From Sinomonas sp. ASV486 (lineage in GTDB: Bacteria > Actinomycetota > Actinomycetes > Actinomycetales > Micrococcaceae): a DNA stretch of 64,000 nt. The notes below the pieces were generated by a model. That model had not been told where the DNA came from and did not search any database. It saw only the letters and a program-made list of their open reading frames with translations. Below, piece after piece: positions 1 through 64,000 of the stretch. How positions within the stretch are numbered: the stretch's first letter is position 1; every line of letters begins with the position of its first letter. Both the position numbers and the translations under genes were made by a program. The stretch spans positions 310,001 to 374,000 of the forward strand of contig NZ_JAVFJK010000002.1 in assembly GCF_030908215.1 (NCBI RefSeq), in the 5' to 3' direction.

Positions 1-234
1 CCCATCCTCATCGCCGTGCTCGCGGCCATCGTCGGAGTGGTGATCGTGGGAGTGGGCGGCGGCCTCATCAAGCCCATGTCCCAGCGCTGGGAGCGCTACC
101 TCTCCCGCGCCGAGAATGAGGCCCCGCGCGTCAAGGCGCACGCCGAGGCCGCCCCGCCGGCTACCGAGCAGATCAAGGAAGCAGCCCGCCAGCACATGCC
201 GCCGACCCAGAGCGACGGTGCCCACCGCTACTGA
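1..234 (+). CDS. C-terminal part of a small membrane protein (truncated by window start)
   Basis: The reading frame is open from base 1 to a TGA at 232-234. An internal GTG lies at 16, but hydrophobic codons continue upstream to the window edge, so the gene probably starts outside. What is visible is one glycine/valine-rich membrane segment (about the first 25 residues), then a charged tail rich in Ala, Glu and Lys with no recognisable domain. It lies 69 bases upstream of the PRC-barrel gene on the same strand. Function unknown; it may be a cell-envelope stress protein like its neighbours. Confidence 0.55.
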   Translation, partial: PILIAVLAAIVGVVIVGVGGGLIKPMSQRWERYLSRAENEAPRVKAHAEAAPPATEQIKEAARQHMPPTQSDGAHRY

Positions 235-303
235 GGCGGCCCGCTGCCTCTCACGGAACACGTAACAGATGCAGGCCAGAAGAGCCAGAAGAGGAGAACC
301 ACA

Positions 304-828
304 ATGTTCACGAGTGCGGACCTAGAGGACCTCAAGGACGGCCAGGGAGATGTGGTCTCGCAGGACGGGGAGAAGATCGGCGCCATCGGCGAGTTCTACC
401 TCGACGACCACACGGACGTGCCCGCATGGGTCACGGTGAAGACCGGGCTCTTCGGCACCAAGGAATCCTTCGTTCCCCTCGAGGGGGCCAGGATCGCGGA
501 GGAGAACCTCGTGGTCCCGTATACGAAGGATCACATCAAGGATGCTCCCCGCGTCGACGCTGAGGAGCACCTCGAACCGGGCGAGGAGGACCGGCTCTAC
601 CGCCACTATGGACGCTCCGCTCCGGCCCAGGGACTGGCGGGCACCGAGCGGGCCCAGAACGAGGCGGCTCTGCAGGACGGGCCGATCGGCCGACGCCAAC
701 TGGCGATGGGCCTCCGTCGGCGCCCCCTCGGGAATGGTCTGAACCAGCCCGTCCCTGTGGAGAACACACCGGTCGACGGTAGCGCGGTCGAGACGGACAG
801 GAACATCGGTGACGACCGACTCCGGTGA
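304..828 (+). CDS. PRC-barrel domain protein
   Basis: Encodes 174 residues. Residues about 10-80 match a PRC-barrel: alternating short strands with the pattern V-x-S-x-D-G-x-x-I-G followed by W-V-T-V and F-V-P-L, as in actinobacterial proteins related to the RimM C-terminal domain. The rest is charged and low complexity, and no signal peptide is seen. The ATG has an upstream purine-rich GAGGAG about 9 bases away. The family is often induced by stress in actinobacteria, but its ligand is generally unknown. The next gene starts at 809 inside this one, suggesting translational coupling. Confidence 0.8.
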   Translation: MFTSADLEDLKDGQGDVVSQDGEKIGAIGEFYLDDHTDVPAWVTVKTGLFGTKESFVPLEGARIAEENLVVPYTKDHIKDAPRVDAEEHLEPGEEDRLYRHYGRSAPAQGLAGTERAQNEAALQDGPIGRRQLAMGLRRRPLGNGLNQPVPVENTPVDGSAVETDRNIGDDRLR

Positions 829-1315
829 CGGACGGCGGGGTTCGCCAAGACGGCGCGATCCGCGGCCGGAGCCGGGTGACCGGACGGAGCCGACGGAACC
901 GGCGGGCGCCCCGGCCCACGGACTCGGAGGAGCCTCGCCCGAGGACCCGCGGACTCGGTCCGGCGCCCCGCAGCCCGGCTCGCCCCGGGCGGACTCACCG
1001 CAGCCGGGCTCGCCCCGGGCAGACTCGTCGCAACCGGGCTCGCCCCGGCCCGGGGTGTCCCGGGCCGGGGCCACGTGGACCGCGGTCATCGCGGGCCTCG
1101 TGGTCTTCATCCTGCTCGTGGTGTTCTTCATCCAGAACCAGGACATGGCCCAAGTCCACTTCCTGGGCCTCGTCGGTCCGGTGCCCCTCGGGATCGCGCT
1201 GTTCATCGCGGCCGTGGCCGGCGGGGTGCTGGTGGCCATCGCCGGCGCCGTGCGGATCTTTCAACTTCGAGCCGCCGCCCGCCGGGCACGGCGCACGACG
1301 CCGCCCCGGCGCTGA
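809..1315 (+). CDS. LapA-domain (DUF1049) membrane protein with proline-rich repeat linker
   Basis: Encodes 168 residues from a GTG start overlapping the PRC-barrel gene by 20 bases. Residues 1-85 are a disordered Pro/Ser/Gly/Arg linker containing 2.7 copies of the decapeptide QPGSPRADS-x. Residues about 90-150 hold two membrane segments around the motif F-F-I-Q-N-Q, typical of the LapA/DUF1049 family (N-Q-x3-V-x-x-x-F-L-G). In enterobacteria LapA acts in lipopolysaccharide assembly; in Gram-positive actinobacteria the role is unknown. Ends 3 bases before the convergent XRE gene. Confidence 0.75.
   Translation: MTTDSGDGRRGSPRRRDPRPEPGDRTEPTEPAGAPAHGLGGASPEDPRTRSGAPQPGSPRADSPQPGSPRADSSQPGSPRPGVSRAGATWTAVIAGLVVFILLVVFFIQNQDMAQVHFLGLVGPVPLGIALFIAAVAGGVLVAIAGAVRIFQLRAAARRARRTTPPRR
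971..1050 (+). repeat. 30-bp tandem repeat, 2.7 copies
   Basis: Units 971-1000, 1001-1030 and a partial 1031-1050 share CGGGCTCGCCCCGG-type cores and differ at only a few third positions. The unit is in frame and encodes QPGSPRADS-x in the linker of the LapA-like protein, so copy number can change without frameshift. Confidence 0.85.
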
Positions 1316-1318
1316 CCA

Positions 1319-2224
1319 TCACCCCCGCTGTAGGGCCTCCGTGGCCGCCCAGCTCGCGAGCAGCCGCAGCCGCTCCTCGCTCGCCGAACCGGGCTCGGCC
1401 GTGTAGGCGAACATAGTCCAGCCGGGATTGGCGGGCAGTTCCATGGCCTCGTAGGCGAGCTCGAGGTCGCCGACCACGGGGTGGTGGATCCGCTTGTGGC
1501 CCGTGCGGTGGAAGCGGACGTTGTGGGCTGCCCAGCGCACGCGGAACTCCTCGCTCGTCACGGAGAGTTCGCCGATGAGCTCCTGGAGGGCGCGGTCGTG
1601 GGGGCTGCGGCCGGCGTAGCCCCGGAGGGTCGCGACGACGTCGTCCATGTTCTTCTCCCAGTCCGGGTAGAAGTCGCGCGCCGCGGGGCTCGTGAAGAGG
1701 AAGCGTGCGTTGTTGGCCGGCGTCCCCGGGGACGCGGTGGCCTCCGTGACGGGAGTGTACAGGGCGCGGCCCAGCGCGTTGGCCGCGACGAAGTCCATCC
1801 GCTCGTTGCGCACCCAGGCCGGCGCGCCGGTGACGGCGTCGAGGAAGCGCTGGAGGCTGTCCCTGACCTCGGGTGCACCCGACCCACGCGCACGACGGCG
1901 CGTGCCCGCCGCGCCCTGAGCAGCGGACTGCTGCGACGCCGACCGCTGCGACGCCCTGGCGAGGTCGAAAAGGTGGGTCGTCTCGGCCTCGTCGAGCTGG
2001 AGGGCGCGGGCTAGCGAGTCGAGCACCTCGTCCGAGGCTCCGGAGAGGTCGCCGCGCTCGAGGCGCGCGTAGTAGTCAGCGCTCACGTTCGCCAGAAGGG
2101 CGACCTCCTCGCGGCGCAGGCCGGGCACGCGGCGTCGGCTGCCTCCGATGAGGCCCGCCGATTCAGGGCTCACATGGGCGCGGCGGGTGCGGAGGAACTC
2201 GCGCACCTCACTTCTGGTGTCCAT
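1319..2224 (-). CDS. XRE-family / MmyB-like transcriptional regulator
   Basis: Encodes 301 residues. An N-terminal helix-turn-helix (about residues 10-75) carries the family signature G-L-R-R-E-E-V-A-x-L-A-x-V-S followed by Y-Y-x-R-L-E-R-G. Residues about 110-290 form the MmyB-like ligand-binding domain (W-V-R-N-x-R-M-D, F-x-F-x-S-P-x-A-R-x-F-Y-x-D-W, then H-H-P-V-V-G-D-L-E-L). MmyB-like regulators bind fatty-acid-like ligands and usually control a neighbouring oxidoreductase or transporter. Its ATG overlaps the end of the upstream Pr6Pr gene by 17 bases, so the two are probably co-translated. The aldo/keto reductase at 3061 may be part of the same unit. Confidence 0.9.
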   Translation of the reverse strand: MDTRSEVREFLRTRRAHVSPESAGLIGGSRRRVPGLRREEVALLANVSADYYARLERGDLSGASDEVLDSLARALQLDEAETTHLFDLARASQRSASQQSAAQGAAGTRRRARGSGAPEVRDSLQRFLDAVTGAPAWVRNERMDFVAANALGRALYTPVTEATASPGTPANNARFLFTSPAARDFYPDWEKNMDDVVATLRGYAGRSPHDRALQELIGELSVTSEEFRVRWAAHNVRFHRTGHKRIHHPVVGDLELAYEAMELPANPGWTMFAYTAEPGSASEERLRLLASWAATEALQRG

Positions 2225-3005
2225 GGTTCGAGGGTACGGTTCGCTCCCCGCGATTGGGGCGCCCTGTCAGGGCACGGATCAGCGGTCGGTCGGTCAGTCG
2301 CGGCGCAGGGTGGGCCACGGCGAGGCCAACGCGGACGTTGCCGGCCACGTGGATGAGCACGGCGACCACGAGGAAGGCTGCCAGCACCTGGGACGTCGTG
2401 ACGAAGACTCCCGGCCACCCGCCGTCGAGCGTCGGATCGAGGAAGTCGTAGACGTACCAGCCGTCGATCCCGCCGCGGATCCACGAGAAGGCCAGGAACG
2501 CGGCCGGGTAGACCATCCAGGCGAGCGGCCGCCACCACCTGCCGCGGACGGTGCGCGTGACGAGGATCCAGTCGAGCGCCATGACGAGCGGGACGATGCG
2601 GTGGTGGATCATCTGCGGCCAGTACATGTCCAGGGTCCACCATGGCTCGCTGGGCGGCGCGACGAGGACCACGTAGATGATGCCCGTCATGACCATGTAG
2701 AACGTGAGCGCGCCGAACAGGTGGTCCCACCAGAGCGGGAGCCTGGTACGCGGCCACGCCGCGGAGGCGATCAGGACGAGCCCGACGGCCAAGTTCGACT
2801 GGACGGTGAACTCGGAGTAGAGCTGCGGGATGTCGACGTCGTTGGTCGGCAGCGTCGCGTCCATCGTCTTCTGGATGAGCGCGACGAGGACGGCGACCCC
2901 CACGGCGGCACGCACGAGGCGGATCCAGAGGCGGTCGGGGTGAAGCGCGTGGTTGAGGGCGAGGTTGTTCTCCGCCGGAGGGATCAGTGTCGATGCGCCG
3001 CTCAT
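2208..3005 (-). CDS. Pr6Pr family membrane protein (paralog 1)
   Basis: Encodes 265 residues from the ATG at 3005 (a GTG two codons upstream is also possible). Six hydrophobic segments and W-W-D-H-L, M-T-G-I-I-Y and W-W-R-P-L-A-W match the actinobacterial Pr6Pr/FAR-17a-like integral membrane family of unknown function. A close paralog lies at 48250-48975 on the same strand, with long identical blocks (for example D-W-x-L-V-T-R-T-V-R-G and A-F-L-V-V). Both paralogs are followed directly by a regulator gene of a different family. The C-terminal 40 residues here are hydrophilic and not shared. Confidence 0.8.
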   Translation of the reverse strand: MSGASTLIPPAENNLALNHALHPDRLWIRLVRAAVGVAVLVALIQKTMDATLPTNDVDIPQLYSEFTVQSNLAVGLVLIASAAWPRTRLPLWWDHLFGALTFYMVMTGIIYVVLVAPPSEPWWTLDMYWPQMIHHRIVPLVMALDWILVTRTVRGRWWRPLAWMVYPAAFLAFSWIRGGIDGWYVYDFLDPTLDGGWPGVFVTTSQVLAAFLVVAVLIHVAGNVRVGLAVAHPAPRLTDRPLIRALTGRPNRGERTVPSNHGHQK

Positions 3006-3060
3006 GGCCACAGTCTGCTGCTGCGCGGCGTGCGCACCCAGAGTCGAAAGTACTGCCAGC

Positions 3061-4032
3061 TCAGAACCCCGAGGGCATCCGCGGCGTGTAGTGCTCCTCG
3101 AGGGCGCGCGCCTCGTCCTCGGAGAGCGTCAGCTCAAGGGCCGCGGCGGCGTCCGCGAGGTGATGCGGCTTGGTCGCCCCGACAATCGGGGCCGTGACCA
3201 CGGGGTTGTGCAACACCCAGGCGAGGGCGATCTGGGCCATGGGCACGCCGCGGGCCTCGGCGACGCGCTGGACGGCGCTGACGATCGGCTCGTTCACCTC
3301 GCCGGAGTAGCGGCTCTGCAGCGGGTCCGTCTCGGCCCGCTGGGTGTGCTGGTCGCTCCACGGGCGCGTGAGGCGGCCCTTCGCGAGCGGGCTCCAGGGG
3401 AGGCTGCCCACGCCTTGATCCACAAGGAGCGGCATCATCTCGCGCTCCTCCTCGCGCATCACGAGGCTGTATTGGTCCTGCATCGAGACGAACCGCGTCC
3501 AGCCGTTCGCCTCGGCGGCGTGCTGCATCTTCTGGAACTGCCACGCCCACATCGACGACGCGCCGAGGTAGCGCGCCTTGCCGGCCTTCACGACGTCGTG
3601 CAGCGCCTCCATCGTCTCCTCGACCGGCGTCTCCGGGTCGAAGCGGTGGATCTGGTAGAGGTCCACGTAGTCGGTGCCGAGCCGGGACAGGGACGCATCG
3701 ACCTGCTCCATGATCGCCCGGCGGGACAGTCCGCGGCCTCCCGGACCTTCGTGCAGGGGGAAGAAGACCTTCGTGGCGAGGACCACGTCCTCGCGGCTCG
3801 TGTAACTCCGGATGGCGCGGCCCACGATCTCCTCCGAGGAACCGTAGCCATAGACGTTCGCGGTGTCCCAGAACGTGATGCCGAGCTCGACGGCCTGGCG
3901 GAAGAGCGGCGCGGCCGCGTCGTCGTCGAGCGCCCATTCGCTGAAGCCGCGCGAGGCGTCGCCGAAGCTCATGCAGCCGAGGGCGAGGCGGCTCACGCGC
4001 AGGCCGGAGGTACCGAGGCGTGTGTACTCCAT
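3061..4032 (-). CDS. Aldo/keto reductase (Tas/YajO-like)
   Basis: Encodes 323 residues, full length for the family. The ATG at 4032 (protein start MEYTRLGTSGL) is preceded by AAGGAA at good spacing, which excludes the much longer open frame upstream. The TIM-barrel AKR tetrad is visible: Asp/Tyr in D-T-A-N-V-Y-G-x-G, Lys in A-T-K-V, His in Q-I-H-R. The C-terminal NADPH pocket is V-G-A-T-K. The family reduces aldehydes and ketones with NADPH; the substrate cannot be read from sequence. It lies between the GT87-like gene (35-base gap) and Pr6Pr (55 bases to the preferred ATG at 3005) on the same strand. Confidence 0.88.
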   Translation of the reverse strand: MEYTRLGTSGLRVSRLALGCMSFGDASRGFSEWALDDDAAAPLFRQAVELGITFWDTANVYGYGSSEEIVGRAIRSYTSREDVVLATKVFFPLHEGPGGRGLSRRAIMEQVDASLSRLGTDYVDLYQIHRFDPETPVEETMEALHDVVKAGKARYLGASSMWAWQFQKMQHAAEANGWTRFVSMQDQYSLVMREEEREMMPLLVDQGVGSLPWSPLAKGRLTRPWSDQHTQRAETDPLQSRYSGEVNEPIVSAVQRVAEARGVPMAQIALAWVLHNPVVTAPIVGATKPHHLADAAAALELTLSEDEARALEEHYTPRMPSGF

Positions 4033-4067
4033 CGGATGGTTCCTTTCGTCGGTGGATACGCCCGACG

Positions 4068-5567
4068 CTACGCGGCCCTCTTCGCGCGAGGGAGGCCCTG
4101 TGAGTACGCGGATGGGGCGGGCCCCCGCTGCGGACGGCGCCGAGCCCGGCGTCTCGCCATGGCTGCAACCAGAAGGACGACGGCGGCCGCCGCCATCGCG
4201 GCCCGGCTCACCATAGGCCCAGCGCCGGTCCCGACGGTGGCGGAGACGGCCTCGAGCGCGGCCGGGACCACGAGGAACTCGGGCCTTCGGGCGATCAGGG
4301 CCAGAGGGATCAGCATGAGCGCGTACCAGGCATAGCTCGGGCACACGATCACGAGGGCCCAGCCGACCGAGACCGCCTGCGCCACGGCGGGCTCGAGCCG
4401 GTGCCGTGCGAGCCACACCCCCGCCCACACGGCGAGCAGTGCCGCCACGCCCACCACGAGCGCCGCACCCGGCGGCAGCAAGATGCCTGGCAACGAGAAT
4501 CGCGTCGTGTCCCCGCCCGAGGAGTAGCCCTCCTCCGAGAGGTACCCCGGGAGGTAGCCGAGCACGGCAGGGCCGGACGCGAGCACATACGGGACGTACA
4601 CCGCACCGACCGTGCCGACCGCCGCAGCCGCGAAGCGCCGCGGCCGGTCCCTCAGCATGCCGGGAAGCGCAGCGGCCGGGATCACCTTGGTCGCGACCGC
4701 GAGGCCGAACAGGATGCCCGACCTCCCGACACGCCGGGCCCCGAGCGCGAGGGCTGCCCCGGCGAGCAGGACCGCCGCGAGGGCGTCCACGTGCGCGTTG
4801 TTGACGGCCTCGAGGAGCACGAGCGGGTTCCACGCCCACAGCGCCGCGTAGGCCACCGGGATTCCGGCGCGCGGGAGGGCGCGGGCCAGCAGGAGCGTTC
4901 CCGCGAGCGCGAGCACGAGGCCCACGGCCTGAAACGCGATCCACCCCACGCCCGCGGGCAGCGGGAGCCGCACGGCCCCGAAGTACGCCTCCGCCACGGG
5001 CGGATACGCGGTGGGGACACGCGGCCGGTTGATCGCGGTGCACAGGGGCTCGCCGCCGGGCACCGAGTCCGTGAGCACGTCCCCTGTCGGGAAGTGCCCG
5101 CCGGGGGCTGCGGTCTCGCACCGCTGCCCGTCGCGCGACGCGAACAGCCATGCGGGCCTCAGGTCCGCGAGCGCGTCCGACGCCGGCACGTCCCGGTACG
5201 GCGAGATCCCGGCCTTCTGCACGATCCCGTCCCACGCGTACCGCGCCGAGTCGTTGCTCGTGGACGGCGGCGCGGACATCGAGGCTCCGCCAGCCGCGAG
5301 GAGGCCCAGCACGATGGTGCCCAGCACCCAGCGATGGCCCGCCCCCGACCGTTCGGCCCTGCGCACGAGGGCCCACGCCGCGATGGCGGCGACCCAGCAC
5401 GCCGCCGTGCCGACCAGCACCCGCAACCGGTCGCCGTCGTGCGCGAAGACGGTCCAGACGACGGCGGCGACGAGGGCAGCGAGAGCAAACGCGGCCAGCG
5501 CGAGCAGGCACGCGGAGAGGAGTGCGGTTGGACGCGGAGAGGGGGCGCGGAGCCGCGGAGGGGCCAT
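4068..5567 (-). CDS. GT87-like polytopic membrane glycosyltransferase
   Basis: Encodes 499 residues with about 10-12 membrane segments and a large extracytoplasmic loop after the second or third. The charged loop N-D-x-A-R-Y-x-W-D-G, the motif A-Y-P-P-V-A-E-A-Y and N-P-L-V-L-L-E-A-x-x-N-x-H-V-D fit the GT-C fold of DUF2029/GT87 polyprenol-phosphate-sugar transferases, which move mannose or arabinose from a lipid carrier to cell-envelope glycans. The start at 5567 leaves a 112-base gap to the divergent molybdoenzyme gene; this gap holds a copy of the CCGTAAGG motif. Acceptor and donor are unknown. Confidence 0.75.
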   Translation of the reverse strand: MAPPRLRAPSPRPTALLSACLLALAAFALAALVAAVVWTVFAHDGDRLRVLVGTAACWVAAIAAWALVRRAERSGAGHRWVLGTIVLGLLAAGGASMSAPPSTSNDSARYAWDGIVQKAGISPYRDVPASDALADLRPAWLFASRDGQRCETAAPGGHFPTGDVLTDSVPGGEPLCTAINRPRVPTAYPPVAEAYFGAVRLPLPAGVGWIAFQAVGLVLALAGTLLLARALPRAGIPVAYAALWAWNPLVLLEAVNNAHVDALAAVLLAGAALALGARRVGRSGILFGLAVATKVIPAAALPGMLRDRPRRFAAAAVGTVGAVYVPYVLASGPAVLGYLPGYLSEEGYSSGGDTTRFSLPGILLPPGAALVVGVAALLAVWAGVWLARHRLEPAVAQAVSVGWALVIVCPSYAWYALMLIPLALIARRPEFLVVPAALEAVSATVGTGAGPMVSRAAMAAAAVVLLVAAMARRRARRRPQRGPAPSAYSQGLPRAKRAA

Positions 5568-5625
5568 GCTGACAGCGTCCCGCACGAGGCGCGGCCGTGG
5601 GAGCGATCGAGGGTTCCCGTTCGGG

Positions 5626-5635
5626 TTCCGTAAGG
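5626..5635 (+). promoter_or_regulatory. Shared regulatory motif, copy A (TTCCGTAAGG)
   Basis: TTCCGTAAGG lies between the divergent GT87-like and molybdoenzyme genes, ending 44 bases before the ATG at 5680. The 17-mer ending here matches copy B at 14 of 17 positions. GGTTCC also occurs 12 bases upstream (5612-5617 and 5624-5629), giving a direct-repeat look typical of OmpR-family response-regulator sites. It could be the binding site of the regulator encoded at 9555, or an unusual -10 region. Confidence 0.6.
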
Positions 5636-5679
5636 TCTCGCGGGCCCTGCGCGGCCGCCCCGGTGCTGTGCTTGAGGGC

Positions 5680-6882
5680 ATGGAACGAAGGACCATCCCG
5701 ACGGCGGGCCGCATTGCCGAAGCGGCATCCTCGAGGCTGCTCACGGCCGTGCATTCGCCCACGCGGGGCACTCGGCTCACGGTGGTGCTGGGCCGGTGGC
5801 TCGCCGGCATGTTCGCTCTGTGCCTGGCCACGGGGTTCTACTCGCACGCGCTCCAGGACCCGGCGACGTGGCCCGGGGCGACGCTCGCCCGGCCCGTGTG
5901 GCTCTACGCGGTGACGCAGACCGTGCACATCACGGCCGGGACGGTGAGCGTTCCGCTGCTGCTGGCCAAGCTCTGGTCCGTGTATCCGGAGCTCCTGAAG
6001 TGGCCTCCCGTCACGTCCGTGCTGCACGCGCTCGAGCGAGCGAGCATCGCGGTGTTCGTCGCGGCCTCGCTCGTCGAGGTGACGATCGGCATCGTCAACA
6101 CCTTCCAGTGGTACCCGTGGCCATTCCCGTTCCGCGAGACGCATTTCGCGCTCGCGTGGGTGATCCTCGGCTCGCTGCTCATCCACGTCGCCGTCAAGTA
6201 CCCGGCGATCGCGGCGCATTGGCGGGGAGCGCGGGATGGGCGCGGAGGTCTTGATCGCTCTGGGCCGGACCGCGCACGACGACGGGTGCTCGCCCTCGTG
6301 GGCATCGGCGCCGCGGCCGCATTCCTCGGCTCCGCGACGCAGAACGTCCCGTGGCTGCGCGACGCGGCCGTGTTCACGCCGCGCAGGCCCGGGCGGGGTT
6401 CCCAAGGGCTCGCGGTGAACCGGACCGCGGAGGCGGCGGGCGTCGTCGTGCATGATGGTGCGGCAGGCTGGGAGCTCGCGGTGGCCGTGGGGGCGAGTGC
6501 CCGGCGGTTCAGCCTCGCCGACCTCGAGGCGCTTCCCCAGACGGAGCACGGGCTGCCGGTCGCATGCGTGGAGGGGTGGGTGCAGGACGCGGTGTGGGCA
6601 GGGGTGCGGATGCCGGACCTGCTGCGGGCCGCCGGGGCGAGCCGGGGTGACGTCGTGGTGCAGAGCCTCGAGCGCGCAGGCAACAACCGCATGAGCGTGC
6701 TGCCGGAGAAGTTCGCGTGGGACCCGCTCACGCTCGTGGCACTGCGGGTCAACGGCGAGACCCTCAGCCCGGACCATGGCTATCCCGCGCGGATCATCGC
6801 GCCCGGGCGGCCCGGCGTGCTGCAGACCAAGTGGATCTCCGAGCTGCGGGTGCTCGCAGCCGACCCCGGGAGCCCGGCATGA
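5680..6882 (+). CDS. Membrane-anchored sulfite-oxidase-fold molybdopterin oxidoreductase
   Basis: Encodes 400 residues. Residues 30-225 hold five membrane segments with several histidines near the membrane (H56, H83, H116, H155, H169), resembling a cytochrome b561-type heme anchor. Residues about 255-400 form a sulfite-oxidase-type molybdopterin domain with Cys296 in V-A-C-V-E-G-W, the expected Mo ligand, followed by P-D-H-G-Y-P-A-R and K-W-I-S-E-L. It probably transfers electrons between an extracytoplasmic substrate and the membrane. The start is ATG 5680 (GTG 5668 is an alternative). Its stop overlaps the next ATG. Substrate unknown. Confidence 0.85.
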   Translation: MERRTIPTAGRIAEAASSRLLTAVHSPTRGTRLTVVLGRWLAGMFALCLATGFYSHALQDPATWPGATLARPVWLYAVTQTVHITAGTVSVPLLLAKLWSVYPELLKWPPVTSVLHALERASIAVFVAASLVEVTIGIVNTFQWYPWPFPFRETHFALAWVILGSLLIHVAVKYPAIAAHWRGARDGRGGLDRSGPDRARRRVLALVGIGAAAAFLGSATQNVPWLRDAAVFTPRRPGRGSQGLAVNRTAEAAGVVVHDGAAGWELAVAVGASARRFSLADLEALPQTEHGLPVACVEGWVQDAVWAGVRMPDLLRAAGASRGDVVVQSLERAGNNRMSVLPEKFAWDPLTLVALRVNGETLSPDHGYPARIIAPGRPGVLQTKWISELRVLAADPGSPA

Positions 6883-7127
6883 GCGCGCGGTTCCTCGTCC
6901 GGGCTCTCGCGGTGCTGTCGGGTGCTGCGATGGTCGGCGTGGGCGGGGTGCTCCTCCTGGGCTCGCTGGCCCTCGGGCAGCTGGTCGGCCTCGCGGTGTG
7001 GCTCGCGGCCGCCGTCGTGGTTCACGACGGCGTGTGGGTGCCCACCGTGACGGCGGCGGCCAAGGTCGGGCCGAGGGTCTGGTCAAGAATCTGGCGAGCG
7101 CTTCACGGGGCCAGCCGACCATCCTGA
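6879..7127 (+). CDS. Small two-helix membrane protein partner of the molybdoenzyme
   Basis: Encodes 82 residues with two hydrophobic segments (about 5-33 and 36-60) and a basic C-terminus. Its ATG overlaps the molybdoenzyme stop as ATGA, so translation is almost certainly coupled and a partner or assembly role is likely. No known domain is recognised. Confidence 0.7.
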   Translation: MSARFLVRALAVLSGAAMVGVGGVLLLGSLALGQLVGLAVWLAAAVVVHDGVWVPTVTAAAKVGPRVWSRIWRALHGASRPS

Positions 7128-7173
7128 GGTACCGGGGCCGACACGTCATCGCGTGAATGAGCCTCCGTCTCAG

Positions 7174-8013
7174 CTATCTCCGGCGCAGGAGGCAGACGGG
7201 GCGCCCGCTCAGGCTCCGCTGCGTGACAGGGTCCCAGCCCGTGTCCGCTGCCGTCGCCGCGAGCGCCGCAGGCCCCAGAACAGCCCAGGGGAACTCGTCG
7301 CTGAGGTGCCCGCGAGCGTCCCTCAGCCGGGCAGCGAAGGAACGGTCCGTCCACGGACCTGTGGCGGCCTCGACCCAGACCGAGGCTCCCGGTGCCGTGA
7401 TCTCGCGGACCCGAGCGAGCAGCGCTGCCGGGTCGCCGCCGATGCCGATGTTGCCGTCCATCAGCAGCACCCCTCCCCATCCGGCGCCTGCCCGGCCGGT
7501 CGAGGTGATCTCGGCGCAGGGATGGAAGACCGAACCGAGCACGGCCTCGCCGCCCCTGCGGGCGAGGCGGACGGCGCGCTCCTCGACGTCGATACCCACG
7601 GCATCGATTCCCGCTCGGCGTGCCGCGGCTACGAACCGGCCGGGTCCGCATCCGATGTCCAGAACCGGGCCCGTCAGTGTACCGAGCAGCGCCCGCTCCC
7701 CCGGCGTCGCATGGAACCAGGCGCCGGCGTCGTAGCGGGCGAGCGGCTCGGCGCGCGGATCAGCGTCCGCATCGATCAGGTCGAGGATGCCGTGGCGGCG
7801 GCGCAGCGCCCGAGCGTACGGGTCGCCGCCGCCACGGCCGAAGAATGACCCGGGCCGGAAGGGCCTGTGCCACGCGGGTTTTGTGGCGCCAGTCACCGTT
7901 GCTTCCATCCGGCCCTCGAGCCCAAGGCTGGCAGGCTCAGGGCCAAGGACCGCGGTGCCTGCTGGCATGCTGGCTGGCAGAAGACTCGCCGCCGCGATGG
8001 CGTCGGCGGTCAC
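7174..8013 (-). CDS. Class I SAM-dependent methyltransferase
   Basis: Encodes 279 residues from a GTG at 8013 that overlaps the stop of the GT2-DUF2064 gene (GTGA). Motif I is V-L-D-I-G-C-G-P-G-R-F at about residues 112-122, followed by G-I-D-V-E-E acidic motif II. The N-terminal 85 residues include P-F-R-P-G-S-F-F-G-R-G-G-G-D-P-Y, seen in actinobacterial methyltransferases beside DUF2064 glycosyltransferases. Coupling to the glycosyltransferase suggests it methylates the same small-molecule or glycan product. It converges on the small membrane protein gene with 46 bases between. Confidence 0.82.
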   Translation of the reverse strand: MTADAIAAASLLPASMPAGTAVLGPEPASLGLEGRMEATVTGATKPAWHRPFRPGSFFGRGGGDPYARALRRRHGILDLIDADADPRAEPLARYDAGAWFHATPGERALLGTLTGPVLDIGCGPGRFVAAARRAGIDAVGIDVEERAVRLARRGGEAVLGSVFHPCAEITSTGRAGAGWGGVLLMDGNIGIGGDPAALLARVREITAPGASVWVEAATGPWTDRSFAARLRDARGHLSDEFPWAVLGPAALAATAADTGWDPVTQRSLSGRPVCLLRRR

Positions 8014-9431
8014 CGCGCGGCCCCTGTCGCGGCGAGCACGCGGGTCACCACGGCACTGAACTCGGTCCCGGGTAGCTGGGCGGCAACGGCGGCTGCATCC
8101 TCGGGAGTATCGACGTCCCGCAGGGTCGGGAGTTCGCGCACCGTGAGCCCCGCGCGGCGCAGCCGGCCAAGCTGCCGCACGCCCGTGTCCGGCCGCGACA
8201 TGGGCACGCCCCGGATCAGCCTCCCGTCCGGTTCGGCGAGAGCGAGCGCCCAGAAGCCGCCGTCCTCCGCGGCGCCGAACCACGCGTCCGCAGGTTCGAC
8301 CCCCGCACCATCGGCCGGTGCGACGCCCGTGGCGGCTCCTCCGTCAACGCCACACCCCCAATCCGCGAGCAGCGGCGCGAGATCGGCCCGTGTGAACTGC
8401 GGCGTGTCCATGCCGAGGATGAGCAGCGGCCCGTCCACGGCATCGCACAGGGCGGCGAGCCGCTCATCCAGACTCCCGTCGGGCTGAGGGACATGGCTGA
8501 ATCCGGGGATCGTCGCCGCGGCGGGGCTGCCGTCGAAGTAGAGGATCCGCGAGCGCACCGGCAGCGACCGCACGGTCTCGAGCGTGGCGCGCAGGCTCAG
8601 CGAGGCGAGGTCCGCGGCCTCCTGGGGAGTGAACGCGGGGGCGAGCCGGGTCTTGACCCGGCCGGGCAGGCACTCCTTGGCGACCACGGCGATGGTGAGG
8701 TCGTCCGAGCGGCGGGTCTCGGCGTCGTGCCCCCGACGGCGAGCCCGGGACCGCGCCCGGGACCGGCTGTCGGCGAGCAGGGTCGCCATGTCGTACACGG
8801 CCGTGGCGGTACCGCGGACGGTTCCCGTGACCTTCGAGCGGCCCACGCGCGGTGCGTAGCGCACGGGCTGCTCGACGACGTGCCAGCCCGCCTCGGCGGC
8901 GCGCAGGACCATCTCGAGCGGGTAGCCGCTGCGCCGGTCGGCAAGGCGCAGCCCGCGCAGCGCGTCGGTGCGCGCAATCCGCATCGGTCCAAGATCGCTC
9001 AGCCCGACGCCGGACCCGGCCCGCAGCAGCGCGGCAAGGGCGCGGTTCGCGACGCGCGCGTGGAGCGGCCACGCACCGCGGTCGGGGCGACGGGAGCCGA
9101 GGGCGAGGTCCGCGCCGTCGTGCGTCAGGAGCGCGAGGAGACCCGGCAGCTCGGCGGGGTCGAGCGAGCCGTCCGCATCGCAGATCGCCACGAAGGGCGC
9201 CGTCGCAGCCTGCAGCCCGCAATGCACGGCCGCCCCGAAGCCGCGGCGTGGTTCGACCACGACCGTCGCGCCGAGCTGCGCCGCGAGCTCACCCGAGCCG
9301 TCGGTCGAGCCGTTGTCGACGACGATCGCCCGCCACCCCGCCGGCACCCGGCCGAGGACCCAAGGGAGCGCCCCGCGCTCGTTAAGGCACGGGAAGACTA
9401 CGTCGACAGGTGCGGGAGTCACGGTGTTCAC
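8010..9431 (-). CDS. GT2 glycosyltransferase fused to DUF2064 (TIGR04282-type)
   Basis: Encodes 473 residues from GTG 9431. Residues about 8-225 are a GT-A family 2 domain: F-P-C-L-N-E, V-D-N-G-S-T-D-G-S and the metal-binding C-D-A-D-G-S-L-D. After an Arg-rich linker, residues about 255-473 are a DUF2064/TIGR04282 nucleotidyl- or glycosyl-transferase-like domain (V-V-A-K-x-C-L-P-G-R-V-K-T-R-L, then G-M-D-T-P-Q). Databases name TIGR04282 after arsenosugar biosynthesis in other bacteria, but neither an ArsM-type methyltransferase nor a radical-SAM ArsS is here, so that name is not safe. A CCGTAAGG motif lies 45 bases upstream. Confidence 0.85.
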   Translation of the reverse strand: MNTVTPAPVDVVFPCLNERGALPWVLGRVPAGWRAIVVDNGSTDGSGELAAQLGATVVVEPRRGFGAAVHCGLQAATAPFVAICDADGSLDPAELPGLLALLTHDGADLALGSRRPDRGAWPLHARVANRALAALLRAGSGVGLSDLGPMRIARTDALRGLRLADRRSGYPLEMVLRAAEAGWHVVEQPVRYAPRVGRSKVTGTVRGTATAVYDMATLLADSRSRARSRARRRGHDAETRRSDDLTIAVVAKECLPGRVKTRLAPAFTPQEAADLASLSLRATLETVRSLPVRSRILYFDGSPAAATIPGFSHVPQPDGSLDERLAALCDAVDGPLLILGMDTPQFTRADLAPLLADWGCGVDGGAATGVAPADGAGVEPADAWFGAAEDGGFWALALAEPDGRLIRGVPMSRPDTGVRQLGRLRRAGLTVRELPTLRDVDTPEDAAAVAAQLPGTEFSAVVTRVLAATGAAR

Positions 9432-9476
9432 GCCACCGACGCTAGGCGGAGGGGCGGGGCCTCCACCGCCGAATAT

Positions 9477-9486
9477 CCTTACGGAA
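9477..9486 (-). promoter_or_regulatory. Shared regulatory motif, copy B (TTCCGTAAGG)
   Basis: Read on the minus strand, GTCAGCGTTCCGTAAGG ends 45 bases before the GTG at 9431. The last ten bases are identical to copy A, where the spacing is 44. The site lies between the GT2-DUF2064 gene and the divergent response regulator (9555), so it could also serve autoregulation. Confidence 0.6.
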
Positions 9487-9554
9487 CGCTGACCGATGCC
9501 CCCGGGCACCGCCCGCCCGGTCCGCTCCGCCGCGAGCGGGCCTATCCTGCGAGG

Positions 9555-10280
9555 GTGAGCACCGACCGACCACGCCCACCCGCCGCCACGCCGCTCGGCA
9601 ACCGACGCATCCTCGTCGTCGAGGACGAGCTGACGCTCGCCGACGTGGTCCGCGGGTACCTGCTGCAGGCCGGGTTCCAGGTGGACGTGGCCCACGACGC
9701 GTTCACCGCGATGCACCTCGCGGCCACCCGCACGCCGGACCTCATCCTCCTGGACCGCATGATCCCCGGCCTCGACGGCGCCGAAGTCTGCCGGCGGCTG
9801 CGCGCCGCGACGGATGTCCCGGTCATCATGCTCACGGCGCTCGGCACGGAGGACGACCGGATCGCCGGGCTCGAGGCCGGCGCCGACGACTACATCACCA
9901 AGCCGTTCTCCCCACGCGAGCTCGTGCTGCGGGTCGAGTCCGTGCTGCGGCGCAGCCTCAAGGACTTCGAGCCCGAGCCGACCGTGGAGGGCGGCGGGAT
10001 CCGCCTCGATCCCGGCTCGCGCACCGCGACGCGCCGGGGCGAGCCCCTCGCCCTCACGCTGCGGGAATTCGACCTGCTCGCCTTCTTCCTCCGCCACCCG
10101 GGCCAGGCGTTCAGCCGGGAGGACCTCATCCGATCGGTGTGGGACTGGACGTTCGGAGACCTCTCCACCGTGACCGTGCACGTGCGCCGGCTCCGGGAGA
10201 AGATCGAGGACGACCCGAAGAACCCCACGCTCCTGACCACCGTGTGGGGCGTGGGCTACCGCTTCGACGGCGGCGCGTGA
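9555..10280 (+). CDS. OmpR/PhoB-family response regulator
   Basis: Encodes 241 residues from a GTG start. The receiver domain (about residues 20-130) has E-D-E, L-L-D-R-M-I-P-G with the phospho-acceptor Asp, M-L-T-A and K-P-F. The winged-helix DNA-binding domain (about 145-240) has L-T-L-R-E-F-D-L-L and the V-T-V-H-V-R-R-L-R-E-K-I-E recognition helix. The stop overlaps the kinase ATG by one base. It is divergent from the glycosyltransferase gene and central to the cluster, so it is the best candidate to bind the CCGTAAGG sites. Confidence 0.92.
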   Translation: MSTDRPRPPAATPLGNRRILVVEDELTLADVVRGYLLQAGFQVDVAHDAFTAMHLAATRTPDLILLDRMIPGLDGAEVCRRLRAATDVPVIMLTALGTEDDRIAGLEAGADDYITKPFSPRELVLRVESVLRRSLKDFEPEPTVEGGGIRLDPGSRTATRRGEPLALTLREFDLLAFFLRHPGQAFSREDLIRSVWDWTFGDLSTVTVHVRRLREKIEDDPKNPTLLTTVWGVGYRFDGGA

Positions 10281-11491
10281 TGGCCGCCTCCGCAGTGGTC
10301 GGGATCCTCGGCTGGCTCCTGGGCTGGTCCGTGCTCATCACGGCCGCCAGCCTCGGCCTCCAGCGCCTCGCCCGCCGGGCGCCGTTCTGGGTGCAGCTCG
10401 TGCTCGTCGTGGCCGCGACTGCGGGGGTGTTCATCGCGGGCATCGCGACGGCGCTCAACGGCATGGCCATCTCCGAGGCCGACCTCTCGGTCCTGTGGCT
10501 CATCCTCGCGCTCGCGGCGGCCGTGGCCATCGCGATGTCCCTCGTGCTGGGGCTCCGGCTCTCCCGCTCGACCTCGCGCCTAATTGCCGACGCCGCGCGG
10601 ATCGGCCGCGGCGAAGTGCTCACCGGCAGGCTCCGGCCCTCCGACGCCGGCAGCGCCGAACTGGCCGCCCTCGCGGGCGAGCTGACCCACACGAGCCGCA
10701 GCCTGGACGAGTCCCGCGCGCGCGAGGCCGACATCGAGTCCGCGCGGCGGGAGCTCGTCACGTGGATCTCCCACGACCTCCGCACCCCGCTCGCGGCCGT
10801 GCGGGCCATGGCCGAGGCCCTCGACGACGGCGTTGCGACAGACGCCGCCGACTACCACCGCCGCATGATCACCGAGACGGACCACATGGCCTCCATGGTC
10901 AATGACCTCCTCGAGCTCTCCACCCTCGAGGCGGGCACCCTCGTGATCCACGCCGAGCCGCTCGAACTCTACGACCTCGCGAGCGACGTCATGGCCGAGC
11001 TCGCGCCCCTCGCCGCCCGGCGCGGCGTCACGCTGGGAGGCGGCCCCACGGCGTCGTGCAGGGTCCTCGCCGATGCGCGCACCGCGAGCCGCGCGCTGAA
11101 GAACGTGGTGCTCAACGCGGTCATGTACAGCATCGAGGGTGGCACGGTCACCGTGGGCCTCGGGCCCGGCACGGGCGGGACCGGTGAGGTGTGGGTCCAG
11201 GACACGTGCGGCGGCATCGGCGCCGAGGACCTGCCCCGGCTCTTCGACCCCGGCTGGCGGAAGTCTGCGTCGCGGACGCGAGGGCCGGGCGGGGCGCCGT
11301 TCGTCGGGGCGGGTTCGACGGCGGCTGGCACGACGGCGCCCGGCTCGCCTTTCGCCGGGGCGGGCGTGGGACTGAGCGTCGTGGCTGGGATCCTGCGCGC
11401 GCATGGCGGAACCGTTGCGGTGGAGAACCGCGACGGCGGCTGCCGCTTCACGCTCGCCTTCCCGCTGGACCAAACGGCTGGGACCAAGTGA
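10280..11491 (+). CDS. Two-component sensor histidine kinase
   Basis: Encodes 403 residues. Two N-terminal membrane segments plus a third near residues 70-95, a HAMP-like linker (about 100-150), the H-box S-H-D-L-R-T-P-L (His about residue 171), the N-box L-K-N-V-V-L-N-A-V and the glycine-rich G-A-G-V-G-L-S-V-V are all present. A 25-residue Gly/Ala/Ser-rich insert lies between the F and G2 boxes. The sensory region has little extracytoplasmic sequence, so it probably senses a membrane or intracellular cue. Co-translated with the regulator. Confidence 0.9.
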   Translation: MAASAVVGILGWLLGWSVLITAASLGLQRLARRAPFWVQLVLVVAATAGVFIAGIATALNGMAISEADLSVLWLILALAAAVAIAMSLVLGLRLSRSTSRLIADAARIGRGEVLTGRLRPSDAGSAELAALAGELTHTSRSLDESRAREADIESARRELVTWISHDLRTPLAAVRAMAEALDDGVATDAADYHRRMITETDHMASMVNDLLELSTLEAGTLVIHAEPLELYDLASDVMAELAPLAARRGVTLGGGPTASCRVLADARTASRALKNVVLNAVMYSIEGGTVTVGLGPGTGGTGEVWVQDTCGGIGAEDLPRLFDPGWRKSASRTRGPGGAPFVGAGSTAAGTTAPGSPFAGAGVGLSVVAGILRAHGGTVAVENRDGGCRFTLAFPLDQTAGTK

Positions 11492-11537
11492 GTACACGGC
11501 TCACGCGCGGCAAGTACGTGCACCGCCTCGGGCGGCG

Positions 11538-12458
11538 TCAGGCGGGGCGGGGGAACCGGCCCCTTATCGTGGTCCCAAGCGCCACGAAGGCTGCCCTCGC
11601 GTGGTCTGCTTGGCGCGCTCCCCAGGGCAGCTGGCCGGCAGGGCGAGGCTGGAGCTGGCCGTTGCGTTCATGGCGCGCGGCCGCGCTGACCATGAAACCC
11701 AGGATGGCCATGCCGAGTATGAACGAGTAGATGACGCCCCGCTCGAACAGACCTGAGTACGGCGTGGAACCACCGGTCAGCCCCATGGCGAGTGCTGACA
11801 CGATGGCGATGATGGCCAGGCCGAAGAACCAAAGGCTCGCATTATTGCGCCTCAGCCATAGGACGCCGATTGAGGCGAGCGACGCAACGATGCCACAGAG
11901 CAGTATAAAGACGGCCGTGTCGTGGACTGGCGGGAAGTAATCCTCGGGGATCACCCCGATGATGAAGATCGCAAGCCCAGTTATTGCGAGCGACCATCGG
12001 ACGACCGTGGTCCAGACGCGAGCGAACCTCGTTGGCGGGGCGAGTCTGAATTTGCCATCTGTCGCACCGCGCCGCAGCTGTCTGTACGCCTGGTCCAAAT
12101 CACCGGCATGGACGAACCAGAGTGCCGGTGACGTGATGAGACAGGCAGTGACGATCACGCTGGCTCCGATGAAGATTAGGGCAAGGTCCATATTGGCAAA
12201 CGAAGGCGAACACACGTACCGAGCCGGACTCCCATCATCCTGGCAATGGATCGCGCCGAGATCACTGACGTAGTTGGAGAGGTAGTTGTAAGTGCCATGG
12301 CCATTCCACCCAAGCTGGACTACCCACTCAACGACGACGAAGCCCAGCAGCGCCTTTGCGGCCCATGATCCGACCATGTGCCGAACATCCGAGGTCTTTG
12401 GACGACGGCCCAAACACCATCCACCGAGTAACTCGATCCAGTTGCTCACCGTGCTCAT
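11538..12458 (-). CDS. DUF998 family membrane protein
   Basis: Encodes 306 residues from the ATG at 12458. Six or more hydrophobic segments and the sequence Y-N-Y-L-S-N-Y-V-S-D-L-G-A near the first extracytoplasmic loop are typical of DUF998. Function unknown. Base composition from about 11700 to 12700 is visibly lower in GC and the third-position bias is weaker than in flanking genes, with codons such as ATA and TTA-like triplets nearby, which suggests recent acquisition. Converges with the histidine kinase gene. Confidence 0.75.
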   Translation of the reverse strand: MSTVSNWIELLGGWCLGRRPKTSDVRHMVGSWAAKALLGFVVVEWVVQLGWNGHGTYNYLSNYVSDLGAIHCQDDGSPARYVCSPSFANMDLALIFIGASVIVTACLITSPALWFVHAGDLDQAYRQLRRGATDGKFRLAPPTRFARVWTTVVRWSLAITGLAIFIIGVIPEDYFPPVHDTAVFILLCGIVASLASIGVLWLRRNNASLWFFGLAIIAIVSALAMGLTGGSTPYSGLFERGVIYSFILGMAILGFMVSAAARHERNGQLQPRPAGQLPWGARQADHARAAFVALGTTIRGRFPRPA

Positions 12459-12714
12459 GGTAGGATTAACGCGCACGACTGGATGAACCTCAAGAGGCAG
12501 AGGCGACGTGACACAACCCGCGAACTTCCCGAGGGTACTCACCCGTTAGTTCAACGCGGCGAGCGCACGATGTCGATAGCTGATTCTCAGTCCGTTCGCC
12601 CTAGCCAATGGGGCTCGACCACTCGTCGCGTGACGCGCTCAGCCTCTACCCAGAACTCGCGCGCCGCCTAGTAGTACTCCACCGGCCAGACCATCTGGAC
12701 CCTAACGTGCGTGC
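12459..12714. other. Lower-GC intergenic stretch with no convincing gene
   Basis: 256 bases upstream of the DUF998 gene. Short open frames on either strand lack ribosome sites and recognisable content. It probably contains the DUF998 promoter and the boundary of the compositional anomaly. Confidence 0.45.
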
Positions 12715-13893
12715 CTAACCTCCCGCGCCCCGCCCCTCGGCGACCGGCGGACGTCGGCGGCCGACGGACACCAGCGACTCGGCGAGGGACCGCATGCCCT
12801 CGGCGAAGCCGATGCGGGGATGCCAGCCGAGCTCGGCAGTGATCGCGGCGGAGCTTGCGGTGATGTGCCGGACGTCCCCCGCGCGGTAGCGGCCGGTGAC
12901 GACGGGGCGGATACCGGCGGGCGCCGAGATCGCCTCGGCCACGTCCAGGATCGTCTGCACCGAGGGGCCGCCGACGTTGAACACCCGGAACGCCGGGCCG
13001 GGCGCCGCCGATGCCTTGAGGAGGGCCCGCGGTCCTTCGCCGCGCGCCAAAGACCCTTCAACGCGCGCCCGGGAGCCCGCACCGGGCGCCAAAGACCCCG
13101 CAATGGCTCGGATCGCGGCGATGGTGGCCTGCGCGACGTCGTCCACGTGGACGAAGCTGCGGCGCTGGCGTCCGTCCTCGAACACGAGCGGCGCCTCGCA
13201 GCGCGCCACGGCCGAGGCGAACAGCGCCGCGACCCCCGCGTACGGGGTGTCGCGCGGAAGGCCCGGGCCGTAGACGTTGTGGTAGCGCAGCGCGATGGCC
13301 GTTCCTCCGGTCGAGCGGGCCCAGGCCGCCACGAGGTGCTCCTGCGCGAGCTTGGTGAGCGCGTAGACACTGCGGGGGTCGGTGGGCGCGTCCTCGGTGG
13401 TGAGAGCCGGGAGGAGGACCTCGCCGTCGTGGGCGTCCCGCGGGTCGAACAGACCGGCGGCGAGGTCGCGTTCGCGGCGCGGCGCTGGCCGCACCGGACG
13501 GCTGTCCGCCGGGTGGACGTAGGTGCCCTCCCCGTAGACGACCATCGAGGACGCGAGGACGAGGCCGCATACGCCGTGGTGGGCCATCGCGGCCACAAGC
13601 TGCGCCGTCGCGAGACCGTTCTGGCCCACGTACGCGGGGGCGTCGGCCATCCCGAGCTCGAGCCCGACCTTCGCCGCGAGGTGGCAGACAACGTCGGTCC
13701 CCGGCAGGACCCGCTCGAGCGCTGCGGGGTCCCCGGCGTCGCCGCGCACGGCCATGACGCCGTCCGGCAGCGAGCCAGGCACTGAGGCGGGCACGACGGC
13801 GTCGAGCACCGTGACGTGCCAGCCCTCGGCCGCAGCCGCGCTCACCACCGCCGACCCGATGAAGCCCAATCCGCCGGTCACGAGGAGCCTCAT
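12715..13893 (-). CDS. NAD-dependent sugar epimerase/dehydratase (extended SDR)
   Basis: Encodes 392 residues. N-terminal Rossmann motif G-G-L-G-F-I-G, then S-S-M-V-V-Y-G and the catalytic Y-A-L-T-K pair. C-terminal V-F-N-V-G-G and G-D-V-R-H match UDP-sugar epimerases. An unusual Gly/Ala/Arg-rich insertion of about 35 residues (about 265-300, with imitating G-S-L-A-x-G units) sits before V-F-N-V-G-G. The ATG overlaps the MTAP-like stop as ATGA, so nucleotide-sugar and thionucleoside chemistry appear linked here. Confidence 0.88.
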   Translation of the reverse strand: MRLLVTGGLGFIGSAVVSAAAAEGWHVTVLDAVVPASVPGSLPDGVMAVRGDAGDPAALERVLPGTDVVCHLAAKVGLELGMADAPAYVGQNGLATAQLVAAMAHHGVCGLVLASSMVVYGEGTYVHPADSRPVRPAPRRERDLAAGLFDPRDAHDGEVLLPALTTEDAPTDPRSVYALTKLAQEHLVAAWARSTGGTAIALRYHNVYGPGLPRDTPYAGVAALFASAVARCEAPLVFEDGRQRRSFVHVDDVAQATIAAIRAIAGSLAPGAGSRARVEGSLARGEGPRALLKASAAPGPAFRVFNVGGPSVQTILDVAEAISAPAGIRPVVTGRYRAGDVRHITASSAAITAELGWHPRIGFAEGMRSLAESLVSVGRRRPPVAEGRGAGG

Positions 13894-14909
13894 CGCCGCA
13901 CCGCCACGCGGCCGGGCGCGGGTGCAGCGGGCGCAGGTGCGGCGGGCACGGACGCCGCGGGGGGCGTAGGCACCATGCCAGCTGCCACTCCGCCGGTGGC
14001 CGCTGGCCGGCCAGTCGCGGGCAGACCGGGATCCGGCGAGGCAGCCGCGGCCGCCATGAGCCGGGCGACGGCCTCGTCAGGCAAGAGCTTCCGCGGCGCG
14101 TATCCCTCGGGGACCAGTCGGGCCGCCGCGAGGAGGACGCGCTCGAAGACCAGGCTGGCGCCCGCGAGGCGCTCCCAGACGGCCTCGGCGGTGACGGCCT
14201 CACCCACGGAGGCGCCGGCGTCGGAATCGGTGACGAAGGCCAGCGCTGCGTAGCCCATGCCGAGCTCGGCGGCGAGGACGGCCTCGGGGTACTGGGTCAT
14301 CCCCACGAGCTGGGCGCCCGTCTGGGCGAGCGCGCGGGACTCGGCGCGGGTGGAGAACCGGGGGCCGTTGATGACGGCCATGGTGCCCGAGGCCGCATAC
14401 GGGATCCGCGCGTCCGCGAGCGCGGACGCGAGCACGTCGCGGAGACCGGTGCAGTAGGGGTCCGCTGCTGAGAGATGCTGGACGCCCGCCGTCGCGCCGG
14501 GGCCGGTGCCGTCGAAGAAGGTGTCCGCGCGGCCCCAAGTGCGGTCGATGAACTGGTCCGGCAGGACGAACGAGCCGGGGGCGAGCTCTGGCACGAGGGA
14601 ACCGCACGCCGCGGTCGCGAAGACGGCCTCCACGCCAAGGCTCTTGAGCGTCCACAGGTTGGCGCGGTAGTTGACCTGCCGCGGCGCGACCGAGTGGCCG
14701 CTGCCGTGGCGCGGCAGGAAGGCGACCGCTGGGCCGTCCGGCCCGTGGTCCCCAGGCCGGCGACCCCCGATGAGGGAGATCGGCGCCGACGCTGGCCCAT
14801 AAGGGGTCTCGATCTCTGCAACGCGGTCAGCCCCGGGGAGACTGTAGAGGCCGGAGCCGCCGATGATCGCAACGCGCGCCCGGAAAGGATGGTCATTCAC
14901 GGATTCCAC
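13890..14909 (-). CDS. MTA-phosphorylase / purine nucleoside phosphorylase-like enzyme
   Basis: Encodes 339 residues from GTG 14909 (GTG 14900 is also possible). I-I-G-G-S-G-L-Y, F-L-P-R-H-G-x-G-H, V-N-Y-R-A-N, G-P-R-F-S-T-R-A-E-S-R and M-T-Q-Y-P-E-A-V-L-A are the family signatures. Residues up to about 285 cover the whole catalytic domain; the last 50 residues are an Ala/Pro-rich tail not found in typical members. The family cleaves 5'-methylthioadenosine or purine nucleosides with phosphate. A CCGTAAGG motif lies 43 bases upstream. No other methionine-salvage gene is in the window. Confidence 0.85.
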   Translation of the reverse strand: MESVNDHPFRARVAIIGGSGLYSLPGADRVAEIETPYGPASAPISLIGGRRPGDHGPDGPAVAFLPRHGSGHSVAPRQVNYRANLWTLKSLGVEAVFATAACGSLVPELAPGSFVLPDQFIDRTWGRADTFFDGTGPGATAGVQHLSAADPYCTGLRDVLASALADARIPYAASGTMAVINGPRFSTRAESRALAQTGAQLVGMTQYPEAVLAAELGMGYAALAFVTDSDAGASVGEAVTAEAVWERLAGASLVFERVLLAAARLVPEGYAPRKLLPDEAVARLMAAAAASPDPGLPATGRPAATGGVAAGMVPTPPAASVPAAPAPAAPAPGRVAVRR

Positions 14910-14952
14910 GAGACCATCGTGCCCGCGGGGGCCGGGCGATCCGCCCCTCGCG

Positions 14953-14960
14953 CCTTACGG
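14953..14960 (-). promoter_or_regulatory. Shared regulatory motif, copy C (CCGTAAGG)
   Basis: On the minus strand GTCACGGAACCGTAAGG ends 43 bases before the GTG at 14909. It matches copy B at 13 of 17 positions, with the last eight identical. Same orientation and spacing as copies A and B relative to the downstream gene. Confidence 0.55.
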
Positions 14961-15044
14961 TTCCGTGACGTCCCAGGGGTGGCCTGCCAGTACACGGATA
15001 ACCCGCCACTGCCACAGCGTGCCACGAGACGCTGAACTTGAAGG

Positions 15045-16469
15045 GTGACACATGCTCCCCACCGCCCCACCACACGACCGTTGCTGGCGATCATCCTCGT
15101 CAGCTACTTCATGATCATCCTGGACAACTCGATCATCTTCACCGGCCTGCCGCAGATCCAGACGGCCATGGGCCTGACCGCCACCGAGCTTTCGTGGGTG
15201 CAGAACGCGTACACCCTCGTGTTCGGCGGCCTCCTGCTCCTGGGCGCCCGCGCCGGTGACCTCCTCGGCCGACGGCGCGTCTTCGTCGCCGGCCTGGCGC
15301 TCTTCGGAGTGGCGTCGGCCCTTGTAGGCCTCGCCCCGGCGGGCTGGTGGCTCATCGCCGCGCGGGCCGTCCAGGGCGTCGGCGCCGCCGTCGTCGCGCC
15401 GACGGCACTCTCCCTGCTCACCGCCCATTTTGAGCCCGGGCCGGAGCGCACGCGCGCCGTCGCGGCGTACGGCGCCGTGGCCGGGATCGGGGCGAGCGTG
15501 GGCCTTGTGGTGGGCGGTGCCCTCGCCCAATGGGTCTCGTGGCGCGCCGGCTTCCTGATCAACGTCCCCATCGGGGCTGCGCTCGCATGGGCCGCGGTGC
15601 GGACCATCCCGACATCCGCTCCCGCGCGTGGCCGGTTCGACACCGCTGGCGCTGTGCTCTCCACTCTGGGAGTGGGCTCGCTCGTGTTCGGGATCGTCGC
15701 CTCGGGGGACCCGGATCTGGCGGGCGACGCCGGCTGGGCGGCGCCCGCCGTCGTCGTGCCTCTCATGGTGGGCGGGATGCTGCTTGCCGCGCTCGTGCTG
15801 AACGAGGCGCGGGCCGCGCAGCCGATCATGCCGCTGCGGCTCTTCGCGAGCCGCGAGCGGACCGGCGCGTATGTGGCCCGCATGCTGTTCGCGGGCACGA
15901 TGATCGGGTTCTTCTACTTCACGACCCAGTTCCTCCAGAGCGCCTATGGGTTCACGCCGCTCGCGGCCGGCGTCGCATTCTTCCCCATGACCGTGGTGAA
16001 CTTCGCCGTCGCGGTGTTCGTGGCGCGCCTGACCCGGCGATTCGGCAATGCGCCCCTGCTCGCCGTGGGCCTCGCGTTCACCCTCGCCGGGATCGCGTGG
16101 CTCGCGCAGGTCACGCCCTCGGCCCCGTATGCGACGGCAGTTGCGCTGCCGATGGTGCTCGTCGGCATCGGCCAGGGTCTCGCGTTCGGGCCGCTCACGG
16201 CGGCCGGGATCGCGGGCCTCCAAGCGGCAGACGCCGGCGCTGGCTCGGGACTCGTCAACACCGCACACCAGCTCGGAAGCTCGCTCGGCGTGGCGGTTCT
16301 CGTGACCGCCGGGGCCGGTACCGGCACTCTGGCCCGCGAGGTGGCGACCGCCTACGCTGGCGGGACAGCCATGCTCGCAGCAGCCCTCGCCGTCGTGCTT
16401 CTCCTCATCGTCCCCCGCGAGCTCGCCGCCCGGCGTGCCGCCCCTGCCCGGAAGGAAGCCCATGTCTGA
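15045..16469 (+). CDS. DHA2-family MFS drug/H+ antiporter
   Basis: Encodes 474 residues with about 14 membrane segments. Motifs L-D-N-S-I-I near helix 1, [12 protein letters not shown] (motif A), R-A-V-Q-G-V-G-A-A (motif B) and [16 protein letters not shown] (motif C) define a drug exporter of the EmrB/QacA type. The GTG has a GAAGG directly against it, so the exact start is uncertain. Its last 8 bases overlap the next gene. Substrate unknown. Confidence 0.88.
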
Positions 16470-17343
16470 ATCCACTGCCCGTACGAGCACGGTCCCGACG
16501 GTCACACTCAACAACGGCGTGGAGATGCCAGCCCTCGGCTTCGGCGTCTTCCAGGTCCCGGACCCCGGCGAGTGCGAGCGCTCCGTGGTCGCCGCCCTCG
16601 ACACCGGCTACCGGCTGATCGACACAGCCGCGGCATACCTGAACGAGGACGCCGTGGGCCGCGCGGTTGCCGCAAGCGGGGTCCCCCGCGAGGACCTCTT
16701 CATCACGACCAAGCTCTGGGTCCAGGACACCGGCTACGAAGCGACGAAGGCCGCGTTCGCGAAGTCCCTGAAGAAGCTTGACCTCGATTACCTCGACCTG
16801 TACCTCATCCACCAGCCGCTCGGGGACTACTACGGCTCGTGGCGTGCCATGGAGGAGCTGTACAGCGAGGGGCTCGTGCGGGCCATCGGCGTGAGCAACT
16901 TCTACCCGGACCGGCTCGTGGACCTCATCCAGCACAACGAGGTGGTCCCGGCCGTCAACCAGATCGAGACGCACCCGTTCTTCCAGCGGACCGACTACCA
17001 GGTGCTCATGCGCGAGCACGGAGTCCAGATCGAGTCGTGGGGCCCGTTCGCAGAGGGACGCAACGCGCTCTTCACCAACCCGACGCTCACAGGGATCGGC
17101 GCCGCGCACGGCAGGTCAGTGGCGCAGGTGGTGCTTCGCTGGCTCGTGCAGCGCGGGGTCGTGGCGATCCCCAAGTCCGTGCGGACCGAGCGGATCCGCG
17201 AGAACTTCGACGTGTTCGGGTTTGTGCTCTCCGAGGATGAGATGACCCGGATCTCGGGCCTCGACACCGGGGTGAGCGCCTTCTTCGACCACCGCGACCC
17301 CGTTCAGGTCACGCGGCTGAACGAGGCCCGCCTTCCGGAGTGA
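16462..17343 (+). CDS. Aldo/keto reductase (AKR5-like, 2,5-diketogluconate reductase type)
   Basis: Encodes 293 residues from ATG 16462, chosen because GGAAGGA lies 6 bases upstream. [28 protein letters not shown], and I-P-K-S-V-R-x-E-R-I-x-E-N are standard AKR motifs (Asp, Tyr, Lys and His tetrad intact). Probably NADPH-dependent aldehyde/ketone reduction. Overlaps the exporter gene, so the two are co-expressed. Confidence 0.9.
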
Positions 17344-17374
17344 GCTGCTGACAACCTGAGCGGCGCGTTGCCGG

Positions 17375-18967
17375 TCACTCCGTCTCCTGCGGCCGCGCGA
17401 GGCGCAGCTCCTCCGCGTCGAGCTGCGCCTGGATGATGCGCAGGACCGTGTCGTCGATCGTGCGGGCGTCGCGGAGGCGGACCACCGTGGCGCGCTTGTG
17501 GCCCAGGAGCGCCAGGCGCAGCCGCGTGTACTGGCGCGTCCTGACGATCGCGGGGTCGTCACTGTCGTCGAAGCCGGCGTTCATGGCTGCGAGGTGCTCG
17601 TCGTACTCGGCGTGGATGCGTTCGAGGACGTCGTCGTCGATCCGGAGCTCTCGCGCAAGGTCCGGCAGCGCACGGAATGCCTCCTCGGCCGCGGTGCGCT
17701 TGGCGAGCAGGAGCTCCTGGGTCACTGACGTGTCCTCTGGGATCCGCGCCCACCGGATCACCCTCGGCAGGGCGAGCCCCTGGACCACGAGGGACGCGAC
17801 CACCACGAAGGCCGTGAGGAACACAATCGCGTCCCGCTGAGGGTACTGGCCGGCGTCGGGGATCGAGAGTGCGACGGCGAGCGAAACCGCGCCGCGGAAG
17901 CCCGCCGTCGTGCTCATCACCCTCGCGCGGTTCGTGGTGCGCAGTTGGCGCTGGTAGGGCCGGCGGTCGACGGCGCGGATCAGGTAGGCGGAGAGGATCA
18001 GGACCGCAAGGCGCGTCAGCAGGATCGTCGCGTACACCGCGACGCCGACGAGGAGGATCTGCCCGATCGCCTGCCCGTTGGCGCGGCCCTCGGAGGCCCA
18101 GAGCCCCGCCGCCGACACAGGCAGCTGAAGGCCCACCAGCACGAACAGCGCGCCGTTGAGCATGAAGCTCGCGAGCGACCAGACCGCGACGGTCTGCTGG
18201 CGCGTGTACGCCGAGATGGCCAGCGGGGCCGCCTGCGAGAGGTACAGGCCGCACGCAACGACGGCCAGGACCGCGGAGGCGTGGATGAGCTCGGCGCCGA
18301 GGAACGCCGCGAACGGGGTCAGGAGCGTGGCTGCGTTGCCGACCATCGCGTTGTCGATCCTCTTGCGGCCCTCGAGCATCGCCCAGCCCACCGCGACCCC
18401 CACGGCCGCGCCGCCGAGGAAGGAGTAGAGGAAGTCGGCGGTCACGAGGAGCGGGCTGAAGGCGCCGCCCCCGGCCGCGGCGCTGAGCGCGACACCGTAG
18501 ATGACGAGCGCTGTGCCGTCGTTGACGAGGCTCTCCGCGCGCAGCGTGGTGAGCTGGCGCCGCGGGAGCGCGCGGCCGAGGGCGGCGACGGCGGTCGCGT
18601 CCGTCGGGGCCACCGCCGCGCCGAGGATCCACGCGGAGCCCCAGTCGACTCCCAGCGCGTGCGCGACGGCGGCGACGGCGGCCGCCGTGACCACCACGAG
18701 GAGCGTGGCCGAGAGCATGATGCCGCGGATGAACCGTCGGATCTCGCGCAGCGACGTCGTGAGGCTCTCCCAGTACAGGAGCACCGGGAGGAACAGGAGC
18801 AGGACGGTCTCCGGGGGCAGGCCGACTCCACGGAACACGGGGATGAGGCTCAGCGCGAGGCCGCAGGCGATCAGGACCACCGGCTGGCTGATCCTCAGCC
18901 GCGGCGCCAGCAGGCTCCCGAGGACGACCGCCGCGCCGAGGGCGACGATGAGTTCGAGACCGAGCAT
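17375..18967 (-). CDS. CPA1-family Na+/H+ antiporter
   Basis: Encodes 530 residues, starting at ATG 18967 after GGAGGAAGG. About 12 membrane segments, with the ion-binding L-V-N-D-G-T-A and F-R-G-A-V-S-L-A motifs of NhaP/YjcE-type CPA1 antiporters. The C-terminal 110 residues are a charged cytoplasmic domain. It should exchange Na+ (or K+) for protons. Convergent with the AKR and divergent from the SDR gene. Confidence 0.9.
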   Translation of the reverse strand: MLGLELIVALGAAVVLGSLLAPRLRISQPVVLIACGLALSLIPVFRGVGLPPETVLLLFLPVLLYWESLTTSLREIRRFIRGIMLSATLLVVVTAAAVAAVAHALGVDWGSAWILGAAVAPTDATAVAALGRALPRRQLTTLRAESLVNDGTALVIYGVALSAAAGGGAFSPLLVTADFLYSFLGGAAVGVAVGWAMLEGRKRIDNAMVGNAATLLTPFAAFLGAELIHASAVLAVVACGLYLSQAAPLAISAYTRQQTVAVWSLASFMLNGALFVLVGLQLPVSAAGLWASEGRANGQAIGQILLVGVAVYATILLTRLAVLILSAYLIRAVDRRPYQRQLRTTNRARVMSTTAGFRGAVSLAVALSIPDAGQYPQRDAIVFLTAFVVVASLVVQGLALPRVIRWARIPEDTSVTQELLLAKRTAAEEAFRALPDLARELRIDDDVLERIHAEYDEHLAAMNAGFDDSDDPAIVRTRQYTRLRLALLGHKRATVVRLRDARTIDDTVLRIIQAQLDAEELRLARPQETE

Positions 18968-19122
18968 GGCCTTCCTCCGGGTCCGAGGTGTGCCACCGAA
19001 TGTACGCCGTGTCTGCCCGCTTGGGGAGGTACTGCCGGTACACCGATCAGCGGCACCTCCCACGCAGAGGCTTCGGCGGGTTGACTGGGACTCTGGCCAA
19101 CCAACCTTCGGAAGGAACACCC

Positions 19123-19962
19123 ATGACTGGCACACCTGTCTGGTTCATCACCGGCTGCTCAACCGGCCTCGGCCGCGCGCTCGCCGAGGCAGTCCTCGCG
19201 AAGGGAGACCGAGCCGTCGTGACCGCGCGCGACGCCGGCTCGGTTGCCGGCCTCGCCGACGCCCACCCCGACGCCGCCCTCGCCCTCTCCCTCGACGTCA
19301 CCGATGCAACGCAGGTCGCCGCGGCCGTCGCTGCCACCGAAGAGCGGTTCGGGCAGGTCGATGTGCTCGTCAACAACGCCGGGTACGGGTACCGCTCGGC
19401 CGTCGAAGAGGGCGACGACGCCGATGTCGCCCGGCTGTTCGCGACCAATGTGTTCGGGCCCGTCGCGATGATGAAGGCCGTCCTGCCGGGGATGCGGGCG
19501 CGGCGTTCGGGGGCGATCGTGAACATCTCCTCGATCGGTGCGCGCCTGTGCCCTCCCGGCTCAGGGTTCTACTCGGCCACGAAGGCCGCACTCGAGGGCA
19601 TCTCGGGCTCCGCGCAGAAGGAGCTCGCACCACTGGGGATCTCGGTGACTGCCGTGGAGCCGGGCGGATTCCGCACCGACTTCGCGGGCCGCTCGCTCAC
19701 CCAGTCCCCGGCGCCGATCGAGGACTACGCCGAAACGGCCGGCCTGCGCCGCAAGGAGCACGACACCTACCACGGGACGCAGCCCGGCAACCCCGCCAGG
19801 GCCGCGCAGGCGATCATCGCGGCCGTCGAGGCCGAGGAAACGCCCGCGTTCCTCCTCCTGGGGCAGGACGCGCTCGCCGGATACCGGGCAGCGGCCGCAG
19901 CACAGGCCGCCGAGGTCGCCGCGTGGGAGTCGGTAAGCGCGTCGACGGGATTCGAGGGCTGA
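19123..19962 (+). CDS. Short-chain dehydrogenase/reductase
   Basis: Encodes 279 residues; the ATG follows GAAGGAA. Cofactor motif T-G-C-S-T-G-L-G, N-N-A-G, catalytic Ser in N-I-S-S and Y-x-A-T-K are intact. Classical SDR of the oxidoreductase type often annotated with retinol or ketoreductase names; substrate unknown. Confidence 0.9.
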   Translation: MTGTPVWFITGCSTGLGRALAEAVLAKGDRAVVTARDAGSVAGLADAHPDAALALSLDVTDATQVAAAVAATEERFGQVDVLVNNAGYGYRSAVEEGDDADVARLFATNVFGPVAMMKAVLPGMRARRSGAIVNISSIGARLCPPGSGFYSATKAALEGISGSAQKELAPLGISVTAVEPGGFRTDFAGRSLTQSPAPIEDYAETAGLRRKEHDTYHGTQPGNPARAAQAIIAAVEAEETPAFLLLGQDALAGYRAAAAAQAAEVAAWESVSASTGFEG

Positions 19963-19988
19963 GCGCGGGCCGGTAGCCTCGCTGCGTC

Positions 19989-20079
19989 CGTTCCTGCTCG
20001 GTCTGGCCGTGGCGCGGGCCCGGATTCCCGGCGTGTCGGGAATCCGGCCCCGTGTGGGGGCTCGTAGCGAGCAGGAACG
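19989..20079. terminator. Nested inverted repeat between convergent genes
   Basis: Outer arms CGTTCCTGCTCG (19989-20000) and its perfect complement (20068-20079) enclose an inner hairpin, CCGGATTCCCG (20020-20030) with complement at 20037-20047 and a 6-base loop. It lies between the SDR gene and the flavoprotein operon end, so it can act as a bidirectional terminator. There is no T-tract. Confidence 0.6.
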
Positions 20080-20097
20080 GGCGTGGGATCCAGCGGG

Positions 20098-21984
20098 TCA
20101 GGCGGTGCTGGCGGCCGACCCGGCGCCGCCGGACCGAACGTGATCACGGCCAGCCGGCACCGTCCCGCCGTCCTCGTACACGTCCGCGCCGGCGAGCTCG
20201 CGGCCCGCGACGTACCCGAACGTGAGCGCCGGGCCGAGGTTGATGCCGCCGGCCGGGTAGAAGCCGCCCATGATGTTGGCCTGGTCGTTGCCGGCCACGA
20301 AGAGGCCGGGAATCGCGGACCCATCGGCGCGCAGCACCCGCGCGCGGCCATCCGCGGCGAGGCCCGCGAATGTCCCGAAGGACCCCGGGACCACCTTGAC
20401 CGCGTAGTACGGGCCCTTCTCGATCGGCGCGAGTGACGGGTTCGGCCCGACCTTCGCGTCGCCGCCATAGCGGTTGAACTCGGTCTCGCCGCGCTCGAAC
20501 TCGGGGTCCTCGCCGAGGCGGGCGTTCTCGTTGAACCGCTCGACGGTCTCGCGGAGCCCGGCCGAGTCGATCCCGCACTTGGCCGCGAGTTCCTCGAGCG
20601 TCCGGCCCTTCACGAGGTACCCGTTGCGAAGGTACGGGAACAGCGGCACGGGCAGGGGCTTGGCCATCCCGAGCGGGTACTTGCGCACGAACCGCGAGTC
20701 GGCGATCTGCCACGATTCGACCGCCTCGCCCTCGGGCGTCGCCGCAATGAGCCCGGAGACGTAGTCGTAGTACCCGTTGGCCTCGTTGACGAACCGCTTG
20801 CCGTCCCGACGCACCCCGATCGAGCCGGGCTTCGCGCGGTCCATGATGTGCGGGAACACGCCGTTCCGCCCGAAGGCGGGGGCCTTCCCGACCGTGTAGG
20901 GAACGAGGGAGACGGGGCACCACGCTGCGGCCGACTCGACCTCGGTCTGGAACAGCGCACCGACGGACTCGCCGAGTGTGATGCCGTCGCCGGTGGTCTC
21001 CTTCGGGGCAAGCGTCCAGTGCTCGCGTCCCGTCGGCGTCTTCGGGAACAGCTCGCGCCGCCGCTCGACGTCGTTCGGGAATCCGCCCGCCGCAAGCACG
21101 ACGCCGCGAGCGGCGCGGATCTCGTACTCCACCTCAGATCCGTCAGGCCGGACACCGCGCACGACGGCGCCGGCGACCCGCCCGCCGTCGTCCCGCCCGC
21201 CGTCGTGCTCGCCGCCATGAGCAGCCGCGTCCGCGGTGAGGAGCCGGACGGCCGGCGTCGACACGCGCACGTCGACGCCGAGGTCGTCGGCGCTCTGCAG
21301 GAGCCGCCCCACGAGCGCGGTCCCGTTGACGAGGTGCATCCCGCGACGGTGCACGGCCAGGTCGAGCAGGTGCCGCCCCACCCGCCACGCCGAGTACGCG
21401 AGACCCGACAGGCTCCCCTGCGATGCGGAGAGGATCTTGGCCAGGTCCGGCCCAGCCATGATGCCCATGCCCAGGAACGACGTCTCGTACAGCTGCCCGC
21501 GAAGGAGCTTCCGCACGCGCGGCGAGAGCCGCGTGGCGTCCAGGGGCGCGGGGCCCACGGAGCGGTGGCCGGTCCCGGCGCCCGGGGTCTTGCCGTAGAT
21601 GTCCCGGATCTTGGCCCCGGGCGTGAACTGGAGCCGGGTCTTCTCCTCGAAGAAGCCGACCATGTGCGGGACCGCCTCGAGGAACGCGTCGATGCGAGCG
21701 CCGTCGTACCGCTCTCCGAGCCGGTGCCGGAGGTAGGTGCGGAACAGTTCGGGGTCCTCGTCCACGCCGTCAGCCTTCGCGAGGGGGTTTCCGGGAGTCC
21801 ACGCCCAGCCGCCGGACCACGCGGTCGCCCCGCCGCACACGTCGGCCTTCTCGACGACGACGACGCGCAGCCCGTGGTAGGCGGCCGTCACCGCCGCGGC
21901 GAGACCGCCGGCTCCGGAGCCGATGACCAGGACGTCGGTCTCGACCGTGCCGTTCTCGGCAGCAGGTGTGGGCTGGGCGTTCAT
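20098..21984 (-). CDS. KstD-like FAD-dependent dehydrogenase
   Basis: Encodes 628 residues. N-terminal FAD motif V-I-G-S-G-A-G-G-L-A-A-A and the G-G-A-T-A-W-S-G-G-x-x-W-x-P-G-N signature place it with 3-ketosteroid delta-1-dehydrogenases and the fumarate-reductase flavoprotein superfamily. The C-terminal G-N-D-Q-A-N-x-M-G-G-x-Y-P-x-G-G-I-N-L-G-P-A loop closes the FAD site. A His/Gly/Asp-rich stretch lies near residue 265. Such enzymes introduce C=C bonds next to a ring ketone. As the last gene of an operon with a quinate/shikimate-type dehydrogenase, a ring-desaturating step on a hydroaromatic acid is likely; the steroid name should not be transferred. Confidence 0.85.
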   Translation of the reverse strand: MNAQPTPAAENGTVETDVLVIGSGAGGLAAAVTAAYHGLRVVVVEKADVCGGATAWSGGWAWTPGNPLAKADGVDEDPELFRTYLRHRLGERYDGARIDAFLEAVPHMVGFFEEKTRLQFTPGAKIRDIYGKTPGAGTGHRSVGPAPLDATRLSPRVRKLLRGQLYETSFLGMGIMAGPDLAKILSASQGSLSGLAYSAWRVGRHLLDLAVHRRGMHLVNGTALVGRLLQSADDLGVDVRVSTPAVRLLTADAAAHGGEHDGGRDDGGRVAGAVVRGVRPDGSEVEYEIRAARGVVLAAGGFPNDVERRRELFPKTPTGREHWTLAPKETTGDGITLGESVGALFQTEVESAAAWCPVSLVPYTVGKAPAFGRNGVFPHIMDRAKPGSIGVRRDGKRFVNEANGYYDYVSGLIAATPEGEAVESWQIADSRFVRKYPLGMAKPLPVPLFPYLRNGYLVKGRTLEELAAKCGIDSAGLRETVERFNENARLGEDPEFERGETEFNRYGGDAKVGPNPSLAPIEKGPYYAVKVVPGSFGTFAGLAADGRARVLRADGSAIPGLFVAGNDQANIMGGFYPAGGINLGPALTFGYVAGRELAGADVYEDGGTVPAGRDHVRSGGAGSAASTA

Positions 21985-22901
21985 CGGGTGGCTCCGTTCG
22001 GTTCTGCGGGAGACGGGATCAGGGTGTGGGCTTCCTCACGGACACGGTCCGCGGCCTGCTTGAGGTGCCGGGCCCAGCCGAGCTCGCCGAAGCGCACGAC
22101 GTCGGCGGGAGACGGCGCCTCGACGCTCACCGGGGTGCCGCTCGGCAGTGCTGCGACGATCTCGGCCAGGTTGAGTCCGCCCTCGCCGGGGGCGAGGCGG
22201 GCGGCGCGGGACTCGTGGATGAGGCCCCCGCGGTCCGCGGGACGCGCGGCGGGCGCGTCGCAGAGCTGCAGCATGGGCACGAGGTCGGCCATGGCGGCGA
22301 GCTCCTCGAGCGCACCCCCGAAGCGCCGGAAGTGCAGCGTGTCGACGACGACCCTCGCCCCGGCGGCCCGCGCGGCCGCGGCGGCGGAGGCGAGCGAGTT
22401 GATGCGCTGGTAGGAGATGGGCTCGAGCGTGGGGGTGATGCCGAACTCGCGACCGTCCTCGGCCAGGAGCGCGAAGGTTTCGGCGAAGCGGACGGGGTCC
22501 GGGTCCGCCGATGCGACCGTCAGGGTCTCTGCGCCGAGGGCGCGCGCGGCCTCGAGCATGGGGAGCCACGCGTCGCGCTGGCCGTCGGCCCGGCCGCGCG
22601 CGGCATCGGGTGATGCGGGCGCGCCGGCGCCGTTCGTCCCGTCGATCAGGAGGAACTCCGTGTCGAGGACGCGGACTCCGGTCGACCGCACGTTCGCGAG
22701 GGTCTCGGCGAGCATCGGGGAACCGGGGGCCAGGTCGTACGCGCGCTCGGTCGGCGTCACTGGGCGCACTCGGGCGCCGATGAAGTCGAACCCGGCCTCT
22801 GCCGCGATGAGCACGAGGTCGGGCGGCGCCGTGTCGAGGAGCGAGAGCTGGGCCAGGCCTACCTCTCGCGTCGCCACGGACGGCTGCAGGGAGGCTGTCA
22901 T
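21981..22901 (-). CDS. Sugar-phosphate isomerase/epimerase-like TIM-barrel protein
   Basis: Encodes 306 residues of the xylose-isomerase-like TIM-barrel superfamily (A-x-L-S-L-L-D, L-D-T-E-F-L-L-I-D, T-L-E-P-I-S, V-V-D-T-L-H-F, S-V-E-A-P). Metal ligands (Glu, Asp, His, Glu) look present. The superfamily includes inosose dehydratase and the AsbF/QuiC-type 3-dehydroshikimate dehydratases. In this operon a dehydratase on a hydroaromatic intermediate is the best guess. Its ATG and stop overlap both neighbours as ATGA. Confidence 0.75.
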   Translation of the reverse strand: MTASLQPSVATREVGLAQLSLLDTAPPDLVLIAAEAGFDFIGARVRPVTPTERAYDLAPGSPMLAETLANVRSTGVRVLDTEFLLIDGTNGAGAPASPDAARGRADGQRDAWLPMLEAARALGAETLTVASADPDPVRFAETFALLAEDGREFGITPTLEPISYQRINSLASAAAAARAAGARVVVDTLHFRRFGGALEELAAMADLVPMLQLCDAPAARPADRGGLIHESRAARLAPGEGGLNLAEIVAALPSGTPVSVEAPSPADVVRFGELGWARHLKQAADRVREEAHTLIPSPAEPNGATR

Positions 22902-25096
22902 GCGAAGGCTCCTTCCAAGGAGCGGGTCGGAGTGCGGGTGTCCGGTCCGGACGGCGAGATGCCGGCGGCAAGGTACTGGGCGAGGCGCTGCGCGGCGTCG
23001 TACCCGTGCTTGATGGCGTTCGACGCCGTGGGCGGCAGCGGGTCGGCGACGGTCCCCGCGAGCACCACCGGAACGCCAGCGCCCAGGCTCAGGGCGGCCT
23101 CGCGGCCCGGGAGGTCGACGGCGGCGCTGAGCGGAACGACGCCGCGCGAGACGAGGAGGGGCCCCGGGGCGTCGAGCCACTGCTCGCCGTCCGCCCCGAC
23201 CACGCGGACGCGGCCGGAGGGGGTGCCGGGCGCCTCGGCCTCGAGGATGCGGGAGTCGAGCATGATCCGCACGCCCGGGTTGGCCTCGAGCCTGGGGACG
23301 GCAAGGATCTTGGCCCGACGGCCGGACTCGGGGGCGATGGTCTGCTCCGGCCCGACGAGGAGAACTCTCGTGCCGTGGGTCGCGAGCGTGTCCGCGGCGG
23401 ACATCGCGACGGAATCCGCGCCCCAGATCGTCACGGCCTCGGGCGCGGGATCGGTGCCATCGAGGATCCCAGCGTGGGCCGCGAGCCAGTCGCGGACGTC
23501 GAGCACCCCGTCGTGCGCCGCGCTCTGAGAACCAGCGCCGGTGACGGGGAAGCCGGGCTGGGGACGCTTCCCGCCCGTCGCGACGACGATCGCATCCGCG
23601 CGGTGGTCGCGTGCAAGGGCCGCAAGCGCCTGTGGCCCGTCGGCATCGACCGGGGCACCGAGGCCCAGTGTGATGCCGAGCCGCTCGATCTCGGCGCGGT
23701 TCCAGTCGAGGTAGCGGTGGAAGTCCGGCGTCGGGCGCATGCGGGCAGCGAGCCCGAACTGCCCGCCGATCCGATCCGCCGCGTCGAGGATGGTCACACG
23801 CGCGCCGGCCTCCGCGAGCTCGCGCGCGGCGGTCAGGCCCGCGGGCCCGGCACCCAGGACGACCGCGTGGGGCGCGGCGGCAGCGGGGACGACGTCGCGG
23901 GGTGCGGTGCCGCCGTCGTGCGACGCCTCGGCGCCGCGCACACGCGGCGTCGGGACGGGGACCCGGGACCGGCCGACCGCTGGGTTGACGGTGCACGTGA
24001 CCTGGCCGAGGCCGAGGTTGTCGATGCACACGTTGCACGCGATGCACGGCCGGTAGGCCCGGCGGTCGAGAACGCTGTGTCCAAGGACCGCGGGCACGAA
24101 CTGCGGGTCCGCGTGGACCGCGCGGCCGAGGGAGACGAAGTCGGAGTCTCCGGCGGCCAGGACGGACTCGATCGCCTCCGGAGAGTTGAGCCGTCCGGCC
24201 AGGCCGAGCGGGAGGCCGAAGCGGCGGTAGGCGCGCGCGTATTCGGCGAGGACGCCGGGCTTCCACTCCCCCGACTGCACGATCCACTCGCCAGCCTCGT
24301 AGCTGCCGGCGGAGAGGTCGAGGAAGTCGAGGGCGTCGAGATCGAGACGGGAGACGACGTCGAGCGTCTGCGCGGCGTCCAGTCCATCCGGGACACCCTC
24401 GACCATCGAGACGCGCATGCCCACGATCGCCTCGGGGGCTGCGGCGCGGACGGCCGCGATGACGAGGTTCGGGAAGGCCTCGGGGATGCCGAACTCGTCG
24501 GTGCGGCCGTTGGTTCGGGCGGACATGAACTGGTGGATCAGGTACCCGTGGCCCCCATGGATGCTGATGACATCGAACCCGGCCTCGACGGCGCGGCGCG
24601 CCCCTTCGCCGTAGGCCGCGGCCACCTCGCGGCACTCCTGCGTGGTGAGCGCGCGCGGCATCTCGCCGCCGGCGACCTCGCACGGCACGGACGACGGCGC
24701 GACGTTCGGGAACCCGGTCGAGGCCGACTGCGCGGTGCGGCCGCCGTGGTTGATCTCGACGGCGACGAGTGCGCCTTCCGCATGGATCGCGTCGGTGAGG
24801 GTCCGGAACCCCGGGATCACGGCGTCGTCGTGCAGGCCGAGCTGGTGGGTGCGGCCCTTGCCGTCGGCGCGCACATACGTGGCCTCGGTGGTCACGACGG
24901 CGAGCCCGGCCCTCGCGCGGGTCACGAGGTAGTCGGCGTACTGCTCGGTGATGCGCCCGTCCGTGGTTCCGTAGTTGCGCTCCATGGGCGAGCTCCACAG
25001 CCGGTTGCGGAGGGTGCGCTGCGGGCGGCCGTTGCGGCCGAGGGTCAGTGGCTCGCTGCCGAGGCGACGGCTGGCCGGATTCTGGGGGGCGTTCAT
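22898..25096 (-). CDS. NADH:flavin oxidoreductase / 2,4-dienoyl-CoA reductase-like Fe-S flavoprotein
   Basis: Encodes 732 residues. Residues 15-345 are an old-yellow-enzyme TIM barrel with the substrate-binding I-H-G-G-H-G-Y-L (His180, His183). Cys351, Cys354, Cys357 and Cys368 form the 4Fe-4S site. Residues from about 410 carry the second dinucleotide fold (V-L-G-A-G-P-A-G-L). This three-part plan is that of FadH/BaiCD-like enzymes that reduce or oxidize conjugated enones and dienes. Coupled by ATGA overlaps on both sides. Confidence 0.88.
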   Translation of the reverse strand: MNAPQNPASRRLGSEPLTLGRNGRPQRTLRNRLWSSPMERNYGTTDGRITEQYADYLVTRARAGLAVVTTEATYVRADGKGRTHQLGLHDDAVIPGFRTLTDAIHAEGALVAVEINHGGRTAQSASTGFPNVAPSSVPCEVAGGEMPRALTTQECREVAAAYGEGARRAVEAGFDVISIHGGHGYLIHQFMSARTNGRTDEFGIPEAFPNLVIAAVRAAAPEAIVGMRVSMVEGVPDGLDAAQTLDVVSRLDLDALDFLDLSAGSYEAGEWIVQSGEWKPGVLAEYARAYRRFGLPLGLAGRLNSPEAIESVLAAGDSDFVSLGRAVHADPQFVPAVLGHSVLDRRAYRPCIACNVCIDNLGLGQVTCTVNPAVGRSRVPVPTPRVRGAEASHDGGTAPRDVVPAAAAPHAVVLGAGPAGLTAARELAEAGARVTILDAADRIGGQFGLAARMRPTPDFHRYLDWNRAEIERLGITLGLGAPVDADGPQALAALARDHRADAIVVATGGKRPQPGFPVTGAGSQSAAHDGVLDVRDWLAAHAGILDGTDPAPEAVTIWGADSVAMSAADTLATHGTRVLLVGPEQTIAPESGRRAKILAVPRLEANPGVRIMLDSRILEAEAPGTPSGRVRVVGADGEQWLDAPGPLLVSRGVVPLSAAVDLPGREAALSLGAGVPVVLAGTVADPLPPTASNAIKHGYDAAQRLAQYLAAGISPSGPDTRTPTRSLEGAFA

Positions 25097-26184
25097 GCGA
25101 GGGCGTCCTCTCGGGAGAAGGTGACGGGGCGGCCGGTGCGCGACGACTCGTACACGGCGAGCAGGATTCTCAGGGCCGCGGTCGCGTCGGGGCCGGTGAT
25201 GGCGGGCTCACGGCCCTCACCGTCATTCGCGCTGAGCGCGGAGACGAAGTCCCGGATCTGTGCGGTGTGGTGCGGGATGAGCTGGCCGTTGATGGTGGCG
25301 AGGTCCACATTGGGGTCGACCCCGGCGGGCTGGACGGGCTCGGACTCGATGGTCCCGCCGCGGGCGAACAGGGTCACGCGGCCGTCGGTGCCCTCGGGGA
25401 ACTCGCTGAGCTCGGCCGTCGCGCCGGTCTCGCCCGTAATGCGGATGCTCACGCCGAGGCTCGGGGTCGCGGCGGTCGTCGCGGACAGGGTCGCGATGGC
25501 GCCGGAGGCGAAGCGGATGACGGCGGCGGCCGTGTCCTCGACCTCGATGCTGTGGGTGAACGTCGCGATGTGCCCGTGGACCTCGACAACCTCGCCCATG
25601 AGCCACTGGAGGAGGTCGATGTAGTGGATGGCCTGGGTCATGAGGACCCCGCCGCCGTCGGTCGCCCAGGTTCCACGCCACGCTGCCGCGCTGTAGTACG
25701 ACGGGTCGCGGTGCAGCACCACGGAGGCGTGGCCGAGGATCGGGCGGCCGATCGTGCCATCGTCGATGGCGGCCCGGAGGCGCTGCGCGGCCGGCCAGAA
25801 GCGGCGCTGGAAGAACACCCCCAGGCGCACCCCGGCGGCGTCGCACGCGGCGACCATCCGCTCGGCGGAGGCGAGGTCGATCGCGATCGGCTTCTCGCAC
25901 AGCACGTGCGCGCCGGCCGCGGCCGCGGCGAGGACCACCTCCTCGTGCGTCGGATGCGGGGTGCACACCGAAACGAGGTCGATGCCCGCGGCGAGGAGCT
26001 CCTCGACGGAGCCGTACGCGTGCTCGATCCCCCACTGCGAGGCGGTGGCGCGGGCGCGGTCGGCGTCGACGTCGCACACCGCGACGACCGTGGCCTCGGG
26101 GATCGCGGCGAAGGCCTCGAGGTGGTTGCGGCTGATGGCGCCGCAGCCGACGATGCCGACGCGGTACTTGGCAGGGGAGGTCAC
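25093..26184 (-). CDS. Gfo/Idh/MocA-family NAD(P)-dependent oxidoreductase
   Basis: Encodes 363 residues from GTG 26184, which follows AAAGGA. Rossmann motif G-I-V-G-C-G-A-I-S, the E-K-P-I family signature at about residue 96, and H-Y-I-D in the C-terminal alpha/beta domain. The family oxidizes secondary alcohols of sugars, cyclitols or ring acids. Its place between the shikimate-type dehydrogenase and the Fe-S flavoprotein suggests a second ring-hydroxyl oxidation. Overlaps the next gene by ATGA. Confidence 0.87.
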   Translation of the reverse strand: MTSPAKYRVGIVGCGAISRNHLEAFAAIPEATVVAVCDVDADRARATASQWGIEHAYGSVEELLAAGIDLVSVCTPHPTHEEVVLAAAAAGAHVLCEKPIAIDLASAERMVAACDAAGVRLGVFFQRRFWPAAQRLRAAIDDGTIGRPILGHASVVLHRDPSYYSAAAWRGTWATDGGGVLMTQAIHYIDLLQWLMGEVVEVHGHIATFTHSIEVEDTAAAVIRFASGAIATLSATTAATPSLGVSIRITGETGATAELSEFPEGTDGRVTLFARGGTIESEPVQPAGVDPNVDLATINGQLIPHHTAQIRDFVSALSANDGEGREPAITGPDATAALRILLAVYESSRTGRPVTFSREDALA

Positions 26185-26195
26185 TGGGGGTCCTT

Positions 26196-27110
26196 TCAGA
26201 GAGTCTGGTCGGCGACGAGGTCGAGGAAGTGGGCACGCATCCGTGCGCGGTCGGCGGGGAGGCCGGTGAACAGCTCGAACGCGTCGGCAGCCTGGCCCAC
26301 GGTGAGCCACCCGCCGTCGAGCACCCGGCAACCCGCGGTGAGGGCCGCCTTGACGAGCTGGGTGACGAGCGGGCGGTAGACGACGTCGGCCACCCAGTGC
26401 CGCGGCGTCAGGACCGAAGCGTCGAAGGGGGTGCCCGGGTGGCCCACCATCCCGATCGGGGTGGCGTTGACGACGCCGTCCGCCTCGACGAGCGCGTCCG
26501 TCACCTCGTCGAGGGCGATCGCAGTGACCCGTTGTCCCTGCGCGTGACGGTCGAGACGCACGGCCACGGCCGCCGCGCGGGAGGGGTCGGCGTCGGCGAT
26601 CAGGAGGTGCTGGGTGCCCGCCGCGACGAGTGCGTGCGCGACGGCGGACCCCGCCCCGCCAGCCCCGGCCAGGACGACCGTCCCCAATGCCGCGCCCGGG
26701 AGGCCCGCGGAGAGCGCGGCGCGGAAGCCCGAGTGGTCTGTGTTGCGGCCGACCAGCCGCGGGGCGCCAGCGCCGTCTGGTGCTCCCGGCTCGACATTCA
26801 CCGTGTTGACCGCCCCGAGATCCCGTGCGTCCTCCGACAGTTCGTCGAGGCCCGAGATTACCGTCTGCTTGCACGGGTGGGTCACGTTGAGGCCGGTGTA
26901 GCCGAGGCGGACGGCGTCGCGGGCGAGCTGCCCCGCGGCGTCGGGCGCAAGGCCCAGCTCGTCGATGTCCAGCGTGCGGTAGGCGTAGCGCAGGCCCTGG
27001 GCCGCGGCCTCGTGCTCGTGCAGGAGCGGGGTGAGCGAGCCGCCGACGTTGGCGCCGATGAGGCCGATCAGGTGGGTGTTCGAGGGGCTGGAGCTGGAGG
27101 CGGTGGGCAT
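26196..27110 (-). CDS. NAD-dependent quinate/shikimate dehydrogenase (QsuD/AroE family)
   Basis: Encodes 304 residues. The catalytic pair is Lys81 (N-V-T-H-P-C-K-Q) and Asp125 (N-T-D-H-S-G-F). The cofactor loop G-A-G-G-A-G is followed by an acidic I-A-D-A-D at residues 171-175, which in this family favours NAD over NADP. The C-terminal half (A-T-P-I-G-M, H-P-G-T-x-F-D, H-W-V-A-D-V-V-Y) closely resembles Corynebacterium QsuD as I remember it. The substrate-binding loop reads G-G-S-L-T-P rather than S-x-S-P of biosynthetic AroE. This indicates catabolic oxidation of quinate, shikimate or a related hydroaromatic acid. The ATG overlaps the transporter stop by one base. Confidence 0.87.
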   Translation of the reverse strand: MPTASSSSPSNTHLIGLIGANVGGSLTPLLHEHEAAAQGLRYAYRTLDIDELGLAPDAAGQLARDAVRLGYTGLNVTHPCKQTVISGLDELSEDARDLGAVNTVNVEPGAPDGAGAPRLVGRNTDHSGFRAALSAGLPGAALGTVVLAGAGGAGSAVAHALVAAGTQHLLIADADPSRAAAVAVRLDRHAQGQRVTAIALDEVTDALVEADGVVNATPIGMVGHPGTPFDASVLTPRHWVADVVYRPLVTQLVKAALTAGCRVLDGGWLTVGQAADAFELFTGLPADRARMRAHFLDLVADQTL

Positions 27111-28474
27111 CAGGCGGCAGGCTCCTGGACGGCGTCGTGCGCTACTGCCCTTGCAGACCGGCGCGCGGGCTTGAGTCCGAGCTCGGCCTTCGGGGTGCGG
27201 AACGTTTCTCGCGCCGTCATGGCGCCGACCGCGGCGACCGCGCAGAAGCCGACGGTCATCCAAGCGACGGGACCCCAGTTGGCGGGGTTCCCCGCGGTGA
27301 GGGCGGTGCCGATCGCCGGGGTGAAGCCGGCCACGAGAAGTCCGAGCATGAGGCTCACGGCCATCCCCGAGTAGCGGGTGCGAGCCGGGAACAGCTCGGG
27401 GAAGTAGGCGGGGTACACACCGTTGGGCATCGCGTAGAACACGCCAGTGAGGGCGATCGCAGTGAGGAAGATGAGCGGCCAGTTGCCCGTGCCCAGGACC
27501 GTGAAGAAGGCGAATACGAGCACCGCGCTGCCGATCGTTCCGGTGATGAATACGGGCTTGCGGCCGATCTTGTCGGACAGGCGCGCCCACATCGGCTGCG
27601 TGAAGACGGTGACGAGGTTCGCGACGGCGATGACGACGAGCATCATGGGCTTGTCGAGCTTGACGACCTGGGTGGCGTAAGCGAGGGCGAAGACCGTGAA
27701 GACGGTGTTCACCATGGTCACGAGCGCGGCGAGGGTCACGCGGATGACATTGGGGAAGTCGTTGCGGAAGAGTTCGACGAGCGGGATGGCCGCGGTCTTG
27801 GCGTCGTCCTTCAGCTCCTCGAAGACCTCGGGCTCCTCGAGCCTGCGGCGGAGATAGAAGGCCACGAGTGTGACGACGGCGCTGAGCAGGAACGGCACGC
27901 GCCAGCCCCAGCTCATGAGTGCCTCCTGCGGGAGCATGGTGACCGGGATGAAGATGAGGCTCGAGATGACGATGCCGAACTGGATGCCGCTCATCGTGAA
28001 GCTCGTGAAGAACGCGCGCCGCCCCTCGGGGGAGTGCTCGAGGGTCAGGGAGCTCGAGCCGGGCGACTCGCCGCCGGCGGAGATGCCCTGGACGAGGCGG
28101 AGCGCAACGAGCGCGATGGGGGCGACCAGCCCGACGCCCGAGTAGGTCGGGAGGCAGCCGATGAGGAACGTCGAAGCCCCCATGAGGACGAGGGTCAGGA
28201 CGAGGACGTTCTTACGGCCGAAGCGGTCGCCGAAATGGCCCCACATGATCGCCCCAAGGGGGCGTGCGATGTACGCGACGCCGAGGGTCGCGAACGAGAG
28301 CAGCTCGCTTGCGGCGCCCGCGTCCGGGAAGAACAGCTTCCCGAAGAACAGGGCAGCAGCGGAGCCGAAGATGAAGAAGTCGTAGTACTCGAGCGTGCTG
28401 CCAAGGAAACCGGAGATGGCCGCGGTGCGCGCTTTGCCGTGCTGGGCGCGTACGGCGGATGTCGACGCTGACAT
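27110..28474 (-). CDS. MHS-family MFS transporter (ShiA-like)
   Basis: Encodes 454 residues, 12 membrane segments. L-E-Y-Y-D-F-F at helix 1, G-D-R-F-G-R-K (motif A) and R-L-V-Q-G-I-S-A-G-G-E define the metabolite:H+ symporter family, whose members import shikimate, dicarboxylates or aromatic acids. First gene of the operon to 20098, so the imported acid is probably the pathway substrate. Confidence 0.88.
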   Translation of the reverse strand: MSASTSAVRAQHGKARTAAISGFLGSTLEYYDFFIFGSAAALFFGKLFFPDAGAASELLSFATLGVAYIARPLGAIMWGHFGDRFGRKNVLVLTLVLMGASTFLIGCLPTYSGVGLVAPIALVALRLVQGISAGGESPGSSSLTLEHSPEGRRAFFTSFTMSGIQFGIVISSLIFIPVTMLPQEALMSWGWRVPFLLSAVVTLVAFYLRRRLEEPEVFEELKDDAKTAAIPLVELFRNDFPNVIRVTLAALVTMVNTVFTVFALAYATQVVKLDKPMMLVVIAVANLVTVFTQPMWARLSDKIGRKPVFITGTIGSAVLVFAFFTVLGTGNWPLIFLTAIALTGVFYAMPNGVYPAYFPELFPARTRYSGMAVSLMLGLLVAGFTPAIGTALTAGNPANWGPVAWMTVGFCAVAAVGAMTARETFRTPKAELGLKPARRSARAVAHDAVQEPAA

Positions 28475-28552
28475 AGTGATCCCTTCGGGTGATGCCAGTC
28501 ACGTTCGACTGGCTCATCCAGCATGGGGTCAGCGATTACCGTTCGTCCAACA

Positions 28553-28567
28553 CTTAGTTGATCTAAG
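28553..28567. promoter_or_regulatory. Palindrome CTTAG-N5-CTAAG upstream of the MHS operon
   Basis: CTTAGTTGATCTAAG lies 79-93 bases upstream of the transporter start in an AT-richer region between it and the DeoR gene end. It is a plausible operator for the hydroaromatic operon. No clear -35/-10 pair was fixed, so only the symmetry supports it. Confidence 0.4.
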
Positions 28568-28606
28568 ACTATGTCGATTTTCAGCATGATGGCGGAGCTT
28601 GCATGT

Positions 28607-29419
28607 TCAGCTCGCCTTACCGGCCTCCTCGCCCATGTCCCCCACTATGTGCCGCCGCTCAACGGTATGAACGTAGACTCCCGAAGTCCGGAACAAGTCG
28701 ATCTGGTGGGGGTCGGCGGAATCGTCCGTCACGAGCGTCCACGGCAGGGGCAGGCGCACCCAAGCGTGGAACGGGCGCTGCCCGAGCTTGCTCGAGTCCG
28801 CAAGCACGTAAACGTGCTGACCCCGACGGGCCATGAGCTCCTTGAGACGGGTCTGCGCCTGATCGGCCTCGCAGATCCCGTCCTCTGCCGTGACGGCGTC
28901 TGCGCCGAGGAAGACCCTGTCGAAGGTCATCCGTTCGAGCGTGGCCTCGGCGAGGGGGCCAACGAATGTCTGGCTCAGACTGCGGAGCCTGCCGCCGAGG
29001 CAGTCGACGTGGATACCGGGCGAATCGGCGAGTTCCTGGACCGTATTGAGCGCTGGGGTGGTGACGGTCAGGTCGGCGTGCCCGCGCAGCGCGTGGGCGA
29101 GGGCACCGACGGTCGACCCGCCGTCGAGGAGGATGGACTCGCGTGGCTGGACCTGTTGGGCCGCCCATCGGGCGATGGCCTGCTTCTCCTCGAAGGCCTC
29201 GCCGATGCGCTGCCTCAGAGACGCCTCCGGATGGGCCCCGATAGCAAGCGCCCCGCCGTAGGTCCTCGCGAGCTTCCCCTGCTCGTTGAGGGCCGCGAGG
29301 TCCCGGCGGATCGTCGACGCTGTGACGCCGAATCGCTCAGAGAGCTCCTCGACTGATGCGAGCCCTGCGGTGACGGCGAGCTGGTAGATTTCCTCGCGCC
29401 GTGACTTCGCCGTCGTCAT
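28607..29419 (-). CDS. DeoR-family transcriptional regulator
   Basis: Encodes 270 residues from ATG 29419 after GAGGGGGA. DeoR HTH at residues about 20-50 (S-V-E-E-L-S-E-R-F-G-V-T-x-S-T-I-R-R-D-L), then the sugar-phosphate-binding domain (L-L-D-G-G-S-T, D-R-V-F-L-G-A-D-A-V, D-S-S-K). DeoR regulators sense phosphorylated sugars. As last gene of the left arm, it probably represses the acid-sugar regulon and may bind the TTGCGCGA sites at 33305-33418. Confidence 0.9.
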   Translation of the reverse strand: MTTAKSRREEIYQLAVTAGLASVEELSERFGVTASTIRRDLAALNEQGKLARTYGGALAIGAHPEASLRQRIGEAFEEKQAIARWAAQQVQPRESILLDGGSTVGALAHALRGHADLTVTTPALNTVQELADSPGIHVDCLGGRLRSLSQTFVGPLAEATLERMTFDRVFLGADAVTAEDGICEADQAQTRLKELMARRGQHVYVLADSSKLGQRPFHAWVRLPLPWTLVTDDSADPHQIDLFRTSGVYVHTVERRHIVGDMGEEAGKAS

Positions 29420-29517
29420 CTTGGTCCCCCTCGGGTGAGGCGCACGCGTCGAATCCGCAGCGGGGCGCCGGTTCCCCTCATCGTAGCCATTCGCCCGGCG
29501 AGGGCGTGGTGCGCGCG

Positions 29518-30198
29518 CTACAGCGACGCTCCCGCGCAGATGACGTAGTCCTGGCCGGTGATCGAACGTCCATGCGGTCCCACGAGGAGGGCAACGACGG
29601 CCGCGACGTCCTCCGGATCCACAAGGTGTCCGAGCGGCGGGACGACCGGCGGCACGTCCGCCCGTGCCGGGTCGGCGAGCATCGGGGTATCCGTTGGACC
29701 GGGAGACACGACGTTGACGGTGATGCCGCGCGGAGCGAGCTCCTTGGCCCACGACCTGCCCAGCCCCAGGACCGCGGCCTTCGTCGAGGCGTAATGGCTC
29801 TTGCCTGCCGCCCCCGCAGCCGTCCGGCTACCGATGAGCACGATCCGCGCGCCGTCGGGCATCGCTGGCACGAGCCGGTCAGCCAGGATGCTGGCCGCCC
29901 CCACGTGCACCGCGAACATCTCCGCCAGGGCCTCAGGCTCGAGCGTTCCCAGGCGGCCCGTCCGCTGGAGCCCCGCCGCGTGGACGAAGGCGTCGGCGGA
30001 CGGAAGTCCAGTACTTACCCGAGCGACGTCGTCCGCGTCGCCGAGGTCCACGCGCTTCCAGGCAAAGAACGGCCCGAGCGCGGTCTCCGTGCGGCTCAGG
30101 CCTGTCACTCGCCATCCGTCGGAGATCAGACGGCGGGAGATGGCCCGCCCAATACCCGAGCTGCAGCCGGTCACAACGGCGTGGCGCGGCTCAGGCAT
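29518..30198 (-). CDS. SDR-family oxidoreductase
   Basis: Encodes 226 residues from ATG 30198, overlapping the stop of the BNR gene by 8 bases (GTG codons at 30207 and 30210 are alternatives). T-G-C-S-S-G-I-G, H-A-A-G, catalytic Ser in I-G-S-R and Y-x-S-T-K, then P-G-P-T-D-T-P. Probably oxidizes a sugar or acid-sugar intermediate with NAD(P). Confidence 0.87.
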   Translation of the reverse strand: MPEPRHAVVTGCSSGIGRAISRRLISDGWRVTGLSRTETALGPFFAWKRVDLGDADDVARVSTGLPSADAFVHAAGLQRTGRLGTLEPEALAEMFAVHVGAASILADRLVPAMPDGARIVLIGSRTAAGAAGKSHYASTKAAVLGLGRSWAKELAPRGITVNVVSPGPTDTPMLADPARADVPPVVPPLGHLVDPEDVAAVVALLVGPHGRSITGQDYVICAGASL

Positions 30199-31447
30199 CG
30201 GTGTCACCACCGGGGGTCGTCGTCCCGGCGTAGGCCCATGCGGGGCTGACCTTGACGTACTTGATGGCCTGCCGGAAGTAGGTGTATGCGATGTGGAGCT
30301 CGCCGTCCGAACCCTGATGGATGGACGGGTAGGAGTACTCGCGGTTGAGCCCGTCGCGGGAGTTGTTGGACAGGCAGTACCCGTCCCCCACCTCGAGATT
30401 TCGACGGACAGGCCACGTACGCCCTGAGTCTTCGGAGATAGCGAGGGTCATGGGTGCACGCGGGGTGCCCCAGAACGCGCTCCGGATGCCCACGGGCGGC
30501 GAGGGCTCGACGTCGGCCGCGGCCTGGGCGGGGGACGCGCCCTCCTCGACGAGCCCGTCGTCGTCGATCTCGTCGTACAGCGAGAGGCGACGCTCCGTCG
30601 TCTCCTCGGCCCGGCGGTGGTTGTAGACAAGAGCAAGCCGCCCGTCGGCCAGTGCGGTGAACTGGATCGACGAGTTGTTGTTCGGCAGCTCGGTGGGGAC
30701 CGGCTGGGTCCACGTGGCACCGTCGTCTTCGGACCGGGACTCGTAGATCGCGTCGGCCCAGCGGCTGCGGAAGAGGGCGAGGAGCGAGCCGTCGGCCAGA
30801 GGCTGGATGTCCATGTGGACGCAGCCCTGGCTGCCGGGAATGAGCTGTTCCCGCCACGTTCGGCCGGCGTCGTCGGAGATCATGACGGCGCTGTCGTCGT
30901 TGTTGCCGACCCACTTTTCGCCCGGCGTCGTGAGGCAGCGGAAGACCGGGATGAGCCAGCGGCCCGAGGGGAGGATGAGGGGCTGGTGACGCACGAACAC
31001 GCCTCCCGCCTCCGTGGCGGCGAACAGCGTCTCGGCTGGCGCCCACGTCCTGCCGCTGTCCTGCGAGATCCGGCGGCGCACCTCTGCGGTGTCCTGATTG
31101 CCTGCCCTCTGGGCCGTGTACACGAGCCACACCTCGTCCCCTCCGGGCGCGAAGAGGATCGGATTCTGCTCGGACCGTGCGCTGTCGTGCGAGAGCTGCT
31201 CGGGCTCGGACCAGCGGTCGCTGCCTGATTCGAGGGCTGAGAACCAGACCGAGATGTCACTGATGCCCTCCTGAGTGCCGCCGAACCAGACACAGGCCAG
31301 GCGACCGTCGGGGAGCGTCTGGAGATTGGCTGCGTGAGACTGGACGGTTGCCGCGGGAAGGTAGGCGAAGGTCGCGCCGTCGGCATGGCGGAGGACTCCA
31401 TCGCGGGTGACGGCGCTGTAGGCGCTGTCGAGGGCGTTGCTGGTCAT
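30191..31447 (-). CDS. BNR/Asp-box beta-propeller protein (sialidase-fold, specificity unknown)
   Basis: Encodes 418 residues with four Asp-boxes of the form S-x-D-x-G-x-T-W (S-Q-D-S-G-R-T-W, S-D-D-A-G-R-T-W, S-E-D-D-G-A-T-W, S-E-D-S-G-R-T-W), so it is a propeller of the GH33-like fold. It has no signal peptide and I do not see the F-R-I-P motif of true sialidases. Similar proteins are annotated sialidase/neuraminidase, but the neighbours (HpaI aldolase, acid-sugar kinase) point to cytoplasmic processing of an acidic sugar or glycoside. It is 7 bases from the aldolase gene. Confidence 0.75.
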   Translation of the reverse strand: MTSNALDSAYSAVTRDGVLRHADGATFAYLPAATVQSHAANLQTLPDGRLACVWFGGTQEGISDISVWFSALESGSDRWSEPEQLSHDSARSEQNPILFAPGGDEVWLVYTAQRAGNQDTAEVRRRISQDSGRTWAPAETLFAATEAGGVFVRHQPLILPSGRWLIPVFRCLTTPGEKWVGNNDDSAVMISDDAGRTWREQLIPGSQGCVHMDIQPLADGSLLALFRSRWADAIYESRSEDDGATWTQPVPTELPNNNSSIQFTALADGRLALVYNHRRAEETTERRLSLYDEIDDDGLVEEGASPAQAAADVEPSPPVGIRSAFWGTPRAPMTLAISEDSGRTWPVRRNLEVGDGYCLSNNSRDGLNREYSYPSIHQGSDGELHIAYTYFRQAIKYVKVSPAWAYAGTTTPGGDTDA

Positions 31448-31454
31448 AGTGTCC

Positions 31455-32234
31455 TCAGTCCTCCGTGCTTGCTGCGTCGAGATGGGCCTTGGCGGCCAGC
31501 TCGAGGTGGGTGAGGTCGGAGGCGACGCTCGCGAAGGTGAACCCCTGCTGGAAGCGCTGCGCCGCGATCGTCCCCGCCGCGGTGTGGATGCCAGCCGCGA
31601 CGCCAGCGGTCGCGGCCGCGTCCGCGACAGCGGCCAGGGCCTCGTCGAACTCGGCCTGGATAGCCGGATCGCCCGGGAAGGCCCCGCCCACGGCCAGGGA
31701 GAGGTCCGACGGCCCGACGTAGACGCCGTCGAGGCCCGGGGTCGCGCAGATATCCTTGACGTTCGCGAGCCCTTCGGGCGTCTCGATCATGGCGAACACG
31801 AGCGTCGAGGCATTGGCCTCCGCGGGGATCGGGCCGACGCGCAGCGCCGAGCGCATCGGACCGTAGGAGCGGCGCCCCAGCGGCGGGTACTTGGCTGCCG
31901 CGACGGCGGCCGCGGCCTGCTCGGCAGTGTCGACGAGAGGGACGATGACGCCGGCAGCGCCTGCGTCGAGCGCCCGGCCGATCGAGGTCGGGTTGTTGTC
32001 GTCGACCCTGACGAGGCCTACGGCGCGCTGGCCGGCGTCGATGGCCATGAGCCCGTGCAGCACGCCAGAGTAGCCGAGCAGGCCGTGCTGGGCGTCGAGG
32101 GCGACGTAGTCGTAGCCGAGCAGGGCGATCCGCTCCGTGGCAACTGGAGCGTCGAGGACACACCAGTAGCCGACGGCGCGCTCCCGCGCGCGGATCTTCC
32201 TCGCGAACTCGAGGACCTGGGGGGAGGATGTCAT
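31455..32234 (-). CDS. HpcH/HpaI-family aldolase
   Basis: Encodes 259 residues. Active-site motifs D-A-Q-H-G (His base), P-L-V-D-T, M-I-E-T-P-E-G (metal-binding Glu) and G-P-S-D-L-S (metal-binding Asp) are intact. Members cleave 2-keto-3-deoxy acids into pyruvate plus an aldehyde. Here it would generate or consume the aldehyde that the neighbouring AKR or SDR handles. ATG at 32234 with purine-rich site upstream. Confidence 0.9.
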   Translation of the reverse strand: MTSSPQVLEFARKIRARERAVGYWCVLDAPVATERIALLGYDYVALDAQHGLLGYSGVLHGLMAIDAGQRAVGLVRVDDNNPTSIGRALDAGAAGVIVPLVDTAEQAAAAVAAAKYPPLGRRSYGPMRSALRVGPIPAEANASTLVFAMIETPEGLANVKDICATPGLDGVYVGPSDLSLAVGGAFPGDPAIQAEFDEALAAVADAAATAGVAAGIHTAAGTIAAQRFQQGFTFASVASDLTHLELAAKAHLDAASTED

Positions 32235-32271
32235 GTCTGTTCCACTCTCGATTGTTGCGGATAGTCCAGGA

Positions 32272-33255
32272 TCAGCGGTTGTAGGCCGGCATGGGGCCGC
32301 GCAGCATGGCGCCGACCCTATCGCACGCCTCGATGACGTCGGCCGGAAGGGGACCGCGGGCGACGGCCGCGATGTTGGACCGGAGCTGCTCGACCTTCGA
32401 GCCTCCGAGGAGTACCGAGCCGACGCCGCCGTGATGGGCCAGCCAGCGCAGCGAGAGCTCGACGAGGGAGATGCCGGCGCCGTCCGCGATGCCGGTGAGC
32501 GACTGCACGGCCTCGAACAGCCGCGGATCCCAATACCGCTCCGTGTACATCGCCGCGAGCCGCGAGTCGCCGAAGCGGCCTTCCGTCGGCTTGGCCTCAA
32601 AGCTGTGCCTGCCAGTGAGGAGTCCTCCGCCGAGCGGGTTGTAGACCATCGTGTGAATCCGGTGCACGCGGGCGAACTCGAGGTACTCCTCCTCGACCCG
32701 GCGGGCCAGGAGGTTGTAGAGCTGCTGCGCGACGACGGGACGGGGCGCACCGACGCGGTCCGCGACATGGATGAGGTCGGCGATCTGCCATGCGGCAAAG
32801 TTCGAGACCCCGAGGGCCTTGATCTTGCCCTCGGCCGCAAGCTCCGCCACGGCACCGAGGGTCTCCTCGAGAGGGGCGGAACGGTCGGGCTGGTGGAGGT
32901 AGAAGAGGTCGACGCTCTCGACGTCGAGGCGCTTGAGGCTGCCCTCGACGGAGCGGCGCAGACCAACCGCCGAGAGCGGCGAGTGGCTTCCGTGGTCCGG
33001 ATGAGGCATGCCGGCCTTCGTCGCCAGGAAGACCTCGTCCCTCCTGCCCTTGAGCAGGCGGGAGAGGATTTCCTCGGTCGCACCGCCGGCGTAGCCGTTG
33101 GCGGTGTCGACCGCCGTGATGCCGGCATCGAGGGCTTCGTCGAACATGCGGCGGGCGGTGGCCTCGTCGGCAGTGTCCCCGAACGTCATCGTGCCGAGGA
33201 CAAGCTTCGAGATGGGCAGTTCCCCTGCAGGAACCGTGGACGGGAGGTCGCTCAT
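32272..33255 (-). CDS. Aldo/keto reductase
   Basis: Encodes 327 residues; ATG 33255 follows AGGAAGAA. First gene of the left arm. L-G-T-M-T-F-G, D-T-A-N-G-Y, A-T-K-A and Y-L-H-Q-P carry the AKR tetrad, and L-L-G-G-S-K-V-E-Q-L-x-x-N is the cofactor end. Expected to interconvert an aldehyde/ketone and alcohol of the acid-sugar pathway. Confidence 0.88.
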   Translation of the reverse strand: MSDLPSTVPAGELPISKLVLGTMTFGDTADEATARRMFDEALDAGITAVDTANGYAGGATEEILSRLLKGRRDEVFLATKAGMPHPDHGSHSPLSAVGLRRSVEGSLKRLDVESVDLFYLHQPDRSAPLEETLGAVAELAAEGKIKALGVSNFAAWQIADLIHVADRVGAPRPVVAQQLYNLLARRVEEEYLEFARVHRIHTMVYNPLGGGLLTGRHSFEAKPTEGRFGDSRLAAMYTERYWDPRLFEAVQSLTGIADGAGISLVELSLRWLAHHGGVGSVLLGGSKVEQLRSNIAAVARGPLPADVIEACDRVGAMLRGPMPAYNR

Positions 33256-33304
33256 GAGTTCTTCCTGTCGATGAATGGTGGTCGAAAGGGGAAACCTGCG
33301 CGTT

Positions 33305-33418
33305 CTGCGCGATGTGCGCAATCCCGTGAAGTTCCGCTCGGACCGGAATCGTCTTCGATTGCCTCAACTATTCCATTCCTGCGCGAATTGAGCAATAGAA
33401 CTAGCGCGTTTCGCGCAA
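33305..33418. promoter_or_regulatory. Operator array of YTGCGCGA half-sites in a divergent promoter
   Basis: The 231-base gap between the AKR and kinase genes holds CTGCGCGA at 33305-33312 and 33379-33386 (plus strand) and TTGCGCAC / TTGCGCGA on the minus strand at 33315-33322 and 33411-33418. They pair as inverted repeats: TGCGC-N5-GCGCA at 33306-33320 and GCGCG-N3-CGCGC at 33404-33416. On the minus strand TTGCTC-N17-AATAGT (within 33367-33395) is a possible promoter overlapped by the third site. The DeoR regulator is the likely ligand. Confidence 0.6.
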
Positions 33419-33486
33419 TCATGTCATGCTTGCTGGTGACACAGGTCTCACGGACCACCAGGAAGCCATCAGGACGGAGAAGCGAC

Positions 33487-34782
33487 ATGCCACTCGTGCT
33501 TGTTCTGGCGGACGACTTCTCGGGCGCAGCCGAGGTCGGCCAGCAGTTCGCGGCCCACGGCCTCGCCGCGCAGATCACGCTCACGACGGCGCACGCCCAC
33601 CACGGCGGTTCCCCCACACCAGGCGCCGAAGTCGCCGTCGTCGACACCCACTCCCGCGGGCTTGCCGCACCGGCTGCGGCCGAAGCTGTACAGACCGCGC
33701 TGGAGGAGACAGACACGGCGCGCGAGGCGCTCGTGTTCAAGAAGACCGACTCGCTCTGGCGCGGGAACATCGGCGCAGAGATCGCGGCCCTGACGGGACT
33801 GGGCTACCACGTCGTCCTGGCCGGCGCGCTACCCGCGCTGGAGAGAACAGTCGTAGGAGCGAGGCCTCTGGCCGGGGACCGGCCACTGCGCGCTTCGGGC
33901 CTCTGGGCAGCCGAGTCGATCCTTCCGCCCGAGGACCTGCACGAGCTCTTCGCGGCGGACACCGAACTTCGCTTCGTGGGACTCGACGACGTCCGCTCGG
34001 CAGATCTCGCCGGACGGCTCGCGAGGAGCCTGAGCGGCAGCACGCCAGCGGTCGTCGTCGTCGACGGCGAGACCGACGCCGACGTTGCCGCCGTGGTCGA
34101 GGCCCTCGCCCCCCTCGGATTCCTTGTGGGCGGCCACCCGGTAGCCCTCGCGGGGACGGGGCAGCTCGGCGGGCACCTCGCCCGACACCTCGCGCACGGA
34201 TCCGCGCCGACCACGCACTCCCCCGCCGATCCGGCTCTCCCCGCCGGTCCCTCGTTCCCGCCCGGATCGGCGCCGCACCACCGCCCGGTGCTCGCCGTCG
34301 TCGGTTCCGCCTCCCCCACGGCACGGCGCCAGCTGGACCACCTCGCCGCGGAGGGATTCCACGTCGTCGCCATCGGCCCGGCGCCGGAGGACCAGTCCCT
34401 TGCGGCGTCGAGGATCAGGACGGCATTGGACCGGGGCCATCCGGTCGCGGTGACGGTCGCCGACGGGGCCGTAGATCCCGCGATTTCCGCCGTCCTGGTC
34501 ACGCACCTCGCTGGCATTGCCAGCGAGAGCCTGCAGGGCCTGCAGGCGGACCTCATCCTCACCGGGGGCGAGACCGCGCGCGAGGTCCTGGACGCCCTCG
34601 GCATCACCTCACTGGTGCCTCGCGAGGCCGTCCAGCACGGCGCCGTCGTCAGCACCGCCGACGACGGGCGGCTCGTCGCCACGAAGCCCGGCAGCTTCGG
34701 CGATCCGCTCGTGCTCGTCCAGCTCTATCGATCGATCCAGGCTTTCTATTCCATCCCCCGTGCCAGCACCCCAGCACACTGA
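33487..34782 (+). CDS. Four-carbon acid-sugar kinase (DUF1537, OtnK/DtnK type)
   Basis: Encodes 431 residues. N-terminal sugar-binding domain with A-D-D-F-S-G-A-A-E (Asp9-Asp10) and K-K-T-D-S-L-W-R-G-N-I-G. C-terminal nucleotide domain with V-V-G-S-A-S-P and L-T-G-G-E-T-A-R-E-V. The DUF1537 family phosphorylates D-threonate, D-erythronate and similar acids at O4. The following PdxA homolog is the expected next enzyme (oxidative decarboxylation to dihydroxyacetone phosphate). Confidence 0.9.
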   Translation: MPLVLVLADDFSGAAEVGQQFAAHGLAAQITLTTAHAHHGGSPTPGAEVAVVDTHSRGLAAPAAAEAVQTALEETDTAREALVFKKTDSLWRGNIGAEIAALTGLGYHVVLAGALPALERTVVGARPLAGDRPLRASGLWAAESILPPEDLHELFAADTELRFVGLDDVRSADLAGRLARSLSGSTPAVVVVDGETDADVAAVVEALAPLGFLVGGHPVALAGTGQLGGHLARHLAHGSAPTTHSPADPALPAGPSFPPGSAPHHRPVLAVVGSASPTARRQLDHLAAEGFHVVAIGPAPEDQSLAASRIRTALDRGHPVAVTVADGAVDPAISAVLVTHLAGIASESLQGLQADLILTGGETAREVLDALGITSLVPREAVQHGAVVSTADDGRLVATKPGSFGDPLVLVQLYRSIQAFYSIPRASTPAH

Positions 34783-34819
34783 CCGACCCGAAGAACCCCC
34801 AGAGACAACGGAGATCTGC

Positions 34820-35839
34820 ATGTCCACCGAATACGACGACCGGCCCTTCATCGCCGTCACCATGGGCGACGGCGCCGGAATCGGCCCCGAAGTCACCGTC
34901 GGCGCACTGGTCCACCCGAGCGCCTATGCCGACAGTCGCCCCGTGGTGGTCGGAGACGCCCACCGCCTGCGCCTCGCTGCCGAAGCTCTCGGTCTCGCAG
35001 CCGAGGTAGTCACGGTCGAGGGCGTCGAGGACGCCGTCTTCGCCCCCGGTCGTGTCAACGTCATCGACCCCGGCCTCCTGCCCGAGAACCTCGCGTGGGG
35101 CGAGGAATCGGCGGAGGCAGGCAACGCGGCGTACCACTATGTCAGGATCGCGTGCGAGCTGGCCTCGGCCGGCCGGGTCCAGGGCATCTGCACCGCCCCA
35201 CTGAACAAGTCCGCCCTCCACAGGGCCGGGCACATCTACCCGGGTCACACCGAACTGCTCGCGCACTTCATGGGCGTTGAGGAGGTTTCGATGATGCTCT
35301 CGACCCCCAAGGTCAAGGTCATCCACGTCACGACGCACATCGGCCTCATCGACGCAATCCGCAAGATCGAGCCGGGCCTCGTTGAGCGCACCGTCCGCCG
35401 GGGCGACGAGGCCATGAAGCGGGCAGGCGTGGCCCAGCCGAGGATCGGGGTCTGCGCCATCAACCCGCATGCTGGGGAGAACGGCCTCTTCGGCTATGGC
35501 GAGGAGGCAGAGAAGATCACACCAGCCATCGAGCGGCTCCAAGCAGACGGGATCGATGCCCGCGGCCCACTCCCCGCGGACACGGCCTTCTTCCTCGCGG
35601 GCCGCGGCGACTACGACCTCATCGTTGCCATGTACCACGATCAGGGGCACGGCCCGGTCAAGGTCCTGGGCATCGAAGCCGGCGTCAACATCACGGTTGG
35701 TCTGCCCGTGATCCGCACCTCAGTCGATCACGGCACTGCATTCGACATTGCCGGCAAGGGCATCGCGGATGTCCGCAGCATGATCGAAGCCCTCCGACAG
35801 GCCGCCGAGATGTCCCCGCGCCTGGCCCTCCAGCAGTAG
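34820..35839 (+). CDS. pdxA2: PdxA2-type 4-phosphate acid-sugar dehydrogenase
   Basis: Encodes 339 residues of the PdxA family: M-G-D-G-A-G-I-G-P-E, T-A-P-L-N-K-S-A-L, Y-P-G-H-T-E, N-P-H-A-G-E-N-G-L-F-G and Y-H-D-Q-G-H-G-P-V-K, with the His/Asp metal ligands intact. Beside a DUF1537 kinase it should be PdxA2, which converts 4-phospho-threonate or -erythronate to dihydroxyacetone phosphate plus CO2, rather than the vitamin B6 enzyme. 37 bases after the kinase. Confidence 0.9.
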   Translation: MSTEYDDRPFIAVTMGDGAGIGPEVTVGALVHPSAYADSRPVVVGDAHRLRLAAEALGLAAEVVTVEGVEDAVFAPGRVNVIDPGLLPENLAWGEESAEAGNAAYHYVRIACELASAGRVQGICTAPLNKSALHRAGHIYPGHTELLAHFMGVEEVSMMLSTPKVKVIHVTTHIGLIDAIRKIEPGLVERTVRRGDEAMKRAGVAQPRIGVCAINPHAGENGLFGYGEEAEKITPAIERLQADGIDARGPLPADTAFFLAGRGDYDLIVAMYHDQGHGPVKVLGIEAGVNITVGLPVIRTSVDHGTAFDIAGKGIADVRSMIEALRQAAEMSPRLALQQ

Positions 35840-35883
35840 ACCTCCCACCCGCATCTAGCTACAACGGAGTAGAAGGAACCACC

Positions 35884-37233
35884 ATGTCCAACGTCATGAG
35901 CCCCACCCCGCAGGAGCGCACCAAGTGGGTCCGCCGGGCCATCCTCGCCGGCGTCATCGGCACCACCATCGAGTGGTACGACTTCGTGCTCTTCGGCACG
36001 GCGTCAGCCCTCGTGTTCAATACGCTCTTCTTCCCCCAGTTCGACCCGCTCATCGGCACAGCTGCCGCCCTCACCACCACCGCCATCGGCTACTTCTTCC
36101 GTCCGCTCGGAGGATTCGTGTTCGGAGCCCTCGGCGACAGGATCGGCCGCAAGAATGTGCTAGCGGCGACCCTCGTCCTCATGGGCCTCTCCACCGCCCT
36201 CATCGGGCTGCTTCCCACCTACGCCCAGGCGGGCATCTGGGCTCCGATCCTCATGCTCGTCCTCCGCATCCTGCAGGGGATCGGGGCGGGCGCTGAGTTC
36301 GGCGGCGCCCAGGTCATGGTCTCTGAGCACGCGAGCAAGAAGCGCCAAGGCCTCCTCACCAGCCTCCCCGGCGCGGGCCTGGCCCTCGGCATCATGCTCG
36401 GCACCTCCTTCTACTCCCTCCTCGACTTCATGCCCAAGGACGAGTTCATGGCCTGGGGCTGGCGCCTTCCCTTCCTCGCCAGCGTGATCGGCATCGTGGT
36501 CGGCCTGCTCATCCGGATGCGTGTCATGGAGTCCCCGGAGTACTTGGCCGTCACCCGGACCAAGGAGAAGCCCAAGAGCCCGGTCAGGGAAGTCTTCGCC
36601 TCCTATAAGCGCAACTGGTTCGTGGCGATGTTCGCCTGCTTCGCGGAGAACGCAACCACCAACCTCGTCAAGACATTCGTCCTGGCGTACGCGGCAACCT
36701 TCCTCCACCTCGACAAGAGCGTCGGGCTCAACGGCCTCTTCGTCGCCTCGCTCGTGAGCCTCTTCACCTACCCCCTGTTCGGATGGCTCGGCGACCGCCT
36801 CGGCATCGGACGGGTCTACATCGGCTCGGCGATCGCCGTCGCGCTGTTCATCTTCCCGATGTTCTGGATGATCGACACCAAGTCGGTCCCGACCGTCATC
36901 GTCGCGATCGTCATCATCTACGCGATCGCAGTGCGCGGCATGTCCGCCACTCAGGGCGCCTATCTGGCCAACCTCTTCCCGGCACGGATCCGCTTCACCG
37001 GCCTTGCCTCGTCCCGCGAAGTCGGCAGCGCGATCTCGGGCGGCCTCGGTCCGGTCCTGGCCACCCTCCTGCTGGCGGCAACCCACTCGTACTGGCCCGT
37101 GGCCATCTACATGATCAGCCAGGCCGCCATCACCATCGCGGCCGTCTGGATCGGCCCGAGCAAGCGCACGCCGATCGACGTTGACGTCGAAGAGGAAGCC
37201 CAGCCCGCGCCACGCGCCCTGCGGGCTTCCTAA
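35884..37233 (+). CDS. MHS-family MFS transporter, probable acid-sugar importer
   Basis: Encodes 449 residues with 12 membrane segments. T-I-E-W-Y-D-F at helix 1, G-D-R-I-G-R-K, and R-I-L-Q-G-I-G-A-G-A-E-F-G-G are MHS signatures. Third gene after kinase and PdxA2, so it likely imports the acid sugar. A strong hairpin follows. Confidence 0.88.
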   Translation: MSNVMSPTPQERTKWVRRAILAGVIGTTIEWYDFVLFGTASALVFNTLFFPQFDPLIGTAAALTTTAIGYFFRPLGGFVFGALGDRIGRKNVLAATLVLMGLSTALIGLLPTYAQAGIWAPILMLVLRILQGIGAGAEFGGAQVMVSEHASKKRQGLLTSLPGAGLALGIMLGTSFYSLLDFMPKDEFMAWGWRLPFLASVIGIVVGLLIRMRVMESPEYLAVTRTKEKPKSPVREVFASYKRNWFVAMFACFAENATTNLVKTFVLAYAATFLHLDKSVGLNGLFVASLVSLFTYPLFGWLGDRLGIGRVYIGSAIAVALFIFPMFWMIDTKSVPTVIVAIVIIYAIAVRGMSATQGAYLANLFPARIRFTGLASSREVGSAISGGLGPVLATLLLAATHSYWPVAIYMISQAAITIAAVWIGPSKRTPIDVDVEEEAQPAPRALRAS

Positions 37234-37248
37234 GCGCTGCAGGCTAAC

Positions 37249-37292
37249 CACGCATCCCGCGGACGGGCAGAAGGCCGTCCGCGGGATGCGTG
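37249..37292. terminator. Perfect 18-bp hairpin terminator
   Basis: Arms 37249-37266 (CACGCATCCCGCGGACGG) and 37275-37292 are perfect complements with an 8-base loop, 16 bases after the transporter stop and 22 bases before the convergent LysR stop. Very strong bidirectional structure without a T-tract. Confidence 0.85.
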
Positions 37293-37313
37293 CTGGCGTC
37301 GGCAGATCCGGGC

Positions 37314-38207
37314 TCACCCCGGCGTCGGCAGCACCTCTCGCGCGACCTCGAGCACGTACGGCAGCACCCGCGAGGGATTCGACGGCGACCACGCGAGCCC
37401 GTGCTGCAGGTACGCCTGCGGTCCGGCAATAGGGACGTAGACCGCGCCGTGCGGGAGGATGTCGCTCATCCCCTCGCTCACGAGGCTCACGCCCATGCCG
37501 GCCGCGACGAACGTCAGGATCATGAACGGGTCGCCGATCTCCTGGACTACCCGCGGCCGGAAGCCCACCGCGACGCAGGCCGCCGTCGCCGTCCGCTCGA
37601 GGTCCGAGCCGCCGCCGGAGGGCATCATGATGAAGTCCTCGTCCCGCAGCTCAGTCAGCTCCAGCGTGGCCCGCTGGGCGAGCGGGTGGTCCACGGGCAC
37701 GACGGCGCCGAGCGGCTCCCGCGCGATCAGCCGGGACTCGAGGGGGGACGGATCAAGCGGGAGCCCCACGAAGGCCACGTCGAGCGTTCCGCGCATGAGC
37801 TGCGCGACGGCGTCGCCCGTCACCACGCGCCCCTCGAGCGAGAGCACCACGTCCGGGTACGCCCGCCGCAGCGCTCGGGTGAGCCGCGGCAGCGTGCGGT
37901 GGTTGATCGCGCCTGTGAAGCTCACAGTCAGATGCCCGTACACCGTTCCGACCGAAGCGTGCGCGGCCTGCCGCGCAACCTCGACCTCCTCGAGCGCGCG
38001 GTATGCGTGCGGGAGCAGCGACCGCCCGGCGGCCGTGAGGGAAACGCTGCGCGTACTGCGGTCGAAGAGCGGGACGCCGATGTCCTTCTCGAGCTTGCGG
38101 ATCGTCTGGCTCAACGGCGACTGCGCCACGTGCAGGCGGGACGCCGCCCGCCCGAAGTGCAGTTCCTCCGCGACGGCGACGAACGACTCGAGCCACCTGA
38201 TCTCCAC
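37314..38207 (-). CDS. LysR-family transcriptional regulator
   Basis: Encodes 297 residues from GTG 38207, where the family's normal start (V-E-I-R-W-L-E-S-F) lies; upstream codons only encode a P-E-A-G repeat. HTH at about residues 16-40 (G-R-A-A-S-R-L-H-V-A-Q-S-P-L-S-Q-T-I), then the effector-binding domain. Divergent from the MFS gene at 38285, which is its likely target. Confidence 0.9.
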   Translation of the reverse strand: MEIRWLESFVAVAEELHFGRAASRLHVAQSPLSQTIRKLEKDIGVPLFDRSTRSVSLTAAGRSLLPHAYRALEEVEVARQAAHASVGTVYGHLTVSFTGAINHRTLPRLTRALRRAYPDVVLSLEGRVVTGDAVAQLMRGTLDVAFVGLPLDPSPLESRLIAREPLGAVVPVDHPLAQRATLELTELRDEDFIMMPSGGGSDLERTATAACVAVGFRPRVVQEIGDPFMILTFVAAGMGVSLVSEGMSDILPHGAVYVPIAGPQAYLQHGLAWSPSNPSRVLPYVLEVAREVLPTPG

Positions 38208-38222
38208 GCGCCCATTCAAGCA

Positions 38223-38271
38223 CCCGGAGGCGGGGCCAGCCTCAGGACCAGCCTCCGGCCCGGCCTCCGGG
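38223..38271. promoter_or_regulatory. GGAGGC-rich inverted repeats in the LysR/MFS divergent region
   Basis: CCCGGAGGC at 38223-38231 is complementary to GCCTCCGGG at 38263-38271, with another GCCTCCGG at 38251-38258 and related units between. The 77-base divergent gap would place LysR binding here. Confidence 0.35.
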
Positions 38272-38284
38272 CGCACTCTGTAGG

Positions 38285-39472
38285 GTGGACGGCGTGACCG
38301 CGACGAAGGACTCCGACCAGCAGACAGGCGCCGGCAGCATCCCCGACCCGGTCCTGAGGTCGATCGGCTTCCTCTCCTTCTTCGACCGCTTCGCCACTCC
38401 CCCGATGCTCGTGGTCCTGGCCAACCGCACCGATCTCACGCTCGCCGACGCCGTGGGCCTCGTGGCGTCCTACTCGCTCCTCTATGCGCTCGGGCAGCCG
38501 CTGTGGGGGTTCATCAGCGACCGGTTCGGCCGCGTGACAGTGCTCCGCACGGCACTCGTGGGGCTGCTGCTGGCCGCCATCGCCAGCACCCTGTTCAGCG
38601 CGCACGTGCCACTGCTCATCGCGAGGTCGGCGGCCGGGCTCATGGCCGGGTGCCTCTACCCCACGCTCCTGACCATCATCGGCGACACGCGCACGGGCAT
38701 CGAACGCGCCCGCGGACTCTCCGACCTGCAGATCTATTCGGCGCTCGGCACCACGGTCGCGACCCTCGCCGCGGGCGCTCTCGCGGCGTTCACGGACTGG
38801 CGGGTGGTGTTCGGGCTTCCCGCGCTCGGGTGCCTCGCGCTGCTGCTCTTCCTCCGGCGGGCGCACGACGGCGCCGCTCACCGCCGCGGGCGCGTTGACG
38901 TCCGCGCTGCCTTCTCGGGCGCAGCACTCGGCGTCTATGGGGTGGCGATCCTCGAGGGCGCCGTGCTCATGGGCATCCTGACCTACTTCGTTCCGGCCCT
39001 CCAGCACGCCAACGTGCCGATCGCCGTCGCGGGACTCCTCGCGTCGGGGTACGGGGTGGGCGTGATCGTGGGGGCGCGGCTCATGCGGCGTCTGGTGCAG
39101 CGGTTCACGCGGACGCAGCTCATGGGGATCGGCGGGGTGGTGCTGCTGGTCGGGTATGTGGCGTCGTCGATCTCGCAGAACCCGGCGACGATCACTGTCA
39201 CCGCCGTCCTCGTGGGTGCTTCGAACGCGGTGCTGCACTCATCGGTGCAGGGCTGGGCCACCGAGGTCGCGCCGAAGGCCCGTGCTACGGCGGTCTCGCT
39301 GTTCGCGTGCTCGCTCTTCTTGGGCAGCTCGGCGGGCACGTTCCTCACGGCGGGGCTCGCCGGCAATGGGGAGTACGGCGCCATCTTCCTCCTCGGCCTC
39401 GTAGCGACGGCGTTGCTCACGGCGGTCGTGACGCTCGGGCACGCGACGTGGGAACGGCGCCGGGTGTCGTGA
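38285..39472 (+). CDS. MFS transporter (YNFM/arabinose-efflux-like)
   Basis: Encodes 395 residues, 12 membrane segments, from GTG 38285 (GTG 38294 possible). F-F-D-R-F-A at helix 1 and S-D-R-F-G-R (motif A) are seen. It has no long loops, and belongs to a general 12-helix exporter type. Probably LysR-controlled. Substrate unknown. Confidence 0.83.
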   Translation: MDGVTATKDSDQQTGAGSIPDPVLRSIGFLSFFDRFATPPMLVVLANRTDLTLADAVGLVASYSLLYALGQPLWGFISDRFGRVTVLRTALVGLLLAAIASTLFSAHVPLLIARSAAGLMAGCLYPTLLTIIGDTRTGIERARGLSDLQIYSALGTTVATLAAGALAAFTDWRVVFGLPALGCLALLLFLRRAHDGAAHRRGRVDVRAAFSGAALGVYGVAILEGAVLMGILTYFVPALQHANVPIAVAGLLASGYGVGVIVGARLMRRLVQRFTRTQLMGIGGVVLLVGYVASSISQNPATITVTAVLVGASNAVLHSSVQGWATEVAPKARATAVSLFACSLFLGSSAGTFLTAGLAGNGEYGAIFLLGLVATALLTAVVTLGHATWERRRVS

Positions 39473-39776
39473 AGGGCGGCGTGCGTCGTGAAGGGCGCTG
39501 CGCGGGGCGCCGCGGGCGGCGGCTCACGGTGTTCGCGTTCCTCACGAACGGTAGTTTCCTGACGTTCACCCCGGGCTGGCTATGATCAGCTGTTGACCGC
39601 GACTGGACCACACGTGGGCCGCTTGCGGTCAATCCATGTCCAGCGCCCGCACGCGGCCACGACGTGACCAAGAGTGGCCCGATCTGGGTCGTCATTGGCC
39701 ACCTGTGACCACAATGTGGCCGCTGGAATGCACGGGTATTGAGCAGATGCCCGTCGAACGATGAGAGGAGATGCAT
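39473..39776. other. Gene-free 304-base region upstream of the actin-like module
   Basis: No plausible gene. The first 50 bases contain a duplicated GTCGTGAAGGGCG. From 39593 the sequence turns into the repeat array described separately, followed by the ribosome site GAGAGGAG at 39763-39770 that fixes the adaptor start. Confidence 0.6.
39593..39721. repeat. Centromere-like array of GRCCAC / GTGGCC repeats (parC candidate)
   Basis: TTGACCGC (39593-39600) is perfectly inverted at 39625-39632, enclosing GGACCACACGTGGGCC. Then GGCCAC (39655-39660) pairs with GTGGCC (39674-39679), and TTGGCCAC (39695-39702), TGACCACA (39706-39713) and GTGGCC (39716-39721) follow. Clustered direct and inverted iterons right upstream of a ribbon-helix-helix gene and an actin-like gene have the layout of a parC centromere/autoregulatory promoter. 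Confidence 0.55.
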
Positions 39777-40190
39777 ATGGCCAGTCCCCGAGAAGGGACG
39801 GGTGCGCCGGTGAAACCGCAGCCCCACCGTTTCCGGGTGAGCGTCCCGGCGGCCGACGAGGCCGTCGTGGCGTGGATGGAGCTGCAGGACAATCCGTCAT
39901 TGTCGGTGAGGATGCTGATCCGCGAGAGCATCGAGCGCCTCGGCTACATCGACGTCGTCAACCGCCCTGTGGCACAGCTCCCGGGGGGAGTCCGTTCTGG
40001 GGGCTCCTCCCCTGAGGACACCGCGGGTTCTCCTGCCCGGGGGTCAGCTGCAGCCCAACCCAGGAAGGCCCCCGACCAGAGGCCATGGCCAGCGCAGGAG
40101 GCCGAGCCGGCGCGCGAGTCCCGTTCCGAACCTGAGCCGCCTTCTGCAGGACCGATGGACATCAACGACATCTTCGCGATGACGCGGTAA
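39777..40190 (+). CDS. Small ribbon-helix-helix-like adaptor (ParR candidate)
   Basis: Encodes 137 residues. The ATG at 39777 is chosen because GAGAGGAG ends 7 bases before it; the ATG at 39771 is too close. Residues about 17-65 fit one strand (F-R-V-S-V) and two helices (D-E-A-V-V-A-W-M and S-V-R-M-L-I-R-E-S-I-E-R-L-G), a ribbon-helix-helix pattern. Residues 70-125 are disordered. The last residues M-D-I-N-D-I-F-A-M-T-R form an amphipathic tail like the ParM-binding tail of ParR proteins. I do not recognise a named family; the ParR role is inferred from layout. Confidence 0.6.
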   Translation: MASPREGTGAPVKPQPHRFRVSVPAADEAVVAWMELQDNPSLSVRMLIRESIERLGYIDVVNRPVAQLPGGVRSGGSSPEDTAGSPARGSAAAQPRKAPDQRPWPAQEAEPARESRSEPEPPSAGPMDINDIFAMTR

Positions 40191-40248
40191 GCCCGCGCAG
40201 CGCAAGCAACACAGTCTCCACCGAATTTCACCGAAGGGAATCATCCAC

Positions 40249-41580
40249 GTGACCATCTCAATCAATCTCACCGGCGGGATCGACGTCGGCAACGGCTATG
40301 TCAAGGGAATCATCCGCGGGGAGCGCGCTTCCGGCGCGGCGAGGATCGACGAGATCGATCTGCCCAGCGCCGTCGCGCTCGTCACCAGGTCCAACGCGCT
40401 TCCGGACGCCGACCACGAGGCCATGGCCAAGCTGGATGGCGACTTCTACAACGAACTCGATGTGAGCTTCGACTCGCCTCTGGTCGGGGACAAGTACCGG
40501 CGCCTCTTCGGTACCCGGGCGCTGAGCGCCCAGGGCGCCTTCGACGAATTCGACGTCGTGGGCCGCCGCAGCAAGGCCGCGCAGGAGCTGAGCAAGGTCC
40601 TCGTCATGGGCGCCTTCGCGGCGAAAGCGCTTCGGGACTACGTCCGCGAGCACCGTGCGCTCCCGCCGGCCGATGAGACGCTCAGCGTGCAGGGTCGCGT
40701 CGCCCTGGCCCTTCCGATCAACGAGTACCTCACCCACCGCACGAGCTACGCGACAGAGTTCACGACCGGCACGCACACGGTCACGGTGCACAACTTCGAC
40801 ACTCCGGTCTCGGTCAAGCTCCACTTCGTCGACGTGCAGGTCATCCCCGAGGGTGCCTCGGCGCAGTACGCGATCACTGCCAAGGGTGAACCGCTCATGG
40901 ACGCGATGCTGAAGGACCTCCGCCGCAGGGGCGTGGCGCTCGAGGGCATCACCTCCGCGGACGTCCTGGCCGCCCAGCACACGGTTGGCATTGACATCGG
41001 CGAGGGCACCGTGAACTTCCCGGTCTTCACCGCGGGCAGGTTCAACGCCGATGCCTCCACCACGTACGGCAAGGGCTACGGTTCGGTGCTCACGGACGCC
41101 CTCAAGGCGATGGACGACCGCGGCTTCGTCTCGGGCTTCACGTCCCGCAAGCAGCTCGCCGAGTACCTCCAGGCCGGTCCGTCACCGCTGAAGCGCAACT
41201 TCTACGAGAAGGTCGCGCGCTTTGTGGAGGAGGAGATGATCTTCTTCTCCAAGGAGGTCACGGAGCAGTTCGGCCGCGTGCTCGCCGTCGTCGGCGCGAC
41301 CACGGAGGTCGCCTACGTCTACGGCGGCGGATCCGGTCCGGTGAAGACCTTCCTGTACCCGGCGCTGCTGGCCAAGGCCACCGAGATGAACTCGGACGAT
41401 GCCTTCCCGACCCTGTACCTGGATTCCTCCTACTCGCGTCACCTGAACCGCGAGGGGCTCTACATCGCGGCCGAGGCCGTCGAGCGCAATGCGGGCGCCG
41501 CTCCCGCGCAGGCCTTGCGCGGGAAGCGCAGCGCCCAGAGCGCCTCGGAGGGCAAGGAGCTCGCCGAGGCGGCCGTATAG
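40249..41580 (+). CDS. Actin-like ATPase of the ParM/StbA type
   Basis: Encodes 443 residues from GTG 40249 with AAGGGAA upstream. Actin-fold motifs: phosphate 1 G-G-I-D-V-G-N-G-Y-V-K-G (residues 9-20), phosphate 2 V-G-I-D-I-G-E-G-T-V-N-F (246-257) and adenosine motif V-Y-G-G-G-S-G-P (about 363-370). This is the bacterial actin-homolog set of ParM/StbA/Alp plasmid-segregation filaments. It follows the adaptor by 58 bases and is closed by a hairpin. It may be a chromosomally integrated plasmid/phage segregation unit or a domesticated cytoskeletal element. Confidence 0.85.
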   Translation: MTISINLTGGIDVGNGYVKGIIRGERASGAARIDEIDLPSAVALVTRSNALPDADHEAMAKLDGDFYNELDVSFDSPLVGDKYRRLFGTRALSAQGAFDEFDVVGRRSKAAQELSKVLVMGAFAAKALRDYVREHRALPPADETLSVQGRVALALPINEYLTHRTSYATEFTTGTHTVTVHNFDTPVSVKLHFVDVQVIPEGASAQYAITAKGEPLMDAMLKDLRRRGVALEGITSADVLAAQHTVGIDIGEGTVNFPVFTAGRFNADASTTYGKGYGSVLTDALKAMDDRGFVSGFTSRKQLAEYLQAGPSPLKRNFYEKVARFVEEEMIFFSKEVTEQFGRVLAVVGATTEVAYVYGGGSGPVKTFLYPALLAKATEMNSDDAFPTLYLDSSYSRHLNREGLYIAAEAVERNAGAAPAQALRGKRSAQSASEGKELAEAAV

Positions 41581-41619
41581 CCTCTCCGGCCGGCCCTTCC
41601 ATGCCGACCCGTCCACACA

Positions 41620-41652
41620 GGGGCCCTTCCCGCGCAGCGCGGGGAGGGCCCC
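41620..41652. terminator. GC-rich hairpin after the actin-like gene
   Basis: GGGGCCCTTCCCGCGC (41620-41635) pairs with 41637-41652 with one G-T wobble and a very short loop, 40 bases after the stop. Ends the adaptor/actin operon. Confidence 0.75.
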
Positions 41653-41688
41653 TGGCGTCCGGCCTCGGGCGGCCGGCACCAGCGAACG

Positions 41689-41910
41689 GTGCTCATCACG
41701 GTGACGCGCTGGGCACTCGGCGAGGGATCGGCGTCGTGCTTCTGCGTGGCCGGCACACTCGAGGTGCGCCTGAACTCCGGGGAGACGGCCACCATCACTG
41801 CCGACGACTCGTACACGATCCCGCCCGGGCACGACGCCCACGTGGTCGGCGATGAGAAGTTCGTTGGCCTCGAGTTCCTCAGCGCCGCGAGCTACGCGAA
41901 GGGCGACTGA
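41689..41910 (+). pseudogene. Cupin-domain protein, C-terminal half (probably truncated)
   Basis: The frame encodes about 73 residues from GTG 41689. F-C-V-A-G-T-L-E-V-R-L-N-S-G, Y-T-I-P-P-G-H-D-A-H-V-V-G-D-E is the second half of the cupin proteins that normally begin with about 45 further residues including the first metal motif. The upstream frame is open through the terminator but has no cupin sequence. Likely a 5'-deleted remnant beside the actin module. Confidence 0.55.
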
Positions 41911-41913
41911 GAG

Positions 41914-42588
41914 CTAGGCGACGGGCGATTGGGCGGCCCGGTCGATCTTCCGGTGGAAGTGCATTCCTGCCACCCCGCCGAGCACGGCGCCGACGAGCGC
42001 GATGAGCGCGGCGACGATCAGGACGATGATCCCGCCAGTCGTCAACGTGCCTTCGTCGACCGGGATCCGCGGGAAGCTGTTGAGGCTTGAGAGGACGTTG
42101 AACTGTGTTCCGGCCACCGCAACGAGGACCGCGAGGATGATCGCGATGATCACGGCCCACAGCCACACCGCGATGCCCTGCCGCGCCCCGTCGAAGCGCG
42201 CCATCCGTCCGGCCACGTACCCGCCGCAGTAGTAGGCGGCGAAGAGGATCACGGCCACCGCAATGGCCCCGACGATCCCCACCGTCGGTCCCTCATTGGC
42301 CAGCTTGGCGGGGTCGGTCTGGGTGCCGATCGCGACTCCGGCGCCTGCGGCACTGATCAATGCGGTCAGGACCACAGACATGCCCGTGGCGGTCAGCCAT
42401 CCGAAGAACGCCGAGCCGGGCTTCACACCACCGAAGCGCCTCCTCTGCTCGGCCACGGAAGCCCTGCCATCGCCCTCGTAACGCTCGGCGCCCTCGTAGC
42501 GCTCGGCGTCCCCCTCGTAGCGCTCACGGTCTCCGTAGCGCTCGCTCTCCTCGTAGTGGCTGTCCGGGCTGCGTTCTGCGTGGCTCAC
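41914..42588 (-). CDS. Four-helix membrane protein with N-terminal tyrosine/glutamate repeats
   Basis: Encodes 224 residues. Residues 1-47 are a charged tail with repeated E-R-Y-E-G-D/A units (DNA repeat CCTCGTAGCGCTC at about 42473-42545). Residues 60-210 hold four membrane segments with Y-Y-C-G-G-Y-V-A-G-R-M-A-R-F-D-G and H-F-H-R-K-I-D near the end, seen in actinobacterial hypothetical membrane proteins. Function unknown. Confidence 0.75.
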   Translation of the reverse strand: MSHAERSPDSHYEESERYGDRERYEGDAERYEGAERYEGDGRASVAEQRRRFGGVKPGSAFFGWLTATGMSVVLTALISAAGAGVAIGTQTDPAKLANEGPTVGIVGAIAVAVILFAAYYCGGYVAGRMARFDGARQGIAVWLWAVIIAIILAVLVAVAGTQFNVLSSLNSFPRIPVDEGTLTTGGIIVLIVAALIALVGAVLGGVAGMHFHRKIDRAAQSPVA

Positions 42589-42636
42589 TTGGTTCGCCTT
42601 CCTCTGATGGCTGATGTGATGTAGCGGCAGCAGTCG

Positions 42637-42699
42637 TCACGCGCCCCTGCTGTAGGGACTACGGTGCTCTTTCCCACACAGGGCGCACTCAATCAACAT
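42637..42699 (-). CDS. Possible 20-residue zinc-ribbon-like micropeptide
   Basis: Reads MLIECALCGKEHRSPYSRGA, with C-x-x-C-x3-H. The ATG has AGAGAGG 7 bases upstream, which is a better ribosome site than many annotated genes here. Located in the 165-base gap between two divergent genes. No homolog is known to me; could be chance. Confidence 0.35.
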   Translation of the reverse strand: MLIECALCGKEHRSPYSRGA

Positions 42700-42753
42700 C
42701 GGAGTGCCTCTCTGGTTTGACTTCGAGCGAACTGCCGCGGAAGCGTAGGCCTC

Positions 42754-43842
42754 ATGCCTTCCGCGAAGCTGTTCACCCCCGTCGATATCCGGGACGTCCA
42801 GATCAGGAACCGACTGTGGGTCTCGCCCATGTGCCAGTACTCCGTCGAGGAGTGGGATGGCGTGCCGACAGACTGGCACCTGGCCCACCTCGGCTCCCTC
42901 GCGCGGGGCGGGGCAGGCCTCGTCATGACGGAGGCGAGCGCCGTGAGCCCCGAGGGTCGGATCACCAACTGGGATACGGGCATCTGGAACGACTCCCAGG
43001 CCCAAGCGTGGCGGCGGATCGTCGACTTCATCCACGGCCAGGGCGCCACTGCGGCCGTCCAGCTCGCCCACGCTGGCCGGAAGGCCTCGACGTACCGGGA
43101 GTGGAGCGGCCACGGCACCCAGTCAGTCGAGGACGGCGGCTGGCAGACCGTGGCGCCGTCCGCCGTCGCCTTCGACGGCTACGCCGAACCCCGAGAGCTC
43201 ACCCAGGAGGAGATCCGCGGCGTCGTCGCGGACTTCGCGGCCGCCGCCCGCCGCGCCCTCGGCGCCGGCTTCGACGCGCTCGAGATCCACGGCGCGCACG
43301 GATACCTCGTGCACCAGTTCCTCTCCCCGCTCTCCAACCTCCGCACGGATGAGTACGGCGGGAGCCTCGAGAACCGCGCACGGCTGCTCCTCGAGATCGT
43401 GCGGGCAGTGCGGGCGGAGGCGGGCGACGCCGTTCCCCTCCTCGTGCGCCTCTCTGCCACCGATTGGGTCGACGGCGGGTGGAACCTCGACGACACGATC
43501 ACGGTCGCGGGGTGGGCAGCAGCCGAGGGCGCGGACTGGTTCGACCTCTCCTCGGGCGGCCTCGTGGCCCGCGCGAGCATCCCCGTCAAGCCGCTCTACC
43601 AGGTGGGGTTTGCCACCGCAGTGCGCGCCGGAACCGGGAAGCCCGTGAACGCCGTCGGCCTCATCACGAAGCCCGAGGAGGCCGCGCAGATCGTGGACAA
43701 CGGCGAAGCGGACGCGGTCATGGTGGCGCGCGAGTTCCTCCGCGATCCGCACTTTGCCCTCCGCGCCGCCCACGAGCTGGGCGTGGAGCTCGACAGCTGG
43801 CCGCCGCAGTACACGCGCGCGAAGTGGCGCGACGAGGCTTAA
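42754..43842 (+). CDS. NADPH dehydrogenase, YqjM-type old yellow enzyme
   Basis: Encodes 362 residues. S-P-M-C-Q-Y-S (regulatory Cys about residue 27), Q-L-A-H-A-G-R-K, I-H-G-A-H-G-Y-L (paired substrate His) and the FMN-binding C-terminal V-N-A-V-G-L-I are thermophilic-like/YqjM-class OYE features. Reduces activated C=C bonds with NADPH. Its neighbours downstream (ADH, KstD-like flavoprotein) suggest ring ketone/enone metabolism. Confidence 0.92.
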   Translation: MPSAKLFTPVDIRDVQIRNRLWVSPMCQYSVEEWDGVPTDWHLAHLGSLARGGAGLVMTEASAVSPEGRITNWDTGIWNDSQAQAWRRIVDFIHGQGATAAVQLAHAGRKASTYREWSGHGTQSVEDGGWQTVAPSAVAFDGYAEPRELTQEEIRGVVADFAAAARRALGAGFDALEIHGAHGYLVHQFLSPLSNLRTDEYGGSLENRARLLLEIVRAVRAEAGDAVPLLVRLSATDWVDGGWNLDDTITVAGWAAAEGADWFDLSSGGLVARASIPVKPLYQVGFATAVRAGTGKPVNAVGLITKPEEAAQIVDNGEADAVMVAREFLRDPHFALRAAHELGVELDSWPPQYTRAKWRDEA

Positions 43843-43933
43843 TGTCCCACTGAATGGGATATCCCGCCCTCGGGTGGCGTGGGTCACGCGAGACTGGGCT
43901 GGACCCACCCAGTCCCTCACCGAGGAGGACCCC

Positions 43934-44254
43934 TTGCCTGTTTTTGCCGTGACCTACGAGTACACCGATGACGCTGCCGGCCGCGACGAGCACCGCCCCG
44001 AGCACGTCGCGTTCCTCTCGGGCCAGCACGAGGCTGGCCGCCTCGTCGTCTCCGGCCCGACCAGCAACGGCGCGGGCGCGCTCCTGGTCTTCGCGGGCGA
44101 ATCCGCGGACGACGTCGCGGCCCTCCTCGACGCCGACCCGTTCCGCCGGGAGGGGCTCATCGCGCGCCGCACGATCACGCCGTGGAAGCCGTTCTTCGGC
44201 GCCGAACGGCTGACGGTCCAGAGTGAGCCCAAGCCGGCCGGGGCCGCGCGATGA
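43934..44254 (+). CDS. YciI-family protein
   Basis: Encodes 106 residues. TTG 43934 is chosen because GAGGAGGA lies 5 bases upstream and the conserved strand (L-P-V-F-A-V-T-Y-E-Y) begins there. R-x-E-H-x-x-F-L and G-P-x-x-x-x-x-G-A are YciI-like, with the His-Asp pair probable. Family members often work with dehydratases or ring-cleavage enzymes. Its stop overlaps the ADH ATG. Confidence 0.85.
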   Translation: MPVFAVTYEYTDDAAGRDEHRPEHVAFLSGQHEAGRLVVSGPTSNGAGALLVFAGESADDVAALLDADPFRREGLIARRTITPWKPFFGAERLTVQSEPKPAGAAR

Positions 44255-45333
44255 GAGTGGCCCGCACCGTCTCCAAGGAGACCATCCGCTACGACGAGGC
44301 GCCGATCCCGGCGCCCGAGCCGGGGCGCGCCGTCGTGCGTGTGCGCAGCGTGACGCTGTGCGGCACCGACGTCCACATCTGGGAGGACGACTACGCGACG
44401 CCGCTGCCCATGGTCCAGGGCCACGAGTTCTCCGCGACGATCGCCGCCCTGCACCCCGACGACGAGGGCGGGGCGTTCGCAGTGGGCGACCACGTCGCGG
44501 TCTCCCCGTACGCCGCGTGCGGCCGGTGCTACGCGTGCTCGATCGGACGGCCCAACGCCTGCGGGAGCATGAGCGTGTACGGCTGCTACGAGGACGACGG
44601 CGCGCTGGCCGAGTTCATGCTCGTCCCGCTCGACCGCACCCGCAGGCTGCCCGAGGGCCTGCCGGTGGACCTCGCGCCACTGTGGGAACCCGTTTCGATT
44701 TCGCTCCAGGCCGTCCGCCGCGGCCGGGCCGAGGCCGGCGAGCGCGTGCTCGTGAGCGGCGCGGGGCCCATCGGCCTGTTCGCGCTGCTCGCCCTGCGCG
44801 AGCTGGGCTGCAGCGTGGTGGTGGTGGACACGGACCGCGAGCGGCTCGCGATCGCCGCGGGACTCGGCGCGGAAGCGACGCTGGCCGTCGCGCCGAGCTT
44901 CCCCGACGCGGCGCAGCGACACCTCATCGACGAGTGGACCGACGGGCAGGGCCCCTCGCTCGTCATCGATGCGACCGGCGCGCCGGCCTCGCTGCGCACG
45001 GCGGTGGACCTCGTCGCCCCGGCCGGGCGGGTCGTGGCGGTGGGGATCAGCGACCGCGAGCTCGTGCTGTCCATGCGCTCGCTCCCGGTCAAGGAGATCG
45101 ACCTCCTCGGCTCACGCAACTCCCAGCACATGGACGAGGCGCTGGACCTCCTGGCCCGCAACCAGGAGGCGTGCCGCGCCCTCATCACCCACCGCTTCGG
45201 CTTCGACGAGCTCGACGCCGCGTTCCGCCTGCTTCGCGACCGCACCCAGCGGGTGGGCAAGATCGCGATCGACATCTCCGCACCCTCACCCGACGAGCCC
45301 TCGCTCGCGGCAGCCCTGGGAGAATCCGCATGA
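44251..45333 (+). CDS. Zinc-dependent alcohol dehydrogenase (MDR family)
   Basis: Encodes 360 residues. Catalytic zinc ligands in T-L-C-G-T-D and G-H-E-F, structural zinc C-x-x-C-x-x-C-x7-C (C-G-R-C-Y-A-C...C), and Rossmann G-A-G-P-I-G-L. Polyol/threonine-dehydrogenase-like. Coupled by ATGA overlaps to YciI and the flavoprotein, suggesting alcohol to ketone oxidation before ring desaturation. Confidence 0.9.
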   Translation: MRVARTVSKETIRYDEAPIPAPEPGRAVVRVRSVTLCGTDVHIWEDDYATPLPMVQGHEFSATIAALHPDDEGGAFAVGDHVAVSPYAACGRCYACSIGRPNACGSMSVYGCYEDDGALAEFMLVPLDRTRRLPEGLPVDLAPLWEPVSISLQAVRRGRAEAGERVLVSGAGPIGLFALLALRELGCSVVVVDTDRERLAIAAGLGAEATLAVAPSFPDAAQRHLIDEWTDGQGPSLVIDATGAPASLRTAVDLVAPAGRVVAVGISDRELVLSMRSLPVKEIDLLGSRNSQHMDEALDLLARNQEACRALITHRFGFDELDAAFRLLRDRTQRVGKIAIDISAPSPDEPSLAAALGESA

Positions 45334-47024
45334 GCGCGCACACGTTCCTCACCCCGGTGCCAGACCTCGGCCTGCGCTACGACCTCGCCGTCATGGGCTC
45401 CGGCGCCGCGGGGCTCGTCGCCGCATGCCGGGCAGCGGCGGCGGGGCTGCGCGTCGTCGTGCTCGAGAAGGCCACGCACCTCGGCGGGACGAGCGCGGCG
45501 GGCGGGGGCGTCATCTGGGCCCCCGACAACCCGCTCATGGAGCCGGGCTCCGATTCCCGTGAGTGCGCCGCCGCGTACCTGCGGGCGGCAACGGACGGTG
45601 CGATGGACGAGGAGGAGATCGGCCGGTACCTGCGCGCGTCGCGCGAGGCCGTCGACTTCCTCGACCGCGAGACCCACGTGCGGCTCACCCCGCTGGACCG
45701 TCCGGACTACCACATGGAGTGGCCCGGGGCCGTGGCGGGCGGGCGCAGCCTCGACAACGATCCGTTCGACCCCGCGCTCTTCACCGGCATCCCCGGCCTT
45801 TCCGAGGCGCTCCGGCCGCCCACGTACCTGCCGCTCATCTCGATGCACGAGCGGGACCATCTCCACGGCGCCGCTCCGGACCCCGCGCTGCTGGCCGGGC
45901 GCGCGGCCGCCGGGGTGCGCACGATGGGCGGCGCGCTCGTCGGCGCCCTGGTCGCGACCGCCGTCGAGCGCGGTGTGCACCTCGCGGTGTCGGCGCCGGT
46001 GGTGGGGCTCTCGCCCTTGGAGGAGGGCGTGCACGACGGCGACCGCTGGCTCGTGCGCATCGGCGACGGTTCCCCGTCATCGGCAACTCCGGCCGCCGCG
46101 CGGGCCGCCGCTTCGCTGACCGCCGGCGCGGTGCTCATCGCCTCGGGCGGGTTCGAGCGCAACGCCGAGCTCGCGGCGTCGCTCCTCAAGTTCGCGACCA
46201 CGGCGATCGGCGCGCCGTCCAACACGGGCGACGGACTGCTGCTCGGGCTGCGCGCGGGTGCGATGGTGAGCCAGACGGGCGCGATCTGGGGCGTGCCGGT
46301 GATCGCGCCGGAAGGCTGGGAGTATGACGGCGCACCGACCGGGCGCATGGGCAACGTCGAGATGACGCTGCCGGGATCGATCACGGTCAACGCGGCCGGG
46401 AAGCGGTTCGTGAACGAGGCGATGAACTACCACGACCTCTCACGGGTGTTCGCGAACATCGACCCGGAGACGTCACGGCCTGCCAACAACCCCGCGTGGC
46501 TCGTCTTCGACGCCGGCTACCGGGCGCGGTACCCCGTGGCGGGCAGCCCTGCCGGGACCGTGCCCGCCTGGATGCACCGGGCCGCGACGCTCGCCGAACT
46601 GGCCGGGGAGATCGGTGTGGACCCCGGGGCACTCGCGGCGACGGTCCGGAGGTTCAACGCGGACGCGCGCGCCGGAGTGGATTCGGAGTTCGGCCGCGGG
46701 TCAACGGAACAGGACCGGCACCTGGGGGACCCGGCCATCGCGCCCAACCCGTGCCTGGCGCCGCTCGAGGCCGGGCCGTTCTTCGCGGTGCGCATCCACG
46801 CCGGGGCGCTCGGCACGGCCGGCGGCCTGGAGACGGACCTAGACGGGCGCGTCCTGACCCCAGCCGGCGAGCCGATCCCGGGCCTGTACGCGGCGGGCAA
46901 CTGCTCGGCGACGGTGTTCAAGGACGCGTACCCGGGCGGCGGGGCCACGCTGGGCTCCGCGGTGGCGAAGGCCTTCGCGGCGGCTGGGCACGTGGTGCAG
47001 GCGCGCGCGAGCGTCCCCGCCTGA
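45330..47024 (+). CDS. KstD-like FAD-dependent dehydrogenase (second copy of the family)
   Basis: Encodes 564 residues. M-G-S-G-A-A-G-L-V-A-A-C FAD motif, G-G-T-S-A-A-G-G-G-V-I-W-A-P-D-N, and the C-terminal G-N-C-S-A-T-V-F-K-D-A-Y-P-G-G-G-A-T-L-G loop. Same superfamily as the gene at 20098 but diverged. Expected to desaturate a ring ketone made by the upstream ADH. ATG overlaps the ADH stop. Confidence 0.87.
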   Translation: MSAHTFLTPVPDLGLRYDLAVMGSGAAGLVAACRAAAAGLRVVVLEKATHLGGTSAAGGGVIWAPDNPLMEPGSDSRECAAAYLRAATDGAMDEEEIGRYLRASREAVDFLDRETHVRLTPLDRPDYHMEWPGAVAGGRSLDNDPFDPALFTGIPGLSEALRPPTYLPLISMHERDHLHGAAPDPALLAGRAAAGVRTMGGALVGALVATAVERGVHLAVSAPVVGLSPLEEGVHDGDRWLVRIGDGSPSSATPAAARAAASLTAGAVLIASGGFERNAELAASLLKFATTAIGAPSNTGDGLLLGLRAGAMVSQTGAIWGVPVIAPEGWEYDGAPTGRMGNVEMTLPGSITVNAAGKRFVNEAMNYHDLSRVFANIDPETSRPANNPAWLVFDAGYRARYPVAGSPAGTVPAWMHRAATLAELAGEIGVDPGALAATVRRFNADARAGVDSEFGRGSTEQDRHLGDPAIAPNPCLAPLEAGPFFAVRIHAGALGTAGGLETDLDGRVLTPAGEPIPGLYAAGNCSATVFKDAYPGGGATLGSAVAKAFAAAGHVVQARASVPA

Positions 47025-47115
47025 CTCCGCAGGCCCTTCGGACTGTGTGCCAGATTGCGGTACCCCCGCCAGCGCGCTGGCTACGGTGAGGACACCACCA
47101 AGCATAGGAGCAGCC

Positions 47116-47397
47116 ATGAAAGCCATCTGGAACGGGACCGTCATCGCCGAATCGGACGACACCGTGGTCGTGGAAGGCAACCACTACTTCCCCAAGGAGT
47201 CGCTCCGCGATGAGTACTTCACCCCGGCCCGGAAGCACACCGTGTGCCCCTGGAAGGGACTCGCGAGCTACTACACCGTCACCGCTGGCGGCAGGGAGAA
47301 CCGGAACGCGGCCTGGTACTACCCCCGGCCGCTCCCGGGCGCCACTCAGGTGGCCGACAGGGTTGCCTTCTGGCATGGGGTGACCGTCGAGGCCTGA
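47116..47397 (+). CDS. DUF427 domain protein
   Basis: Encodes 93 residues, full length for the family. N-G-x-V-I-A-E-S-D-D-T, N-H-Y-F-P, T-x-C-P-W-K-G and A-W-Y-Y-P are the DUF427 signature. Ribosome site TAGGAG 8 bases upstream. Function unknown; a single-domain protein common in actinobacteria. Confidence 0.9.
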   Translation: MKAIWNGTVIAESDDTVVVEGNHYFPKESLRDEYFTPARKHTVCPWKGLASYYTVTAGGRENRNAAWYYPRPLPGATQVADRVAFWHGVTVEA

Positions 47398-47417
47398 CGG
47401 CCACCGCCACGGGGCAT

Positions 47418-48239
47418 CTAGGACGCGGGGCCAGTCCTCTGGCCCCGCAGCCACGCCCGCTCCCCATACGGCCGCCGCTCGGCGCCCATCGCCCGGGACA
47501 GGCCCCGGCCTGCGGCGACGAGGACCGGCAGGACGAGCTCCGGCCGGTCCTCCGCGAGGGGCATGACCACGGAGATCGCCCCGATCACGGCGTTGCCCGG
47601 CCCGAACACCGGCACGGCATAGCCCACGTTCTCCTCGACGAGCACACCCGCGAGTCGGGCATAGCCGGTGTGCCGCACCTCGGCGAGCGTCGCGCGGAGG
47701 TGCGGCGCGGCGTCGTGCGTCCCCTCACCCGAGTGCCCCTCGCGCACGACGGCGAGTGCCCGCTCCCGCGCGGGAGGCGCCTCGTGAGCGAGGATCGCGA
47801 GCCCCGGCGACGTCTCGGTGAGGCTCAGCCTGGCTGCGACCTCGCCGAGGTTCCTGACCGCGTTGCCGTGCTGCTCGAGCCGCTCGACGTACAGGACGGT
47901 GCCGCTCTCGACGTCAGCGACCGCGAGCGAGACGTGCTGGCGCACGGCCGCGTGGATCCCCTCGAGGAACGGCAGCCCGCGTCGGCGGAAGTCCTCGAGG
48001 GGGTTGGAGCGCGCGGCGAGCTCCCACATCCGCGCCCCGACCGAGAAGCGGCCGTCCTCGGCGCGCGCGAGGAGGCCCTCGGCGGCGAGGCCGGTCGCGA
48101 GGCGGTGCGCGGTCGACGTCGAGAGCCCTGCCGCGCGGGCCAGCTCGGCCGGGGTGAGCACCGGGTGTTCACGGGTGAACGCCTCGAGGATGCGCGCGAC
48201 GCGGTGGATCACGGAGTCGCCCGTGGAGCTGTTGGCCAT
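47418..48239 (-). CDS. IclR-family transcriptional regulator
   Basis: Encodes 273 residues. HTH at about 10-55 (L-T-P-A-E-L-A-R-A-A-G-L-S-T-S-T-A-H-R-L), then the IclR effector domain (V-L-Y-V-E, S-P-G-L-A-I-L-A, G-Y-A-x-L-A-G-V-L-V-E-E-N-V). IclR proteins often control catabolism of aromatic and hydroaromatic acids, so the operon at 43934-47024 may be its target. Starts 10 bases after the Pr6Pr stop. Confidence 0.9.
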   Translation of the reverse strand: MANSSTGDSVIHRVARILEAFTREHPVLTPAELARAAGLSTSTAHRLATGLAAEGLLARAEDGRFSVGARMWELAARSNPLEDFRRRGLPFLEGIHAAVRQHVSLAVADVESGTVLYVERLEQHGNAVRNLGEVAARLSLTETSPGLAILAHEAPPARERALAVVREGHSGEGTHDAAPHLRATLAEVRHTGYARLAGVLVEENVGYAVPVFGPGNAVIGAISVVMPLAEDRPELVLPVLVAAGRGLSRAMGAERRPYGERAWLRGQRTGPAS

Positions 48240-48249
48240 GGCCTCGAGC

Positions 48250-48975
48250 CTAGGCTCTGTGAGGGCGCGCCCTCCCCACCGCCCTCTCCCCCGACAGCGC
48301 CACGCGGACGTTGCCCGCGAGGTGGACGAGGGTCCCGACCACGAGGAAGGCCGCGAGCACCTCGGCACCCGTGACCAGCACGGCACCCCACCCGCCGAAC
48401 CTCGGATTGAGGAAGTCGTAGGGGTACCAGCCGTCGAGGGCGCCGCGCACCCACGAGAAGGCCAGGAAGACGACCGGGTAGGCGAGCCAGGCGAGGGGCC
48501 TCCACCACGGGCCGCGGACGGTCCGCGTGACCAGGAGCCAGTCGAGGCCCGCGACAACCGGGGCGATGCGATGGGTGACCATCCACGGCCAGTACAGGTT
48601 CAGTGTCCACCACGGCTCACCGGGCGGTGCCACGAGCACTGCGTAGATGATGCCCGTCATCACCAGGTAGAACGCGAGGGCCCCGGACAGGTGGTCCCAC
48701 CACCGGGGAAGCTGCGCCCGCCGCCGCACGGCGGAGACGAGGAACATGAGCCCGAGGACGAGGTTCGAGTGGAACGTGAACTGGGAGAAGAGCTGCGGGA
48801 TGTCGACCGAGTTGCCGGGCTGCGTCGCGTCGTAGGTCTCCTGGGCGAGGGCGGCCAGCATTGCGAGTCCCGTCGCCGCGCGGATCAGACGGATCCAAGG
48901 GCGGTCCGGATGGAGGGCGTCATTGAGGCCGTGGTTGCGCTGGGTTGGGGAATTCAACGTCGACATGCCGCTCAT
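48250..48975 (-). CDS. Pr6Pr family membrane protein (paralog 2)
   Basis: Encodes 241 residues from ATG 48975. It shares most of its length with the product of 2208-3005: D-A-L-H-P-D-R-x-W-I-R-L, W-W-D-H-L, M-T-G-I-I-Y, E-P-W-W-T-L, R-T-V-R-G-x-W-W-R-P-L-A-W, F-S-W-V-R-G. Six membrane segments. The paralogs look like an ancient gene duplication, each now coupled to a different regulator (XRE there, IclR here). Confidence 0.8.
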   Translation of the reverse strand: MSGMSTLNSPTQRNHGLNDALHPDRPWIRLIRAATGLAMLAALAQETYDATQPGNSVDIPQLFSQFTFHSNLVLGLMFLVSAVRRRAQLPRWWDHLSGALAFYLVMTGIIYAVLVAPPGEPWWTLNLYWPWMVTHRIAPVVAGLDWLLVTRTVRGPWWRPLAWLAYPVVFLAFSWVRGALDGWYPYDFLNPRFGGWGAVLVTGAEVLAAFLVVGTLVHLAGNVRVALSGERAVGRARPHRA

Positions 48976-49184
48976 GCGACCAGTGTCGGCTGCGCTCCCG
49001 TCATCCCCCAGAGTCGAAGGTCCGACTCTCACGTCGCGCTGGGTCCGGACCGAACACGCAGCTCCTGCAGAGCGAACTCCCACTTCCTGCATGGCCCAGC
49101 GAAAGGTCAATGACAGGTTCGGGCGCGACTCTGGAATGGACGGTGCGGCGAAGTCCGCCGAGCCGCTCATCGACAGGAGAACAC

Positions 49185-49844
49185 ATGAAGGTCACCCAGC
49201 GCATCGGCTACGCAGCCGCCTCGGCCGCCGCCGTGGCCGCCCTCATCGGCGGGGGTGCCGCCGTGGCCAACGCCGCGACGACGCCGAGCCCCTCGGCGAC
49301 GTCGGGCGGCTCGAGCAGCGGTTCGAGCTCCACCCACGGCCCCGGCGGCCAGCACACCGCGGCCTCTGCGGACGAGACCTCGAAGGTCACCGCGGCCGTC
49401 AAGGCCAAGGACGCCAACGCCAACGTCACCAAGGTCGAGAAGGATGCCGACGGCTCGTTCGACGCCACCGCCACCTCCAACGGCTCGACCGTCCGCTACG
49501 AGGTCAGCGCCGACTACGCGACCGTCACGCAGAACACCCACGCCGGCCACGGCATGGGCGGCGGGCAGCGCACGCCGCTCTCCAGCGACGAGCTCTCGAA
49601 GGTCACGGCAGCCGTCAAGGCCAAGGACGCCAACGCGACGGTCAAGGACTCGTGGAAGGACTCGGACGGCTCGTTCGACGTCGTCGCCACGTCCGGCAGC
49701 ACCACCACGAAGTACGACGTCAGCGCCGACTACAAGACGGTCACCGCCGACACGAACTTCGGCATGGGCGGCCACCGGATGCACGACGGCGCGAACTCGG
49801 GTTCCGCGTCCGGCAGTGCCTCGAGCGGGACGACCCAGGGCTGA
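49185..49844 (+). CDS. Secreted protein with two tandem PepSY-like repeats
   Basis: Encodes 219 residues; AGGAG precedes the ATG. A Sec signal peptide (residues 1-30, ending A-N-A-A) is followed by a Ser/Gly linker and two about 65-residue repeats sharing K-V-T-A-A-V-K-A-K-D-A-N-A, D-G-S-F-D and V-S-A-D-Y. The fold resembles PepSY-type modules, which are often extracytoplasmic inhibitors or sensors. It is convergent with the kinase of a two-component system and may be regulated by it. Confidence 0.75.
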   Translation: MKVTQRIGYAAASAAAVAALIGGGAAVANAATTPSPSATSGGSSSGSSSTHGPGGQHTAASADETSKVTAAVKAKDANANVTKVEKDADGSFDATATSNGSTVRYEVSADYATVTQNTHAGHGMGGGQRTPLSSDELSKVTAAVKAKDANATVKDSWKDSDGSFDVVATSGSTTTKYDVSADYKTVTADTNFGMGGHRMHDGANSGSASGSASSGTTQG

Positions 49845-49871
49845 CGGCACGTTCCATCAGCCACTCCACGC

Positions 49872-49920
49872 GGCCCCGCCGCCCCAGGACCTGGACTCAG
49901 GCTCCGGTGGCGGCGGGGCC
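49872..49920. terminator. Hairpin between convergent PepSY-like and kinase genes
   Basis: GGCCCCGCCGCC (49872-49883) pairs with GGCGGCGGGGCC (49909-49920) with a 25-base loop. The right arm overlaps the 3' end of the kinase gene. Confidence 0.6.
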
Positions 49921-51168
49921 GCCTCCATGTCTGTCCCCGGCCGGCGCGTCGGGGAGCATGAGGGTGAACGACGTCGTCGGGCCCGGATCGAGGACAAGGT
50001 GCCCGCCCAAGGCTTCCGAGAGCTCAGAGGCGAGCGCCAGACCGATTCCCTCACCCCCGGGCGAGGGCTTCTGGGGCGACCTCTCGAACAGGCTGCGCTG
50101 CTTCGGGCGGTCCCCTTCGTCGGCGACGCGGACCCGGACGTAGCCGGGAGCGCGGGCTGCGGAGAGCGTGATTTGTCCTTTGCCGTGACGGAGGGCGTTG
50201 TGGAGGAGGACGTCCAGGATCTGACTCGACGGCGCCGGTACGCTCACGTGCTCGTCGACGCTGGCGGTTCGGATTGAGCGGCCCGCCGCAGAAGCCTCAT
50301 GGTGCCAGCGCGTGACGGCGTCGGCCAGCATCGGCCCGAGGGGCACCCTTGTCGAAGCGCCGGGAACGGCACCCCGCGAAAGCTCGAGAAGGTCCTGGAT
50401 GGCGGCGGTCAGCCGGTCGATCTCTGCGAGCGCCCGGCCGAGCTGCTCCGCCACGGCGGGTGGGGTCTCGGGCCACAGGCTCAGGTCCTCGAGCTCGAGC
50501 CGGAGGGCCGTGATCGGGGTGCGGAGCTGGTGGCTCGCATTCGCGGCAAACTCGTGGCCGCGCCGGATCCGCTCGCGCAGCTCGCGGTCGCTCTCTTCGA
50601 GAGCCGTGGCGATGGACTGTGCTTCCGAGATGGCGTAGGAGCGGTCGAGGTGCAGCTCGAGGCGTCCCTCGCCCAGTGCCCGCGCAGCAGCAGCGAGCCG
50701 GACGAAGGGCGCGGAGATGACGCGGGCAAGGATCAGCGCCGCGAGCACGGAGGCCGCGAGGAGGGCCACGCCGAGGCCGGTGACCGGCCCTACTGCGCGC
50801 TGGACGCTCGCGGCCACGGCGCTCTCCGACCTCGTCACCGTGACCGTTCCGCCACCCGGAACGGCATGGGTCGCGGCCGCATCCCGTTCCCCATCGGCCA
50901 TGCCGGCCGAGACGACCTGCCCGTCCGGACGCGTATAGTCGATGCGCTCGTTCGAGTCCCCCAGCAGCGGCCGGAGGTTCTCCGCTGTCACAGCGCCCCG
51001 CCCCTCGTACTCGCCGAGGACGACGGCGACGAGTCCCGCCTCGGTCGCGACATGCGACCGCTCGCCGCTTCGGACCAGATCCGCGACGATGAAGGCCCGC
51101 AGGCCGCCGTACAGGGCGATGATGCATACCGCGAGCACGACGAAGACGAGGACGAGCCGTCTACGCAT
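49897..51168 (-). CDS. Two-component sensor histidine kinase
   Basis: Encodes 423 residues. Membrane segment 1 (about 5-25), an extracytoplasmic domain of about 100 residues, membrane segment 2 (about 125-150), HAMP, H-box S-H-Q-L-R-T-P-I (about residue 217), N-box V-L-L-H-N-A-L-R-H-G, a shortened G1 (D-E-G-D) and G2 G-G-E-G-I-G-L-A-L. The stop-start overlap with the regulator is 8 bases. Probably senses an envelope signal. Confidence 0.9.
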   Translation of the reverse strand: MRRRLVLVFVVLAVCIIALYGGLRAFIVADLVRSGERSHVATEAGLVAVVLGEYEGRGAVTAENLRPLLGDSNERIDYTRPDGQVVSAGMADGERDAAATHAVPGGGTVTVTRSESAVAASVQRAVGPVTGLGVALLAASVLAALILARVISAPFVRLAAAARALGEGRLELHLDRSYAISEAQSIATALEESDRELRERIRRGHEFAANASHQLRTPITALRLELEDLSLWPETPPAVAEQLGRALAEIDRLTAAIQDLLELSRGAVPGASTRVPLGPMLADAVTRWHHEASAAGRSIRTASVDEHVSVPAPSSQILDVLLHNALRHGKGQITLSAARAPGYVRVRVADEGDRPKQRSLFERSPQKPSPGGEGIGLALASELSEALGGHLVLDPGPTTSFTLMLPDAPAGDRHGGGPAATGA

Positions 51169-51892
51169 CGTCCGCTTGCTCGTCGAGTCGGAATCCGACG
51201 CCCCTGATGGTGGTCACGCGGGCACGGGCCGCTGCGGCGTCGAGCTTCTGACGCAGCCGCGCGACCCTGACGTCGAGTGTCTTGGTCGAGCCGAACCAGT
51301 TCTCGTCCCAGACCTGGTCGATGAGGCGCTCGCGCGTCACGACCGCGCCCCGGTGCTCGTGCAGGACCACAAGGAGGTCGAACTCCTTGGCGCTGAGCGG
51401 GATCTCAGTGGCCCCGACGTGCACGCGCCGCGACGCGACGTCGACCTCGAGACCGCCCTCGGCCGCGGCCGCCCCGGGGCCCAGGCGCACGGCGGGCTCC
51501 ACGGGATCCGAGGGAGCGCTGCGGCGGAGGATCGCACGGATCCGCGCGAGCAGCTCGGCAAGGCCGAACGGCTTGGCCATGTAGTCGTCCGCACCGACGT
51601 CGAGGCCCACGACCCGGTCGAGTTCCCCGCTGCGCGCGGTGAGCACGATGATCCCGCCCGCGAAACCCTGTTCGCGGGCCCTCCGGCACACATCCAGCCC
51701 GTCCATGTCGGGCAGGCCCAGATCGAGGATCACAAGGTCCCTGTTGCCGGCCAGAAGCCGCCCGAGCGCTGCGGCACCGTCGGCGACCCGCTCGACGTCG
51801 TACTCTTCCCGCTCGAGGGTGCGGACCAGCGGCAGGGCGATGCCGTCGTCGTCTTCCACCAGAAGGATCCGGCCGGGCATGTCCTCGATCAT
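51161..51892 (-). CDS. OmpR-family response regulator
   Basis: Encodes 243 residues from ATG 51892 (ATG 51880 is an alternative with a GAGG nearby). Receiver: V-E-D-D-D, L-D-L-G-L-P-D-M-D-G (phospho Asp), L-T-A-R, K-P-F. Winged helix: L-S-A-K-E-F-D-L-L and K-T-L-D-V-R-V-A-R-L-R-Q-K-L. Forms an operon with the kinase downstream. Upstream 226 bases (51893-52118) have no gene and would hold its promoter. Confidence 0.92.
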   Translation of the reverse strand: MIEDMPGRILLVEDDDGIALPLVRTLEREEYDVERVADGAAALGRLLAGNRDLVILDLGLPDMDGLDVCRRAREQGFAGGIIVLTARSGELDRVVGLDVGADDYMAKPFGLAELLARIRAILRRSAPSDPVEPAVRLGPGAAAAEGGLEVDVASRRVHVGATEIPLSAKEFDLLVVLHEHRGAVVTRERLIDQVWDENWFGSTKTLDVRVARLRQKLDAAAARARVTTIRGVGFRLDEQADDA

Positions 51893-52118
51893 ACCGAGGC
51901 GCCGCCTTTCTCCTCCGAAAGCCCGTGGCCCAGATGCCCCACACCCTCCGTCCGGCGGCACCGCGGACCGGCGGGACCCGGCGCCCCCCATAATCACGCG
52001 CCGGGTCCCTCGTCGCGGCCGTCCGCTGCCAGACGGATCTGACACTTCAACGGTACGGACCCCTCGGCAACGGGTGATCGTCGCGCAGGGAACAGCCGGG
52101 CAACGCCTCGTCAACAGT

Positions 52119-53135
52119 TCAGCGGATCAGGTGCCCCTTCGGCGGCGGGGCCGTCGACGCGCGCACCACGAGCGAGGGTTCGAACGTCTCGACCATCGGC
52201 TCGCGCATCGGGTCCTCAGAGCGCACGACGGCGATCTCCGTCGCCCGCCGCCCGAGATCCGCGGCGTGCAGATCGACGGTCGTCAGGTCGACGCCCGGCG
52301 GCTTCGTGGCGGAGGTGTTGTCGTAGCCGACCACGGAGATGTCCTCGGGCACGCGCAGACGGTGCGCGTGGACGGCGTCGAGGACGCCGAGGGCCGTCTG
52401 GTCGTTGTGGGTGAAGATCGCGGTGGGCTGCTCGCGGTCTGGGGCAGCGGGTCCCAGAAGCGGCATCACGAGGTCGAAGGCCGCCTGCCTCGCGTAGTCG
52501 CAGGTGAGCACCCAGGGCTCGAGGCCGGCGTCGGACATGGACCTGAGGTATCCCTCCCGACGCCCGCCGTAGCCGTCTGTGGGTGGGGTCGCAAGATGAA
52601 GGATCCGGCGGTGCCCGAGACGCACGAGGTGTTCGACGGCGAGCGTCGCGCCCAGGACGTTGTCCGAGGCGACCGCGTCGAACCCGGGAACCACCCGTGC
52701 CACGCTCACGAGGGCGAGCCGGCCGCGGTACTCGGCCAGCTCGGCGTCGGGCAGGAGAAGGCCACCGGCGACGACGGCACTCACGCGGGCCCGCACGAGC
52801 GAGTCAAGCGCGGGGCGGTCCAATGACCCGCCGATCGACCCGACGGTGAGCACGAGCTCCCGCCCGGCGGTCCGCGCAGCCTCGCGCATGCCGTCGAACA
52901 TGTCGGCGAACACCTCGTTGTGCAGGTCGAGCAGGAACACACCAAGCGTGTCGTCGCTCTTGCTCGCGAGCCGCGACGCGGCCCGATTCGGCTGGTAGCC
53001 CATCCGCCGTGCGGTCTCGAGGATCCTCGTCCGCGTCGTGGCGCTCACCCCGTACGCATCCCTGAACGCGAGCGAGACGAGCGCGGGCGAGACTCCCGCC
53101 TCCCGCGCGACGTCGGCCATGGTCACCGTCACCAC
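52119..53135 (-). CDS. LacI-family repressor
   Basis: Encodes 338 residues. The AGGAGG 4 bases before GTG 53135 (7 before GTG 53132) fixes the start at one of these. HTH residues about 6-28 (M-A-D-V-A-R-E-A-G-V-S-P-A-L-V-S), hinge N-R-A-A-S-R-L-A, then sugar-binding core with D-N-V-L-G-A and G-Y-D-N-T-S. Divergent from the ABC operon, whose promoter carries two matching palindromes. Confidence 0.93.
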   Translation of the reverse strand: MVTVTMADVAREAGVSPALVSLAFRDAYGVSATTRTRILETARRMGYQPNRAASRLASKSDDTLGVFLLDLHNEVFADMFDGMREAARTAGRELVLTVGSIGGSLDRPALDSLVRARVSAVVAGGLLLPDAELAEYRGRLALVSVARVVPGFDAVASDNVLGATLAVEHLVRLGHRRILHLATPPTDGYGGRREGYLRSMSDAGLEPWVLTCDYARQAAFDLVMPLLGPAAPDREQPTAIFTHNDQTALGVLDAVHAHRLRVPEDISVVGYDNTSATKPPGVDLTTVDLHAADLGRRATEIAVVRSEDPMREPMVETFEPSLVVRASTAPPPKGHLIR

Positions 53136-53187
53136 GGATCCTCCTCTCTGGCTTCCCTACAGGCAGGCTAGCCGATCCTTCATGCCC

Positions 53188-53248
53188 TTGACACAACATT
53201 CTAGAGCGCTCTAGATTGTGAGCACCACCACATCTAAAGCGCTCTAGA
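53188..53248 (+). promoter_or_regulatory. sigma70-type promoter with two LacI palindromes
   Basis: TTGACA at 53188-53193 and TAGATT at 53212-53217 (18-base spacer). Operator 1, TCTAGAGCGCTCTAGA (53200-53215), is a perfect 16-bp palindrome in the spacer/-10 region. Operator 2, TCTAAAGCGCTCTAGA (53233-53248), has one mismatch and lies downstream of the start site. Typical repression geometry for the LacI protein encoded next door. Confidence 0.85.
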
Positions 53249-53283
53249 TTTCTTCTTTAGCCACCACCATAAGCGAGGACTCG

Positions 53284-54273
53284 ATGAAGAGTTGGAAGAC
53301 CATTGGCGCGGCAGGCGCCGCAGCACTCGCCCTGGCGCTCAGCGCCTGCGGCACAGGAGGGAACCCGAGCCAGGCTGCCGGTGCCACCGGACAGGCCGCG
53401 GCGGGCGCCCAGCGCGACCTGAGCTACGCGGTCGTGATCCACGGCAATCCGGACGGCGACTTCTGGAACGTCGTCAAGCGCGGCGCGGAGGATGCTGGCA
53501 AGCAGTACGGCGTCAACGTCACCGTCACGGGCGACGTCGAGGGATCCAAGCAGGCCCAGCTGATCGAAGCCGCCCTCGCGAAGAACCCCGCGGGGCTCGT
53601 CGTCTCGCTCGCGAACCCGGACGCCCTGACGTCGGCCCTGGGCAACGCGAAGTCCAAAAACGTCCCGTTCGTGACCATCAACTCCGGCGCGGAGGTCTCC
53701 GCAAAGCTCGGGGCCCTCGAGCACGTCGGCCAGACCGAGACCGCCGCTGGCAAGGGTGCCGGCCAGAAGCTCGCGGCCTCGGGCGGCAAGAAGCTCCTGT
53801 GCATCATCCACGAGGCCGGCAATATCGGCCTCGAGCAGCGCTGCCAGGGCGCCGCTGAGGCGTTCGGCGGGCAGGTCGAGAAGCTCCAGGTGGACCTCAA
53901 CAACCCCCAGGGCATCCAAGCGACCGTCAAGTCCAAGCTCCTCGGCGATTCCTCCTTCGACTCGGTGCTCGCGCTCAACCCGACCGTCGCCGTCTCGACC
54001 CTCGCGGGCATGAAGGACGCCGGCAGCAAGGCCACTCTCGGCTCGTTCGACATCAACTCGGACGTGCTCAACGACATCAAGGCGGGCTCGATCGCCTTCA
54101 CGGTGGACCAGCAGCAGTACCTCCAGGGCTACCTCCCGATCGCCTTCCTCGTGCTCAACCACGACAACCTCAACACCGTCGGCGGCGGCCAGCCGGTCCT
54201 CACCGGTCCGGCCTTCATCACCAAGGACAACGTCGCCACCGTGTCCGACCTCGTCTCCAAGGGGACCCGATGA
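53284..54273 (+). CDS. Sugar ABC transporter substrate-binding lipoprotein (CUT2)
   Basis: Encodes 329 residues. Lipobox L-S-A-C-G with Cys22 gives a membrane-anchored lipoprotein. The type I periplasmic-binding fold ([32 protein letters not shown]) is RbsB/IatA-like. First gene of the LacI-controlled operon. Confidence 0.9.
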
Positions 54274-55364
54274 CCATGGCCCAGAACCTGAGTCCTACCA
54301 CCGCAGGGAGCGGTTCCGCTTCCGCTCCCGCTCCGGTCCCCGGTGCAACGCACAACGCCGACGATCGCCTCGTGCGGGTGGGCCGCGCCCGCAGGCTGTT
54401 CATGTCCGCCGAGTTCGGCTCGGCAGCGGCCGCGGTCATCGTCTTCATCGGCTTCTCGGTCCTCGCCCCGGCGTTCGCGTCCCCGGCAGGTGTCGGCAAC
54501 TTCCTGGACCCTGCCGCGACGCTCGGCATCATGGCCGTCGCGGTGGCCCTGCTCATGATCGGCGGCGAGTTCGACCTCTCCGCGGGCGTCATGACGGGTT
54601 CGACGGCGCTCGTCACGGCCCTCGTAACCACCCAGCTGAACACGAACGTGTGGTTCGGGATGATCGCCTCGCTCGTGTTCGCGGTGGTGATCGGGCTCCT
54701 CAACGGCATCCTCGTGCACAGGACCAAGCTCCCGAGCTTCATCATCACGCTCGGCACGATGTTCATGCTCTGGGGCCTCAACTACGCAGTCACGTCCAAC
54801 CTGACCCATCAGGTCACCGTGTCAGGGCTGGCCAAGTACACCGGCTTCGAGGCCGCCCAGGCAGTCTTCGGCTCCTCGGTCGGCGGTTTCCAGATCTCGC
54901 TCGTCTGGTGGATCGTCCTCACGGTCGTCGGAATCGTGCTGCTGACCCGCACCAGGATCGGCAACTGGATCGCCGCCGTCGGCGGCAACGCGACGGGTGC
55001 CCTCGCCGTCGGCGTCCCCGTCGCGAAGGTCCGGATCGGGCTCTTCGTGGGGACCGCCGTCGCGGCGTGGCTCGTCGGCCAGCTCACGGTGGTGCGGTAC
55101 GCCTCCGCGACAGTGACCACGGGAATCGGCGCGGAGTTCAACTTCATCATCGCCGCCGTGATCGGCGGGTGCCTCCTCACCGGCGGCGCCGGCTCAGTCC
55201 TGGGCGCCTCGATAGGCGCCCTCATCTTCGGCATGGTGCAGCAGGGCATGCCCCTCGCCGGCCTCCCGAGCGAACTGTTCAAGTTCTTCCTCGGCGCGAT
55301 CCTCCTCGTCGCCGTCTTCATCAACCTGTACCTCAAGAAGAAGTCCCAGGCGGTCCGGTCATGA
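54270..55364 (+). CDS. Sugar ABC transporter permease (RbsC/FrcC-like)
   Basis: Encodes 364 residues, about 10 membrane segments after a 45-residue cytoplasmic N-terminus. [19 protein letters not shown] and [10 protein letters not shown]-x-G-S are CUT2 permease motifs. Overlaps both neighbours by ATGA. Confidence 0.9.
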
Positions 55365-56143
55365 CCACGAACAGCACAACCCCGATCCTCGAAGTCAAGA
55401 GCATCAGCAAGAGCTTCGGCCATGTCCGCGCCCTCCAGGACGTCTCGTGCGCCGTGCGGGCAGGAGAGGTCACGGCGGTCCTGGGCGACAACGGCGCCGG
55501 CAAGTCGACCTTCATCAAGACCCTCTCGGGCGTCCATGCCCCGGACTCGGGCAGCTTCCTCGTCGACGGCGAAGAGACCCGGTTCGCCTCCCCGCGCGAC
55601 GCGCTCGCCCGCGGCATAGCGACCGTCTACCAGGACCTCGCCCTTGCACCGCTCATGCCGATCTGGCGCAACTTCTTCCTCGGCTCGGAGCCCACCCGCA
55701 AGGGTTTTCTGACCCCGCACCAGAGCAAGGACATCGTGGTCGAGGAGCTCGGCAAGATGGGCATCTCGATCCGCGACCCCGAGCAGCCCGTGGGCACCCT
55801 CTCAGGCGGCGAGCGCCAGTGCGTAGCGATCGCCCGTGCCGTGTACTTCGGCGCCCGCGTCCTCATCCTGGACGAGCCGACGGCCGCGCTGGGAGTCCGG
55901 CAGTCCGGCGTCGTGCTCAAGTACATCATCCAGGCCCGCGAGCGCGGCCTGGGCGTCATCTTCATCACCCACAACCCCAACCACGCCTACCCGGTGAGCG
56001 ACCACTTCGTCCTGCTCCAGCGCGGCCGCACGATCGGTGACTACTCCAAGGACGAGATCACGATCGCCGACCTCGCCCAGCAGATGTCCGGGGGTGCGGA
56101 GCTCGAGGCCCTCCAGCACGAGCTCCACACCGTCCTGAGCTAG
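55361..56143 (+). CDS. Single-domain sugar ABC transporter ATPase (FrcA-like)
   Basis: Encodes 260 residues with one nucleotide-binding domain: Walker [11 protein letters not shown]-loop Y-Q-D-L, signature L-S-G-G-E-R-Q, Walker B L-I-L-D-E-P. Most CUT2 systems use a duplicated about 500-residue ATPase, so this is the shorter FrcA-type and should act as a homodimer. Confidence 0.9.
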
Positions 56144-56172
56144 ACCCCGTACCCCAGAGAAGGAGAAGAACC

Positions 56173-57417
56173 ATGACTGCAACCTCCCGAACCGTTGTCC
56201 GGATCGGCATCATAGGCGCCGGCATGGCCGGTCAGGCCCACGCATTCGGCTACCGCAATGCGATGATGGCCACCGACCTCGCAGACGTCGACGTCGTCCT
56301 CCACACGATCGCCGACCCGAACCTCGCGCTCGCCGAGACAGTGGCCCACCGCTACGGCTTCGCCCACGCGACGGCGGACATCGACGCGCTCCTGGCCGAC
56401 CCCGAGGTCGACGCCATCAGCGTCGCCCTGCCGAACCATCTCCACAAGGACGTGCTTCCCCGCGTCATCGCCTCAGGCAAGCACCTCTTCGCGGAGAAGC
56501 CCATCGGACGGACCCCGGCCGAGGCCGAGCACCTCGCCGAGCTCGCGGAGGGCTCGGCTGCGGTGACCGGCGTCGGATTCTCGTTCCGGCGCCTCCCCGG
56601 GCTCGCCGCCGTCGCCCAGGCGGTCCGCGCCGGCGCGATCGGCGAGGTCCACACCGTCCGCGCCTGGTACAACGCCGACTACGCCGCAGATCCGGCCGGA
56701 GCCCTCTCGTGGCGCTACTCCCAGGAGCTCTCCGGCGGCGGCGCACTCCTGGACATCGGCGCGCATGCGATCGACGCCGCGCAGTTCGTCGCGGGGCAGG
56801 TCACGCGCGTGCTCTCCTCAACCCTGCGCACGGTCATCGCCGAGCGCCCGCTCCCCGCGGCTGGCGCGATCGGCCACGGCGGCTCGACGTCGGTCGAGCA
56901 CGGGCCCGTGACCAACGATGACATCGCCCTCCTCACGACCCAGTTCGAGAACGGCGCTGTCGGCCAGATCACGCTCTCCCGCATCGCCCACGGAGTGCCC
57001 AACTCGCTCGGCGTCGAGGTCTTCGGCTCCGCTGGCAGCATCTCGTTCGACTCGATCAGCGCCGGCGAGTTCCACCTGTTCGAGGCCTCCCTGTCCCAGC
57101 CCGGGGCAAGTGCTGCCGGCCGCGGCTTCAACGGCGCCCGCCGGGTCATCACGGGCCCCGATCACCCATACTTCACCGACGTCGCCGCCATGCCCGGCGC
57201 GGGCGTCGGCACCGGGTATGCCGAGGCGTTCACCGCCGAGATCCAGGAGTTCCTGCGCTGCGTGCGCGACCACCGGCCGATGGACACCGACTTCGCGACC
57301 GCCGTGCGCATGATGGCTGTGGTCGGGGCCGCGCTCGACGCCGCCGCGTCGGGTGCCGCGGTCGACGTCGGCTCCCGCGCTCGATTCTCCACCACCGCCG
57401 CCGCGCAGCCGGCCTGA
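56173..57417 (+). CDS. Gfo/Idh/MocA-family oxidoreductase
   Basis: Encodes 414 residues. I-G-I-I-G-A-G-M-A-G-Q-A-H-A, E-K-P-I-G, and D-I-G-A-H-A-I-D in the C-terminal domain. Resembles inositol/scyllo-inositol-type dehydrogenases. Located between the importer and an IolE-like gene, so it probably oxidizes the imported cyclitol or sugar. Confidence 0.88.
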   Translation: MTATSRTVVRIGIIGAGMAGQAHAFGYRNAMMATDLADVDVVLHTIADPNLALAETVAHRYGFAHATADIDALLADPEVDAISVALPNHLHKDVLPRVIASGKHLFAEKPIGRTPAEAEHLAELAEGSAAVTGVGFSFRRLPGLAAVAQAVRAGAIGEVHTVRAWYNADYAADPAGALSWRYSQELSGGGALLDIGAHAIDAAQFVAGQVTRVLSSTLRTVIAERPLPAAGAIGHGGSTSVEHGPVTNDDIALLTTQFENGAVGQITLSRIAHGVPNSLGVEVFGSAGSISFDSISAGEFHLFEASLSQPGASAAGRGFNGARRVITGPDHPYFTDVAAMPGAGVGTGYAEAFTAEIQEFLRCVRDHRPMDTDFATAVRMMAVVGAALDAAASGAAVDVGSRARFSTTAAAQPA

Positions 57418-57450
57418 GCCGCAACCAGACCCAAGGAAAGGAGCTTCAGC

Positions 57451-58371
57451 ATGGCCTCCATCCGCGTCGGAACCGCCCCGGACTCGTGGGGTGTCTGGTT
57501 TCCGGACGACCCCCAGCAGGTCCCCTACACACGCTTCCTCGACGAGGTCGCCGCCGCCGGGTACTCGTGGATCGAGCTCGGCCCCTACGGCTACCTCCCC
57601 ACCGACCCGTCGCAGCTGCGGGACGAGCTGGAGTCCCGGGGCCTCGCCCTCTCGGCCGGCACCGTCTCCGAGCGGCTCCACCAGCCCGACTCGTGGGACG
57701 CCGTCTGGAGCCAGGTGACCGACGTCGCGGCCCTCACCGCGGCGCTCGGCGGCCAGCACGTCGTCGTGCTCCCCGAAATGTGGCGCGACCTCTACACGGG
57801 CGAGGCCCTCGAGCCCGGCGAGCTCACGCCCGAACAGTGGGGCGCCAAGATGGCCGGCCTCGACCGGCTCGGCAAGGCGATGCTCGAGGAGTACGGCGTG
57901 CGCCTGCAGTATCACCCGCACGCCGACGCGCACGTGGCCACGGAGGTGCACGTGGATCGGCTCCTGGCCGACACGGACCCGGCGTTCGTGAACCTGTGCC
58001 TCGACACTGGCCACCTCGCGTACTGCGGTGGAGACAGCCTCGCCGTCGTGCTCCGGCACCCGGAGCGGCTCGGGTACCTGCACCTCAAGCAGGTGAATCC
58101 CGAGGTCGTCGCGAAGGTCCACGACGAGGACCTGCCGTTCAGCGAGGCCGTCAAGCTCGGCGCGATGACCGAACCGCCGCTCGGCGTGCCGGACCTCCCG
58201 CCGCTGCTCGACGCCGTCGGCGTGCTCGCGAAGCGCAGCGGTGCCGATGTGTTCGCGATCGTCGAGCAGGACATGTATCCAGCCCCGCCGGACGCACCGT
58301 TCCCGATTGCGCAGCGCACGCGCTCGTATCTCGGCGGGTGCGGCGTTTCTGCCCTCCGGTTCGGGCGATGA
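57451..58371 (+). CDS. IolE-like sugar phosphate isomerase/epimerase
   Basis: Encodes 306 residues of the xylose-isomerase-like TIM barrel. T-A-P-D-S-W-G-V-W-F-P-D-D, G-Y-S-W-I-E-L-G-P-Y-G-Y-L, Y-H-P-H-A-D-A-H, L-D-T-G-H-L-A-Y and L-H-L-K-Q are inosose-dehydratase-type motifs with intact metal ligands (Glu, Asp, His, Glu). With the Gfo/Idh gene it forms a cyclitol-degradation pair. Overlaps the next ATG. Confidence 0.87.
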   Translation: MASIRVGTAPDSWGVWFPDDPQQVPYTRFLDEVAAAGYSWIELGPYGYLPTDPSQLRDELESRGLALSAGTVSERLHQPDSWDAVWSQVTDVAALTAALGGQHVVVLPEMWRDLYTGEALEPGELTPEQWGAKMAGLDRLGKAMLEEYGVRLQYHPHADAHVATEVHVDRLLADTDPAFVNLCLDTGHLAYCGGDSLAVVLRHPERLGYLHLKQVNPEVVAKVHDEDLPFSEAVKLGAMTEPPLGVPDLPPLLDAVGVLAKRSGADVFAIVEQDMYPAPPDAPFPIAQRTRSYLGGCGVSALRFGR

Positions 58372-58619
58372 CGATGCACTACGCGCAGCTCCTCCCGCTG
58401 CCCCGCAGCGGGCCTGAACCCCTGTACTACCAACTCGCCGTCAGCTTCGAGCGGGCGCTGGAGTCGGGCGCCCTCGGCCACGGAACACGGCTCGACCCAG
58501 AGAAGGACATGGCGGAACAGCTCAGTCTGTCCGTCGCTACCGTCCGCCGCGCGTGGGCCTACCTCGAGCGGAAGGGCATGCTCACGCGAACCCGCAGAGC
58601 AGGTACCTTCGTCTGCTGA
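58368..58619 (+). CDS. Minimal GntR-family winged-helix protein
   Basis: Encodes 83 residues with only the GntR DNA-binding domain (P-L-Y-Y-Q-L-A, M-A-E-Q-L-S-L-S-V-A-T-V-R-R-A-W-A-Y-L-E-R-K-G). No effector or dimerization domain follows; the stop is right after the wing (R-A-G-T-F-V-C). ATGA overlap with the IolE-like gene shows it is translated with the operon. Could be an autoregulator or an intact miniature repressor, but may be a truncated YtrA/HutC-like gene. Confidence 0.75.
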   Translation: MTMHYAQLLPLPRSGPEPLYYQLAVSFERALESGALGHGTRLDPEKDMAEQLSLSVATVRRAWAYLERKGMLTRTRRAGTFVC

Positions 58620-58667
58620 CGTGTGGTCGGGTCGATTGAGCGGCAGGAGGCCCCGCCGTCGTGCGCC

Positions 58668-59699
58668 CTACCGCCCGCCGGCGATGGAACGGCTGCGCTG
58701 CTCGACCGCCTTGACCCCGTAGGGGTACGGCTCGACGTCCGGCTCGCTGACGCGGGTGAGCTCGGCGGCCTCCTCGGAAGTGAGCGCGAGGTCCGCGGCC
58801 TTGAGGTTGTCCGCGAGCTGCTCACGGGTGCGAGCGCCGAGGATCACGGACGTGACGGCGGGCCGGTCCACGAGCCAGCGGAGCGCAATCTGGGCCTGCG
58901 AGACTCCATGGGCCTCGGCTACACCTCCGACAGCATCGATGATGTCCCAGGTCTTGGCGCGGGCGTTGCGCGGGCCCCACGCCTCCATGCCACGCTGGGG
59001 ATCCTCGCCGAGCCGCGTCGCGCCGGTCGGCTGCGTGTCGCGGCGGTACTTGCCGCTCAGCCAGCCCCCCGCGAGGGGGCCCCACGGCAGCAGGCCCATG
59101 CCGGCGTCGAGGGCGGCGGGCACCACTTCCGACTCGATCCCGCGCACGAGCAGGTTGTATTGGGGCTGCAGCGTCACGGGCGCGGCCCAGCCGTGGGCCT
59201 TGGCCTCGTAGACGGCCTTGGTGAGCTGCCAGCCGAGGAAGTTGGAGAAGCCGTAGTAGCCGATCTTGCCCGCAGTGACGGCGTCGTCGAGGAAGCGCAG
59301 CGTCTCCTCGACCGGTGTGTAGGGGTCCCACGCGTGCATCTGGTACAGGTCAACGTGGTCGACGCCGAGCCGTCGCAGCGACGCGTCGAGGGCTATGCGG
59401 AGGTGGCGGCGCGAGGTGCCGAGGTCGTTGGGCCCTTCTCCCATCGGGAACCGGCCCTTGGTCGCGATGACCATCTGCTCCGCCAGATCGGGGTTGGCGG
59501 CGAGCCAGCGCCCGATGATCTCCTCGGACTTGCCGTGGCTGTAGACGTCCGCGGTGTCGATGAAGGTGCCACCCGCGGCGGCGTAGTCGTCGAGGATCGC
59601 GTGCGACGCCGCCTCGTCGGCTTCCGCGCCGAACGTCATGGTTCCGAGGGCAAACGCCGAGACGACTGCCCCGCTGCGGCCGAGTGTGCGGTACTCCAT
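58668..59699 (-). CDS. Aldo/keto reductase
   Basis: Encodes 343 residues from ATG 59699, which follows GGAGG. L-G-T-M-T-F-G, D-T-A-D-V-Y-S-H-G, A-T-K-G, Q-M-H-A, and L-G-A-R-T-R-E-Q-L-x-x-N. Convergent with the GntR gene. Substrate unknown. Confidence 0.9.
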   Translation of the reverse strand: MEYRTLGRSGAVVSAFALGTMTFGAEADEAASHAILDDYAAAGGTFIDTADVYSHGKSEEIIGRWLAANPDLAEQMVIATKGRFPMGEGPNDLGTSRRHLRIALDASLRRLGVDHVDLYQMHAWDPYTPVEETLRFLDDAVTAGKIGYYGFSNFLGWQLTKAVYEAKAHGWAAPVTLQPQYNLLVRGIESEVVPAALDAGMGLLPWGPLAGGWLSGKYRRDTQPTGATRLGEDPQRGMEAWGPRNARAKTWDIIDAVGGVAEAHGVSQAQIALRWLVDRPAVTSVILGARTREQLADNLKAADLALTSEEAAELTRVSEPDVEPYPYGVKAVEQRSRSIAGGR

Positions 59700-59821
59700 G
59701 GATGCCTCCACTGATAGGGTCCGGTTCTCGTCCAGCCTAGGGGCGGCCCACTTCTGTGGGTAGCCGTTGCCATGGATCAGTTGCCGCCTCTGAGGCATCG
59801 ACGTGGGGGTCCGGGTTCGCG

Positions 59822-60430
59822 CTAGGCGGCATCCGAATCCCCCACTGCGCAGAGCCGCGCCACGATCCCCCGAAGCTCCTCCGGCGTCGCCCTGCCCGGC
59901 CCCGACGAGAACGTCGTGTCCGCGTGGAGCATGAGCGCGGCGAAGACGAGCCCCACGGCGAGGCGCGCGCGTTCCGGCGTCGCCCGCTTCTCTGCAAGAC
60001 GGATCACGCCCCGGCGCGCGCCCGAAGACCACTGATGGAGCGCGGCCAGGAGATCCGGTTCGAAGCCCATGAGCCGCTTGATCCGCGGAATGTCGCCTTC
60101 AGGACCACCGGCAATCCCGGCCACGAGCTCGCAGAGGTCGTCCACGAGGGAGCCGGCGCCCTCGAGGAACCGCTGCTCCTGCTCCGGGGACAGCGGCCGC
60201 TCGGGGACCCCGAGCGTTGCCGCCGCCTTGGACGGGAAGTAGTTGAAGAAGGTCCTCTCGGAGATGCCCGCTGCAGCGCAGATGTCTGCGATGGTCACCT
60301 GGCCGAGCCCACGATCGGCCGCGAGGGCGAACGCGGCGTTGTGAATCGCACGCCGCGTCCGCTCCTTCTTGCGCTCGCGCAGGGTGCCTGGTGCGTCGTC
60401 GGACACAGGACCGCCCTCCATGGCACTCAC
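59822..60430 (-). CDS. TetR-family repressor
   Basis: Encodes 202 residues from GTG 60430, overlapping the exporter stop as GTGA (ATG 60421 is an alternative). HTH V-T-I-A-D-I-C-A-A-A-G-I-S-E-R-T-F-F-N-Y-F. Co-transcribed with the DHA2 exporter and probably binds the repeats upstream of it. Confidence 0.9.
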   Translation of the reverse strand: MSAMEGGPVSDDAPGTLRERKKERTRRAIHNAAFALAADRGLGQVTIADICAAAGISERTFFNYFPSKAAATLGVPERPLSPEQEQRFLEGAGSLVDDLCELVAGIAGGPEGDIPRIKRLMGFEPDLLAALHQWSSGARRGVIRLAEKRATPERARLAVGLVFAALMLHADTTFSSGPGRATPEELRGIVARLCAVGDSDAA

Positions 60431-62556
60431 CCCCGGTGGACTCTGATCATGCCGGTGTCCGGGCCGGTCATCGCCCCGGCCTCGGCGGCTGCAAGCGCGG
60501 CGTCGGACCCCAGGTCATCGGCCGTTCCCTGCGCGTCGGCCTGCTCCTGGAGCGCCGAGCGCTGCCGCAGCGGCGGCACGCGGAAGAACCACGAGAGGAT
60601 GAATGCGAGGATCGTGACTCCCAGGCCCACCCAGTAGATGGCCACGGCCGAGCTGTTGAACCCGACGAGGAACGGCCGCGAGAGCCGCTGGTCGGCGCCC
60701 TTCAGGAAGGACGTATCGGACGTGGTGGACGACCCACTGGAGCTGGCCTGCCCTTCCTTGAGCTTGTCGAGCATGGTCGGCACGAGCTTGTCCACGATTG
60801 CCTTGCGCTGGGCGTCGTCGGCGTAGTCGACCTCGAGGCGACCGTTGACCACGCCCGCTCCCGCCTTCTGCGCCGCGGTCTGGAGGGCCGTCTGTTCGGC
60901 TGCGGGCTTCGCTGCCGCGACCTGGGCATCGATGATCCCCTGGGCGGCCGACGCCGGGACCGCACCTGCGGCGACCTGCTTCTGTACGGCGGCGGTCACC
61001 TGCTGGGTCACGGCCTGGTCCGCGGCCTGCTTGGCGGCCGCGGTGCCCTGGTCGAGCCCCGACTGCACCTGCTCCTTGACCGGGGTGACGATCGGGTTCC
61101 AGATCTGGTTCATGACGCCCTGGTTCGACGGGTTTGACGCGATCGACGGCGTGAGGGCGGCGTCGAGCGCCGTCGTGAGGTCGTCCTTGTTCTGCATCGC
61201 GGTGCTGATGTTGGTCGGCATCGTCGAGAACAGCACGGAGAGCAGGACGGCGGTGCCCATGGTGCCGCCGATCTGGCGGAAGAAGGTCGCGGAGCTCGTG
61301 GCAACGCCCATGTCCTTGGGCTCGACAGAGTTCTGGGATGCGAGCACGAGGGACTGCATGAGCTGGCCGAGGCCGAGCCCGAGCAGGAACATGGCACCCA
61401 TGAGGAACCACAGGGGCCTGTCGACGGTCATCGAGGTCAGGACGAAGTAGCCGACCGCCATGAACAGCGTGCCCAGCACCGGGAAGATGCGGTACTTGCC
61501 GGTGCGCGAGACGATCTGCCCCGAGGCAATCGAGGCGACCATGAGACCGCCGATCATCGGCAGCGTCGCGAAGCCTGACTCCGTGGGGCTCAGGCCCGTG
61601 ACGAGCTGGAGGTAGAGCGGGAGCGTCAGCATCGCGCCGAACATCGCGAAGCCCACGAAGAATCCGATGACTGTGGCCATCGAGAACGTGTGGGAGTGGA
61701 ACAGTCGCAGCGGAATGATGGCGTTGGGCCCCATGGCCCGCTCGATGAGGATGAACGCCACGAGTCCCACGCCGCCGATCACGAAGCACGTGATGGAGGT
61801 CGCCGAATCCCAGCCCCACTGGCGGCCCTGCTCGGCCACGAGGAGGAGCGGGACGAGGGTCACGATGACGGCTGTGGCGCCCCACCAGTCGATGCGCGGC
61901 GCAGTCTGCTTGTGGAACCTAGGCAGGTGCAGGAACGCGAGCACCATGAGGAGCGCGAGGATGCCGATCGGCACGTTGATGAGGAACACCCAGCGCCAGC
62001 CGGTGATGAACATGATCTGGCTCGCGTCCGCGAAGACGCCGCCGATGAGCGGTCCCACCACCGAGGAGACGCCGAACACGGCGAGGAAGAAGCCCTGGTA
62101 CTTGGCGCGCTCGCGCGGGGCGAGGATGTCGCCCATGATCGCGAGAGGGAGGGACATGAGCGCGCCTGCGCCGATGCCCTGGAAGGCACGGAACCCGGCG
62201 AGCATGATCATCGACGTCGAGAACGAGGAAAGGAACGAGCCGAGGATGAAGACGGCGAGGCCGAAGATGTACAGCGGACGGCGCCCGAAGATATCGGACA
62301 GCTTGCCGTAGATCGGCGTGGTGATGGTCGAGGTGATGAGGTAGGCCGTGGTGACCCACGCCTGCTCGTCGAGGCCGTGGAGGTCGTCGCCGATCGTGCG
62401 GATCGCGGTGCCGACCACGGTCTGGTCGAGGGAGGACAGGAACATGCCTGCCATGAGGGCGTAGATGACCAGCATGATCTGACGCTGGGTCATCACCTCG
62501 CCCGACGGCGCGGGGGCCGCGTTACGCGCGGACCGGCCGGACGCTGCTTGAGACAT
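60427..62556 (-). CDS. DHA2-family drug exporter with large extracytoplasmic insert
   Basis: Encodes 709 residues. Fourteen helices of the EmrB/QacA type (S-S-L-D-Q-T-V-V-G-T at helix 1, G-K-L-S-D-I-F-G-R-R, G-F-R-A-F-Q-G-I-G-A-G). Between the last two helices (about residues 447-632) lies a 185-residue soluble insert, rich in Ala/Gln/Lys with heptad-like repeats. This contrasts with the usual about 480-540 residues. It might replace an adaptor protein of tripartite pumps. Followed by the TetR gene. Confidence 0.9.
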   Translation of the reverse strand: MSQAASGRSARNAAPAPSGEVMTQRQIMLVIYALMAGMFLSSLDQTVVGTAIRTIGDDLHGLDEQAWVTTAYLITSTITTPIYGKLSDIFGRRPLYIFGLAVFILGSFLSSFSTSMIMLAGFRAFQGIGAGALMSLPLAIMGDILAPRERAKYQGFFLAVFGVSSVVGPLIGGVFADASQIMFITGWRWVFLINVPIGILALLMVLAFLHLPRFHKQTAPRIDWWGATAVIVTLVPLLLVAEQGRQWGWDSATSITCFVIGGVGLVAFILIERAMGPNAIIPLRLFHSHTFSMATVIGFFVGFAMFGAMLTLPLYLQLVTGLSPTESGFATLPMIGGLMVASIASGQIVSRTGKYRIFPVLGTLFMAVGYFVLTSMTVDRPLWFLMGAMFLLGLGLGQLMQSLVLASQNSVEPKDMGVATSSATFFRQIGGTMGTAVLLSVLFSTMPTNISTAMQNKDDLTTALDAALTPSIASNPSNQGVMNQIWNPIVTPVKEQVQSGLDQGTAAAKQAADQAVTQQVTAAVQKQVAAGAVPASAAQGIIDAQVAAAKPAAEQTALQTAAQKAGAGVVNGRLEVDYADDAQRKAIVDKLVPTMLDKLKEGQASSSGSSTTSDTSFLKGADQRLSRPFLVGFNSSAVAIYWVGLGVTILAFILSWFFRVPPLRQRSALQEQADAQGTADDLGSDAALAAAEAGAMTGPDTGMIRVHRG

Positions 62557-62611
62557 GAGGGGTCCGAATCTCTCAGAGGGGGTTCAGGGTGCACTTAGTT
62601 CGCCGAAGCAA

Positions 62612-62648
62612 CTTTGCAGGCTCTGCAAGTTTACACACTCTGCAAGAT
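62612..62648 (-). promoter_or_regulatory. TetR operator candidate, CTTGCAGA repeats
   Basis: CTTTGCAG (62612-62619) and CTGCAAG (62623-62629) form an inverted repeat with a 3-base spacer, and CTCTGCAAGA recurs at 62639-62648. On the minus strand CTTGCAGAG therefore occurs twice at a 19-base spacing, 60-90 bases before the exporter ATG. Likely TetR binding site. Confidence 0.6.
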
Positions 62649-62732
62649 TTCGGGAACGGGCGGTCGTGTGACTTCTGCTGCCCTCCGTCGATCCGCTTCA
62701 CTCGCAGCCGCGGGCCCCCTGCTGAGGACCTG

Positions 62733-63404
62733 TTATGAGGCTGAAACGCGTGCCGAGAGGTCCTGGACGCGTTCGGCGATCTGGCTGAACGCCGCCTCGA
62801 ACGCCGCCGGTGTCCCCACGGCGACGGGGTCCGGGATGGACCAGTGGAGCCGGTCGGAGGCGGGAAGCTCTTCGTGCGCCCGGTCGCAGACTGCGATCAT
62901 CAGGTCGCCCTGCCGGACGGTGCCAGCAAGCATTTCGGGGTGCGACCCAGTGAGGTCGAGCCCGTGCCGCGCCGCGACGTCCTGGGCGCCCAGCGCGATG
63001 CCGTCCGCCGGGTGGGTGCCTGCAGAGGCGGAGGGGACGGGACTGGCTTGCTTCCAGAGCGCCTGGGCAAGCTGACTGCGGGCGGAGTTGGCGTAGCAGA
63101 CGAAGAGGACGCGGGGCGCGTGGACCGTTGCGGCCGCGAGGAGCCCTGCCGTCCCGGTCCGCACGAGCCTGACGTAGGTGCGCCGGCGGTCCGCCTCCGA
63201 GCGGTGGCGGCTGACCAGGCCCGCTGCCTCGAGCGTGCGCAGGTGGTGCGAGACGAGGTTGGAGGCCATGCCGAGCTCGGCCTGCAGCTCGGCCGGGGAA
63301 CGGTCCCCGAGCGCCAGCAGGTCCACGATCCGCAGCCGCGCGGGCTCACCGAGGGCCGCGTGCACGGCAGCCCGGCGCGTCAAGGAGATTAGCTCAGTGT
63401 TCAT
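62733..63404 (-). CDS. arsR-arsC: ArsR regulator fused to LMW-phosphatase-type arsenate reductase
   Basis: Encodes 223 residues. Residues 8-85 are an ArsR winged helix (L-G-E-P-A-R-L-R-I-V-D-L-L, S-N-L-V-S-H-H-L-R-T-L). Residues 97-223 are an ArsC/LMW-PTP domain with the P-loop C103-Y-A-N-S-A-R-S and the acid D192-P. The ArsR half has no cysteines, so the classical As(III) site is missing. The ArsC half has only C103 and C173; the third Cys of thioredoxin-linked ArsC is absent, fitting mycothiol-dependent reductases. Divergent from an aquaporin. Confidence 0.85.
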   Translation of the reverse strand: MNTELISLTRRAAVHAALGEPARLRIVDLLALGDRSPAELQAELGMASNLVSHHLRTLEAAGLVSRHRSEADRRRTYVRLVRTGTAGLLAAATVHAPRVLFVCYANSARSQLAQALWKQASPVPSASAGTHPADGIALGAQDVAARHGLDLTGSHPEMLAGTVRQGDLMIAVCDRAHEELPASDRLHWSIPDPVAVGTPAAFEAAFSQIAERVQDLSARVSAS

Positions 63405-63406
63405 TG

Positions 63407-63420
63407 AGTCAATATTGACT
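63407..63420. promoter_or_regulatory. Perfect palindrome AGTCAATATTGACT, ArsR operator candidate
   Basis: 14-bp perfect palindrome two bases upstream of the ArsR-ArsC ATG, in the divergent gap to the aquaporin. AT-rich against its surroundings. SmtB/ArsR proteins bind such imperfect or perfect dyads overlapping promoters. Confidence 0.7.
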
Positions 63421-63521
63421 GGAATGACGTCCGTGGCGCAAGCTGGTCGCGAGCACCGGACTCCGTGGGAGCCGTCGCGCCAACGTTCGGCAAGACAGAG
63501 AGATATGAAGACATGCATGTG

Positions 63522-63626
63522 ATGGGCCTGATCCTGACCTCCCCGCTGGTGGATGCCGTCTGCGGCCCGGCGCGGCCGAGGCTGGCGCAGTTCGTCAGCA
63601 CGCACGACGGCGGGGCCGCCGCGTGA
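63522..63626 (+). CDS. Possible 34-residue leader ORF upstream of the aquaporin
   Basis: ATG 63522 begins an open frame (MGLILTSPLVDAV...) with one Cys, whose TGA overlaps the aquaporin GTG as GTGA. The overlap argues for translational coupling. No homolog is known to me and no strong ribosome site is seen, so it may be a leader peptide or chance. Confidence 0.35.
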   Translation: MGLILTSPLVDAVCGPARPRLAQFVSTHDGGAAA

Positions 63627-64000
63627 GCGCGCTGGCCCGCCGGGTGGGGGCGGAGCTGGTTGGGACAGCGTTCCTGGTGATGGCGGTGGTCGGCTCCGGG
63701 GTCATGGCCTCGCGGCTCTCGCCCAACGACACGGGCTTGGCGCTGCTGGAGAACAGCATCGCCACCGGGGCCGCCCTGGTGGCGCTGATCGTCGCGCTGC
63801 AGCCGGTCTCGGCGTCCTTCAACCCGGTCGTGACCATCGTCGAGCGCCTGCTAGGGGTCATCGATACCCGCTCGGCGGCGGCGCTGATCGCCGCGCAGTT
63901 CGCCGGGGGGCTCCTGGGCACGGTCGTGGCAAACCTCATGTTCGGCCTCGACGCCGTCACCCTCTCCGCCCATGAGCGCACGGGTCCCGGGCTGTGGCTC
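63623..64000 (+). CDS. Aquaporin/MIP channel, 5' part (truncated by window end)
   Basis: 126 residues are visible from GTG 63623. G-A-E-L-V-G-T-A-F-L-V at helix 1, S-x-S-F-N-P-V-V-T carries an NPV in place of the first NPA box, and three to four membrane segments are present. Aquaporins of the AqpS type pass As(III) out after ArsC reduces arsenate. Its place divergent from ArsR-ArsC fits that role, but the second NPA box lies outside the window. Confidence 0.75.
   Translation, partial: MSALARRVGAELVGTAFLVMAVVGSGVMASRLSPNDTGLALLENSIATGAALVALIVALQPVSASFNPVVTIVERLLGVIDTRSAAALIAAQFAGGLLGTVVANLMFGLDAVTLSAHERTGPGLWL

Follow-up and report, generated by a model that had tools for sequence, protein, structure and literature searches.

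What does an actin-type DNA segregation cassette do on a bacterial chromosome? The question is raised by a locus in Sinomonas sp. ASV486, within the 64,000-nucleotide stretch of DNA analysed here (the window). The original prediction of such a cassette in a metabolic chromosomal region proves right in kind, and we consider it likely that the locus is a complete, working segrosome of the AlpAC-alpS/ParMRC kind, which derives from a mobile replicon and now stands alone on the chromosome.

Organization of the locus

The cassette occupies positions 39594–41580 and consists, in this order, of a repeat array, an adaptor of 137 aa and an actin-fold ATPase of 443 aa. A candidate sigma-70-like promoter (CTGACG-16-TATGAT, 39559–39586, + strand) lies directly 5' of the array; it scores 9/12 in a consensus scan (one found, 0.2 expected), which alone is no evidence of function. 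The centromere-like array (39594–39721), a putative parC/alpS analogue, has half-sites on a 10–11 bp pitch and is followed by the gene for the adaptor, a predicted DNA-binding ParR/AlpA analogue (ATG 39777 to stop 40190, + strand) of the length originally predicted, and by that for the ATPase, the ParM/AlpC analogue (GTG 40249 to stop 41580, + strand). These three parts and their order, the conservation of both proteins and the spacing of the sites can be read from the DNA itself.

Upstream of the cassette is an MFS transporter gene (38285–39472, + strand; Pfam MFS_1). A 17-bp GC hairpin lies 3' of the ATPase gene (41618–41654, + strand; region −41.6 kcal/mol, z −5.0), but it lacks a T run and a terminator scan was empty, so the downstream terminator proposed initially is rejected. 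Beyond it are a decayed duplicate of the MFS gene 3' end, detected by blastn (41687–41739, + strand), and a cupin gene without its first part (41689–41910, + strand), the Cupin_2 match of which is below cut-off. Searches found no tRNA and no Rfam match reaching the gathering score. Of the 59 further genes called in the window, a Pfam scan covered all 30 that lie at 25.1–57.4 kb; two had no match and none was named plasmid- or phage-like, in agreement with the original description of the neighbourhood and arguing against an excising prophage as carrier.

The ATPase belongs with the partition actins

The ATPase matches Pfam ALP_N (PF17989; E 1.4e-10, above the family cut-off), as the single such match in its genome, and PHROG 691, 'partition protein' (E 4.9e-22). 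Its GGG at residues 359–361, which we take to be the adenosine motif, is invariant in all 16 aligned sequences, including that of the window. The same is true of D12 and G14 in the phosphate-1 motif (DVGNGYVKG, residues 12–20, 40282–40308, + strand), which as a whole is invariant in the 13 rows of a smaller alignment, and of D249, G251, E252 and G253 in the phosphate-2 motif (DIGEG, residues 249–253, 40993–41007, + strand); the phosphate motifs are thus intact, as had been claimed, their names being taken from PMC4446434.

The predicted fold (pLDDT 70.7) resembles ParM and Alp7A. In a Foldseek search with this model, ParM/Alp proteins take ranks 1–10 and 15–17, comprising BtParM (E 1.8e-15), Alp7A, pSK41 ParM, pCBH ParM, Dh-cParM1, Alp12 and R1 ParM, and the ranks between are held by an archaeal actin homologue and, judging by its title, cyanobacterial CorM, with no MreB among the 50 rows listed. 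The ATPase therefore combines a predicted actin fold with the nucleotide-binding motifs of the ParM/AlpC superfamily. In a tree that covers partition-type actins, with MreB, FtsA and MamK absent from it, 16 actinobacterial rows group together (96/90), including Streptomyces and Rhodococcus plasmid members, and the same group with an added IMG/VR contig has 17 rows and values of 100/99. The plasmid relatives are annotated as ParM or StbA. The ATPase is accordingly placed with segregation actins, and not with the non-segregation homologues that would have spoken against the original prediction.

The adaptor and the phased array

The adaptor gene precedes the ATPase gene in 16/16 aligned loci, and the encoded proteins share a conserved N-terminal block (residues 18–59, 39828–39953, + strand), a variable linker and a short tail, with R20, P24, D27, Q37, S41, L47, I48, R49 and G56 invariant in all 16. 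The tail (DINDIFAMTR; PMDINDIFAMTR, 40152–40187, + strand) is a putative ATPase-binding peptide of the NDIF(S/A)xxR type, which is typical of adaptors from solitary cassettes, other short tails being seen elsewhere. A model of low confidence (pLDDT 56.8) places helices at residues 25–36 and 42–55 after an extended stretch, as well as a small helix at 129–134, and we infer that the N-terminus is a ribbon-helix-helix. Architecture and conservation fit the ParMRC adaptor layout of an N-terminal ribbon-helix-helix and an ATPase-binding tail, whereas none of the 16 members matches a Pfam ribbon-helix-helix family and Foldseek returned no match for the model. DUF3780 was too weak a candidate family (E 0.0095, below cut-off).

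The array had been described as 130 bp of GRCCAC repeats. A phased array is present, but the hexamer is common across the window (181 against 122 expected) and is rejected as the unit; the repeat is instead a TGRCC/GGYCA half-site, and the signal lies in its spacing. With up to one mismatch, 12 of 13 slots on the 10–11 bp pitch are filled (39594, 39605, 39616, 39627, 39637, 39655, 39665/6, 39675/6, 39687, 39696/7, 39706/7 and 39717), the empty slot being near 39647. Exact sites number nine in the 220 bp before the adaptor gene, where two overlap, and the exact chain at 10–11 bp is six long with one slot skipped; either value is reached by 0/500 shuffles and 0/1265 other window tiles. With one mismatch allowed the chain grows to 8 (p 0.004), a length that 7/1265 tiles reach.

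Exact k-mer enrichment is too coarse where half-sites point both ways, and phase tests took its place. A motif-free phase statistic reaches p ≤ 0.007 in 7/14 upstream regions, including those of all three Sinomonas species, in which the array motif also recurs. The arrays of these species have the half-site in common but do not align base by base (best blastn E 0.018), and DNA similarity between the species begins only within the adaptor gene or a short distance 5' of it, so that the array is not part of their common DNA block; this finding slightly lowered our confidence in a working segrosome. A related form, TGGYC, is seen before some element-borne relatives, and no excess of exact sites was found before the plasmid copies L020, L021 and L023, the phase signal of L023 having ATATA runs as a possible source. 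For the solitary Arthrobacter-type copies L004, L005, L007 and L012, the phase statistic is weak (p 0.047–0.72) and the exact chain is only 2 (p 0.006–0.018), a value that 55/1265 tiles nevertheless reach. Conservation of the array, on which the original prediction depended, thus holds for the motif within Sinomonas and in some element-borne relatives, but not for the aligned sequence, and weakly in Arthrobacter. By analogy with the family, the adaptor would bind this array.

Comparison with known systems

The nearest described system appears to be AlpAC-alpS of the Corynebacterium glutamicum prophage CGP3, together with its homologue on the Gordonia plasmid pGKT2. According to PMC4446434 and PMC5539076, AlpC-AlpA-alpS has the same order of repeats, adaptor and ATPase, AlpA binds to repeats that lie in the promoter region, and in the tree AlpC is on the same side as ParM; in the window, too, the array lies in the predicted promoter region and the adaptor gene comes before the ATPase gene. 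Homologues of alpA and alpC are named on pGKT2 in PMC4446434. The sole ATPase match on pGKT2 is 50.8% identical to that of the window and is presumed to be the paper's KTR9_4800, the record carrying a newer locus tag; a small adaptor ORF before it is identical to the DN22 alignment row. Kinship to AlpC is suggested by the link via pGKT2 and by an ALP_N match below cut-off in C. glutamicum. As described in these sources, AlpAC belongs to a prophage that excises and replicates, whereas the scanned neighbours of the Sinomonas cassette include none that is named phage- or plasmid-like, and alpS comprises 24 repeats of TTAAnnG, in contrast to about 12 TGRCC/GGYCA half-sites.

The cassette shares the fold, nucleotide motifs, small partner gene and phased repeats of ParMRC of R1 and of the Firmicutes systems Alp7A, BtParM and pSK41, but differs in gene order and in being a single chromosomal copy. 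According to PMC4446434, the motor gene comes before the adaptor gene in known ParM/ParR loci, alpAC being different, and the six Firmicutes plasmid relatives examined have the ParM gene first and a small ORF next (6/6). The predicted parC-parR-parM order therefore stands as array, adaptor and ATPase, but it is AlpAC-like rather than classical. Identity to Firmicutes plasmid members is ≤32% among the matches listed.

Chromosomal ParM systems are already published, and what is new here is an actinobacterial variant. The cParMs of Desulfitobacterium and Clostridium (PMC12270681) are likewise chromosomally encoded ATPases of ParM fold that come with a small partner and have no known function, and Dh-cParM1 is one of our structural matches. 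Section 4 of that paper covers Firmicutes and one Burkholderia, and none of six actinobacterial terms looked for occurs in the main text; the cParM partner lies up- or downstream, whereas here it is upstream of the ATPase in all 16 aligned loci, and the lone cassettes have flanks that are not common to different species. Our literature searches found no work joining Sinomonas with actin-like proteins, and, among the matches listed, no such system for Arthrobacter with ParM and nothing on CorM.

These precedents allow for the Sinomonas proteins having been exapted as a cytoskeleton for cell shape or other housekeeping, which would be one particular form of a working system and overlaps with our preferred explanation. 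In Nostoc, FcmBC is also a former plasmid partition pair fixed on the chromosome; the ParM-type genes moved there are needed for rod shape, are conserved in filamentous cyanobacteria and have the ATPase gene first (PMC12645912). The Firmicutes cParMs and the CorM filament among the structural matches would point the same way. The Sinomonas cassette, however, has a phased centromere-like array, superfluous for a pure cytoskeleton, and is too sporadic in its genus for a shape gene, so that exaptation seems improbable.

Relatives and distribution

The nearest relatives of the ATPase are chromosomal (79–86%), and the nearest plasmid relatives (50–55%) come from plasmids of Streptomyces, Rhodococcus and Gordonia. 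Two settings are seen among the relatives: six loci are embedded in large replicative elements, and nine loci from Micrococcaceae are, as in the window, lone cassettes that have no flanks in common. The cassette is present in 4/15 genomes of the genus and 13/395 of the family, two of the latter being stumps in which the final ~70 codons of a related ATPase are all that is left. This patchy distribution speaks more for a mobile trait than for a chromosomal function that has become settled. A tblastn search of the ATPase against 50,697 phage records found none at E 0.01, and among viral contigs the single ATPase protein found 0 and the alignment as query 1.

Related modules on large elements in the same family suggest another special case of a working system, in which array, adaptor and motor act as an incompatibility decoy that captures or mis-sorts incoming replicons with a related centromere. 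Of four element-borne types tested, L014 (5 sites) and L015 (6 sites) are preceded by an excess of TGGYC/GRCCA sites and L013 and L024 are not, and ParR binding specificity is reported to be able to determine plasmid incompatibility (PMC9426499). Yet adaptor N-termini differ between the solitary and element-borne groups (RFRVSVP versus RLRWSVP), which makes cross-recognition unsure, and PADLOC gave no match; we regard a decoy as about as doubtful as a cytoskeleton. No genome in the family search carries both types, but with about 0.1 expected by chance this is little informative.

Insertion site, selection and chromosomal setting

The site beside the MFS gene is empty in six congeners, which have an MFS orthologue (78–84%) and no cassette; this gene forms the left border of the empty site, and the decayed MFS 3' copy, which matches the MFS 3' ends of 4/6 congeners by blastn (E 4e-9 to 2e-5), marks the right edge of the insertion. 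The cupin is a complete open frame at the same place in 5/6 congeners, with none in the examined DNA of the sixth. In the conspecific genome G011, the cassette is at the same site on a single 4.29-Mb contig, and the cupin gene retains about 110 bp more than that of the window. Residence is thus chromosomal, rather than on a low-copy replicon.

The empty site, the decayed MFS duplication and the truncated cupin could also be read as traces of a plasmid or phage that integrated and then eroded, its par genes surviving by chance, and the stumps indicate that such loci do decay. Between the window and the conspecific, however, the ATPase gene differs by 12 synonymous changes and by 0 nonsynonymous ones (P 6e-8 if neutral), and dN/dS is 0–0.21 over nine pairs. 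The cassette is therefore not a dead remnant in our judgement, and chance survival is improbable. The original prediction left the choice between remnant and working system open; a working system is favoured, and a remnant of integration is kept as origin only, because the site is empty in congeners and a decayed second MFS 3' copy is present. On comparative grounds, the empty site, the kinship to plasmid- and element-borne systems and the purifying selection at the chromosomal site are each apparent, and an origin from a replicon would follow by analogy.

It is similarly improbable that the cassette, as a further special case of a working system, helps to move its own chromosomal region as an auxiliary to chromosome segregation: two contigs of chromosome size carry the solitary type, and there its distance from dnaA is about 196 kb in one (4.6% of the contig) and 383 kb in the other (9%), but the flank of the S. 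albida copy corresponds to a place in G011 that is about 1.0 Mb away from dnaA, sites differ between species, 11/15 genus genomes have no cassette, and ParCMR has so far not been implicated in chromosome segregation (PMC12270681). Linkage to the origin, promising in the two genomes, was weakened by the S. albida site. The S. mesophila flank (urease region) is 244–281 kb from dnaA in two Arthrobacter-type genomes and at 1.07 Mb in G005 of the genus Sinomonas, in which dnaA was not placed.

Proposed mechanism and implications

In the working segrosome that we favour, adaptor dimers would load onto the array of 10–11 bp half-sites, as in the family, and because the array starts at the likely transcription start, the adaptor should repress its own operon. 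The short C-terminal tails of the adaptor would catch the end of ATP-driven actin-like filaments, and filament growth or capture would then move the array-carrying DNA. A second array in the genome was not found, with short matches only (best E 0.05), which leaves the chromosomal site itself as the sole possible cargo in cis.

The cassette probably serves some job on the chromosome. More speculatively, and in our estimate with rather limited likelihood, the solitary lineage would have been domesticated as a segrosome that serves its host from the chromosome, either by moving its own site or, as a resident trap of centromere and motor, by mis-sorting incoming replicons with related centromeres. 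If so, this would be an actin-based exclusion of plasmids or phages, carried from one chromosomal site to another by a cassette of roughly 2 kb that lacks a recombinase of its own.

Actin-type partition is usually viewed as plasmid or phage machinery, and the chromosomal cases in the papers cited here are either of unknown function or have turned into a cytoskeleton. Sinomonas offers an intact, selected ParM-type cassette with a centromere-like array in soil actinobacteria, next to close relatives in which the site is empty, and what a chromosome gains from a ParM system thereby becomes a testable question.

Organization of the cassette and its phased repeat array

The cassette lies within a chromosomal stretch of Sinomonas sp. 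ASV486 (the window, G000 C12:310001-374000), and the same module is present in the conspecific genome G011 on a single 4.29-Mb contig. A promoter-like site (39559-39586) directly precedes a repeat array (39594-39721), followed by the genes for a 137-residue adaptor (39777-40190) and a 443-residue actin-like ATPase (40249-41580). The array begins right after the promoter-like site, at the likely transcript start, and autoregulation of the cassette is therefore likely. A strong hairpin is present 3′ of the ATPase gene but lacks a T run, and thus does not bear out the terminator proposed at this position.

The array was initially described as GRCCAC repeats. While this hexamer is widespread across the whole window, the pitch of 10–11 bp is uncommon: half-sites (TGRCC or GGYCA, with ≤1 mismatch) occupy 12 of 13 slots at this pitch over 128 bp. 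The 220 bp before the adaptor gene contain nine exact half-sites (two overlapping), with an in-phase chain of six (one slot skipped); site count and chain are each matched by 0/500 dinucleotide shuffles and 0/1265 other window tiles. Allowing one mismatch gives a chain of eight (p 0.004), which is reached by 7 of the 1265 tiles. A search of the same genome revealed no further array.

Conservation of the array in relatives is partial. The exact half-site is also in excess before the adaptor genes of S. mesophila (8 sites) and S. albida (9 sites), so that it recurs in three Sinomonas species, although their arrays do not align with one another (best blastn E 0.018). When phase was assessed without reference to a motif in 14 upstream regions, p was ≤0.007 in seven, namely the window, S. 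mesophila, S. albida, the element-borne L014, L015 and L024, and the plasmid copy L023, where ATATA runs are a possible source of the signal. Values of 0.047–0.08 were obtained for the Arthrobacter-type L005 and L007 and the element-borne L013, and of ≥0.19 for the Arthrobacter-type L004 and L012 and the plasmid copies L020 and L021. Thus, phased repeats precede several relatives, but any array before the solitary Arthrobacter-type copies is weak. By eye, a GGGTT/TGACC/GGGTC series with 10-bp phase is suggested in Arthrobacter.

The ATPase and its adaptor

The ATPase matches Pfam ALP_N and PHROG 691 'partition protein'. Foldseek comparison of its AlphaFold2 model (pLDDT 70.7) retrieves BtParM, Alp7A, pSK41 ParM, pCBH ParM, Dh-cParM1 and R1 ParM with modest TM-scores (0.40–0.50 across the top 23 rows, normalized to query length), which is perhaps unsurprising for a model resting on 13 sequences. 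Comparison of the sequence profile with solved structures gave no convincing match: the top one, at E 0.038, is unrelated, and a ParM construct reaches E 0.65. In a maximum-likelihood tree of 23 ATPases, in which the long Firmicutes branches are flagged as unsure, eight rows from solitary cassettes group together (93/98, just under the star of the tool) and are nested in a larger group with plasmid and element copies. This placement, together with the ParM and Alp7A matches, agrees with the original assignment to the segregation actins.

The nearest relatives of the ATPase (79–86%) are encoded on chromosomes, in S. mesophila, S. albida and loci of the Arthrobacter type. Among 72,556 plasmid records 67 match, led by Streptomyces NBC_01454 (54.9%), Rhodococcus DN22 and Gordonia KTR9 pGKT2 (50.8%) and R. 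fascians GS01 (50.0%); of the best 60 matches, the remaining 56 come from Firmicutes and one Aeromonas (≤32%). No relative was found among 50,697 phage records.

In all 16 loci, the N-terminal block of the adaptor is conserved and connects through a variable linker of proline, alanine and acidic residues to a short C-terminal tail. An extended stretch followed by two helices fits the ribbon-helix-helix fold proposed for its N-terminus, which we infer may be present, but the structure model is poor (pLDDT 56.8) and neither family searches nor a fold search returned a match. We note that an IMG/VR contig of 251 kb, which falls outside the actinobacterial group, encodes an adaptor built in the same way immediately upstream of an ATPase 50% identical to that of the window (L035:5590-7218).

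Insertion site and selection

Six cassette-free congeners have an orthologue of the MFS gene that borders the cassette on the left (78–84%, at least 1170 of 1188 bp). In five of them it is followed by a complete cupin open frame, with none in the examined stretch of the sixth. In the window, the cupin gene lacks its first part, and between it and the cassette the MFS 3′ end is present a second time in decayed form (41687-41739), fused to the cupin remnant (region 41687-41910). The empty site in congeners, the MFS duplication and the cupin loss show that the cassette entered by insertion, accompanied by duplication and deletion of local sequence; it retains no recombinase. Since G011, which shares this site (98.8% identity across 10.7 kb), retains ~110 bp of cupin absent from the window, the MFS-3′/cupin region is still eroding.

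Between window and G011, the ATPase has 12 synonymous and no nonsynonymous differences (binomial P 6e-8, neutrality predicting ~36), the adaptor seven and four (P 0.009), with three of the latter falling in the linker, and the control MFS gene 15 and six. Over nine pairs, dN/dS is 0–0.21 for the ATPase and 0.18–0.74 for the adaptor. The ATPase is thus at least as constrained as the ordinary neighbouring transporter, which argues that the chromosomal copy is in use. The cassette had been proposed as either an integration remnant or a working system: the insertion scars fit an origin by integration, whereas selection on the ATPase points to a working system rather than a dead remnant.

Elsewhere in the window, two proteins ~45 kb apart (2208-3011 and 48250-48975, minus strand) have similar N-termini (...HPDRxWIRLxRAA...), the second having no Pfam match.

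Distribution and genomic contexts

The ATPase is present in 4/15 genomes of the genus (own and conspecific included), 13/395 of the family (two as stumps), 6/396 of the order (two weak, with an internal stop) and 1/396 of the phylum, namely the own genome, these samples overlapping. In the related genomes G109 and G380 (L063, L064), which have 3.4 kb of common flank (88%), a solitary-type ATPase gene is reduced to its final ~70 codons, reflecting an old loss of the cassette.

All-against-all comparison of flanks (pieces ≥150 bp) identified blocks common to six loci (G018, G143, G281, G389, G381 and G992), at least on the left side, with G281 and G389 being 99.97% identical. Ten G281 proteins scanned against Pfam include a topoisomerase, a Y-family polymerase, DHH/RecJ, DUF5906/Pox_D5 and an SNF2 helicase, while five have no match; an SSB-like ORF is also seen by eye. 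We read these surroundings, within a 4.4-Mb contig, as a putative large replicative element. A family of such elements carrying the same segrosome is seen in actinobacterial genomes at L058, L071, L072 (G281), L057 (G143), L061 (G992) and L056 (G018).

The remaining nine loci (window, G011, S. albida, S. mesophila, L004–L007 and G170) have only the module in common. Window and G011 share one site, and no further flank is common among the other solitary loci; a megabase-size chromosome contig is demonstrated for G011 and G170 only. The DNA common to Sinomonas starts within the adaptor gene or slightly upstream of it and finishes at the ATPase end, and that of L004, L005 and G170 (L007 a little shorter) runs from ~1.3 kb upstream to ~25 bp beyond the ATPase and takes in a divergent ORF of ~100 codons; L006, a partly masked contig of 6.7 kb, is assigned to neither pattern. 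This ORF (MSAERKASRHAQEFRWHQ...) accompanies the Arthrobacter-type cassette in L004, L005, L007 and L062, ~0.7–1.3 kb before the ATPase; by eye, an inverted repeat CTGCTCC...GGAGCAG is present at its far end in L004, L005 and L062.

Discussion

The prophage AlpAC system and its pGKT2 homologue (PMC4446434) and chromosomal ParMs from Firmicutes and Burkholderia (PMC12270681) have been published; the six actinobacterial terms sought were absent from the main text of the latter. In the open-licence literature, we found nothing in print on a solitary actinobacterial cassette. The window cassette has an AlpAC-like order, but stands alone on actinobacterial chromosomes. What is new is this lone AlpAC-ordered cassette, whose flanks are not shared from one species to the next, together with the retention of a phased array in Sinomonas and selection on the ATPase. 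As special cases of a working system, it may move chromosomal DNA, may have been exapted as in FcmBC (PMC12645912) or may act as an incompatibility decoy. In cis, the cargo of the cassette can only be the chromosome.
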